From positions 1 to 40,020 of the forward strand of contig JAAFHC010000046.1 of the NCBI GenBank assembly GCA_010906935.1: 40,020 nt of DNA. The letters run 5' to 3'. The stretch is from Gelidibacter sp. GTDB taxonomy: Bacteria > Bacteroidota > Bacteroidia > Flavobacteriales > Flavobacteriaceae. Both the position numbers and the translations under genes were made by a program. The stretch's first letter is position 1; the number at the start of each line of letters is the position of its first letter. Shown piece after piece: positions 1 to 40,020 of this stretch. Below the pieces are notes generated by a model, which worked only from the letters and a program-made list of their open reading frames with translations, searched no databases and had not been told where the DNA came from.

Positions 1-345
1 GCAATATTAATTATAGTTGATTTACAACACATTGCGTCCATTGCGATTTCCTTAGCGTACATTGCGGTTAAATTTAAAGCTTTGTATTACAGATTATTAT
101 CATACTGATTAGTAACAAAACTTCTTTTATAATAAAAGATTTCTCTTAAAAAACGAAAAGTACACATCGCTCCGTTTGGCAAAGTAATTGTGTTTTCCCA
201 ACATCGTTTTAAGTGAGTTTTACTTCAGCAAATAAATGCAGCGAAAGCACCATTTCCGTTACGGCTGAGAGAGCGAGGCGGAAAATGGGGTCTGTTTGGC
301 GGTGATGGCATTAAAAAAATGGTTTTGGCAGTCAATTTTAAAATA
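1..345. other. Gap at left edge with no clear gene
   Basis: No convincing gene is visible. Plus-strand frame 1 is open from the window edge to a TGA at 106-108 (35 codons, hydrophobic), so the tail of an upstream gene is possible but unsupported. The word ATTGCG occurs four times in the first 70 bases. Positions 250-258 and 279-288 form an imperfect inverted repeat (CCATTTCCG against CGGAAAATGG) in a stretch that is more GC-rich than its surroundings, which could be a structured RNA or a REP-like element. The rest is AT-rich and featureless. Confidence 0.4.
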
Positions 346-948
346 TTAAAGTCCTAATTTTAGTTGTTCGGGCAGCAATCTGAACGATTTTCTGTGGTAA
401 ACGGTAATTCCAAATTCCCGAATGGCATTCCTGTGAAAAAGCGTTGGGTAGCCTTTATTTTGTTTCCAATGGTAGTTAGGAAACTCAAGATCAAGATTTT
501 GCATATAATCGTCACGGTATGTTTTTGCCAACACCGATGCCGCCGCAATGCTCATAAACTTGGCATCGCCTTTTACGATGGTGGTATGCGGAATATTTTT
601 ATACGGCTTAAATTTATTTCCGTCAACTATAATATGTTTAGGATCAATGGCCAGCTTTTCAATGGCCAAATGCATCGCCAAAATAGATGCCTGCAAAATA
701 TTGATTTCATCAATTTCTGTTTCAAAAACATAAGAAACGCCAAAAGCCAAGGCATTTTTTTCAATAAAAGGCCGCAAAATTTCCCGCTGTTTTTCAGTCA
801 ATTGTTTCGAGTCATTTAGCAAAGGATGGTAAAAATCGGTCGGCAAAATAACTGCGGAAGCCACAACGGGTCCAGCCAAACAGCCTCTTCCCGCTTCATC
901 TGTTCCTGCTTCAACCTTGTTTTTTAAAAACCATTTTTTAAGTGCCAT
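346..948 (-). CDS. rnhB: Ribonuclease HII
   Basis: This enzyme cuts the RNA strand of RNA-DNA hybrids and the 5' side of single ribonucleotides in DNA, acting in the cytoplasm. The protein is 200 residues, close to the family norm. The N-terminal signature [11 protein letters not shown] carries the first catalytic Asp-Glu pair. Further along come the IIVDGNKF segment with a third acidic residue and the [21 protein letters not shown] block typical of type 2 RNases H. The ATG at 948 is preferred over an in-frame TTG two codons upstream, because MALKKW is a normal start. There is no clear Shine-Dalgarno, as usual in this phylum. The gene is probably transcribed separately from the operon that ends at 1078. 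Confidence 0.96.
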
Positions 949-1027
949 AAGCAAATTCTAAGAATATTTGTCTTCCATTATTGCAAATAATATTACGTTG
1001 TCGGTCATTCTCTTTTACTTTGGCTAT

Positions 1028-1078
1028 GAACTGGTTTAAACTTTTTTTGATTGAAGCGAAAAAAGTTTAAACCAGTTC
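1028..1078. terminator. Perfect 20-bp inverted repeat ending the island
   Basis: Arms 1028-1047 and 1059-1078 are exact reverse complements with an 11-base loop. Each arm carries GGTTTAAAC plus a run of T or A next to the loop. The right arm overlaps the last base of the nuclease stop codon (1078-1080). It probably acts as a terminator or 3' stabiliser for the minus-strand operon. It lacks the usual T-tail outside the stem, so a mobile-element end or a protein binding site is also possible. Confidence 0.6.
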
Positions 1079-2109
1079 TATAAGTCATTTATTTCTTTTT
1101 CAATTAAACGGTATTTGTCTTTTACATCTTCTCCCGAATAGAAGTCTAGTAAGTCTTTTTTAGTTAATGTGCCTTGACTTAAAAAGCGTTTCAAATATTC
1201 TTGGTTAAATTCCATTAAAAGAACCGATTTTTCAAGTTGTTTTAATATTGCTTTATTGTTGTCAATGTTATTTAAAACCAACGATTTTATTGTTAAGACT
1301 TCATTGATGTCTTTAATAATTCGGTTTACCATCATAGCTAAAACGTCTTTATCCAATTCAATTTCTTTAGCGTTTAAAGCAATATCCCTAGCTAACATAT
1401 AGGCAATGGCCAAATTGCTGTAATCTCCTTTTTGAGAATTGATGATGGCAATAAAACCAACTCCCGGAATGTAGCCCACGTTTTCAAAATTCTTTAAAAT
1501 GGAATTTTCAACTAAAGAAATATCAAAAACAATCAAACTAACTTTGCCGTCTCTGTTGGCTTGAGTTTCTATCAACTGGCTCCAAGCAGTATCAGACTTT
1601 CTTGTAAAAATATCCTTGCTTTCAATATCTCCTAAACGAACGCTTTTATCAAATTTACATTCAATGGCAATTTTTAACTCAGGGGTTCCATTTACTTCAC
1701 AAATTATATCACCCGTTTTATTTCTGGGAATATTCCCTGCCGTGTTTCCAGTTAAAAACGCCCTGTCTTTTAATTTTTTATCCAAAAAATATTGATTTAA
1801 GAATGCTGCTATTTCATCTTCTGCCAATATTCCTTTAATGGTTGACTTATAAAAAAGCTCTTTCTTCATTTCAAAAATCATTTTCAAACTTTCTAATTCT
1901 GTTCCTAATTCATTGGATGTTTTTGAAAGAAACGATGATATACGGTCTTCCATCAACGCCAAAACACCAATGTAAATGGCGCGAAGCAATTTTTCATCTC
2001 TTTCACTTGCTGGAAGATTATCGAAATAATTAAAAACGATTCGATTTTCGATTTCGAATTCTTTGATTTCAATTCTCTTGAGTTGTTGGTTTATTTTTAT
2101 TGTTGACAT
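1078..2109 (-). CDS. Putative PD-(D/E)XK-fold nuclease, last gene of the island
   Basis: This is a 343-residue protein of no named family that I recognise. The N-terminal part (about 1-110) is mostly helical and charged. The middle carries a nuclease-like core: D134 in KTGDII, then a beta strand ending IAIECK with E150 and K152. That is the D-x(n)-E-x-K pattern of restriction-enzyme-fold nucleases. Next comes a segment with TAWSQLIETQANRDGK and SLIVFD, reminiscent of RmuC/DUF2130-type proteins. The C-terminal third is helical. Its ATG overlaps the stop of the OLD gene by one base (TAATG), so translation is probably coupled and the two proteins are likely made together. I infer a DNA-cleaving partner of the OLD protein. 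The active site reading is by eye, not from a profile search. Confidence 0.6.
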   Translation of the reverse strand: MSTIKINQQLKRIEIKEFEIENRIVFNYFDNLPASERDEKLLRAIYIGVLALMEDRISSFLSKTSNELGTELESLKMIFEMKKELFYKSTIKGILAEDEIAAFLNQYFLDKKLKDRAFLTGNTAGNIPRNKTGDIICEVNGTPELKIAIECKFDKSVRLGDIESKDIFTRKSDTAWSQLIETQANRDGKVSLIVFDISLVENSILKNFENVGYIPGVGFIAIINSQKGDYSNLAIAYMLARDIALNAKEIELDKDVLAMMVNRIIKDINEVLTIKSLVLNNIDNNKAILKQLEKSVLLMEFNQEYLKRFLSQGTLTKKDLLDFYSGEDVKDKYRLIEKEINDL

Positions 2110-3890
2110 TATCCAAATATAATTTTTATTTTATTTTCAAGACTTTCTGACAAAACAAATTCATTGCTTACGACATAGGATAGGGCTTTATGCGCCTTGT
2201 TTCTACCACCCGAATTTCTCAATCCTATTTCTTCTTCTATGTCATTTTCAAGTACAATCGATTTGCCAAAATTAATATCAATAGCGTTTTCAATTATTAT
2301 ATTTTTAGCATTAGAATCGGCTATCTTTTGAGTTGATTTTTCAATATGATTATCTTTATCATAAACAACTAAATATTTAATTTTAAACTTATTTAAAAGG
2401 TTTATATACAAATGAATACTATCCTTTCCTCCACAATCAATAATTGTATAATCGTATTTAAAAACATTTAATCTTTTTGCTATAAAAGGCAATATTGTTT
2501 TATCAGTTTGACCTTCAACAAGTATGACTTTTTTAGCAAAAAATAATTCACTTCTTTCTGGATTAATCCAATAACTTAAATTAAAACTTTTTATTTCTTC
2601 CGAATTTTCAAAAATATCATTTACATATTGCAAAACTTTTGTTCCATTTTCAATGTTTTCTTTCTTAACAATACAAATAGACTTATGATGTTTTAAATCT
2701 AAAAAAGAACTTGAATGTGTACATAAAATAACCTGACTTTCATCTTTTGACAAGTTTACTAGTGATGAAAATAATTCTCTTTGTGCTTGTGGATGCAAAA
2801 ATAGTTCTGGTTCTTCAAAAATGAAATATGTTGATTTTGATGCTTTTCGAGTAGAACCTTCCGAATCTTTATCATTTAATAAGGCTTCCCTATCTTGTTT
2901 CATGACCTTAGACCATGCTTTAATTAAAGCAAAAATTAAAGCTCTTTGCAAACCGTGACCTTTTCTTGAAATATCAGTTTTAATTCCATCATCAATTGAA
3001 ACATTTGCACCAACTCTGAATATATCATCAACATTTGGTGTTGAAATTTGAATATCTATTTTGGTATTCCAACTTATTAATTCCTCATCTAATAAATTTT
3101 CTAAAGATGCCAAATCTTTTGGTCTATCTTCGTTGATTTCACCATCATCATTTGTCTTGTTAAGAATTTTGGTCAATTGAATAATTTTCTCTTTAGCTTC
3201 TTTAAATTGTGGATTATGTTCAGAAATTTTATTGATTACTCTAGAATAAAGCTGGCTAAATAGAGTATTTCCTCTAGGGTTTAATTCATCGGAAGCATTT
3301 TTTACAGAGGGAATGAAAAACAAATCACCAAAACTTCCTTTTGCAACATTTTTTAATCCCAAGAAATTGGATTCTTCAAGAACATAGTTAAAACTTATAT
3401 CATCAATATTTGCAATTATATATTCATTCTGTGCTGTTTTAAATTGTTCAATTGTGATTGCACCTTTTATAGGCAAAAAATCGGCTAATGGAAGAGTTTC
3501 TGCAACTTCTCTTTTTTTGAAGTCAGAAATCTTAGATTCTTTTAACCAATCTTCAGTAGCTTCTTCAACGTAACCATTATATGAAAAGCTGCCATTTTTT
3601 AGAGCTGTCTTTCTAACTTTGATTTTATTGCTTGATGAAACATATTTTTTGAAAGTCGTATTTTCATATTCTGAAATTTCAGAAAATTCAATTTCGACCC
3701 ACAATTCCTCAGCATCACCATTAAAATCAAGATACTGATGATTTATTTCACCAAAAAAGAACAATATAGAACTTAAAACATTTGACTTACCATGATTATT
3801 TTGTCCAATAAAAATCATTAAATCTTGAAAACTTATATCTTCAGAGACTATTGACCTCCAATTAGAGACTTTTATTTTACTTATCTTCAT
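2109..3890 (-). CDS. OLD-family ATP-dependent endonuclease (AAA ATPase + TOPRIM)
   Basis: This 593-residue protein has an ABC/SMC-type ATPase domain followed by a TOPRIM nuclease domain, as in phage P2 Old and GajA of the Gabija defence system. Visible motifs are Walker A GQNNHGKS (29-36), a signature-like KGHGLQR (310-316), Walker B FIFEEPELFLHPQAQ (356-370), the H-switch LCTHSSS (389-395), and TOPRIM residues E459 (LVEGQTD) and D511/D513 (VYDKDNH). Known relatives dimerise, sense nucleotide or DNA state and nick or cut DNA. The usual Gabija partner helicase is absent. The adjacent genes are instead a KTSC-like protein upstream (3-base gap) and a PD-(D/E)XK protein downstream (overlapping). 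I am confident of the family and infer a phage-defence role. Confidence 0.88.
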   Translation of the reverse strand: MKISKIKVSNWRSIVSEDISFQDLMIFIGQNNHGKSNVLSSILFFFGEINHQYLDFNGDAEELWVEIEFSEISEYENTTFKKYVSSSNKIKVRKTALKNGSFSYNGYVEEATEDWLKESKISDFKKREVAETLPLADFLPIKGAITIEQFKTAQNEYIIANIDDISFNYVLEESNFLGLKNVAKGSFGDLFFIPSVKNASDELNPRGNTLFSQLYSRVINKISEHNPQFKEAKEKIIQLTKILNKTNDDGEINEDRPKDLASLENLLDEELISWNTKIDIQISTPNVDDIFRVGANVSIDDGIKTDISRKGHGLQRALIFALIKAWSKVMKQDREALLNDKDSEGSTRKASKSTYFIFEEPELFLHPQAQRELFSSLVNLSKDESQVILCTHSSSFLDLKHHKSICIVKKENIENGTKVLQYVNDIFENSEEIKSFNLSYWINPERSELFFAKKVILVEGQTDKTILPFIAKRLNVFKYDYTIIDCGGKDSIHLYINLLNKFKIKYLVVYDKDNHIEKSTQKIADSNAKNIIIENAIDINFGKSIVLENDIEEEIGLRNSGGRNKAHKALSYVVSNEFVLSESLENKIKIIFG

Positions 3891-3893
3891 AAA

Positions 3894-4115
3894 CTAATCA
3901 TATTTGAACTTAACAAATTGATTTATGTACCCATTAAGTCCACTTTCACTTCTTGCCAGTCTTTTCATGTTTTCTACGTGATTTTGTCCTGCTCTTCCTC
4001 CATAGCTGTATCTGTACGGTTTAGGATTTCCTTTAAAAATCTCAATAATAAAATCAGAACCTATTTCAAAGGCTGATGCACCTGAATCTCCTCCTGAATT
4101 TCTATATTTTTCCAT
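3894..4115 (-). CDS. Small KTSC-like protein
   Basis: This 73-residue protein begins with a glycine-rich MEKYRNSGGDSG. After that its pattern parallels the KTSC domain of its neighbours: a residue pair around FEIG, strand FIIEIFKG, a Tyr-rich strand (PYRYSYGG), a helix ENMKRLA, S-E-S-G-L-N, then INQFVKFKYD in the place of the KTSC ending IRNDYEY. I therefore read it as a divergent KTSC relative, which is inference. There is no signal peptide or membrane segment. It lies 2 bases from the KTSC gene and 3 bases from the OLD gene, so it is certainly in the same transcript. Its function is unknown; a nucleic-acid-binding or regulatory accessory role would fit. Confidence 0.7.
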   Translation of the reverse strand: MEKYRNSGGDSGASAFEIGSDFIIEIFKGNPKPYRYSYGGRAGQNHVENMKRLARSESGLNGYINQFVKFKYD

Positions 4116-4117
4116 TA

Positions 4118-4327
4118 CTATATTTTTTGATACTCATAATCATTCCTAATATTGGCTGAAAAATATTTTCCGTGTGATTCGGCATTCATCAATTCCTCAT
4201 AAACATTTTCGGGAACATCAAAATATTGATAAATTCCACCGTGGTTAAATTCTACTTCAAGAATTTCATTTTCTGCATCATATCCAATGGATGCTAAATT
4301 CGAGGATTCTACTGATTGTCTGTTCAT
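4118..4327 (-). CDS. Free-standing KTSC-domain protein
   Basis: This 69-residue protein is essentially one KTSC domain (named for the C-terminal region of some lysyl-tRNA synthetases). Landmarks are [30 protein letters not shown], the helix [15 protein letters not shown] and the end IRNDYEY. It is strikingly like the C-terminal end of the neighbouring 617-residue protein, which has [25 protein letters not shown] and [15 protein letters not shown], so one probably arose from the other by local duplication. It sits 4 bases after that gene and 2 bases before the KTSC-like gene. The function of KTSC domains is not established. Here it may compete with or regulate the fused copy. Confidence 0.85.
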
Positions 4328-4331
4328 CTTA

Positions 4332-6185
4332 TTATTTGGTTTTGGTATAATTATATTTTTTCTTTATTTCATTCATAAAGTAACTTCCTTTAGCAGCTGA
4401 GTTCATCAACTCCTCATACACCTTTTGCGGCACATCAACATACTGATAAACAGCTCCGTGGTGAAATTCTATTTCTAATATCATCTTTACCGCATCATAT
4501 CCAACTGAGGCAATATTTGAAGACGCTACCGGAATTCTTTTAATTCCTGAATTACTGTCTGTTGAAATTATGGCGAGTAATTTTTCACCTAAATCGGTGG
4601 TGTAATATTTTTGATTTTTGCTTCTGGGCTTATTGGGAATCGTTTGTTTCAACCAACCAATTTCTAAGAGTGGTTTTATATGATGATTATGATTCTTGGT
4701 GTTTTTGTAAAGCTCGATTTTCTCAAATATTTCATCATTTGATTTTGGCTCTGTACAATAGTTTAAAACCTTTTTAATTGTATCCTTAATCCTATCTCTT
4801 ATGGCTTCTCTATCTTTGTCTCCTAATTCAGAGACTGAGAGACTAAGATAGGGGTTTATGTCTTTCAATGCCTTGATTTTAAGCGAAATATCTTCGTCTC
4901 TTCTTAGGTCATCTTGAGAGCCTAAGATGGAATTGGTAAGTGGGTGAACAGGAAGCACACACAAGAAGTAAGCATTATTTTCATCTGTCTCAAATATAGG
5001 TGGGGGCGAACCGTTTTCCTCTAAGCTTTTGTGAATAATAGGCAATCCTGTTCCTCTGCCTTCCGTGAGTTTCAGTTCTTTTAAAAATCCACCTATTTTA
5101 CGGTTTCTATAATCTCGTGCTACTACTCTTTGTTTTTTCAGCATAGCTTGGTTAATAGGTGGCATAGGGCCAGGGAAACTCAATATTTCAATTTTATCTT
5201 TATGTATTTGAATCTCAACAGGGTTTTCACGCTCATAGCTTTTATGATAAACGGCATTGACAACCGCTTCTTCTATGGCTTGAAAAGGATAGTTGAAGAA
5301 GCGAATGGATTCAGCTTGCTTAGCTGATTTAACCACTAATTCTTCTACAATAGTTGATTTAAAATATTGTAAAACATCCCTAATCTGCTGAATGATAGAA
5401 CCAGTAAATATTTTTTCGATATAATCTTTCCCAACTTCATTTTTATGAATCAGTAAATCAACAGTTGCTCCAGAAAAGTATTTCTCGGGATGCTCATTAA
5501 ACAAAAGCAAACCCGCATTTGTAGGTCGTAATAATTCGTCAGAACCTTTGGCTATCATTAGATGTCTACACAATTCAGCGAATGGAATTTTTGTGCTTTC
5601 TTCATACAAAGAGCTCATCACTTCTTTTAAATAGTTTTGAATCAAACGCAAATTCAAATTATCTAAGGTAGCAGTCTGGTTTATTCGGTCGTCAAATGGG
5701 ATACGTGCCGTGAGTTCAATGAGTCTTCTTTCATCATCAGAACCATCTTTTACTTTTACCGTTTTCGAGCCGCGTTTAATATACATTGCTCTTTCAGTTC
5801 TTTTTTCACTTAAACTAATAGGAGCTTTGTAGGGTCTGTTATCTCCAGCGGGAGCAAAAACAACTAGAATATACCTCTCGTTCATTAAATAAGGTTGAAA
5901 AACAGGAACATAAACAGGACTTAACTTATAAGCCAGTTCAATCAGTTTTTTCTGAATGGCATCCAATTCTTGAACTTGCAAACCAATAGGCGGTAACTTT
6001 GCTTTCCCATTTTCTTCTTCTACACCAATAATGACATAACCTCCATCCCAATTGTTAATATCATTGGCATAGGCACATAAAGAGTGAATAACATCCTCAG
6101 GATTCCATCCTTTTTTTAACTCAATTCGATCCCATTCAACCGTATTGCCGTGCAGTAATTCATCTATGTTGATGGGTAATGCCAT
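4332..6185 (-). CDS. Schlafen AlbA_2 / GHKL ATPase protein with C-terminal KTSC domain
   Basis: This 617-residue multidomain protein starts with a Schlafen AlbA_2 domain (about 15-150, with E22[22 protein letters not shown] and YIKRGSKT). A middle region leads into a GHKL-type ATPase of the HATPase_c_4 kind, with N-box [14 protein letters not shown] (E306, N310, H314) and G-box EGRGTGLPI (375-382). Next is a probable winged helix (about 465-535), and a KTSC domain closes the chain (about 550-615). AlbA_2-HATPase proteins are common, usually annotated as transcriptional regulators or RecG-related, and appear in defence islands. The KTSC tail is an addition I do not know from described systems. 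The ATG at 6185 lies 8 bases after the frameshifted small gene. It is probably a sensor or effector of the island. Confidence 0.85.
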
Positions 6186-6193
6186 AGTGTTTA

Positions 6194-6386
6194 TTATATC
6201 AAATTAAAATCTATTGCCAATCCATTTGTTAATTTTTCATCAAACCAATGCCATTCCGATTTTTATAGGGACAAAACGATAAGTTCCTTTTTCCCAGCAA
6301 TAGAAATCTACCTCAATTTCATCATCCAAATTGATCGGAATATCCACAAACGCAGACCACATTTTTTCTAAATCAGGGACATTCAT
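6194..6386 (-). pseudogene. Small co-operonic gene broken by a one-base frameshift
   Basis: An ATG at 6386-6384 overlaps the TGA of the XRE gene (ATGA), the classic coupled arrangement. It opens a frame starting MNVPDLEKMWSAFVDIP that hits TGA at 6242-6240 after 48 residues. In the next frame a sensible continuation follows (EWHWFDEKLTNGLAIDFNLI) and stops with TAA at 6196-6194, just 8 bases before the next start. Removing one base from the T5 run at 6260-6264 (A5 on the coding strand) joins the two parts into a 63-residue protein. The rich W/D/E composition of both halves supports a real gene. The break may be a sequencing error, a phase-variable homopolymer or a true mutation. I do not recognise a named family. 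Confidence 0.65.
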
Positions 6387-6709
6387 TCCTTCTTGTTCGC
6401 TTTAATATATTTAGCTCTCTCCTCTGCTACTTTCAATGCTTCTATTCCTAAATCTTCATCTTGAATTTCATACAAAATCTTGTCGCTTAGGAACGAAACC
6501 AAAAGTTCGTCTGCATTGTAATCGTATATATTGGCAAGTTTCAGAACTACTACTTTTGTGATTTTCCTTTCTCCACGCTCCATTTTGCTCAAAATAGCAA
6601 CGTCAATGTCCAGCAAAGCAGCAACTTTCCGCAATGGAAGTTCCTTTTCTTCTCGAATGTGTCTTAACTTTTCGCCTATCGTTTCTGTTGACATAACATC
6701 TGTTGACAT
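6383..6709 (-). CDS. XRE-family transcriptional regulator
   Basis: This 108-residue protein has one Cro/C1-type helix-turn-helix (about 10-66). The sequence runs IGEKLRHIREEKELPLRKVA, then LDIDVAILSKMERGERK and VVLKLANIYDYNADELL. A charged C-terminal tail (residues 75-108) may be for dimerisation. Small regulators of this type often control restriction-modification or defence operons. It is the promoter-proximal gene of the minus-strand island, and its stop overlaps the next start. The ATG at 6709 is followed by a second in-frame ATG five codons on; the repeated MST comes from a DNA repeat, so either could be used. It probably represses or times its own operon. Confidence 0.88.
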   Translation of the reverse strand: MSTDVMSTETIGEKLRHIREEKELPLRKVAALLDIDVAILSKMERGERKITKVVVLKLANIYDYNADELLVSFLSDKILYEIQDEDLGIEALKVAEERAKYIKANKKE

Positions 6710-6711
6710 AA
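6686..6711. promoter_or_regulatory. Direct repeat over the XRE start: candidate operator
   Basis: TGTTGACATAA occurs at 6686-6696 and again at 6701-6711, a 15-base period that spans both possible start codons of the regulator. The right copy also contains ACATAATGT (6706-6714), a short palindrome. Such repeats next to a control-protein gene are typical autoregulatory sites, but the coding duplication alone could also explain the pattern. Confidence 0.4.
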
Positions 6712-6811
6712 TGTGTCTAAATTAGAAAAAGATTTTTGATTTTTAACAATTAATTCCAATATCTTTTTAACATTCTTTTGGCTTGCGCCCAACAACCTAA
6801 ATTCAAGTATT

Positions 6812-6894
6812 ACTATTGTTAATAGTTGAGCTGACTATTTAAGATTACCGCAAAAATTTAGTAAGGTTCATTTCATTCAAATAATTTACCTTTG
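6812..6894 (+). promoter_or_regulatory. Porin promoter region with palindrome
   Basis: TACCTTTG at 6887-6894 matches the flavobacterial -7 element TAnnTTTG. It lies about 17 bases before the preferred porin start at 6911, which would place transcription start near 6900. A short inverted repeat, ACTATT-GTT-AATAGT (6812-6826), lies upstream in the divergent gap shared with the XRE operon and may be a regulator site. No convincing -33 box was found. Confidence 0.5.
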
Positions 6895-6910
6895 TTGCTT
6901 TATGTACTAT

Positions 6911-9208
6911 ATGAAAAAACTATTCACAGTATTATTTTTTGGGTTTTATTTAATGACTGTCAACGCACAAATTATGAGACAACAAGAAGGCGGCGGCGTG
7001 TTTAAGGGTGACAGCACCACCTTTAAAAATGAAGTGCAAATTAAACTCAGTGGAAAAACCAAATATACCGATTACAAAATAATTTCCATAAATAACGACA
7101 CAACTGTTGTTGACACTACCTTAACCATTGCGAAAGATTATAAATTCAACTACATCAGAAAAGATAATTTTGAACTATTGCCTTTTGCCAATCAGGGCCA
7201 AACATATAATAGGCTGGGCTATAATTTTAACAATAATTCGCTATTTCCAACCATTGGCGCAAATGCAAAACACTACAATTATTACAAAATTGAAGATGTT
7301 TATTATTACGATGTTCCAACGCCAACTTCCGAATTTATGTACAGAACCGGAATGGAGCAAGGACAGGTTTTAGACGGATTTTTAACGATGAATACTTCCC
7401 GCCAATTAAATATTTTTATTGCCTATAAAGGATTGCGTTCTTTGGGAAAATACAGGAATTCTTTGGCAAGCCACGGGAATTTCAGAACTTCGGTTAATTA
7501 TCATTCAAAAAATAATTTCTATTCTTTAAAGGCCCATTATATGTCGTTTGATTTATCGAACAATGAAAATGGCGGATTAACAGAGGCTTCCATAGCCTAT
7601 TTTGAAAATAATGACCCAAATTATACCGACAGAGGCCGTTTAGAAGTGAATTATGTGGACGCTGATAATATGTTTGAAGGAAAACGTTATTTTTTGGATC
7701 AAAACATCACGTTATTTTCCCAAGAAAACAAAACTGAAAAGCATAATAACGAAATATCAGATAAGTTTAAAGCGTATAATACCATCATCAAGCAAATTGA
7801 AACCCTGAAGAAAGACACTATTTCTTATGTTTTGAAATCCAAAATTATCACGGATTCAAAAAGGCCAGATGCAACCAAAAAATTATCTCAATCAGCTAAA
7901 GAGGCCCTTGTTAAAACTGATATCATTAGAGAAAATCAAATTGTTAAAATTGATTCTTTGCCCAAAGAAATTGCTATAAAAGAAAAAGACACGCTAAAAC
8001 TTGATTCAATTCGTGACATTAAAATCAAGAAAATTGACTCTTTGCTAATTGTTGCTGCTGGGATTAAAGTTGATTCAAGTCAATTTATTGCTACAGACAA
8101 AAAATCAAATTACAGCATGAAACTCGGTCATACTTTTATGTATGAAACCCAACATTACCGATTTAAACAAACCGCTGTGAATCCGATTTTTGGCGAAGCT
8201 TATGAAAAAAATATTGTAGACCATACTTCTTATCAGAAAATGAACAATGAAGCTTACCTGCAATTTGATGCGCCTTATCTTGGGACTTTAAGGGCAAAAG
8301 CAAATTACTTTAATTATAATTATCACTATAACAGCATTTTATATTTGGATACCCAAACCATTCCAGAAAAATTAAAAGGAAACGTTATTGCCGTTGGTGC
8401 AGATTGGAAAACCAATTTCGGAAAATTATATTTGAATGCCGATGCGAGTACCATTATTTCGGGTGATATAACTGGAAACTCCATTAAAGGCTCTGTGATG
8501 TTCAAAAAAGACAGCGTTTATAATTTCAAAGGTTTTGTAGAAATCACTTCAAAAACAGCAGATTTTAACAAATTGTTGTACCAAAGTGATTATAAAGACT
8601 ACAACTGGCAAAACAATTTCAAAAACGAGCAAATAAAAAATATTGGCGCAGCATTTAGCTTTAAAAATTGGGCTAGCATTAACGCCAGTTATAACCTCAT
8701 CGACAATTATACTTATTTCGATGAAAATTCGCAGGCCGCTCAAGCCACAGAAACCTTAAACTATTTAAAGGTTACTTTAAGCAATTCCATCACGTTCAGG
8801 AAATTCACTTTGGATAACACCGTTATGTACCAAAATGTATCCAGCGGAGAATCGTTTTTTAGAGTTCCTGAAATTGTCACCAGAAACACCTTGTATTATT
8901 CCAATTATTTATTTAAAGGAAAACCGTTGTATTTGCAAACTGGGGTAACCGTCAAGTATTTTACCGAATTTAACGCCAATGCTTACAATCCGCTTTTAAG
9001 CGAGTTTGTGTTGCAAAATACGCATCAAATTGGAAATTTCCCTATGCTCGATTTTTTCGCCAATGCCCAAATACAGAGAACAAGGCTTTATTTAAAAGTG
9101 GAGAACTTTGGCGCCAGTTTTACAGGAAGAACTTACTATTCTGCGCCAACATATCCGTACCGGGATTTAACAGTTCGCTTTGGCTTGGTATGGAATTGGT
9201 TTATTTAA
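6911..9208 (+). CDS. Putative outer-membrane porin (Porin_10-like)
   Basis: This is a large beta-barrel candidate of 765 residues. A signal peptide, MKKLFTVLFFGFYLMTVNA, is followed by QIMRQQ. The body is rich in aromatic and alternating strands, with segments such as YYDVPTPTSEFMYRTGMEQGQ and NYFNYNYHYNS, and ends in NWFI, an aromatic C-terminus typical of outer-membrane barrels. Residues about 275-400 form a Lys/Asp-rich, low-complexity insertion that may be a periplasmic or surface loop. The start at 6911 is chosen over the ATG at 6902, because the signal peptide begins there and the promoter box lies at 6887-6894. The overall pattern is that of the flavobacterial 'putative porin' family; the solute is unknown. 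Confidence 0.8.
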   Translation: MKKLFTVLFFGFYLMTVNAQIMRQQEGGGVFKGDSTTFKNEVQIKLSGKTKYTDYKIISINNDTTVVDTTLTIAKDYKFNYIRKDNFELLPFANQGQTYNRLGYNFNNNSLFPTIGANAKHYNYYKIEDVYYYDVPTPTSEFMYRTGMEQGQVLDGFLTMNTSRQLNIFIAYKGLRSLGKYRNSLASHGNFRTSVNYHSKNNFYSLKAHYMSFDLSNNENGGLTEASIAYFENNDPNYTDRGRLEVNYVDADNMFEGKRYFLDQNITLFSQENKTEKHNNEISDKFKAYNTIIKQIETLKKDTISYVLKSKIITDSKRPDATKKLSQSAKEALVKTDIIRENQIVKIDSLPKEIAIKEKDTLKLDSIRDIKIKKIDSLLIVAAGIKVDSSQFIATDKKSNYSMKLGHTFMYETQHYRFKQTAVNPIFGEAYEKNIVDHTSYQKMNNEAYLQFDAPYLGTLRAKANYFNYNYHYNSILYLDTQTIPEKLKGNVIAVGADWKTNFGKLYLNADASTIISGDITGNSIKGSVMFKKDSVYNFKGFVEITSKTADFNKLLYQSDYKDYNWQNNFKNEQIKNIGAAFSFKNWASINASYNLIDNYTYFDENSQAAQATETLNYLKVTLSNSITFRKFTLDNTVMYQNVSSGESFFRVPEIVTRNTLYYSNYLFKGKPLYLQTGVTVKYFTEFNANAYNPLLSEFVLQNTHQIGNFPMLDFFANAQIQRTRLYLKVENFGASFTGRTYYSAPTYPYRDLTVRFGLVWNWFI

Positions 9209-9420
9209 CTCCTATCCTAAATCCTTTCCTAAGGAAAGGACTTGTTGTGCACTGTGAGTTTCAATTTGTACTTTTTTGTTAAATGTTAAACGTTATATGT
9301 TATTCGTTGAGATGAACTTCAAACTTTTAACCTTCAACTTATCCCCAGCCTTTTCTAAAGAAAGAGTTTTTTCTTTGGCACAATAAGTAAATATTTATTA
9401 ACTTTAGTAGCCAATTTATT
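9209..9420. other. Intergenic gap with degenerate repeats
   Basis: Together with the array that follows, this is the spacer between the convergent porin and nhaC genes. It contains short palindromes (CCTTTCCTAAGGAAAGG around 9223-9239; CTTTTCTAAAGAAAG around 9351-9365) and degenerate relatives of the TTTTAAC word. No gene is visible. The palindromes may serve as terminators for the porin. Confidence 0.5.
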
Positions 9421-9421
9421 G

Positions 9422-9571
9422 AACTTTTAACTTTTAACTTTTAACTTTTAACTTTTAACTTTTAACTTTTAACTTTTAACTTTTAACTTTTAACTTTTAA
9501 CTTTTAACTTTTAACTAACTTTTAACTTTTAACTTTTAACCTTTAACCTTAAACCTTTAACTTTTAACTTT
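9422..9571. repeat. Heptamer microsatellite (AACTTTT)n
   Basis: There are thirteen perfect copies of the 7-base unit AACTTTT (9422-9512). After a 4-base slip at 9513-9519, further units continue and decay up to about 9571. The array runs into the 3' end of nhaC, whose stop codon (9529-9531) and last ~14 codons lie in it. Shorter arrays of the same unit occur at about 24113-24141 and 24289-24366. A heptamer is not a multiple of three, so length change within the coding part would alter the antiporter's C-terminus. Confidence 0.95.
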
Positions 9572-11031
9572 TTTGTCGCCAATTGTTTAATTTTTATTCT
9601 GAAACCAGCAAAAATTAAGGTCATTATTGGGCTAACCCAGTTAAAAATGGCATAAATAGCATAATCCGCCACGGGAACGCCAAGTACGCCGCTTTGGTAA
9701 GCACCGCAAGTATTCCAAGGAATTAGCGCAGAAGTTACGGTTCCGGAATCTTCTAAGGTTCTGCTTAAATTTTCGGGTGCCAATCCCTTGTCTTCAAAGG
9801 CTTTTTTAAACATTTTACCAGGAATCACAATGGCTAAATATTGGTCGGACGCAATGGCGTTTAATCCAATACAGCTTACAACAGTACTCGCAAATAATCC
9901 GAAAATTGAAGTTGCCAATTTTAATAATTCTTTGGTGATTTTTGCCAAAGCGCCTATGGCATCCATCGTTCCGCCAAAAACCATGGCACAACAAATTAAA
10001 AAGATTGTCCAAAGCATTCCTTTCATTCCACCGGCACTAAATAGTTCATTTAATTTAATGTTATCGGTTACAATTTCAGTATCAACAAACATGGCATTTA
10101 CAATGGCTCTAAAATTTGAAGTTGCCAAACTGTTCAACACTTCCGCTTGAAAAATAAAGGCAAATACTGCAGCTAAAAGAACGCCTACGCCCAATGCAAT
10201 TAAAGGTTTTGTTTTCAATAAAATAAGCGCAATAACAACTCCCGGAACTATAAACAAGTAGGGCGTAATTTGGAATGTATTTTTTATGGTTTGCAACAAT
10301 CCGCTAATATCTGCCGTTCCTGTGGTATCAATATTTAAACTTATAATACTAAACACTACCAATGTTACAATCATAGATGGTACGGTTGTGATGGTCATAT
10401 ACCTAATATGGGTAAATAAATCTGTTCCCGCCATTGCTGGAGCCAAGTTTGTGGTATCGCTTAAAGGCGACATTTTATCGCCAAAATAAGCGCCAGAGAT
10501 TACGGCGCCGGCAATCATTCCTGTTGGAATTCCCAATGCAGTACCAATTCCTACCAATGCAATTCCTACGGTTGCTGAAGTTGTCCAGGAACTTCCTGTT
10601 GCCATTGATATGATGGCTGCAATAACAACAGATGCCGGTAAAAAAATCCCCGGACTTAAAACTTGAAGTCCGTAATATACCATTGCCGGTATAATTCCGC
10701 TAACCAACCAAGTACCTGCCAAAGCGCCCACCAAAAATAAAATCATAATGGGTACAAAAACACTTTTTAGGTTTTCCCAAATTTCAGCAAGCATTATTTT
10801 TAAGGAAACCTTATTCAAAAAACCAACTACTGAAGCAATAATTCCTCCCATCAATAAAATAAACTGATTGGAATAAGTTCCCAACAATTCACCTCCGGAA
10901 AAAAATATATTGTAGGCCAGCATCGCCATCAAAATAATTACAGGAATTAAAGCTTCAAAAAGATTTAGTTCTTTATTGTCAATAATTTTTTGGTTTTGAA
11001 TTTCTATTTCAGATAAGTTGTTGTATTGCAT
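9529..11031 (-). CDS. nhaC: Na+/H+ antiporter, NhaC family
   Basis: This 500-residue inner-membrane protein has about a dozen hydrophobic segments, starting with LNLFEALIPVIILMAMLAYN. The family signature GAYFGDKMSPLSDTTNLAPA is intact, and WTTSATVGIALVGIGTALG and the late NTCGAYQSGVLGVP region also fit NhaC. It exchanges Na+ for H+ across the membrane for sodium and pH homeostasis. The last ~14 residues (KKLKVKGLRLKVKS) are encoded by the heptamer repeat array, so the natural C-terminus seems to have been replaced by, or extended into, repeat DNA. The neighbouring genes give no operon. Confidence 0.92.
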   Translation of the reverse strand: MQYNNLSEIEIQNQKIIDNKELNLFEALIPVIILMAMLAYNIFFSGGELLGTYSNQFILLMGGIIASVVGFLNKVSLKIMLAEIWENLKSVFVPIMILFLVGALAGTWLVSGIIPAMVYYGLQVLSPGIFLPASVVIAAIISMATGSSWTTSATVGIALVGIGTALGIPTGMIAGAVISGAYFGDKMSPLSDTTNLAPAMAGTDLFTHIRYMTITTVPSMIVTLVVFSIISLNIDTTGTADISGLLQTIKNTFQITPYLFIVPGVVIALILLKTKPLIALGVGVLLAAVFAFIFQAEVLNSLATSNFRAIVNAMFVDTEIVTDNIKLNELFSAGGMKGMLWTIFLICCAMVFGGTMDAIGALAKITKELLKLATSIFGLFASTVVSCIGLNAIASDQYLAIVIPGKMFKKAFEDKGLAPENLSRTLEDSGTVTSALIPWNTCGAYQSGVLGVPVADYAIYAIFNWVSPIMTLIFAGFRIKIKQLATKKLKVKGLRLKVKS

Positions 11032-11084
11032 TTAATATTTTTTAGAAATGTAATGATACGTAATTTAAATTTTTTTTGCAAATG

Positions 11085-11117
11085 AAAAACCCCATTCATT
11101 TTCTGAATGAGGTTTTT
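11085..11117 (-). terminator. Terminator of the PLP-enzyme gene
   Basis: Arms 11085-11098 and 11104-11117 form a 14-bp stem with one mismatch, a 5-base loop and A/T runs at both ends. It stands between the end of the PLP-enzyme gene (11175) and the start of nhaC (11031), so it should stop minus-strand transcription before nhaC. Confidence 0.8.
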
Positions 11118-11174
11118 ACCAATTTTTATAATTGTAACAATTAAATCAATCAAATTTTAATTTTTGGTTTTGAA

Positions 11175-12374
11175 CTACAAAACACCAACTTGTTTCATGC
11201 ATTTACTCATGGCTCTGAAAGTTCTTTCAATATCGTTATCCAAACCAACTGACATTCTGATAATTCCGTTGGAAAGACCCATTTCCACTTGTTCTTCTAC
11301 CGGAATTTCCGATGAAGTACTTGTTCCCGGCGCACTGAACAACGTTTTATAAAATCCTAAACTTACGGCCAAATACCCCAAATTTTCGTGTTGCATCAAT
11401 TCCATCAACTCATTTGCTTTTTCAAGAGATCCAACATCAATGGTCATAATGCCTCCAAAACCATACTCTTTATTGTACATAGATTTAAACAGTTTGTGAT
11501 CTTTATGGCTTTTTAAGCCTGGATACACGACTTTTAAACCTTCTTTTTCAAAATTTTCCGCCAAATACAGCGCGTTTTCGCTGTGCTTTTTCATTCTAAT
11601 ATGCAGCGTTCTTAAGTTTTTCAATATACTGGCAGCTCTTAAACTGTCCATCACCGGTCCCAATAACATCATTGCACCATCGTTCACGTTTCTCAAACTG
11701 TCAATAAATTCTTGTGACCCGCAAACCACACCGCCAACGGTATCATTTGTGCCATTTATAAATTTTGTTAAACTGTGAATGGTTACATCTGCACCCAATT
11801 TTTCGGCTGAAAATATCATTGGCGTAAAAGTATTGTCTACCACCAATTTAATGTTATGTTTTTTAGCTATTCTAGATAATTCAGGCAGATTTGCAATTTC
11901 CAAAAGCGGATTGCTTTCCGCCTCACAGTAAATCATTTTTGTATGTGGTGTGATTGCGGCTTCCACTTTTTCCAAAGAAGTAATATCAACAAACGAAGTG
12001 GCAATATTTAATTTTGGCGCAAAGTTTTTTAGAAAAGCATACGTTCCGCCATAAATGGTTCTTGCAGACACGATATGATCTCCTGCGCCGCATATTTGTA
12101 AAATTACTGAGGTGATGGCGCCCATTCCTGATGCTGCCACGTTTGCAGTTTCGGTAAATTCCATAGCTGCCAAAGCTTTGCTTAAGTATAAATTGCTTGG
12201 ACTTGAATGACGAGAATACAAATAACAGCCTTCTGCATGACCTTCAAAAGTATCAAGCATTGTTTTTGCGTGTAAAAATGTATAGGTTGCTGAATCTGAA
12301 ATTGAAGGATTTACGCCTCCAAATTCTCCAAAATATTGCAAATCTTGGATTCTGTTTGCCGGTTTGTTGCTCAT
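11175..12374 (-). CDS. PLP-dependent Cys/Met metabolism enzyme
   Basis: This 399-residue enzyme belongs to the cystathionine gamma-synthase / methionine gamma-lyase family. Landmarks are YSRHSSPSNLYLSKALAAME, YGG (Y108), VVDNTFTPM with D180 holding the cofactor ring, and SLTKFINGTND with the Schiff-base lysine K204. SSEIPVEEQVEMGLSNGIIRMSVGLD near the end fits the substrate-carboxylate arm. Members split or make sulfur amino acids in the cytoplasm. The cysteine that marks true methionine gamma-lyases (YGCT) is glycine here (G110), so the substrate cannot be fixed. It is divergent from an Lrp/AsnC regulator, which probably controls it. Confidence 0.88.
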   Translation of the reverse strand: MSNKPANRIQDLQYFGEFGGVNPSISDSATYTFLHAKTMLDTFEGHAEGCYLYSRHSSPSNLYLSKALAAMEFTETANVAASGMGAITSVILQICGAGDHIVSARTIYGGTYAFLKNFAPKLNIATSFVDITSLEKVEAAITPHTKMIYCEAESNPLLEIANLPELSRIAKKHNIKLVVDNTFTPMIFSAEKLGADVTIHSLTKFINGTNDTVGGVVCGSQEFIDSLRNVNDGAMMLLGPVMDSLRAASILKNLRTLHIRMKKHSENALYLAENFEKEGLKVVYPGLKSHKDHKLFKSMYNKEYGFGGIMTIDVGSLEKANELMELMQHENLGYLAVSLGFYKTLFSAPGTSTSSEIPVEEQVEMGLSNGIIRMSVGLDNDIERTFRAMSKCMKQVGVL

Positions 12375-12492
12375 GATTAAAATAATTTATTTTCATAAAA
12401 TTACTAAATAGCAACGTAATAATCTGCTTTATATTTATATTTTAGTGAATATTACTTTTATTTTTTAATATATTAGATAATTTCACTTATAA

Positions 12493-12507
12493 ATTAAATA
12501 ATTTAAT
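12493..12507. promoter_or_regulatory. Palindrome in the divergent PLP-enzyme/Lrp gap
   Basis: ATTAAAT-A-ATTTAAT is a perfect 15-base palindrome, 26 bases before the Lrp start in the 158-base divergent gap. Lrp/AsnC proteins bind AT-rich palindromes of about this size, so it is a candidate operator. In such AT-rich DNA a chance palindrome is possible. Confidence 0.35.
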
Positions 12508-12532
12508 CTATTTTTAGAAAAAATTACGGAAT

Positions 12533-13000
12533 ATGATTGAATTGGATTCATTAGACAAACAGATTCTCAACCTATTACAACAAAATTCGAAGGCTAATAT
12601 AAAGGAAATTGCATTTAAAATTGGGTTAACTCAAACACCTGTTTATGAAAGGATAAAAAGATTAGAAAAAATGGGTGTTATTAAAAGATACATTGTTGAA
12701 TTAGATAAAGAAAAACTCGGGCTGGAATTAACAGTTTTTTGTCATGTTAAGTTACAGGTGCATTCAAATGCTTTAATTTCTCAATTTGAATTTGCCATTA
12801 AAAAAATGCCTGAAATTTTAGGATGTTACCACATTGCTGGTAATTTTGATTATTTATTAAAAGTTGTGACACCAAATATTAAGTCTTATCAGTTATTTTT
12901 AAAAAATAAATTATCCGTTTTAGAATCTGTAGCAAATGTTCAAAGTAATTTTGTAATGAGTACTGTAAAAGAAGATTCAACATTAAATATCATTTCATAA
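12533..13000 (+). CDS. Lrp/AsnC-family transcriptional regulator
   Basis: This 155-residue protein has an N-terminal winged helix (LDSLDKQILNLLQQNSKANIK, then TQTPVYERIKRLEKMGVIKRY) and a C-terminal RAM ligand-binding domain (about 65-145, with GCYHIAGNFDYLLKV). These feast/famine regulators bind amino acids and form dimers to octamers on DNA. The divergent partner is a sulfur-amino-acid PLP enzyme, which suggests control by methionine, cysteine or another amino acid; this is inference from context. Confidence 0.93.
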   Translation: MIELDSLDKQILNLLQQNSKANIKEIAFKIGLTQTPVYERIKRLEKMGVIKRYIVELDKEKLGLELTVFCHVKLQVHSNALISQFEFAIKKMPEILGCYHIAGNFDYLLKVVTPNIKSYQLFLKNKLSVLESVANVQSNFVMSTVKEDSTLNIIS

Positions 13001-13030
13001 AAAAGTCCAAATTTTATAATTTGGACTTTT
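13001..13030. terminator. Bidirectional terminator between lrp-like and YceI genes
   Basis: Arms AAAAGTCCAAATT (13001-13013) and 13018-13030 pair perfectly over 13 bp around a TTAT loop, directly after the regulator's stop codon. A/T runs at both ends suit termination of both convergent genes. Confidence 0.88.
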
Positions 13031-13048
13031 AGATAATTTAAAAAATTA

Positions 13049-13633
13049 TTATTTCTTTGCGATAATATTCACCTGAAAGTCAAACTCATCATTAACAAAC
13101 TTATCTTTTAAATCGTTAAAGAAGGTTTTCGATTTGTATTTTACGTTAAAATCGGCCCTGTTAATTTGGAAAGTTTCGCTTGTTAAAGTAACATTGTCTT
13201 TGTTAACAGCCAGCGTTGCAGGAAAAGTAATTTGTTTGGTGATGCCTTTAATGGTCATATTTCCGGTAATCTGAATTTTTCCTGCTTTAACTGTGGTTTC
13301 GGTAATTTCAAATTTTGAAGTTGGGAAAACAGCAATTTCAAAAAAGTCTTCCGATTTTAAATGTCCTTCCAATTTAGCGCTTCCGTCAGCGTCTTTAATG
13401 GTGCTCATATTGGCCACAAAACTGCCGCCCGTTAATTTATTGCTTTTGACAACAATATTTCCTGAAGTCAATGTAATTATTCCTGTATGCGAACCTGTTG
13501 GTTTATATCCTTTCCAATTTAAACTGGAATTGTCAACATCCACTTTAAAATTTTCTTGCGCAAATAATGGCTGGCTTATAAAAGAAAATAGGGCAAATGC
13601 TATTGAAAATACTATTAATCTTGATTTTTTCAT
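13049..13633 (-). CDS. YceI-family periplasmic lipid-binding protein
   Basis: This 194-residue protein has a signal peptide (MKKSRLIVFSIAFALFSFISQPLFAQ). It is followed by the YceI lipocalin-like barrel: VDNSSLNWKGYKPTGSHTG, GGSFVANMSTIKDADG, LKSEDFFEIAVFPTSKFEIT, GNMTIKGITKQITFPA, and a C-terminal FQINRADFNVKYKSKTFFNDLKD. YceI proteins bind isoprenoid or amphiphilic molecules in the periplasm, and some are stress induced. The specific ligand here is not evident. It is a single gene, convergent with the Lrp-type regulator. Confidence 0.93.
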   Translation of the reverse strand: MKKSRLIVFSIAFALFSFISQPLFAQENFKVDVDNSSLNWKGYKPTGSHTGIITLTSGNIVVKSNKLTGGSFVANMSTIKDADGSAKLEGHLKSEDFFEIAVFPTSKFEITETTVKAGKIQITGNMTIKGITKQITFPATLAVNKDNVTLTSETFQINRADFNVKYKSKTFFNDLKDKFVNDEFDFQVNIIAKK

Positions 13634-13741
13634 GCGACTTGTTATTTATAATGATTATTAATAAGTGCAATGATAGTAAATAAATAGCGAGTTTTTCATT
13701 ATAAAGTTTGATTTTGTATTTTTTTTAACAACCCTATTATA

Positions 13742-15763
13742 TTACACTTTTTTTAATACAATTTGTTCTAAATTTTTGTTCACAATCATCTTGTAAAAAT
13801 CCTTTATTTCATCATAATTCGCTGAAGGAAAATTAGCTGTGTTTATTTGCAATGTTGAATAAATATTAATCATATCTGCTTCAATTTTTATGATGAATTT
13901 ATAAACGCCATAATTATCACTAAGTCCTATCGCAAGATTTTCAGGAACTGATTCAACAACATATCCCATAGGAATTTTAATGCCAACTTTATTTTCCTTT
14001 ATAAATGGAGTGCCAAAATCGATTGGATAATCTCTTTTTTCCAATTTAAATGGATTTTTTGTCATAGCATCAAAGAATAAAGGCTTGAAATAAATTTTAT
14101 CACCTACCTTGTCCAATACGTCATCTGAAGTAAATTTAAACATTTCAATAATTGGTTTATAAATTTCACTTTTATTTGTTATTCTAAAATCTGAAATTTC
14201 TATCTTCCCATTTTCTTCTTCGACTTTTAAAATGACATCATCATCCTTCATTTTAGTATAATTGTCTCTATAATTAAACGCATTCAAATTTGTGTATTGC
14301 GTTCTTTTAACGCCTTCAATTGTTCCTGAATCATTAAAAACAATGTTCATTGAAGAATTGGTCTCGGATAATTTAGTGGGTATTAAATTTACCCAAGTAG
14401 AACTTCCGTTTTCTCTCACTATTCTTCCTTGCCAGTTCAAATCTCTTGAAGGCAATACATTTGGCACACTGTATTCTTCGGTTGCATCCAATAAAATCAA
14501 ATCATTTTCAATTTCAACAGCAGCAATTACATAATTAAAACCATCTATTGTAGGAAAAATTGGAATACCATTAGATCTTGTGCTCAAAATTACTGGGCTC
14601 GCCTTTAAGCCTGCCTTATTAAGCATGGAAACCAAATTTAAATTGATGTCGACCACATTCCCAACGCCTTCTTTATAAGCTTTTTTAGTGCCATTAAACT
14701 TTGTTATCCCATTGTATTTATTCCATTTGATTTTATTTTTTACCAATTCAAAAATTCTTGTAATTTTTTCGGATTCTGTAGCTGAAGAAGCCAATACTAC
14801 AGCTAAATCATCTGAATAGTGGCTTGATTGATTCAATTCAGTTTTAAAATCATAATCATTATAAATTGTTTTGGTTACATCTTCCCAAGTATTTGCATAA
14901 TATTTAATTGGTTCATGAGGCCAATGCAATTCTGAATATTCATATTGAATAGTTGTTTTATAATTATCAATACTATTTACATAAGCTTCCTCAATAAGCG
15001 CTGGTATGTTCACTACTTCATAAATATCAATTTTGGTAATATAATCTACTTTTGATTGCGTATACGTTGTTATATAAGGTGCTTTTGAGCCTAAAGATTG
15101 ACTTTCTGATCTTTCTTTATTTGTAAAAGTTATTGAACTATTCTTTTTTTCTTCTTTTGCTGAAACAGGATAATACCCTTTATAGCTTTTATTATAAACA
15201 AAGTACTCTGGAATTTCTATTTTGGCATCAATTTTTTTTACAGGAATTTCATATTGAAACTGAAGGTCTTCAATTCTTTTAATGGGTGAAATTATTTTAT
15301 ATGTCCACTCTAAAACACAACCTTCTTTTATATTGGGCATTGTAAACTTTTGCTGAGACCAGTATTTATTACTTTCTTCATCAAAAACTTCCTTTTTACT
15401 TAAAGTTGTTTCAATAACCTTTTCATTTTCAATAAAATAGGTCGCAGCTTTTAAATTAATAATCTTCTCAGAGGTATTTGGAGCATTATAATACTCTATA
15501 TTCTTTGTTGCCCATTCAAAACCTTCCTTATTGTATATTTTTATTCTTTCATGTATTTCAGTTATCACATTAAAACCTTGCCCTTGTGTATACTCAAAGT
15601 GCGTTTTTCTATTTTTATATAAAACTGCGGCATTTGCGGAGGAATCTAATGGATAATATTTTTCTTCCAATTCCTCTTTTGATACTTTTCCATACTTGTA
15701 ATCTTGCGCAATTATTTCATTGGCCATTAAAGTTAAAACCATGGCAATTAAAATCTTTTTCAT
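13742..15763 (-). CDS. DUF3857 / transglutaminase-like secreted protein, catalytic residues missing
   Basis: This 673-residue protein has a signal peptide (MKKILIAMVLTLMANEIIAQ), a DUF3857 beta-rich region (about 50-300), a transglutaminase-like core and a C-terminal DUF3858-like part. In the core the usual GDC motif reads GNVVDINLNL with V370 in place of Cys. The His strand reads FNYVIAAV with Tyr in place of His; only the Asp strand (LLDAT) is kept. Catalysis by the usual Cys-His-Asp triad is therefore unlikely. It lies 10 bases downstream of its intact paralogue, forming a two-gene operon, and may be a scaffold or partner for it. The function of the family in Bacteroidota is not settled. 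Confidence 0.85.
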   Translation of the reverse strand: MKKILIAMVLTLMANEIIAQDYKYGKVSKEELEEKYYPLDSSANAAVLYKNRKTHFEYTQGQGFNVITEIHERIKIYNKEGFEWATKNIEYYNAPNTSEKIINLKAATYFIENEKVIETTLSKKEVFDEESNKYWSQQKFTMPNIKEGCVLEWTYKIISPIKRIEDLQFQYEIPVKKIDAKIEIPEYFVYNKSYKGYYPVSAKEEKKNSSITFTNKERSESQSLGSKAPYITTYTQSKVDYITKIDIYEVVNIPALIEEAYVNSIDNYKTTIQYEYSELHWPHEPIKYYANTWEDVTKTIYNDYDFKTELNQSSHYSDDLAVVLASSATESEKITRIFELVKNKIKWNKYNGITKFNGTKKAYKEGVGNVVDINLNLVSMLNKAGLKASPVILSTRSNGIPIFPTIDGFNYVIAAVEIENDLILLDATEEYSVPNVLPSRDLNWQGRIVRENGSSTWVNLIPTKLSETNSSMNIVFNDSGTIEGVKRTQYTNLNAFNYRDNYTKMKDDDVILKVEEENGKIEISDFRITNKSEIYKPIIEMFKFTSDDVLDKVGDKIYFKPLFFDAMTKNPFKLEKRDYPIDFGTPFIKENKVGIKIPMGYVVESVPENLAIGLSDNYGVYKFIIKIEADMINIYSTLQINTANFPSANYDEIKDFYKMIVNKNLEQIVLKKV

Positions 15764-15773
15764 AGTTATTATT

Positions 15774-17672
15774 TTACTTAATTAAAATTATTTTTGAATT
15801 ATCGTGTTTTGCAATTTCTTTTCTGAAGTTTCTATAAGGCTCATATTCTTCCTTTTGATAGTTACCCGATATAATTTTTAATGTTCTTTTAAAAAGATAA
15901 TTATAGTCATCAATTTTTATCACTTCAATTGAATACGTTCCGAATTTTGTGTTTAATTCAACTTTTTCAGGTATATATTCAATCTTTAATTGTGTTGGAA
16001 GTGCAATTTTAACTTCATCAATATCCAGAAAATTCATTGAAATCTCAAAAGGTAATTTTCGGTCTCGTATTCTTGCGGGCGCTTCACTGCCATTATTGAA
16101 AGCATTCATGGGAATTAATAGTTGGGTACCATTTATAACGCCATAGTTGGTGGCCGTAAACGCTAATTTTTCTTCAAACTTAAACGCTTCTTTATTATTG
16201 AAAACTTCTATTTTTGAAAACTTAATATTGTTAATGTTGGATAAATATTTTTTAAATATGATGTCAAGTTCCTTTTGATTTTTCCCTTCATTGCCCAATA
16301 AATTATCATCATATTGCGTTCCTGTTGATTCAATATAAACATCAGCGGTTATATTTCCCTCGCTGTCAATTGTGTAACTTCCTTTTGTAGTTTGAAGATT
16401 TTCTTCAGTTTTATAAACCTTAGTATGCCTTATTACACCACCATCGGGAGATAAAACCAAAGCATCCCTATCATCCGTAAAACTGCCTATTTCAGCAAAT
16501 GGATCTTTTTGGCTGGTGCATTCAAGCCAAATTTCCTGATTGGCGATTGGAACATATAAAATCATATGATTTCCTTGAGGTGAAGCAATACTTTTATTTA
16601 AACTTCTTTTTTCTCCGCCAAATATTAAAGTATGATATGAAGCTACTCCAACTTCTTTCAAAAGTGCTGCGGTATAATTTGTAAGCGCTTTACAATCTCC
16701 ATAACCTAACCTGTCTACGTCACTTGCAAACATGGGTTTAAAACCACCAATTCCAACCTGAACACTTATGTAGCGCACTTTGCTTTGAACGTACTCATAA
16801 ACTATTTTTGCTTTTTCGAAAGGATCTGAGGTATTGGCTGTCATGCTTTTTATTTTTAGCTTTGTGACTTCTGGCAATTCAAGTGTGTTTTGAATTAGAT
16901 TGTCATAATACCATTTTCCGAATTCTTTCCAATTGAGTGCGTCACCATCAACACCTTCCAAGTTAAATTTACTGATTCCAAATTTTACCGTTGGGAGAAA
17001 ATCAAACAGCGCTGGTGTATAAGGTTCCCTTTTTAAAGCTGGAAGGTCTTTAATTTCATAGGATAAAAATCCCAACTTTTCTGTTTTATTGATTTCGAAA
17101 CCTTTAAAATTTTCTTCAGATTTAAAAAGCGAAATATTGGGAGGGTATTTTATTGAAAATTTGGCTGATTTTACACTTTGGGAGTAACTGTCATTTAGAA
17201 TCCAATCAGGGATAAAAGCTGTATTTGAGGTATTAATTTCATATTCGTAATAAATAGTGTATGGATAAGAAATCGGCGTATGTTCATAATGAATTAATCT
17301 GTTATCATTAAATAATGAAATTCCGTCAAAAGCACTGTAATCTTTGAAATCACTCTTTTTTATTTTTTTTACAATTACTCCTTTACTGTCATATACGGTT
17401 GCCTTAACCTCGTTTATTGTTCTTTTTTTATCATAATAAATTGTGAGATTTGAATGTTTATCTCCCAAGTCATTAAAAATAGTAATGGCAGTTTGATAAT
17501 TGATAATCATTTCTCTTTGAGATTTAATCTCAATAGCGAAATTTTCAAATCTTGCAACAGAGTTTGCATCTTCTTTTAGGTTTTCAGGAATTGACAGGCT
17601 GCTAAAATCAAAATCCTGTGCGTAAATTAAAAAATTAAAAAAAAGAAAAATAAGCGTAATAATTTTTTTCAT
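15774..17672 (-). CDS. DUF3857 transglutaminase-like secreted protein
   Basis: This 632-residue protein begins with MKKIITLIFLFFNFLIYAQ, a signal peptide. A DUF3857 domain (about 40-220) precedes a transglutaminase-like core with a plausible triad: RLGYGDCKALTNY (C327), GNHMILYVP (His) and IWLECTSQ (acidic position). The core is followed by a beta-rich C-terminal domain. The family may cross-link or hydrolyse peptides in the periplasm; the substrate is unknown. The ATG at 17672 is preferred over an upstream TTG at 17681, since the signal peptide begins there and a strong promoter sits at 17689-17719. It is the first gene of a pair with the catalytically degenerate paralogue. Confidence 0.88.
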   Translation of the reverse strand: MKKIITLIFLFFNFLIYAQDFDFSSLSIPENLKEDANSVARFENFAIEIKSQREMIINYQTAITIFNDLGDKHSNLTIYYDKKRTINEVKATVYDSKGVIVKKIKKSDFKDYSAFDGISLFNDNRLIHYEHTPISYPYTIYYEYEINTSNTAFIPDWILNDSYSQSVKSAKFSIKYPPNISLFKSEENFKGFEINKTEKLGFLSYEIKDLPALKREPYTPALFDFLPTVKFGISKFNLEGVDGDALNWKEFGKWYYDNLIQNTLELPEVTKLKIKSMTANTSDPFEKAKIVYEYVQSKVRYISVQVGIGGFKPMFASDVDRLGYGDCKALTNYTAALLKEVGVASYHTLIFGGEKRSLNKSIASPQGNHMILYVPIANQEIWLECTSQKDPFAEIGSFTDDRDALVLSPDGGVIRHTKVYKTEENLQTTKGSYTIDSEGNITADVYIESTGTQYDDNLLGNEGKNQKELDIIFKKYLSNINNIKFSKIEVFNNKEAFKFEEKLAFTATNYGVINGTQLLIPMNAFNNGSEAPARIRDRKLPFEISMNFLDIDEVKIALPTQLKIEYIPEKVELNTKFGTYSIEVIKIDDYNYLFKRTLKIISGNYQKEEYEPYRNFRKEIAKHDNSKIILIK

Positions 17673-17688
17673 GTGGGGCAATTTGAAA

Positions 17689-17719
17689 CAAAGCTAACAA
17701 AAATTATCTATTAAACAAA
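17689..17719 (-). promoter_or_regulatory. Flavobacterial promoter of the DUF3857 operon
   Basis: On the minus strand TTTG (17719-17716) and TAGCTTTG (17696-17689) are 19 bases apart, matching the TTG-N17-23-TAnnTTTG pattern described for Flavobacterium. The predicted start of transcription is about 10 bases before the ATG at 17672. The promoter lies between the end of dtd (17721) and the DUF3857 gene. Confidence 0.75.
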
Positions 17720-17720
17720 T

Positions 17721-18173
17721 CTAATCTCTATTTTTTGAATCAATAATAATTGTTACCGGACCATCATTGATAAGTGCCACTTTCATGTCGGCGCCAAACT
17801 GTCCGGTTCCCACTTTTTTATGTAGCTGAAGTTCTATAGCTTCAATAAATTTTTCATATAAAGGAATCGCAATTTCAGGTTTTGCTGCATAAATATAAGA
17901 AGGTCTATTTCCCTTTTTGGTGCTGGCGTGTAAGGTAAACTGACTTACCACAATGGCATCTCCGTTTACATCAATCAACGATTTATTCATTACGCTATTT
18001 TCATCATTGAAAATACGGAGATTGGCAATTTTTTTGGTGAGCCATTCAATATCGGTTATGTCATCGGCTTCTTCAATACCCAATAAAATCAGCAATCCTT
18101 CATTAATTTCACTGACTATATTTTCATTAATGGTTACTGAAGCTTTTGAAACTCTTTGGATGACTACACGCAT
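17721..18173 (-). CDS. dtd: D-aminoacyl-tRNA deacylase
   Basis: This 150-residue protein removes D-amino acids (and glycine mischarged on tRNA-Ala) from tRNA, acting in the cytoplasm as a dimer. The start MRVVIQRVSKASVTI, the SQFTLHASTKKGNRPSY motif and the C-terminal NDGPVTIIID with the Gly-Pro motif used for chiral proofreading are all present. Its length is the family norm. It has its own start region 137 bases from rsgA and is not overlapped with its neighbours. Confidence 0.97.
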   Translation of the reverse strand: MRVVIQRVSKASVTINENIVSEINEGLLILLGIEEADDITDIEWLTKKIANLRIFNDENSVMNKSLIDVNGDAIVVSQFTLHASTKKGNRPSYIYAAKPEIAIPLYEKFIEAIELQLHKKVGTGQFGADMKVALINDGPVTIIIDSKNRD

Positions 18174-18310
18174 AAATTGTTTATTTGTTTAATTGTTGAA
18201 TCGAGTATTTGAGTATTCGTTTATTGGCTTTTATTTGACCATAAAAATCAAAATATTGTTGGTTTATTTATTAATTCCCCCTTTGGGGGTTAGGGAGATT
18301 TTTAACTTTT
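18174..18310. repeat. Gap with a palindromic REP-like element
   Basis: The gap between dtd and rsgA contains CCCCCTTTGGGGG (18277-18289) followed by TTAGGGAG. A near copy lies at 24388-24408. It also holds a phrase TTTAATTGTTGAATCG (18189-18204), whose reverse-complement relatives lie at about 33061-33095 before rplM. These appear to be dispersed intergenic repeats. The GC palindrome followed on the plus strand by a T-rich tail might also act as a terminator. Confidence 0.55.
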
Positions 18311-19249
18311 TTATGTATAAATATCTGTTCTGTAATTTTCTTCATTTCCTTCAGCCATTTGTACATAACTGTTATACCGTGAATAGGCAATTTCTTCATT
18401 TTCAACGGCCTCTTTTATGGCGCAATTTGGCTCATTCATATGCAAACAATTGTGAAATTTACATTTTGCTTTCAGCTTAAAAAATTCGGGAAAATAATCG
18501 GCAATTTCCTGAGGTTCAAAATCCACCACGCCAAAACCTTTAATTCCCGGCGTATCAATAATAAATCCGCCAAAACTCAATTCGTACATTTCAGCAAAAG
18601 TGGTGGTATGTTGCCCTTGTTTGTGTTGCTTGGAAACCTCCGCGGTTTTTAAATTTAAGGAAGGCTCAATGGCATTTACCAAGGTTGATTTCCCAACACC
18701 GGAATGCCCAGAAAACATAGTGGTTTTTCCTTGCATTAATTCTTTAAGCTTATCAATATTAATATGTTTTGTGGCAGAAACATCAATACATTGGTAGCCA
18801 ATTTCTGTGTAAATAGCTTCCAATTCCTCCTTAATTTCCAACTGCTCGGATGAATACATATCAATTTTGTTGAAAAGAATGACAGCATGAATGCTGTATG
18901 CTTCCGCAGTGGCTAAAAAACGATCTATAAATCCGGGTGAAGTAGGCGGACTGTCGATAGTCACCAGTATAAAAGCGGTGTCAATATTGGAAGCTATAAT
19001 GTGTGTTTGTTTGGAAAGATTAACAGCTTTACGAATGATATAATTTTTCCGTTCAAAAATTTTATTGATAACTCCGGTTAGTTTCCCTTCTTCATATTCA
19101 AAATTCACATGGTCGCCAACAGCAACCGGATTGGTGCTTTTGATGCCTTTCATACGAAACTTTCCTTTTAATCTGCATTCTACCTTGTCGCCATCTTCGG
19201 CATAAACATGATACCAGCTTCCTGTAGATTTTGTAACAACTCCTTTCAT
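18311..19249 (-). CDS. rsgA: Small ribosomal subunit biogenesis GTPase RsgA
   Basis: This 312-residue circularly permuted GTPase helps the late maturation of the 30S subunit. An N-terminal OB fold is followed by G4 (LFNKIDM), G1 (GHSGVGKST) and G3 (DTPGIKGFG) in the permuted order, then a zinc-binding C-terminus (CKFHNCLHMNEPNC). I chose the ATG at 19249 (MKGVVTKSTG) over an in-frame upstream start at 19300. The former is where homologues begin, and a TATCTTTG box at 19255-19262 sits inside the longer version. That box lies so close that the transcript would have almost no leader. Confidence 0.95.
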   Translation of the reverse strand: MKGVVTKSTGSWYHVYAEDGDKVECRLKGKFRMKGIKSTNPVAVGDHVNFEYEEGKLTGVINKIFERKNYIIRKAVNLSKQTHIIASNIDTAFILVTIDSPPTSPGFIDRFLATAEAYSIHAVILFNKIDMYSSEQLEIKEELEAIYTEIGYQCIDVSATKHINIDKLKELMQGKTTMFSGHSGVGKSTLVNAIEPSLNLKTAEVSKQHKQGQHTTTFAEMYELSFGGFIIDTPGIKGFGVVDFEPQEIADYFPEFFKLKAKCKFHNCLHMNEPNCAIKEAVENEEIAYSRYNSYVQMAEGNEENYRTDIYT

Positions 19250-19254
19250 GCTTG

Positions 19255-19262
19255 CAAAGATA
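19255..19262 (-). promoter_or_regulatory. -7 box upstream of rsgA
   Basis: TATCTTTG on the minus strand matches TAnnTTTG and ends 6 bases before the chosen rsgA ATG. The -33 box is not clear (a TTG lies only 14 bases away). If it is used, the rsgA mRNA is leaderless or nearly so. Confidence 0.45.
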
Positions 19263-19456
19263 TTTAAATTAGGGAACAATGGACTAATAAAAAAACGCAT
19301 CCATCATCTTGTGATTCCTCCTGCGTTGGAATGACAAAACAATTCGAATAATGGACAATTTTATTGCAACTGATCGATTTAGGCAAGGCAGATGGCTTAG
19401 ATTTAAAAACTACATGGAAAGAGACTCAATTTCTTATCCAGAAGATTTTGAAGCAA

Positions 19457-19696
19457 TTAACCTAAATATGTTTTTAGGATTTTGCTTCTTGATAAACTTT
19501 TCAATCGCCTTAACGATTTTTCTTTAATTTGACGAACTCGTTCACGTGTTAAATGGTCTCCTTCTCTAATGCGTTGCGCCAGCTCAACTTCCATATTGGC
19601 AGTAATTAAATCAACTTTTCCTATTTCTTGAAAGTATTTTTCTAATGATGCGGTTTCCCTATTGGTAAGTTGTTTCGTTATTTTAAGTTGTCTCAT
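19457..19696 (-). pseudogene. Internally deleted sigma-70 (rpoD-type) gene, ends retained
   Basis: The 79-residue frame begins [20 protein letters not shown] and continues to [10 protein letters not shown]. That is the N-terminus (region 1.2) of the primary sigma factor of Bacteroidota. At residue 49 it jumps directly to [18 protein letters not shown] and ends [11 protein letters not shown], the last 31 residues (end of region 4.2) of the same protein. A full-length protein is about 287 residues, so roughly 205-210 codons (regions 2, 3 and most of 4) are missing in frame. It cannot act as a normal sigma factor, because the -10 recognition and core-binding parts are absent. It is either a decaying duplicate or a selected mini-protein. 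It stands alone between rsgA and tRNA-Gln. Confidence 0.85.
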
Positions 19697-19860
19697 TTAT
19701 TGGCCATAAAATATTTTCACTTTACTTCTTTACAAAAACAATAATAAAAGTGAGGAAATTCAAAAGCTAAATTTAAAATAGCGAATTTTAAAAAAAATGA
19801 TATTAATCAAAATGATAAATGATTCTTATCAGTTAGTTGGCAGGGGTGCAATAAAAAACA

Positions 19861-19892
19861 AATCCCTCTAAACAGTTAAGTTTAAAGGGATT
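19861..19892 (-). terminator. Terminator after tRNA-Gln
   Basis: Arms 19861-19873 and 19880-19892 pair over 13 bp with one mismatch around AGTTAA. On the minus strand the stem is followed by a T-rich tail (TGTTTTTTATT). It lies just downstream of the tRNA. Confidence 0.82.
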
Positions 19893-19906
19893 ATTAAGTT
19901 TGCTAG

Positions 19907-19977
19907 TTGACCCACAAGGACTCGAACCTTGACTGACGATACCAAAAACCGGAGTGCTACCATTACACCATGGGTCA
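19907..19977 (-). tRNA. tRNA-Gln (anticodon TTG)
   Basis: On the minus strand the 7-bp acceptor TGACCCA/TGGGTCA, a D arm (GTG...CAC), the anticodon loop TTTTGGT with anticodon TTG, and the T arm CAAGG-TTCGAGT-CCTTG fold as a cloverleaf of 71 bases. The 3' CCA is not encoded. The first pair of the anticodon stem is a C-T mismatch and another is G-T, so the stem is weaker than usual. A terminator follows at 19861-19892. Confidence 0.93.
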
Positions 19978-20148
19978 TTTTGCGGGTGCAAATTTAGCCT
20001 AAAGTTTTAATTCGGCAAATAATTTGAAGTGTTTTTTTATAAAATTTCCTTTAAAAACGCTTTAAGAGTTATTTAGTATTGCATATCATCATAACTTTCC
20101 ATAATTAATTTTTATTTTACTAAATTCGCTTCGGTTTAAAAATTTAAT

Positions 20149-23100
20149 ATGAACGCATTCAATTTTACTAAATGGAACACCATTCTTGGATGGTTTACTT
20201 TTGCAATAGCCTTAATAACATATACGTTAACCCTTGAACCTACAGTGAGTTACTGGGATTGTGGCGAATATATCGCCACTTCCGTAAAACTTCAGGTTGG
20301 ACATCCGCCAGGAGCGCCTTTATTTCAAATGTTGGGTGCATTTTTCGCCTTGTTTACCGGTGAAGTTACAGAAATTGCCAGAATGGTCAACTTTATGTCG
20401 GCTTTGGCCAGCTCATTTACCATTTTATTTTTATTTTGGAGCATTACCATGTTGGCAAAAAGATTGTTGGATAATTCCGAAGAAATAAGCAAAAGCACTT
20501 CCATCGCCATTTTAGGAAGCGGGTTGGTTGGCGCTTTAACTTATACGTTTTCTGATAGTTTTTGGTTCAGTGCCGTGGAAGCCGAAGTGTATGCGATGTC
20601 TTCATTTTTAATGGCACTTTTGTTTTGGCTGGGACTGCATTGGGAAAAGGAAATGGAGAATCCAGGAGGTGATAAATGGCTGCTGTTGAACAGTTTTGTG
20701 GTTGGATTGTCGTTTGGCGTACATATTTTATCATTGCTGGTAATACCTTCCATTGTGTTTCTTTATATCTACAAAAAATATAAAGATTTAAATTTTCAGC
20801 AATTTATTGTAGCCAATATTGTAGCCATATTTGTGTTGTTTTTGGTTTTTAAATTGTTATTTCCATACACCTTAAAATATTTTAGCGCGTTGGAATTGTT
20901 TTTTGTGAACTCCTTAGGCATGCCATTTAATTCGGGAAGTATTATTGCAGGAATATTTTTAATTGCCGTATTTTACTTTGCGTTGCAATACACGCACAAA
21001 AAACAACAGGTAGAAGCAAATACCGTCATTCTTTCTGTACTTTTTATTATGATAGGTTTTTCGTCTTGGCTTATGTTGCCAATCAGGGCAAACACCAACA
21101 CCACCATCAACGAAAATAATCCGTCTAGCGCGCGAGAATTGTTGGCTTATTACAACCGCGAACAATATGGAGATACCAACGTGTTTTACGACACGTATTA
21201 TTCCATTGTTTACAATAGGGAAACCGACAAAAGCAATCCAACAAGAGATGACAAGCCTAAATATGAAAAGGATGAAAAAGCTGGTAAATATATTATTGTA
21301 AATAATTACAAAGATGCGTTGCCAAACTGGAATGGCGTGCATAAAGGAATCATTCCAAGAATGGTAAGTTCAGACGCTTCCGTTATTAAAAATTATAAAG
21401 CCATTGCAGGAATTCCCCAAAGCAGCAAAAGCAGGCCCACTTTTATTGAAAACATCAAATATATGGTCGATTTTCAATTTGGGTATATGTATGGCCGCTA
21501 TTTTATGTGGAATTTTGTAGGAAAGCAAAACGATGAGCAAGGCAATCTCGATTTACAAAATGGAAATTGGCTGAGCGGCATTAAATTTATTGATGAATTT
21601 AGGTTGGGCATCCAATCAAATTTACCAACAGATGTGCTTAGCAACAAAGGCAGAAATACCTATTATTTCCTTCCTTTTATTTTGGGAATAATTGGGCTAT
21701 TTTTTCATGTGAAACAAAATAAAAACGATTTTTACACGCTGTTTCTCTTTTTCCTTTTCACAGGTTTGGCCATTGTGTTTTACACCAATCCAAAACCTTT
21801 TGAACCTAGGGAACGCGATTATGCGGTGGTTGGCTCATTTTATATTTTTGCCATTTGGGTGGGATTTGGCGTATTGGCGCTTTATCAAAAATTAAAACAA
21901 TACGCCGATAAAAATATGGTCGCCATTGCGGTTACTTTGGTTTCCCTGTTGGCCGTGCCCGTTTTAATGGCGTTTCAGAATTGGGACGACCACGATAGGT
22001 CTAACAGATACACTTCTCGCTTAAATGCAACCGCTTATTTAGACTCTTGTGCGGAAAATGCCATCTTGTTTACCATTGGCGACAACGATACTTTCCCGCT
22101 TTGGTATATGCAAGAAGTTGAAAATTACAGAACCGACATTAAATTGATCAATACCAGCCTTTTTCAAACCGATTGGTATATTGATCAAATGAAGCGAAAA
22201 ACGTATGATGCCGCGCCTATTCCGTCGCAATTAACCCACGACCAATACAAATGGGGAACGCTGGATGTTGCTTATTATTTTCCTGAAATTATTCCGCAAT
22301 TGAAAGATTCTGTGGTGGATATCAAATATTTTATGAAATGGATTGAAAGTGACCAAGACATTACTTTTTACGATTTGGATGATGACGGCATTCAGGAAAA
22401 AATATTGCCAACCAATAAAATCAGAATTCCTGTTGATAAAGAAATGGTGTTGAAAAACGGCATCGTAGCCCAAAAAGATTCTGCCCTAATTGTGCCTTAT
22501 ATTGACATTGAATTTAATGGCGCACTTACTAAAGCCAGAATTTTAATGATCGATATTTTGGCAAACAACAATTGGAAACAGCCCATCTATTTTACTGGAG
22601 GCGCACAAGCCGATGAAGAATACATTTGGTTGAAAGATTATTTGCAATTGGATGGAATGACCTACAAACTGGTGCCAATTTTAACACCAGATGATGGAAA
22701 TTTCTTTGAGATGGGTCGCATAAATACCGATGTCATGTACAAAAATGTGAAAAAATGGGATTGGCGCAACATTACCAACGATAATATTTATTTAGATCCT
22801 GAAACCCGAAAAAATTCTGTGACTTACCGTAACAACCTCGAACGTTTGGCAAGGGCTTTAATAGATGAAAAGAAATTAAAAAAAGCAGAAGAAATTGTTG
22901 ATCTTTCCTTAGAAAAAATGCCTGTAGCCAAGTTTGGACATTACAGCATGCTTATTGGTTATGTAGATTTATATTACGGCTTGAACAAAAAAGAAAAAGC
23001 AAGAAAATTAACTGCGGAATTAAAAATAGTTTTACAGGAAAACTTGAGGTATTACAGCCAGTTTGATGAATCCACTGTTGAAGCTGTTTTTAACGACATT

Positions 23101-23241
23101 GAACGTAGTTTACTGATGTATGATCAACTGATTAAAACTGCAGTTCGCTTTGATGATGCTGCTTATGCAAATACTCTAAAAGAAGAATATGTTGGTTATT
23201 TAAAATTGTTTGATTTTCTAATCGACGAAGAGCAAAAATAA
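20149..23241 (+). CDS. DUF2723 polytopic membrane protein (TMEM260-like glycosyltransferase candidate)
   Basis: This 1030-residue protein has an N-terminal hydrophobic half (about 1-600) with ten or more membrane segments. The DUF2723 signature near the start reads TVSYWDCGEYIATSVKLQVGHPPGAP, with the Asp-Glu pair in the first periplasmic loop, as in GT-C glycosyltransferases. ERDYAVVGSFYIFAIWVGFG is another typical block. The C-terminal ~400 residues are soluble, with helical repeats near the end (KKLKKAEEIVDLSLEKMP). Human TMEM260, of the same family, is a protein O-mannosyltransferase. A role in flavobacterial protein O-glycosylation is therefore plausible but inferred. A deacetylase gene follows in the same direction. 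Confidence 0.85.
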   Translation: MNAFNFTKWNTILGWFTFAIALITYTLTLEPTVSYWDCGEYIATSVKLQVGHPPGAPLFQMLGAFFALFTGEVTEIARMVNFMSALASSFTILFLFWSITMLAKRLLDNSEEISKSTSIAILGSGLVGALTYTFSDSFWFSAVEAEVYAMSSFLMALLFWLGLHWEKEMENPGGDKWLLLNSFVVGLSFGVHILSLLVIPSIVFLYIYKKYKDLNFQQFIVANIVAIFVLFLVFKLLFPYTLKYFSALELFFVNSLGMPFNSGSIIAGIFLIAVFYFALQYTHKKQQVEANTVILSVLFIMIGFSSWLMLPIRANTNTTINENNPSSARELLAYYNREQYGDTNVFYDTYYSIVYNRETDKSNPTRDDKPKYEKDEKAGKYIIVNNYKDALPNWNGVHKGIIPRMVSSDASVIKNYKAIAGIPQSSKSRPTFIENIKYMVDFQFGYMYGRYFMWNFVGKQNDEQGNLDLQNGNWLSGIKFIDEFRLGIQSNLPTDVLSNKGRNTYYFLPFILGIIGLFFHVKQNKNDFYTLFLFFLFTGLAIVFYTNPKPFEPRERDYAVVGSFYIFAIWVGFGVLALYQKLKQYADKNMVAIAVTLVSLLAVPVLMAFQNWDDHDRSNRYTSRLNATAYLDSCAENAILFTIGDNDTFPLWYMQEVENYRTDIKLINTSLFQTDWYIDQMKRKTYDAAPIPSQLTHDQYKWGTLDVAYYFPEIIPQLKDSVVDIKYFMKWIESDQDITFYDLDDDGIQEKILPTNKIRIPVDKEMVLKNGIVAQKDSALIVPYIDIEFNGALTKARILMIDILANNNWKQPIYFTGGAQADEEYIWLKDYLQLDGMTYKLVPILTPDDGNFFEMGRINTDVMYKNVKKWDWRNITNDNIYLDPETRKNSVTYRNNLERLARALIDEKKLKKAEEIVDLSLEKMPVAKFGHYSMLIGYVDLYYGLNKKEKARKLTAELKIVLQENLRYYSQFDESTVEAVFNDIERSLLMYDQLIKTAVRFDDAAYANTLKEEYVGYLKLFDFLIDEEQK

Positions 23242-23247
23242 ATTGGG

Positions 23248-23284
23248 TTTCGACTGTACCCACTTTCGGAGGGCGCAGTCGAAA
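23248..23284. repeat. Hairpin between DUF2723 and deacetylase genes
   Basis: TTTCGACTG (23248-23256) and CAGTCGAAA (23276-23284) are perfect 9-bp inverted arms around a 19-base loop, 7 bases after the DUF2723 stop. The sequence resembles dispersed TTTCGACTG-type elements often seen between genes in Bacteroidota. It may attenuate transcription into the deacetylase gene. Confidence 0.6.
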
Positions 23285-23305
23285 TGCTAAAATCATTTAC
23301 AACCA

Positions 23306-23953
23306 ATGAAATCCTATTTTATAAAAATCCCGAGCCTTTTAAAATTTATTTTTAGAAATTGGGTTTGGCGTTTATCCTCAAAAGAAAAAGTGCTTTACCT
23401 TACTTTTGATGATGGCCCAACCCCAGAAATTACGGAATGGATTTTAAATGAACTCAAAAAATATGATGCGAAAGCCACATTTTTTTGCATCGGAAAAAAT
23501 ATTGGGGAACATCCAGAAATCTTTCAAAAAATTATTAAAGAAAACCATGCTGTTGGCAATCACACCAACAACCATTTAAACGGCTGGAAAACCAAAACTG
23601 CATATTACCTGCAAAACATAGAAGATGCTGAAAAATATTTTGAGGAAAACTTAAAACTCAAAACTCAAAACTCAAAACTTTTTAGACCACCTTATGGGAA
23701 ACTCACACTTTCTCAATCTAAAAAAATAAGGAAAAAAGGCTATAAAATAATTATGTGGGATGTTTTAAGTGCCGACTTTGACCCTACCATTTCTTCTGAA
23801 AAATGCTTGGAAAATGCCATCAGAAATATCCAAAACGGGAGCATCATTGTTTTTCACGACAGCATTAAAGCTTCTGAAAAACTAAAATTTGTATTGCCTA
23901 AAGTGTTGGAATATTATAGTTATATGGGATTTTCTTTTAAATCAATTGAATAA
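23306..23953 (+). CDS. Polysaccharide deacetylase family protein (NodB homology)
   Basis: This 215-residue carbohydrate esterase 4-type protein removes acetyl groups from N-acetylated sugars in a metal-dependent reaction. Motifs in order are LTFDDGPTPE (catalytic and metal Asp), GNHTNNHLNG (metal His pair), LFRPPYGKLT, MWDVLSADFDP and IIVFHDSIKA. No clear cleavable signal peptide is seen; the N-terminus has only a short hydrophobic, basic stretch. Residues around KLKTQNSKLF are encoded by an AAAACTC heptamer repeat (23653-23680) inserted before motif 3. Substrate could be peptidoglycan or another envelope glycan. Confidence 0.92.
   Translation: MKSYFIKIPSLLKFIFRNWVWRLSSKEKVLYLTFDDGPTPEITEWILNELKKYDAKATFFCIGKNIGEHPEIFQKIIKENHAVGNHTNNHLNGWKTKTAYYLQNIEDAEKYFEENLKLKTQNSKLFRPPYGKLTLSQSKKIRKKGYKIIMWDVLSADFDPTISSEKCLENAIRNIQNGSIIVFHDSIKASEKLKFVLPKVLEYYSYMGFSFKSIE
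23653..23680 (+). repeat. AAAACTC heptamer repeat inside the deacetylase gene
   Basis: Three perfect AAAACTC units and one AAAACTT lie in frame in the coding sequence, giving KLKTQNSKL. The unit is a close relative of the intergenic AACTTTT/TTTTAAC arrays. Gain or loss of one unit would shift the frame before catalytic motifs 3-5. Confidence 0.85.
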
Positions 23954-24370
23954 AAGATAAAAGAAAATAGAGAAGAGAAAAAAGACTGCTGAGAACTTTT
24001 AACTTTTAATCCTATCCCCAACCCCTACCGCGGCAGGTAAAATTTCCGAAGTAAAATTTCCGAAGGAAAAGGAGCTTGATTTGAAAATTAAATAGTATTT
24101 ATAGCAAAAAACTTTTAACTTTTAACTTTTAACTTTTAACTTTTATACCTGAATAAAAGAAAAGAGAGAAGAGAAAAAAGACTGCTGAGAACTTTTAATC
24201 CTATCCCCAACCCCTACCGTGACAGGGAAAATTTCCGAAGGAAAGGGAGCTTGATTTGAAAATTAAATAGTATTTATAGCAAAAAACTTTTAACTTTTAA
24301 CTTTTAACTTTTAACTTTTAACTTTTAACTTTTAACTTTTAACTTTTAACTTTTAACTTTTAACTTTTTT
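23948..24370. repeat. Tandem imperfect duplication of a ~203-base unit with heptamer arrays
   Basis: Copy 1 (about 23948-24150) and copy 2 (about 24151-24370) both start GAATAAAAGA. They share GAAAAAAGACTGCTGAGAAC, the phrase ATCCTATCCCCAACCCCTACC, GGAGCTTGATTTGAAAATT and AGTATTTATAGCAAAAAACT, and each ends in a TTTTAAC array (4-5 units in copy 1, about 11 in copy 2). The deacetylase stop codon lies at the start of copy 1. No gene is visible in this gap. Confidence 0.85.
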
Positions 24371-24387
24371 AAGCCCAACGCGCTGTT

Positions 24388-24408
24388 CCCCCTTTGGAGG
24401 TTAGGGGG
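24388..24408. repeat. REP-like GC palindrome, second copy
   Basis: CCCCCTTTGGAGGTTAGGGGG closely matches the element at 18277-18295. It ends right at the stop codon of the thioredoxin-like gene (24409-24411) and could work as its 3' hairpin. Confidence 0.6.
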
Positions 24409-24708
24409 CTAAAGATACTGCTGCACCAAACTAATCAACGTATTGGCATCTTGGTCACCAGATTGGCGCCATTTCATTTCTCCGCCTTTATAAATTATAA
24501 ATGTTGGATTGCCTTTAATTCTAAGTGCATTGGCAAGTGTCTCGTTTTTTTCAATATCAATTTTTATAACTTTCGCTTTATCTCCAAGGGCAGCCGCCAC
24601 ATCTCGTAAAATATCGTGTGCATCGTCAGATTTTTCTTCTTCCCATTCTGCATAAAAATCGATTAACACAGGAATCTCTGAACTAATTAATTCTCCGAAT
24701 TTTGCCAT
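24409..24708 (-). CDS. Thioredoxin-fold protein lacking the CxxC motif
   Basis: This 99-residue protein has the thioredoxin layout: strand PVLIDFYAEW, helix, strand KAKVIKIDIEKNE, the cis-proline loop IKGNPTFIIYKGG (P68) and a C-terminal helix. The active-site segment after W22 reads EEEK where CGPC is expected, and there is no cysteine anywhere in the protein. It therefore cannot do dithiol-disulfide exchange and more likely has a chaperone or binding role. It has no signal peptide, so it is cytoplasmic. A TACATTTG promoter box lies at 24761-24768. Confidence 0.9.
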   Translation of the reverse strand: MAKFGELISSEIPVLIDFYAEWEEEKSDDAHDILRDVAAALGDKAKVIKIDIEKNETLANALRIKGNPTFIIYKGGEMKWRQSGDQDANTLISLVQQYL

Positions 24709-24760
24709 AACCTAACATTTTTTTTGTGAAATGTTTAAAAAAATAAAAGCCTTATACCTA

Positions 24761-24768
24761 CAAATGTA
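24761..24768 (-). promoter_or_regulatory. -7 box of the thioredoxin-like gene
   Basis: TACATTTG on the minus strand fits TAnnTTTG. A TTTG at 24787-24784 is 15 bases away, slightly short for a -33 box. The leader to the ATG at 24708 would be about 45 bases. Confidence 0.5.
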
Positions 24769-24787
24769 ACATTTTTATTGAAACAAA

Positions 24788-26005
24788 CTACACTGGCTTC
24801 CTTTTCAGTGTAATTACAGTTATTTCTGGCCAAATTCCTACACGGCCGGGGAAAGCCAAAAAACCAAAACCGCGATTTACATTGATATACTTTCCAGACT
24901 CCTCATAAATGCCTGCCCATTGCTTGTAAATATATTGCACCGGACTCCATTTGATGCCCGGAATTTCAATCCCAAACTGCATGCCGTGCGTATGTCCGCT
25001 CAAGATGAGGTGGAAATTACTTGGGTGATTTTTTATTTCGGCATCCCAATGAGATGGATCGTGACTCATTAATATTTTAAAATCTTCTTTATTAATTTTT
25101 GAAGAAGCCACATTTAAATCGCCTGCTTTTTTAAATCGCGTTCCCCAATTTTCAACGCCAACCAAGGCAATTTTATCATTTCCTTTCTCCACATAAACAC
25201 TGTTGTTCAACAATAAATTAAATCCGATTTTGGGATGCAACTTTTTGATGGCCTGAAAATTTTGTTGTTTTTCTTCTTCGGAATTAAATTGCACATATTC
25301 CCCATAATCGTGATTTCCCAAAATGGAATATTTGCCTAGTTTGGCTTTCAGTTTGCTAAAATGAGCAATCCAAGGTTCCATTTCTTCGGCAAGATTGTTC
25401 ACCAAATCGCCTGTAAATAAAATGACATCCGATTCCTGTTCATTGATTAAATTGATGCCTTCGGCTATTTTTTCTTCATCGTCAAAACTTCCGCTGTGAA
25501 TGTCGGAAATATGTGTGATTTTAAATCCGTCGAAAGCTTCTGGCAAATCATTAAAATACAAAGTATGATTAATGACCTGATAATTGTATTTTCCGCGCGC
25601 CATTCCATACAAAACCGACATAAAAGGAATGGCTGCCAAACCCAAAGCCACTTTGCTCACAAAGGTTCTTCTTTCTGGAAAAAACTGGGTTGAAGCTGTG
25701 GAAGAAAAATAATTAAAAACCGATTTCGTCATCCTATAAACATCTTCGCCAAAAAGAATTAAAAGTGCAAAAAATTTCGGAATAATGGACAAAACCAACA
25801 ATCCGAAAGCCAGCATTAAGTCTTGCGGAAATCCATGGGCACTGTCAAAAGTTGCCAATTTATAGGTGAAATTTGCCAATATGGCTAAAGAGATCAGCCA
25901 ATAAACTGCAAATGCCATTTTATTTTTGGTGATTGTTTTTAAACTTTGAAAAGCGTAAAAATCGATGACCAAAACAACTGCCACAAAAATAATCCATCTA
26001 ATCAT
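24788..26005 (-). CDS. Membrane-anchored metallophosphoesterase (YkuE/YaeI type)
   Basis: This 405-residue protein has three or more N-terminal membrane segments (within about 1-100) and another near 115-130. A calcineurin-like phosphoesterase domain follows, with the full metal-binding set: THISDIHSGSFDD, LFTGDLVNN, ILGNHDYGEY, ILMSHDPSHWD and LSGHTHGMQFG. Related enzymes act on phospholipid-type substrates such as UDP-diacylglucosamine or undergo envelope roles; the substrate here is not known. The gene stands alone, 79 bases upstream of the thioredoxin-like gene. Confidence 0.92.
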   Translation of the reverse strand: MIRWIIFVAVVLVIDFYAFQSLKTITKNKMAFAVYWLISLAILANFTYKLATFDSAHGFPQDLMLAFGLLVLSIIPKFFALLILFGEDVYRMTKSVFNYFSSTASTQFFPERRTFVSKVALGLAAIPFMSVLYGMARGKYNYQVINHTLYFNDLPEAFDGFKITHISDIHSGSFDDEEKIAEGINLINEQESDVILFTGDLVNNLAEEMEPWIAHFSKLKAKLGKYSILGNHDYGEYVQFNSEEEKQQNFQAIKKLHPKIGFNLLLNNSVYVEKGNDKIALVGVENWGTRFKKAGDLNVASSKINKEDFKILMSHDPSHWDAEIKNHPSNFHLILSGHTHGMQFGIEIPGIKWSPVQYIYKQWAGIYEESGKYINVNRGFGFLAFPGRVGIWPEITVITLKRKPV

Positions 26006-26075
26006 AAAACAAATCTAAATGTATTTTATGATTAATAAAAAGTTGTGACTAATATTAATAGGGTTTTAACAGTTT

Positions 26076-27101
26076 CTATTTGATATACTCTTGTCTGCTT
26101 CCTGCTGCATCAATTTCATAATGAAAATCTATTTCCAACAAACCGGCATCAGAACTATAAGCATCAACTGTACCTGAATTAGAAGCGTCTCTAAATATTC
26201 GGCATACTAAAACGCTTGATAGTGTATTTCCAGATCCTGAAATGGCAGCCAATGGCGTGATATAATGCTTATAAGCAGTAACACTTGTATCTCCAGAACC
26301 AACTGGAGCTATACTTTCTCCATAAACTATAGTAGTATTAATGGGGAAAACAGTATTCACATTTGTCCACACATACTCCAATCCCCAACCTACTATACCT
26401 GCACCAGTATTTTGAGCAACCCAATGTATATGTGGATGAATAGTTGTTCCTTCTTTCCATGCATGAGGCATTTGCATCACAAAATACAATTCTTCTTCTG
26501 CAGCTTTATCAAACCACTGTAAAAAAACACCCTGACTACTGCCATTATTTTTCATTTGATACCATTCTGGGTCTTTCGAACCACCTTTAGTAGTTGAACT
26601 AACAGGAACCTTTAAATCATCATAACGCGTTGCTGTACCTTCATAACTTAATGAACCATCAGCTTCAATATAGGTGTTGTTTGTACCATCCCCAATTCTG
26701 GTGTTTCCGGCATTATCAATCGACATTTTTTCCGTCCCTAATGTTGTAAAGCGTATTTTATCTTCATCTGCACTTTGTTCCACTTCAACTTTGGTATCTC
26801 CATCGGTATCAATAAGTTTGTTATTAGCTACTAACTCCTTCCAAACATTCACATTGTAAAACCAAAAACTTTGTGAGGTGATGTCAAAAACCAATAAACC
26901 ATTTGCAGGGGTAGCAATAGCTGTTCTTTCACTGGTAAGCATTCTGGGAATTAGCACACCTTTTGCGTTAGATTGTATGTCTAACATAGATGATACATCT
27001 GGGTTTATAGTGCCAATACCCACTTGGGCAAAAGTTTCCATACCAAGCATTAAAAATACAATTACCACTGTACTTAAAACATATTTATTTAGCGTTTTCA
27101 T
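26076..27101 (-). CDS. Secreted protein with a phage-virion-like C-terminal domain
   Basis: This 341-residue protein starts with a signal peptide (MKTLNKYVLSTVVIVFLMLG, cleavage after TFAQ). VGIGTINPDVSSMLDIQSNA and KGVLIPRMLTSERTAI follow, the head region common to flavobacterial surface and fibre-like proteins. The C-terminal ~170 residues (QMPHAWKEGTTIHPHIHW, GLEYVWTNVN, VCRIFRDASNSG and LEIDFHYEIDAAGSRQEYIK) resemble a domain I have seen in phage structural proteins; this recollection was not checked. It is the third gene of an operon with a T9SS-sorted protein. It lacks an obvious sorting domain of its own. Confidence 0.75.
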   Translation of the reverse strand: MKTLNKYVLSTVVIVFLMLGMETFAQVGIGTINPDVSSMLDIQSNAKGVLIPRMLTSERTAIATPANGLLVFDITSQSFWFYNVNVWKELVANNKLIDTDGDTKVEVEQSADEDKIRFTTLGTEKMSIDNAGNTRIGDGTNNTYIEADGSLSYEGTATRYDDLKVPVSSTTKGGSKDPEWYQMKNNGSSQGVFLQWFDKAAEEELYFVMQMPHAWKEGTTIHPHIHWVAQNTGAGIVGWGLEYVWTNVNTVFPINTTIVYGESIAPVGSGDTSVTAYKHYITPLAAISGSGNTLSSVLVCRIFRDASNSGTVDAYSSDAGLLEIDFHYEIDAAGSRQEYIK

Positions 27102-27114
27102 CTCCCTAATTTTT
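27048..27114 (-). repeat. Duplicated signal-peptide cassette, copy 1
   Basis: These 67 bases are identical to 27957-28023, exactly 909 bases away. They cover 13 bases upstream of the ATG and the first ~18 codons of the 341-residue protein. Similarity continues at lower identity through FAQVGIGT. Confidence 0.95.
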
Positions 27115-27179
27115 ATTTATTTATTTATTGACAATTTTAAATGTTTCTTATAATAAAAATCTAATTTAATAAATTACAA

Positions 27180-28010
27180 TTACAAACCCATAGCGAAAAA
27201 ATTCAAACTCTTTACTGTAAAATTTTTACTTGCCGTTGTATTACCTATTTGCAATTGAACCTTATCGTTGGTTTTTAATTCAAGCATAATGTGTAACGAT
27301 GAAAATTGAGTCCCCGAGGATGACCCAAGAACTTTTCCAGTAGTTATTACCGTGCCATTTAAAGCCACTCCAAATACAAATACATTATTTCCCGTTTCGG
27401 GTGTGCCACTTACAGTTATTGCCATGTGAAACATTTTTGTAGTTGCACCTGTATATTTTAATGTGCCATCATTTGCACCACCATTATCAAATTCATAAGC
27501 ACCCATTGTTAATGTAGTTGCTGGATTTACTGCTACCATATTTGTAGTCCCATCAGATTGTGAAGCCATAGTAATTATCGAACCCGTAGTACTAAAATAT
27601 GAAATTTCGCCCATTGGTACCATTATTCTTCCAGTAGGTATTAAATTGCCGGTAAAAGTTTTATTACCTGCAATAATTTGGTTTGTAGTAAGATCTACAT
27701 AACCGCCGGCTGCTGCTAAAGCCACCCAAACAGTACCATCCCAATAATAATATACTTTCAGGGTGGTATCAAACACCAACATTCCTGCTTCTGCAGGAAG
27801 TAGCGTAATTAACAAGGTTGCTCCTAAAGTATTTCTTTCTACAGTAGTCATTCTTGGAGGTAGAAATCCTTTTGTTGTCGAAGTTATATCAACTTGAGAA
27901 TTGTTGTTAGGCATTGTTGTTCCAATACCAACTTGTGCAAAAGTTTCTATACCAATCATTAAAAATACAATTACCACTGTACTTAAAACATATTTATTTA
28001 GCGTTTTCAT
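27180..28010 (-). CDS. Secreted protein with possible C1q/TNF-like jelly-roll end
   Basis: This 276-residue protein has a signal peptide almost identical to that of its downstream neighbour. VGIGTTMPNNNSQVDITSTT and KGFLPPRMTTVERNTL follow, then YYYWDGTVWVALAA. The C-terminal ~130 residues (KYTGATTKMFHMAITVSG, VFVFGVALNGTVITTG, MLELKTNDKVQLQIGN and NFFAMGL) have the strand pattern of C1q/TNF-like or phage-fibre trimer domains; this is inferred from pattern. The start codon is only 14 bases after the T9SS protein's stop, so the three genes form an operon. Confidence 0.75.
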   Translation of the reverse strand: MKTLNKYVLSTVVIVFLMIGIETFAQVGIGTTMPNNNSQVDITSTTKGFLPPRMTTVERNTLGATLLITLLPAEAGMLVFDTTLKVYYYWDGTVWVALAAAGGYVDLTTNQIIAGNKTFTGNLIPTGRIMVPMGEISYFSTTGSIITMASQSDGTTNMVAVNPATTLTMGAYEFDNGGANDGTLKYTGATTKMFHMAITVSGTPETGNNVFVFGVALNGTVITTGKVLGSSSGTQFSSLHIMLELKTNDKVQLQIGNTTASKNFTVKSLNFFAMGL

Positions 28011-28023
28011 CTCCCTAATTTTT
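27957..28023 (-). repeat. Duplicated signal-peptide cassette, copy 2
   Basis: This is the second identical 67-base copy, covering the upstream bases, the ATG and the signal peptide codons of the 276-residue protein. The mature parts of the two proteins differ widely, so the identity points to recent duplication or gene conversion of the 5' end. Confidence 0.95.
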
Positions 28024-28024
28024 T

Positions 28025-29968
28025 TTATTTATTTACAATTTTAAAAGTTTCTTTTCCCAATTCCGATTCCACAATGACCATATAAACTCCTTTTGGATAT
28101 TGAAAAGGAATCACAATAACATTTTTACCTGGCTCATTGCCTTTTGCCTGTTTTATTTGCTGGCCTAAAATGTTATAGATGGAAATATTGTTTACCTGCA
28201 AATCATTTTTTGTTTTAACAATAAGGCTGCCATTTTCATGATAATAAACGATGGTTTTTTCTATTGGAGTGTTAACTTCAATGGCGATATCTTCATCAAC
28301 TACTGTTGCGTATTTATCCTTAAAAACAATGCTAAACCTATCCAAATAATTTCCCGGTGACAAGTTTGGCGAAAATTTATTAGTGCTTATATCGTAAGTT
28401 ATATTTGCCTTTTTATCTTTAATAAACACTTTACCCGTAAAATTTTCCAGCGCATCAATCATAATATTATGCGTACCTTCTTGCGTAATTTTTAAGCCTA
28501 TAGGAAATTCATATGTATTGTCATAAGCTCCAACACCTTGTATGACATATTTTTTAGTATGGTCATCTTCTATGATAAAAAATAATTCATCTTTTCTTGG
28601 TTCCCTCATTAAAGCATCATAACCTCGGTTGTAGTTTAAATCGGCAGGAGAATTTGGCACAAACCCCAAAGCCAGTTGCCTATGAAACTTTTCAGGGTCT
28701 TCGTAGCCAATTCTAATAATACTTTTCAAATCCAAATTTTGAATCGATTTTTCATTTTTTAATTTTGACGTTTTGTAAAAGAAGGAATCGACTGAATTTT
28801 CTATTTTAAAAATCCTTTGTGTATTATCAAAAACGATATTATTAGAATTTACAGCTTCAACAAAAAACCCTTGACCAACCGCCAAATACACAGTTGGTTT
28901 TGTTAACCCAGTAAAATTTCCAAGGCCTGCAATTAAAGATAAAGGAACTGTCGGAAGAACTCCTGTTGTTGAATTGACCGTCGCATAACCTCCCAAATAA
29001 CCTGCCAAATAATGTGTGCCAGTACCACCATCAACCCAAATTTCAATTTGGTTTACACTAGCATTTTGACCAATAAACTTTGAAATATCCAACGCAGAAG
29101 GATAAGGATTTCCCAATAAAACAGCTTGCCCACTTGCAATTGTAAAGGAAAAATCACCATTATTAGGTGTTCCTTTAAAAACATAATTTTGGTTGGCTGC
29201 ACCGGTTCCTGTTCCTTTCATGGTGAAACCCAAACCTGTTGCTATTGCACTGTTTTCATATATTTTATCCCAACCGGCATAACCAATAGTATTAGGAGAA
29301 TAAGTATACAACCATCTGTTACTTATGGTTATGGGATTTGTTGCTAAACCGTCAAGACCAGAAGTATACTGAACCAATGCTGGTGAAAACGGGTTTGAGC
29401 CAGCGTCAGTTCCATCAAACAACCCTTCATTTAACTTAAATGTTCCCGCACTTGTATTCACCGGTGACGACCAATAATTGTAGCCTGTAGTTGTTGAAAT
29501 TCCTTGCTGGTCGCGCAGTAATTTACCGGGGCCAGAATTAGCGACATTATTCGTTTGTAACAACTGGGATTCCCCAATCAAGCGTAAATCACCATTGGTT
29601 AAAGCAACTGCATTTGCTACATTTAATTCAAAAGCATCAATTACAGAAACACCTTTAAAAGTATTATTTACCACTAAATTATAAAAGTTTACTTTAAGTG
29701 CCGAACCTTTAATTTCCTGAATTGCGGTCGAACTGGTAAAATAAGTTGTGGAGGTAGCTGCTGCTGAAGTTGTTAAATTATTTACAAAATTACCTTTTAG
29801 ATATAAATCTCCTTCATTATCATGCGTCCCATCATTGGTATATTCACCGCCAAAATAAACAGTTGTATTGTTCAGAATTTTAAGTGAGCCTTTATTGACA
29901 ATTTGTGAAAATCCGAGAGATTTACAAATAAAAAACAAAACAAAGAAAACTAAGTAATTTTGTTTCAT
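28025..29968 (-). CDS. T9SS-secreted surface protein with type A sorting domain
   Basis: This 647-residue protein has a signal peptide (MKQNYLVFFVLFFICKSLGF) and a long beta-rich central part (YWSSPVNTSAGTF, SGQAVLLGNPYPSALDISK and FFVEAVNSN are typical of flavobacterial surface proteins). A C-terminal Por sorting domain has ISIYNILGQQIKQAKGN and YPKGVYMVIVESELGKETFK. The last ~80 residues direct export through the type IX system and are removed at the surface. It is the first gene of a three-gene operon with the two secreted proteins downstream. Its exact role is unknown; adhesion or surface display would fit. Confidence 0.9.
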   Translation of the reverse strand: MKQNYLVFFVLFFICKSLGFSQIVNKGSLKILNNTTVYFGGEYTNDGTHDNEGDLYLKGNFVNNLTTSAAATSTTYFTSSTAIQEIKGSALKVNFYNLVVNNTFKGVSVIDAFELNVANAVALTNGDLRLIGESQLLQTNNVANSGPGKLLRDQQGISTTTGYNYWSSPVNTSAGTFKLNEGLFDGTDAGSNPFSPALVQYTSGLDGLATNPITISNRWLYTYSPNTIGYAGWDKIYENSAIATGLGFTMKGTGTGAANQNYVFKGTPNNGDFSFTIASGQAVLLGNPYPSALDISKFIGQNASVNQIEIWVDGGTGTHYLAGYLGGYATVNSTTGVLPTVPLSLIAGLGNFTGLTKPTVYLAVGQGFFVEAVNSNNIVFDNTQRIFKIENSVDSFFYKTSKLKNEKSIQNLDLKSIIRIGYEDPEKFHRQLALGFVPNSPADLNYNRGYDALMREPRKDELFFIIEDDHTKKYVIQGVGAYDNTYEFPIGLKITQEGTHNIMIDALENFTGKVFIKDKKANITYDISTNKFSPNLSPGNYLDRFSIVFKDKYATVVDEDIAIEVNTPIEKTIVYYHENGSLIVKTKNDLQVNNISIYNILGQQIKQAKGNEPGKNVIVIPFQYPKGVYMVIVESELGKETFKIVNK

Positions 29969-30094
29969 AACTTTGTGACTTTAGTTAGTAAATATAAAGG
30001 TATAACAAAATAGCTATATCTTCAATGATATTCCTCAGTATTTAAAAAAAATATTTATTTTAACAGTTTAGATAACAGTTTATTACAAAAACGC

Positions 30095-32926
30095 ATGCAA
30101 CAAAAACGCCTTTTCCTTTTAGATGCCTACGCTTTAATTTTTCGTGGATATTATGCGCTTATTAAGAACCCGAGAATCAATTCAAAAGGAATGGACACTT
30201 CCGCCATAATGGGATTTGTGAATTCTTTGCTCGATGTCATAAAACGTGAAAAACCAGATCATTTGGCGGTGGCTTTTGATAGAGGAGGTTCCCACATTCG
30301 TTCTGAAGCTTTTCCTGAATATAAAAAAAACCGACTAGAAACTCCGGAAGCCATTAGAATTGCTGTGCCTTATATTCATAAAATTTTGGAAGCCATGCAC
30401 ATTCCCATTATTGAAAAAGAGGGTTTTGAAGCCGACGATTTAATTGGAACACTTGCCAAACAGGCTGAAAAAGAAGGCTTTAAAACCTATATGGTGACGC
30501 CAGACAAAGATTTTGCGCAATTGGTTTCGGAAAATATTTTTATGTACAAACCATCAAGAATGGGCAATGGCATTGAAATATGGGGAATTCCCGAAGTTCA
30601 GGAAAAATTTGAAGTTGATCGCCCGGAACAAGTTATTGATTTTTTGGGAATGATGGGCGATGCCATCGACAATATTCCGGGATTGCCGGGTGTTGGGGAA
30701 AAAACTGCCAAAAAGTTTATCAAAGAATATGGCAGCATGGAAAACCTTTTGGCTCATTCTCATGAGCTTCAGGGTAAAATGCGAGAAAAAGTGGAAGAAA
30801 ATAAAGAGCTTGGATTGCTTTCCAAAAAATTGGCGACCATTTTATTGGACTGTCCAGTGACCTTTAATGAAAAAGATTATGAGCTAAATCATCCCGATTT
30901 TGAAAAAGTAAATGAAATTTTAAAAGAATTGGAATTCCGGAGAATTGCCGAAAGCTTTAATACTATTTTTAAATTGCCTTCAGAACCAGAAAAAAATACT
31001 CAAAAAGAAGCAACTGCGGAAGCTAAAAAACAACAACCTGCAGCAGAACATCAATTCGATTTATTTTCGTCTTCAGAAAATGTTGCAGCCAACGAAACCT
31101 TTTCCGCAGGGGATAAAACCACCGAAAACACCAACCATTTATACCAATCTGTAAATTCACCTTTCTCCCGAAAATTGCTTCTGGAGAAATTATTGTCGCA
31201 AAAATCGGTAAGTTTCTATATTGAAACCATTGGGGAAGATTTGTTTGAAACCGATTTGGCAGGAATCGCTTTCTCCTATGAAAAAGGAAAAGGCTATTTT
31301 GTGGCACTTTCTGAAAACAAGGCAGAAACTCAAGCAATTTTAGAAGAATTCCGTCCGTTTTTTGAAAATGAGAACATTGAAAAAGTTGGACACGACCTAA
31401 AAAACAGCATAAAAATTCTCAGCAATCATCAAATTGAAGTCCAAGGGAAATTGTTCGACATTATGCTGGCGCATTATTTGATAAATCCTGATATGCGCCA
31501 CGATTTAATAGTGCTCACGGAAACTTATTTGAATTACAAACCCATTAATTTAGACGCTTTTGTGGGTAAAAAAGGAAAAAACCAGATTTCCATTCGCGAA
31601 ATAGACCTCAAAAAACAAACCGAATATGCCGTTGAAAATGCCGATGTTACGTTTCAGCTTAAAGATTTTTTCGAAAAAGAATTGAACAGTTCAAACCTTA
31701 TAAAACTATTTGATGACATTGAAATGCCTTTGCTTCCTGTTTTGGCAGCTATGGAATTGGAAGGCATAAAAATGGATGCCGAATTTTTAAGCTCTCTTTC
31801 TGAAAAATTGGTGGAAGATATTCATCAGTTAGAAACTGATATTTACAAAGAAACTGCTATTGAATTTAATTTGGCTTCCCCAAAACAATTGGGCGATGTG
31901 TTGTTTGAACATTTAAAACTGATTGACAAACCTAAGAAAACCAAAACCGGACAGTATGCAACCGGTGAAGAAATTTTATCGAAACTGGCAACAAAACACC
32001 AAATCGTAAAAGACATTTTAGAATGGCGCGGATTGGTAAAACTAAAAAACACCTATGTTGATGCGTTGCCAAATCAAATAGACAAAAAAACAGGAAGAAT
32101 TCACACCACTTACAGTCAGGCCGTTGCGGCAACCGGAAGGTTGAGTTCCATAAACCCAAACCTGCAAAATATTCCGATGCGGACAGAACGCGGTCGTCAG
32201 GTGAGAAAAGCATTTGTTGCACGAGATGAAAATTATACTTTATTGGCTGCCGATTATTCCCAAATTGAATTGCGCATTATAGCAGCTTTAAGCGAAGATG
32301 AAGGAATGATTGAGTCCTTCAGAAATTTGCAAGATATTCACGCTGCAACAGCCGCCAAAATTTTTGGTATTCCTTTAAATGAAGTCACCAGAACCCAACG
32401 CGGAGAAGCAAAAGCAGTGAATTTCGGAATTATATATGGACAAGGCGCTTTTACCTTGGCAGAGCAATTAAACAAATCACGATCAGAGGCAAAAGATTTA
32501 ATAGACAATTATTACAAAACATTTCCAAAATTAAAAGAATATATCGCCAATCAGGTTGCATTTGCGCGTGAAGACGGTTATGTTGAAACCATTTTAGGAC
32601 GTCGCAGGTATTTAAAAAACATCAATTCCCAAAACGCGGTTGTTAGGGCCGGAGATGAAAGAAACGCCGTAAATGCGCCAATCCAGGGAAGCGCAGCAGA
32701 TATTATTAAAATTGCAATGATCAATATTCATAAAATGCTGAAGGCAGGAAATTATAAATCTAAAATGTTATTGCAAGTGCATGATGAGTTGGTTTTTGAT
32801 GTTTATAAAGAAGAACTTTCTGTTTTAAAACCTAAGATTAAACATGAAATGGAACACGCTTACACGCTTGCCGTTCCTTTAATTGTTGAATTGGATGAAG
32901 GTGAAAATTGGCTGGAAGCACATTAA
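30095..32926 (+). CDS. polA: DNA polymerase I with degenerate proofreading domain
   Basis: This 943-residue enzyme has three domains. The 5' nuclease (1-~290) has LLDAYALIFRGYY, GFEADDLIGT, TPDKDFAQLV and GVGEKTAKKFIKEYG. A linker rich in Glu/Gln/Ala (about 300-355) follows. The polymerase has LLAADYSQIELRI with D720, RGEAKAVNFGIIYGQG and QVHDELVFDV with D897. The 3'-5' exonuclease fold between them has lost metal ligands: the DxE motif reads Y375-I-E377, the NLKxD motif reads DLKNS (S438), and YxxxD reads YAVEN (N515). By comparison with E. coli D355, D424 and D501, proofreading should be absent. It should still repair DNA and remove Okazaki primers. Confidence 0.95.
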   Translation: MQQKRLFLLDAYALIFRGYYALIKNPRINSKGMDTSAIMGFVNSLLDVIKREKPDHLAVAFDRGGSHIRSEAFPEYKKNRLETPEAIRIAVPYIHKILEAMHIPIIEKEGFEADDLIGTLAKQAEKEGFKTYMVTPDKDFAQLVSENIFMYKPSRMGNGIEIWGIPEVQEKFEVDRPEQVIDFLGMMGDAIDNIPGLPGVGEKTAKKFIKEYGSMENLLAHSHELQGKMREKVEENKELGLLSKKLATILLDCPVTFNEKDYELNHPDFEKVNEILKELEFRRIAESFNTIFKLPSEPEKNTQKEATAEAKKQQPAAEHQFDLFSSSENVAANETFSAGDKTTENTNHLYQSVNSPFSRKLLLEKLLSQKSVSFYIETIGEDLFETDLAGIAFSYEKGKGYFVALSENKAETQAILEEFRPFFENENIEKVGHDLKNSIKILSNHQIEVQGKLFDIMLAHYLINPDMRHDLIVLTETYLNYKPINLDAFVGKKGKNQISIREIDLKKQTEYAVENADVTFQLKDFFEKELNSSNLIKLFDDIEMPLLPVLAAMELEGIKMDAEFLSSLSEKLVEDIHQLETDIYKETAIEFNLASPKQLGDVLFEHLKLIDKPKKTKTGQYATGEEILSKLATKHQIVKDILEWRGLVKLKNTYVDALPNQIDKKTGRIHTTYSQAVAATGRLSSINPNLQNIPMRTERGRQVRKAFVARDENYTLLAADYSQIELRIIAALSEDEGMIESFRNLQDIHAATAAKIFGIPLNEVTRTQRGEAKAVNFGIIYGQGAFTLAEQLNKSRSEAKDLIDNYYKTFPKLKEYIANQVAFAREDGYVETILGRRRYLKNINSQNAVVRAGDERNAVNAPIQGSAADIIKIAMINIHKMLKAGNYKSKMLLQVHDELVFDVYKEELSVLKPKIKHEMEHAYTLAVPLIVELDEGENWLEAH

Positions 32927-33111
32927 TTGTGTAATTGTTTAATTGTGGCTGAAAATGGAATAGTGAGAAATTTCAGGAATGCAAATTTTGATTTTCGACT
33001 TTGAGAATTCGAAACACTGCAACATTTTGGCTTTTTGACTTTAAAACTTTAAAACTTTCCAACGATTCAATAGTTAAACGATTCAACAAATAAACTTTTT
33101 TAAAAACCCTA
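32927..33111. other. Repeat-rich gap between polA and rplM
   Basis: This gap holds short iterated phrases: TTGTGTAATTGTTTAATTGTG near 32925-32947, ACTTTAAAACTTTAAAACTTT near 33040-33058, and two copies of AACGATTCAA (33060-33069 and 33077-33086). The last is a reverse-complement relative of the phrase between dtd and rsgA. I see no gene or strong terminator for polA here. Confidence 0.5.
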
Positions 33112-33142
33112 TTTGTTATCACTAAAATAGTTTGTACATTTG
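33112..33142 (+). promoter_or_regulatory. Promoter of the rplM-rpsI operon
   Basis: TTTG (33112-33115) and TACATTTG (33135-33142) are 19 bases apart, an exact fit to the flavobacterial consensus. Transcription should start around 33148, just inside a small hairpin (TCCCT-TTTT-AGGGA, 33146-33159). That gives a leader of about 50 bases before the GTG at 33198. Confidence 0.85.
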
Positions 33143-33197
33143 CACTCCCTTTTTAGGGACAAAAAATGAATGTTTAACTATAACAAAGAATTTAATT

Positions 33198-33653
33198 GTG
33201 AGTAAATTAAGTTACAAAACAGTATCAGCTAACAAAAATACCGTTACTAAGGAGTGGGTATTGGTTGATGCAGACGGCCAAACGTTGGGTCGTATAGCTT
33301 CTGGAATAGCCATGCTAATCAGAGGTAAATACAAAACAAATTACACGCCTCACGTAGATTGCGGAGACAATGTAGTTGTTATCAACGCCGACAAAATTAA
33401 TCTAACAGGTAAAAAATGGGGTGACAAAACCTATATTCGTCACACTGGCTATCCTGGAGGACAACGATCGTTAACTGCTATTGAAATGTTCGATAAAGAC
33501 CCTACCCGTCTTGTTGAAAAAGCAGTAAAAGGAATGTTACCTAAAAACAAATTAGGAAGCGCTCTTTTCAGAAATTTATATGTTTATGCAGGTACTGAGC
33601 ACCAACAAACGGCTCAAACACCAAGAACCATTAACCTTAACGATCTAAAATAA
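33198..33653 (+). CDS. rplM: 50S ribosomal protein L13
   Basis: This 151-residue protein is the usual length in Bacteroidota. SYKTVSANKNTVTKEWVLVDADGQTLGR, YTPHVDCGDNVVVINA, HTGYPGGQ and VEKAVKGMLPKNKLG are all standard L13 features. L13 binds 23S rRNA early in 50S assembly. The start is set to GTG at 33198 (VSKLSYKT) because the longer frame from 33132 runs back through the promoter and has no L13 similarity. It is 2 bases from rpsI, one operon. Confidence 0.96.
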   Translation: MSKLSYKTVSANKNTVTKEWVLVDADGQTLGRIASGIAMLIRGKYKTNYTPHVDCGDNVVVINADKINLTGKKWGDKTYIRHTGYPGGQRSLTAIEMFDKDPTRLVEKAVKGMLPKNKLGSALFRNLYVYAGTEHQQTAQTPRTINLNDLK

Positions 33654-33655
33654 TA

Positions 33656-34042
33656 ATGGAAATAATACACAAAATAGGTAGAAGAAAAACAGCAGTTGCG
33701 CGTGTTTATGTTTCTGACGGTACTGGAAGCATTACTATCAACAAAAGAGAGTTTAAAAACTACTTTACAACAGCCGCATTACAATATAAAGTTTTACAGC
33801 CGCTTACTTTAACAGATCATGTAACTTCATTTGACATTAAAGTAAATGTTTTTGGAGGAGGAATTACCGGACAAGCAGAAGCTATTCGTTTGGCACTTTC
33901 AAGAGCTATGGTTGAATTAAATGCTGAAAACAGATTGATTCTTAAACCAGAAGGATTACTTACCAGAGACCCAAGAATGGTTGAACGTAAAAAATTCGGT
34001 CAAAAGAAAGCAAGAAAAAAATTCCAATTCTCAAAACGTTAA
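33656..34042 (+). CDS. rpsI: 30S ribosomal protein S9
   Basis: This 128-residue protein has IGRRKTAVARVYVSDGTGSITINKR at the start, FGGGITGQAEAIRLALSRAM in the middle and the basic tail RKKFGQKKARKKFQFSKR, which reaches the P-site tRNA in the 30S subunit. It begins 2 bases after rplM, as in most bacteria, and shares its promoter. Confidence 0.98.
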   Translation: MEIIHKIGRRKTAVARVYVSDGTGSITINKREFKNYFTTAALQYKVLQPLTLTDHVTSFDIKVNVFGGGITGQAEAIRLALSRAMVELNAENRLILKPEGLLTRDPRMVERKKFGQKKARKKFQFSKR

Positions 34043-34061
34043 TCGTTTATTTGAATTGCTT

Positions 34062-34188
34062 CACCAATTTTTTTGGTGGTTCATTGAAATTAAAATTAAT
34101 CACAAAGTTGTCGTTGATCAGTCAATGATTGACAAAAGTTTAGCATCCAAATAGGTAAGATCGGGTTTCCGCTACTTACCTATTGCTA
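34062..34188 (+). promoter_or_regulatory. Structured leader upstream of rpsB
   Basis: The 175-base rpsI-rpsB gap holds CACCAA...TTGGTG (34062-34078), the palindrome GTCAATGATTGAC (34121-34133), and a strong stem, AATAGGTAAG (34150-34159) with CTTACCTATT (34175-34184). The stem is extended by TAGC (34141-34144) with GCTA (34185-34188), and its loop contains CGGGTTTCCGC. It ends 29 bases before the rpsB ATG. It is a candidate autoregulatory S2 leader; the first hairpin could also end the rpsI transcript. No TAnnTTTG box was found in the gap. Confidence 0.55.
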
Positions 34189-34217
34189 GCTCAACGGAAC
34201 GTAAACTAAATAACAAA

Positions 34218-34955
34218 ATGACAAAAATTGAAATTAAAGACTTATTAGATGCAGGTGTACACTTCGGTCACCTAACAAGAAAATGGAATCCAAACATGGC
34301 TCCTTATATTTATGGAGAACGTAACGGAATTCATATTATTGACCTTTACAAAACTGCTGCAAAAATTGATGAAGCTGCAGATGCACTTCAAAAAATCGCA
34401 AATTCAGGAAGAAAAATTCTTTTTGTAGCCACAAAAAAACAAGCAAAAGAAATTATCGCAGAAAAATCTGCCAGCATAAACATGCCATACATCACTGAAA
34501 GATGGCCTGGTGGAATGTTGACAAATTTTGTTACCATTAGAAAAGCTGTTAAAAAAATGACAGTTATTGACAGAATGAAAGTTGATGGGTCTTTTGATGC
34601 ACTTTCAAAAAGAGAAAAATTACAAATCAACCGCCAAAGAGAAAAATTAGAAAAAAACTTAGGTTCTGTTGCTGATATGACTCGTTTGCCAGGCGCAATT
34701 TTTGTTATTGACGTAAAAAAAGAACACATTGCTGTTGCTGAGGCAAAAAACTTAAATATTCCAATTTTTGCCATGGTTGACACAAACTCTGACCCAAGAG
34801 GTTTAGACTATGTAATTCCATCAAACGATGATGCATCTAAATCAATCAACAAAGTTTTAGGTTATATTATCGACGCTATCGCTGAAGGCTTGTCTGACAG
34901 AAAAACAACAAAAGACAAACCATCTGATGGTGAAGCTGACGAAAAAGGGGAATAA
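34218..34955 (+). CDS. rpsB: 30S ribosomal protein S2
   Basis: This 245-residue protein starts IEIKDLLDAGVHFGHLTRKWNPNM and includes YGERNGIHIIDLYKT, ERWPGGMLTNFVTIRKA, LPGAIFVIDVKKEHIAVAEA and DTNSDPRGLDYVIPSNDDA, all typical of S2. It is needed for 30S assembly and initiation. The C-terminus is a short charged tail. It is followed by tsf 60 bases on, the normal bacterial pairing, and is preceded by a structured leader. Confidence 0.98.
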   Translation: MTKIEIKDLLDAGVHFGHLTRKWNPNMAPYIYGERNGIHIIDLYKTAAKIDEAADALQKIANSGRKILFVATKKQAKEIIAEKSASINMPYITERWPGGMLTNFVTIRKAVKKMTVIDRMKVDGSFDALSKREKLQINRQREKLEKNLGSVADMTRLPGAIFVIDVKKEHIAVAEAKNLNIPIFAMVDTNSDPRGLDYVIPSNDDASKSINKVLGYIIDAIAEGLSDRKTTKDKPSDGEADEKGE

Positions 34956-35015
34956 ACTAAATAATTAATGTATCACTTTTGAATGTTAAAAATTCAATAA
35001 AAAAATATTAAAAAA

Positions 35016-35981
35016 ATGGCACAAATTACAGCCGCAGAAGTAAATAATTTAAGAAAAGCTACCGGAGCTGGCATGATGGATTGCAAAAATGCACTTGTTG
35101 AAGCCGAAGGAGATTTTGATAAAGCAATTGAAATTTTGCGTAAAAAAGGACAAAAAGTTGCCGCAAACAGAGCTGATAGAGATTCTAGTGAAGGCGCTGT
35201 TATTGCGAAAGTTAACGCCGAAAACACCGTTGGTGTAATCGTTTCATTAAACTGTGAAACAGATTTTGTTGCTAAAAACGACGCTTTTGTTGCTTTGGCG
35301 ACCAAATTCGCTGAAATTGCAATTGACTATAATTCAAAAGAAGATTTTTTAAATGCTGACTTTGGAGGAATTACAGTTGCTGAAAAATTAATTGAGCAAA
35401 CTGGCGTTATTGGTGAAAAACTAGAAATTGGCGCTTTTGAAAAAGTGACCGGTAAATTTGTTGGTTTTTACATTCATGCAGGAAATAAAATTGCTGCTGT
35501 GACTGCATTATCTGATAATGTTGACGGCGCAAGTGTTGTTGCCAGAGACATTTCTATGCAAGCTGCCGCAATGGGCGCAAAAACTTTATCTTACAAAGAT
35601 TTCGATCCTAATTTTGTTGCTTCTGAAACTGAAGCCAGAATTGCAGTGATAGAAAAAGAGAATATTGAATTTGGCCGATTGGGAAAAACCCTTAAACATG
35701 TGCCAGTTTACATTTCCAGAATGCAATTGACAGATGAGGTAATTGCACAAGCTAAAGAAGATTTAAAAGCGGAACTTAAAGCTGAAGGCAAACCTGAAGC
35801 AATTTGGGATAAAATTCTTCCGGGAAAATTGGAAAGATTTCTTTCTGACAACACAACGTTAGACCAAGAACTTTGTCTATTAGACCAAGTTTTCATCAAA
35901 GACGACAAATTGACCGTTGCAGATTACGTAAAAACTATTGGTGTTACTGTTACCGACTTTAAAAGAGTTTCGTTAGCATAA
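35016..35981 (+). CDS. tsf: Elongation factor Ts
   Basis: This 321-residue protein exchanges GDP for GTP on EF-Tu. The N-terminal UBA-like domain has LRKATGAGMMDCKNALVEAEGD and the catalytic TDFVAKND-type segment (NCETDFVAKNDAF). The two core subdomains follow, and the C-terminal half includes a coiled region (EAIWDKILPGKLERFLSDNT). It is longer than the E. coli protein (283) and close to the length I expect in this group. It is downstream of rpsB and ends with a clear terminator. Confidence 0.97.
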   Translation: MAQITAAEVNNLRKATGAGMMDCKNALVEAEGDFDKAIEILRKKGQKVAANRADRDSSEGAVIAKVNAENTVGVIVSLNCETDFVAKNDAFVALATKFAEIAIDYNSKEDFLNADFGGITVAEKLIEQTGVIGEKLEIGAFEKVTGKFVGFYIHAGNKIAAVTALSDNVDGASVVARDISMQAAAMGAKTLSYKDFDPNFVASETEARIAVIEKENIEFGRLGKTLKHVPVYISRMQLTDEVIAQAKEDLKAELKAEGKPEAIWDKILPGKLERFLSDNTTLDQELCLLDQVFIKDDKLTVADYVKTIGVTVTDFKRVSLA

Positions 35982-36000
35982 TTTTTCACCATATAAATTT

Positions 36001-36030
36001 AAAAAACTCGCTTTTCAGCGAGTTTTTTTT
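36001..36030 (+). terminator. Terminator after tsf
   Basis: AAAAAACTCGC (36001-36011) and GCGAGTTTTTT (36018-36028) form an 11-bp stem around TTTTCA, followed by more T residues. This is a textbook intrinsic terminator closing the rpsB-tsf unit. Confidence 0.95.
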
Positions 36031-36136
36031 TGTTTTATGCTTTAATGAAAACACTTCGACAAAAAAAATTGATCCATAACAACTGTGTTATTTTTACTGA
36101 ACAGTAACATTGCCTTTTTACTTCTACAATATTTCT

Positions 36137-36144
36137 TATATTTG
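36137..36144 (+). promoter_or_regulatory. -7 box of pyrH
   Basis: TATATTTG fits TAnnTTTG and lies 20 bases before the pyrH ATG at 36164. The nearest TTG upstream (36110-36112) is 24 bases away, slightly long. Its place inside the extended frame argues against the ATG at 36110... as the start. Confidence 0.65.
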
Positions 36145-36163
36145 CATAACTTTTAAAAAAATT

Positions 36164-36871
36164 ATGGCTTATAAAAGAATTCTGCTAAAATTAAGTGGTG
36201 AAGCACTTATGGGTGATCGCCAATACGGTATAGATCCAAAACGTTTATCGGCCTATGCTGAAGAAATCAAAAAAATTGTGAACAACGGAATTGAAGTTGC
36301 CATTGTGATAGGAGGCGGAAACATTTTTAGAGGCGTAGCTGGAGCTAGTAATGGAATTGACAGAGTCCAGGGAGATTATATGGGAATGTTGGCCACTATT
36401 ATAAACGGTTTGGCTTTACAAAGCGCCATTGAAGCCATTGGCATAAAAACAAGATTGCTTACGGCCATAAAAATGGAACAGGTTGCGGAACCTTTTATCA
36501 AAAGAAGGGCTGTTCGACATTTGGAAAAAGGTCGTGTGGTGATATTTGGAGGTGGTACCGGAAATCCGTATTTCACTACAGATACTGCCGCCGTTTTAAG
36601 AGCGATAGAAATTAGTGCCGATGTTATTTTAAAAGGTACGCGTGTTGATGGTATTTACACATCAGACCCAGAAAAAAACAAAGACGCCATTAAATTTGAT
36701 ACCATTACCTTTAAAGATGTATTGAGTAAAGGTTTAAAAATAATGGATACCACAGCATTTACTTTAAGTCAGGAAAATAATTTACCCATTATTATTTTTG
36801 ATATGAATGTTGAAGGAAATTTAGAAAAAGTGATTTCCGGAGAAAATATTGGAACAAAAGTTGATAAATAA
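36164..36871 (+). CDS. pyrH: Uridylate kinase
   Basis: This 235-residue cytoplasmic hexamer phosphorylates UMP to UDP in pyrimidine nucleotide synthesis. [60 protein letters not shown] and [19 protein letters not shown] are the amino-acid-kinase landmarks. The start MAYKRILLK at 36164 is preferred over an in-frame start 18 codons upstream, because the upstream part is unlike the family and overlaps the promoter box. It is 23 bases before frr, with which it forms an operon. Confidence 0.97.
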
Positions 36872-36894
36872 ACCTAAAATTTATTTTTACAATT

Positions 36895-37449
36895 ATGGAT
36901 GAAGAATTAGACTTTATTATTGATAGCACAAAAGAATTGATGCAAAATTCAATTCTGCATTTAGAAAAAGAGTTCAGAAATATTAGGGCAGGAAAAGCAA
37001 GTCCGGCAATGTTAGGGAATGTTAACGTTGATTATTATGGCTCACAAACGCCGTTGGCGCAAATTGCAAACGTAAGCACTATGGACGCACACACCATAAC
37101 GGTTCAGCCTTGGGAAAAAAATATGTTACACGGTATTGAGAAAGCGATTATGTTGGCCAATTTAGGATTTAACCCAATGAATAATGGGGATATTATTATT
37201 ATTAATGTACCGGTTTTAACAGAAGAAAGAAGAAGAGAACTTTCCAAACAAGCGAAAGTTGCCACTGAATTTGCAAAAGTGAGTATTAGAAATGGCCGCA
37301 GGGAAGCGATGGGCGAAATTAAAAAAGCGGAAGCTTCTGAAGACATGCAAGCCAATGCCGAAATCAGCATTCAAAAATTAACAGATTCATTTATTGCTGA
37401 AGTTGACAATCATTATAAAATTAAAGATCAGGAAATAATGAAAGTTTAA
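36895..37449 (+). CDS. frr: Ribosome recycling factor
   Basis: This 184-residue protein, with EF-G, splits post-termination ribosomes. The tRNA-shaped fold is indicated by LEKEFRNIRAGKASPAMLGNVNVDYYGS, VQPWEKNMLHGIEKAIMLANLGFNP and LTEERRRELSKQAKV. The pyrH-frr order is the standard bacterial one. A hairpin follows at 37483-37506. Confidence 0.98.
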   Translation: MDEELDFIIDSTKELMQNSILHLEKEFRNIRAGKASPAMLGNVNVDYYGSQTPLAQIANVSTMDAHTITVQPWEKNMLHGIEKAIMLANLGFNPMNNGDIIIINVPVLTEERRRELSKQAKVATEFAKVSIRNGRREAMGEIKKAEASEDMQANAEISIQKLTDSFIAEVDNHYKIKDQEIMKV

Positions 37450-37482
37450 TTTTTCTAAAAAGTTAAACTTATCAAAAAAAAT

Positions 37483-37506
37483 CAAAGCACTCTTATGGGT
37501 GCTTTG
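37483..37506. terminator. Hairpin after frr
   Basis: CAAAGCAC (37483-37490) and GTGCTTTG (37499-37506) pair perfectly over 8 bp with an 8-base loop. On the plus strand only a weak T-rich tail (TTATTACTTT) follows; the minus strand has a better T tract. It probably ends the pyrH-frr unit. Confidence 0.65.
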
Positions 37507-37515
37507 TTATTACTT

Positions 37516-37523
37516 TATATTTG
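37516..37523 (+). promoter_or_regulatory. -7 box of the DUF5686 gene
   Basis: TATATTTG matches TAnnTTTG and lies 26 bases before the ATG at 37550. No clear -33 TTG at the right distance is present, since the terminator hairpin occupies that place. Confidence 0.5.
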
Positions 37524-37549
37524 CTATTGCTTATTGAAAAAAATATTAA

Positions 37550-40020
37550 ATGAAACACTTCTTTTTCTTATTATTGCTATTTCCATTATTTTCTATTTCC
37601 CAAAACCAAATCCAAGGAATTATATTGGACAGCAAAACCAAGCAACCATTGCCTTTTGCCACAATTACAACTTCTTCAAATTTTGGAACATTGACTGATG
37701 TTGATGGGAAATTTTCCATAAAATCGACAAAATCAATAACGCAAATAAGCATTTCGTATGTTGGTTATGAATCTCTTATCTTTCCAATTACTAAAAACGA
37801 AAAATTTATTAAAATATCCTTAAATCCAAAAATTGAAAGTTTAAGGGAAGTTCAAATAGTTGCCAAAGAAAATCCGGCCCTGCAAATTGTTAGAAATACC
37901 ATTAAAAATAAACCTAAAAATGATATTGAAAAATCGTTAAATTCCTTCAAATTTAATACCTACAATAAAATATTGGTTACCGCAAATCCCGACTCCATAA
38001 GCGGAAACATAGATTCTATATTTGTGCTTAAAGAAGGTAAAAAACAATTTAAAAAATTGGATTCTTCAAATTTCAAATTCAAAAAGGAAATTGACAAATC
38101 GCACTTATACATTTCAGAAAAAATTTCTGAATTTCAATTTCAAAAAGGAAAAGGAAAAAAAGAAGTGATTATGGCTTCAAGAATGGCAGGTTTAAAACAA
38201 CCAATTTATGAATTACTGGCGGTGACTTTTCAGGATTTGTCTTTTTACAATGAATTTTATGTTCTTGCCGGAACCAAGTATATCAATCCAATTGCTGATG
38301 ATGCGCTAAAAACATACAATTATAAAATATTGGATACTGTAAAAACAGCATCTGGAAGTTCCATTCTCATTTATTTCAAACCCAAAGAAAAAAAAGAAAT
38401 TTTAGGAATTGAAGGCGTATTATATATTGATATCCGAAGTTTTGCCCTAACAAAAGCAATTGCCGAGTTAAAAGGAATGATCAATGTGAAAGCAACGCAA
38501 AATTACACTTACATTAAACCCGACAACATTTGGTTTCCACAAGAAATGGATGTGGTATTAAAAAAGGGAGACAATAATGAGCGTATCTCCTTATTTGGCG
38601 GCACCATAAAATTTGGTGAACGGAAAAAAAATGATTCAATTACATCAACAAAAACTAAAAGTGAAGGAGATGTTACTTATTTTATATCAAAAGCAACAAA
38701 TTCAAACATTGAAATAAACACCCCAATTGTGGTTAAAAGCGCTGCGCCAACCATACAATTTAATGATGATGCCGCGAAAAAAAAGGAAGATTTTTGGGAC
38801 AGCTACAGAACCGATTCTATTTCTGAAAGAGGAAAAAATACCTACAAAAGGTTAGACAGCATTGTTGAAGTTGAAGGAGAGGATGTTGAGAAAAAGATTA
38901 ACATTGCTCGAAATATGTTGAAAGGCATATATCCTACAAAATATATTAATTTAAATCTGGGAAAAATTCTAAATTTCAACAATTACGAAGGATTCAGACT
39001 TGGTTTTGGCGGTGAAACAAATTCAAATTTTTCAAGCATCTTTAAACTGGAATCTTACTTGGCGTATGGGACAAAAGATACCGATTTTAAGTACACTTTA
39101 GGCACTTCATTCCGCATAAATAAAAATACAAATACTTGGATTGGTGCCAATTACACCAACGATATAAAAGAGGCTGCTTCTTTAGACTTTATTTCCATAA
39201 ATACCTCGTTTAGTTTACTGAACTTAAGAAATCTATATCTTGATCAGTTTTACAACTATAAAACGCTTAGTTTAAATTTAAAGCATGACATTCGCCCAAA
39301 TTTAGAAGCAGAATTTCAATTAAGCACCGGCGATTACAATCCTTTGTTCAACTATCAATATATTTCATCTGCTAAAAACTTATCGGAATATAGTTTAACA
39401 ACGGCCCTTTTTGGGTTTCAATTCAATCCAAAAAACACTTATATGAATTCCCCGATTGGAAAATTAACTTTAAAAAATGAATTTCCGCAATTTACATTTC
39501 AAGTGACAAAAAGTTTTGAAAATGTGTTGAACAGCGATTTCGATTTTACACAAGTAAATTTCCGGGTAACACATCAAATAAAACGTCTTCAAAAAGCAAC
39601 TACAAACATTGTGGCTGAAGGAGGAATTGTTTTTGGTGATGCGCCAATATCCCATTTATTTAATGCAACTCCCAATGCTTCGTTCAAAAATCCTTGGGCA
39701 AAAAGAATTGGATTTGCGAGTAAAAACAGCTTTGAAACCATGGGATATAACGAATTTATTTCAGACAGATTCGCCGCAATTCACATCAAACACGAATTAA
39801 AACCGTTTAATTTTGGGTCTAAATTTAAGCCTCAATTAATTTTTGCAACAAGTGCTGCCATCGGCGACATTGAGAACCCAACGTACCATAACGGATTGAC
39901 GTTTAAAAGTTTAAAAAATGGCTATTTGGAAAGTGGGTTTGAGTTAAAAAGTATATTTAAAGGTTTCGGGCTAAGCACATTTTATAGATATGGCGCCAAC
40001 AGCAATGCTGAGTGGAGCGA
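37550..40020 (+). CDS. DUF5686 / carboxypeptidase-regulatory-like outer membrane protein (3' end off window)
   Basis: The frame is open from the ATG to the window edge (823 codons seen), so the C-terminus is missing. The signal peptide MKHFFFLLLLFPLFSISQ is followed by a carboxypeptidase-regulatory-like plug-type domain (about 20-100: QGIILDSKTKQPLPFATI, GTLTDVDGKFSIKS and ISYVGYESL). The DUF5686 region comes next (TIKNKPKNDIEKSLNSFKFN, YNKILVT, MAGLKQPIYELLAVTFQDLSFY), then a long beta-barrel-like part rich in aromatic residues. Such proteins are outer-membrane proteins of Bacteroidota with homology to TonB-dependent systems; the function is not known. It follows frr but has its own promoter box. 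Confidence 0.88.
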   Translation, partial: MKHFFFLLLLFPLFSISQNQIQGIILDSKTKQPLPFATITTSSNFGTLTDVDGKFSIKSTKSITQISISYVGYESLIFPITKNEKFIKISLNPKIESLREVQIVAKENPALQIVRNTIKNKPKNDIEKSLNSFKFNTYNKILVTANPDSISGNIDSIFVLKEGKKQFKKLDSSNFKFKKEIDKSHLYISEKISEFQFQKGKGKKEVIMASRMAGLKQPIYELLAVTFQDLSFYNEFYVLAGTKYINPIADDALKTYNYKILDTVKTASGSSILIYFKPKEKKEILGIEGVLYIDIRSFALTKAIAELKGMINVKATQNYTYIKPDNIWFPQEMDVVLKKGDNNERISLFGGTIKFGERKKNDSITSTKTKSEGDVTYFISKATNSNIEINTPIVVKSAAPTIQFNDDAAKKKEDFWDSYRTDSISERGKNTYKRLDSIVEVEGEDVEKKINIARNMLKGIYPTKYINLNLGKILNFNNYEGFRLGFGGETNSNFSSIFKLESYLAYGTKDTDFKYTLGTSFRINKNTNTWIGANYTNDIKEAASLDFISINTSFSLLNLRNLYLDQFYNYKTLSLNLKHDIRPNLEAEFQLSTGDYNPLFNYQYISSAKNLSEYSLTTALFGFQFNPKNTYMNSPIGKLTLKNEFPQFTFQVTKSFENVLNSDFDFTQVNFRVTHQIKRLQKATTNIVAEGGIVFGDAPISHLFNATPNASFKNPWAKRIGFASKNSFETMGYNEFISDRFAAIHIKHELKPFNFGSKFKPQLIFATSAAIGDIENPTYHNGLTFKSLKNGYLESGFELKSIFKGFGLSTFYRYGANSNAEWS

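Follow-up and report, generated by a model that had tools for sequence, protein, structure and literature searches.

An unnamed conserved protein encoded behind different defence genes suggests a common working part of several bacterial immune systems

Several bacterial immune systems, Lamassu and CBASS among them, combine a conserved core with exchangeable effectors. Among OLD-family systems, which have in common an ABC ATPase plus a TOPRIM domain in one chain, one classification recognises a single OLD (class 1), Gabija (class 2), retrons (class 3) and, as a proposed class 4, PARIS, and mentions single-chain AriAB fusions (PMC10568477). Nezha, a SIR2-HerA system, is described as two genes in V. 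cholerae (PMC11559045). Neighbourhoods of HerA, KTSC and an endoDNase are mentioned as unpublished in a passage of a further report, according to which the nuclease takes the sirtuin's place (PMC9503650), and reports on HerA/FtsK capture systems describe varying HerA/FtsK domains captured by cores such as DndH (PMC10853773, PMC12839542).

The locus described here lies in a stretch of 40,020 nucleotides from Gelidibacter sp. (contig JAAFHC010000046.1, positions 1 to 40,020; hereafter the window), where seven minus-strand genes of the families originally predicted were all found in their expected places between rnhB and a porin gene. Related loci are designated L014, L015 and so forth, and the 343-aa protein is referred to as the hub.

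951..6850, no strand: inserted island between rnhB and the porin gene, approximate limits, from similarity to same-genus relatives
6383..6709, minus strand: XRE/Cro-type HTH regulator, 108 aa (Pfam HTH_3, 1.1e-9; position matched in L014)
6240..6386, minus strand: short ORF, 48 aa (62 aa in L014, 57 aa in L024; frame apparently broken here)
4332..6185, minus strand: SLFN AlbA_2 + HATPase_c_4 (GHKL) + Fic-like_C + C-terminal KTSC protein, 617 aa (Pfam; homologues in L014, L015, L020, L024, L061)
4118..4327, minus strand: free KTSC protein, 69 aa (Pfam KTSC, 2.2e-28)
3894..4115, minus strand: KTSC-like small protein, 73 aa (18 relatives aligned; profile match to KTSC)
2109..3890, minus strand: OLD-type ATPase-TOPRIM protein, 593 aa (Pfam AAA_15, OLD-like_TOPRIM; PADLOC Old, 2.3e-69)
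1078..2109, minus strand: 343-aa hub protein, predicted PD-(D/E)XK nuclease (putative catalytic E97, D134, E150, K152)
1028..1078, no strand: inverted repeat/hairpin at the operon end (arms 1028-1052 and 1054-1078)

A Pfam scan of six of the seven proteins, all but that of the short ORF, backs the XRE, AlbA_2/GHKL/KTSC, KTSC and OLD assignments, with E values of 8.7e-13 (SLFN_AlbA_2), 1.8e-11 (HATPase_c_4) and 2.3e-23 (KTSC) in the 617-aa protein and of 2.2e-37 (AAA_15) and 6.2e-20 (OLD-like_TOPRIM) in the OLD protein. Similarity to same-genus relatives of the flanks extends to approximately position 950 and starts again at 6851-6911, and rnhB and the porin gene are adjacent in all 11 same-genus loci compared, which marks the island as an insertion. 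Packing by gaps of 2-8 nt or by overlaps had been claimed throughout; this stands from the AlbA_2 gene downwards (4, 2, 3 and -1 nt) and for the 4-nt overlap of the XRE gene with the short ORF, but is inexact because 54 nt separate the short ORF from the AlbA_2 gene. The operon does end in a hairpin, an inverted repeat with 25-nt arms (20 bp claimed) that are 92% complementary; since the repeat is absent from the output of the terminator scan, its role as a terminator is our own reading. The promoter scan hardly exceeds shuffles (32 versus a mean of 26.5, sd 5.3). Repression of the operon is probably the task of the XRE protein.

The analysis supports a likely defence locus that is tightly coupled and holds two nuclease folds, the PD-(D/E)XK one being predicted. 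Firstly, Gabija was rejected, as had been expected: GajA models match the OLD protein more weakly (best listed 4.3e-36) than does Old, and there is no helicase domain among the matches listed for the six proteins. Secondly, the AriA model of PARIS matches OLD (1.3e-40), yet the TOPRIM domain sits in the same chain, and AriB is not among the matches listed for any of the six proteins, the OLD list giving the best 25 of 95. Thirdly, the effector model of the Eco8-type retron reaches 70.7 bits against a cut-off of 250, the six proteins scanned contain no RT domain, and Rfam yields nothing at gathering score over positions 1-9500. A class 1 stand-alone OLD is ruled out, since the gene lies 3 nt from the one adjacent gene and overlaps the other by 1 nt. 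Additionally, Nezha is not present in the island: the matches listed for its six scanned proteins include neither SIR2 nor HerA, the AlbA_2 protein matching only SIR2-pAgo architectures, on other domains. The island was found to contain no helicase, RT/ncRNA or AriB, and its OLD gene, with a KTSC-like gene before it and the gene of a predicted PD-(D/E)XK protein after it, stands in a context outside classes 1-4 of the OLD classification.

The original prediction had cast the 343-aa protein as a partner of OLD that stands in for the Gabija helicase. This did not hold, as the protein is not OLD-specific and follows many other defence genes. In a survey of 85 hub loci among the relatives listed, using HMMs for hub neighbours that were built from clusters of those same loci, the hub is the 3' partner of SIR2+HerA, OLD, AAA_13, SMC-like, RT, PIN-KTSC (L036) or AlbA_2 genes. 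The commonest neighbour is SIR2-HerA, the sole recognised class in 33 of the 85 loci and accompanied by others in 5, and two representatives scanned gave strong matches to PADLOC SIR2 and HerA models. Thus the hub shares with Nezha its commonest company, the SIR2+HerA pair; unlike Nezha, the related loci carry KTSC and the 343-aa protein, and the island in the window lacks SIR2-HerA. With the neighbourhoods mentioned in PMC9503650, compared by description only since the passage names no sequence, hub loci have in common that a HerA ATPase is accompanied by KTSC and endoDNase proteins, but sirtuin and nuclease occur together here, and the nuclease family is also found behind OLD, AAA_13, SMC-like and RT genes. 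Some other hub loci adjoin RM-type or Wadjet-like genes.

One could suppose that the 343-aa protein is a nuclease that defends on its own and that its gene rides at operon 3' ends without working with the genes upstream, as would accord with the great differences among its partners and with the existence of SIR2-HerA-KTSC cassettes that lack it. The latter occur in 2 of 5 loci in one sample, in 2 more genomes, and on plasmids of Sphingomonas, Bradyrhizobium and E. coli, and the hub is optional for this cassette. A mere neighbour should, however, also stand alone or elsewhere, yet a recognised gene ends no more than 55 nt upstream of the hub in 83 of the 85 loci (median 2 nt; 21 overlaps). The remaining two are L087, in which an AbiA-like RT lies 1 nt from the hub with no ATPase or KTSC recognised, and L064, the sole locus among the 85 with no effector at the hub. 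We regard this reading as rather unlikely.

Recurrence elsewhere, for which a neighbourhood search had been proposed, was found for all seven genes in L014 and for part of them in L061, L020, L024 and L015. Because the order in L014, a locus of another genome, is identical while no flanking DNA is held in common within the stretch compared, the island is not a chance grouping. The same fact favours the view that the seven genes form one obligate new system, and to that extent the claim of one working unit was borne out. Sub-blocks nevertheless occur apart, each having been found without the others: L024 has AlbA_2+KTSC without OLD, L032 and L077 have OLD without AlbA_2, and in L061, L034 and L050 the KTSC-like gene precedes AAA_13, SMC-like or AAA721 where the window has OLD. 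Even in L014, the hub is 98% identical to that of the window while the OLD proteins differ (33% identity over 162 aa). An obligate seven-gene system is therefore very unlikely. An additional search for OLD relatives at 1e-30 recovered the window's own alone among 295 genomes of the class; on plasmids there were 9 records, all below 45% identity. AlbA_2 relatives on plasmids number 3 records, below 60% identity; the one opened, from Prosthecochloris, has no annotated KTSC or SIR2/OLD neighbour, and since the match spans residues 1-538 it is without the KTSC end.

How freely partners have been exchanged can be judged from the hub tree, on which partner class switches 36 times, and from the similarity of loci with different partners, which breaks off near the hub ORF ends. 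Identity also steps down at the start codon in 17 pairs of the same partner class, less deeply (0.46-0.53 upstream), and as the hub-border comparison is ungapped, indels add to the step. Clustering of the partner classes on the tree exceeds that in any of 200 shuffles, and Mantel tests give a weak correlation of identities (r 0.21-0.28 for SIR2, HerA, KTSC and OLD; 0.50 for AAA_13), so that exchange is not entirely free. Nor are the partners all independent in origin, as profile kinship links several P-loop classes (AAA_13-AAA721 94%, SMCa-SMCb 88%, OLD-SMCb 81%). Taken together, sequence comparison places the hub immediately downstream of defence genes that differ in kind, with the front gene exchanged many times.

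The hub itself has no match above cut-off in Pfam (where a sub-threshold match stands at 0.2), NCBIfam or PADLOC; its profile has none among PDB sequences, and searches of PHROGs and phage records gave 0.19 at best and no match, respectively. No description of the family was found in the searched literature on KTSC and defence, a scope outside which bioRxiv and most subscription journals lie. The predicted model, of moderate quality and with no sequence family behind the assignment, displays the alpha-beta-beta-beta-alpha-beta core of the PD-(D/E)XK superfamily and is thus predicted to have that fold; Foldseek returned no PDB match at E <= 0.001. Residues E97, D134, E150 and K152, an E, D, E-x-K signature, are invariant in 80 of 80 aligned relatives, chosen by similarity among those listed. 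Their putative catalytic roles are assigned from the motif. In 5 of 7 pairs dN/dS is 0.02-0.045, a rough figure at dS 1.0-1.4, and the other two are saturated; by this estimate the hub is under very strong purifying selection.

Such a protein might alternatively cleave nothing and instead be a regulator or safety factor, holding toxic effectors back or licensing them. Its presence beside NADase, nuclease and RT effectors alike fits this idea, and the long helical N- and C-terminal parts of the model could serve as binding surfaces. The invariance of the putative catalytic residues across 80 sequences instead points to catalysis, and a single antidote for so many effectors is hard to imagine; we consider a regulator unlikely. 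A conserved nuclease-like protein beside variable cargo could also be a mobility factor, a homing-like nuclease spreading neighbouring cassettes by cutting target DNA, as the clean insertion between rnhB and the porin gene and the XisH-family structures among the weaker structural matches might suggest. Against this, no common target was seen, the L014 operon sharing no flanks in the stretch compared and others lying beside RM-type or Wadjet-like genes; no target duplication is visible by eye in the island flanks inspected; and all 80 similarity-picked copies are intact, a single remnant of 33 residues being among the 4 hits, the window's own included, that the hub profile gave in 395 genomes of the phylum. 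A mobility factor seems quite improbable.

Of the 85 hub loci, 73 contain a free ORF of the KTSC, KTSC-like or WYL-like kind. The 69-aa and 617-aa proteins exceed the PF13619 gathering score of 25 (98.2 and 82.1 bits). The 73-aa protein, which has no Pfam match and does not reach that score, aligns with KTSC in profile-profile comparison at 60.7% probability (E 8.3e-5), which suggests that it is distant kin of KTSC only. The WYLa label derives from a Pfam match below threshold (16.3 of 21.8 bits) and a 94.2% profile match to WYLb. Profiles of KTSC and WYL show no kinship, and grouping the small proteins together by function is therefore guesswork. An apparent KTSC-hub fusion in L094 (415-aa ORF) is an ORF start artefact, its extra N-terminal residues not matching KTSC.

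We favour, at about even likelihood, a reading of the island as a mosaic of exchangeable defence cassettes on a conserved 3' hub, whose nuclease serves ATPase/effector cassettes through small partners. One cassette would be XRE, AlbA_2-GHKL-KTSC and KTSC and a second KTSC-like and OLD, both attached to the hub gene. KTSC, KTSC-like and WYL-like proteins may be the sensing or adaptor subunits; each cassette's P-loop protein, OLD in this island and HerA, AAA_13 or SMC-like in other loci, would use ATP to engage invading DNA or DNA ends; and the hub nuclease would nick or resect the engaged DNA, either for destruction or as a substrate licensing the effector of the cassette, presumably TOPRIM cleavage here and NAD+ loss with SIR2-HerA. 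The HerA/FtsK capture systems share the idea of a DNA-pumping ATPase feeding DNA to associated nucleases, but here the small nuclease-like protein is fixed and whole effector cassettes vary. In contrast to Lamassu and CBASS, the core is a last-encoded protein of predicted PD-(D/E)XK fold rather than an SMC protein or nucleotide cyclase. More tentatively, and with doubt outweighing confidence, one nuclease family may be a general executioner or licensing subunit plugged via KTSC/WYL-type adaptors into SIR2-HerA, OLD, PDC-S06, PDC-S46, SMC-like, DRT/AbiA and AlbA_2, so that 'separate' systems, mostly of Bacteroidota, would have a common core and recruit cassettes by recombination at the hub start codon. 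Reverse transcriptases stand directly in front of the hub in L069 and L083, where OLD precedes them, as well as in L087.

SIR2-HerA, OLD, PDC-S06, PDC-S46, DRT and AbiA are separately catalogued; if the proposal is true, unlike sensors and effectors can use one core, and the hub would be a simple bait gene for further effectors, namely whatever stands 0-20 nt upstream. Hub loci also turn the role of the KTSC domain in immunity into a testable question. An unnamed, conserved hub behind different defence genes suggests a common working part of several immune systems.

Re-reading of the sequence, together with Pfam annotation, resolved the minus-strand block running from 6709 to 1078 into the following features:

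Within 6709-1078, minus strand: XRE regulator, first gene of the block
6240-6386, minus strand: short ORF of 48 aa, between XRE and AlbA_2
Within 6709-1078, minus strand: AlbA_2/HATPase_c_4/Fic-like_C/KTSC protein, 617 aa
Within 3894-4327, minus strand: KTSC protein, 69 aa
Within 3894-4327, minus strand: KTSC-like protein, 73 aa, without a Pfam match over cut-off
Within 6709-1078, minus strand: OLD protein, 593 aa
1078-2109, minus strand: the hub, a predicted PD-(D/E)XK nuclease of 343 aa, without a Pfam match over cut-off
1028-1078: inverted repeat of 25 nt, 3' of the hub

The domains named in the original prediction of a seven-gene defence system were borne out by a Pfam scan that covered six of the seven proteins, with the 73-aa and 343-aa proteins giving no match over cut-off; the gaps of 2-8 bases or overlaps described there need correction at one point, as 54 nt precedes AlbA_2. 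The short ORF, 48 aa in the window versus 57 aa and 62 aa in two compared loci (L024 and L014), looks frame-broken.

Judged by comparison of sequences, the island is an insertion between rnhB and a porin gene. The search for rnhB gave matches in 20 of 21 genomes, and of twelve same-genus relatives with a match, eleven loci (L143-L153) were compared, L158 being cut by a contig end. In all eleven, rnhB lies next to the divergently oriented porin gene, the two being separated by 143-317 bp in the six relatives measured and, from locus coordinates, by approximately 82-84 bp in four others and 880 bp in L153, where a small insert could be present. Similarity of the window to the six relatives ends at approximately 950 and picks up again from 6851-6911.

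Hub loci were annotated with HMMs made from their clustered neighbours (85 loci: the window, L008, L009, L011 and L014-L094; L010, L012 and L013, copies of contigs under other numbers, were left out). A recognised gene ends at most 55 nt 5' of the hub in 83 of the 85 (median 2 nt; 21 overlaps), including an AAA_13 gene reduced to a 71-aa remnant (L052) and a PIN_8 nuclease domain-KTSC fusion lying directly 5' of the hub (L036, 938-1909). The two exceptions are L087, in which an AbiA-like reverse transcriptase ends 1 nt 5' of the hub, and L064, which has no effector. On the 3' side, 34 of 83 hubs are followed within 55 nt by a further ORF of 100 aa or more on the same strand. The recognised combinations are SIR2-HerA alone (33), AAA_13 (14), OLD (14), SMCa (4), SMCb (3), AAA721 (3), two classes (11), AlbA_2 alone (1) and none (2). 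PADLOC, applied to single representatives, named SIR2 and HerA, AAA_13 as PDC-S06, AAA721 as PDC-S46 (1.5e-255), both SMC-like classes, weakly, as LmuB, and the reverse transcriptases as RT_UG39 and AbiA. Distant kinship links several of the P-loop classes, so independent partners are fewer than class names.

Other arrangements were also observed. A reverse transcriptase lies between OLD and the hub gene in L069 (6249-7994; UG39-type) and L083 (6296-7996; same cluster), and seven loci (L037, L045, L046, L047, L048, L051, L068) carry Wadjet-like JetABCD sets 3' of the hub; representatives gave Pfam matches to DUF3375, an SbcC/MukB-like family and, below threshold, JetD_C. In L015 (3700-7800), SIR2 and HerA are broken into several ORFs, through decay or sequencing errors, next to an intact hub and KTSC.

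Alignments indicate that partner exchange takes place near the hub gene boundary. Between the window and L061, AlbA_2, KTSC, KTSC-like and the hub align, with AAA_13 in place of OLD, while L024 is without KTSC-like and OLD. The aligned hub block (L061, L024, L014, L015, L020, L034) begins at window 1074-1118 and ends at 2097-2132, compared with ORF limits of 1078 and 2109. In 37 locus pairs that differ in partner but share 85% or more hub identity over 240 nt, ungapped identity averages 0.32-0.36 5' of the start codon, 0.49 for the stretch spanning it and 0.82-0.94 3' of it; 17 pairs of the same partner class also show a drop (0.46-0.53 5' of the start codon), partly because ungapped comparison ignores indels. 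Between the window and L014, identity is 98% for the hub, 83% for KTSC, 79% for XRE, 71% for AlbA_2, 64% for KTSC-like and 33% over 162 aa for OLD; among 16 loci compared, the closest OLD is that of L032 (75%; hub 85%). A quick tree of the hubs (83 sequences, 81 of them labelled; 32 of its 80 inner branches open) shows 36 changes of partner class, against a least possible 8 and a shuffled mean of 42.4 (0 of 200 shuffles as low as 36), so exchange is frequent, with a degree of clustering. Hub-partner identity correlations are weak (r: SIR2 0.24, HerA 0.21, KTSC 0.28, OLD 0.22, AAA_13 0.50) or not significant (KTSC-like 0.17; WYLa 0.16; SMCa 0.93, n=4; AlbA_2 -0.31, n=6). For dN/dS of the hub, seven pairs were tried, and the five that proved computable give 0.019-0.045 (dS 1.0-1.4).

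The hub is absent from two of five HerA-matching loci among 295 genomes of the class (approximately 1.2 kb behind KTSC examined). SIR2-HerA-KTSC occurs without it in two family genomes (G012, G003) and on plasmids of Sphingomonas, Bradyrhizobium and E. coli, and the hub is thus an add-on, at least for this cassette; a third family genome (G019) has a lone KTSC. Nezha is described as a two-gene system, whereas these plasmid SIR2-HerA pairs add a third, a small KTSC gene 2-17 nt 3' (L138 7889-8107, L139 7911-8120, L140 6827-7036).

Of the 85 loci, 73 carry a KTSC, KTSC-like or WYL-like protein as an ORF of its own. Among the other twelve, L040 (5908-8004) and L046 (5904-7991) encode HerA with a C-terminal KTSC in one chain, which suggests that free KTSC binds HerA; four (L063, L067, L071, L082) have less than 1.7 kb of upstream sequence, and in L023, L027, L064, L072, L083 and L087 HMM annotation recognised no such ORF. 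As a baseline, 6 of the 149 family genomes have a KTSC match scoring more than 70 bits, and three of these six also carry the hub, in the same operon. A different, weaker-scoring KTSC protein, encoded at other loci, is widespread across the family (e.g., G000 contig C79, 22580-22732), with an open frame of approximately 150-175 aa in most genomes. The window's KTSC and KTSC-like proteins (3894-4327) match parts of the phage families phrog_3292, phrog_17428 and phrog_24656 ('head and packaging'); given these matches, phages as well as their hosts may encode the KTSC domain.

KTSC is described as a DNA-binding (PMC9503650) or an RNA-binding domain (PMC7824862), and OLD proteins are classed by context as single genes, Gabija, retron or, as proposed, PARIS (PMC10568477); the window's OLD matches none of these contexts as given there. 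The nearest printed remark found is one sentence in PMC9503650, cited there as unpublished, in which HerA is associated with KTSC and an endoDNase takes the place of the sirtuin. Literature searches combining KTSC with HerA or with defence listed no other paper on this theme.

HerA-NurA, Rad50-Mre11 and PtuAB are models for the pairing of a P-loop protein with a nuclease, and by analogy the hub would supply the nuclease to P-loop proteins that handle DNA. Ligand sensing is an established role of WYL domains. The small KTSC and WYL-like proteins may act as sensors or adaptors, since fusions join KTSC to three kinds of effector and most other effectors are preceded by small proteins of this sort.
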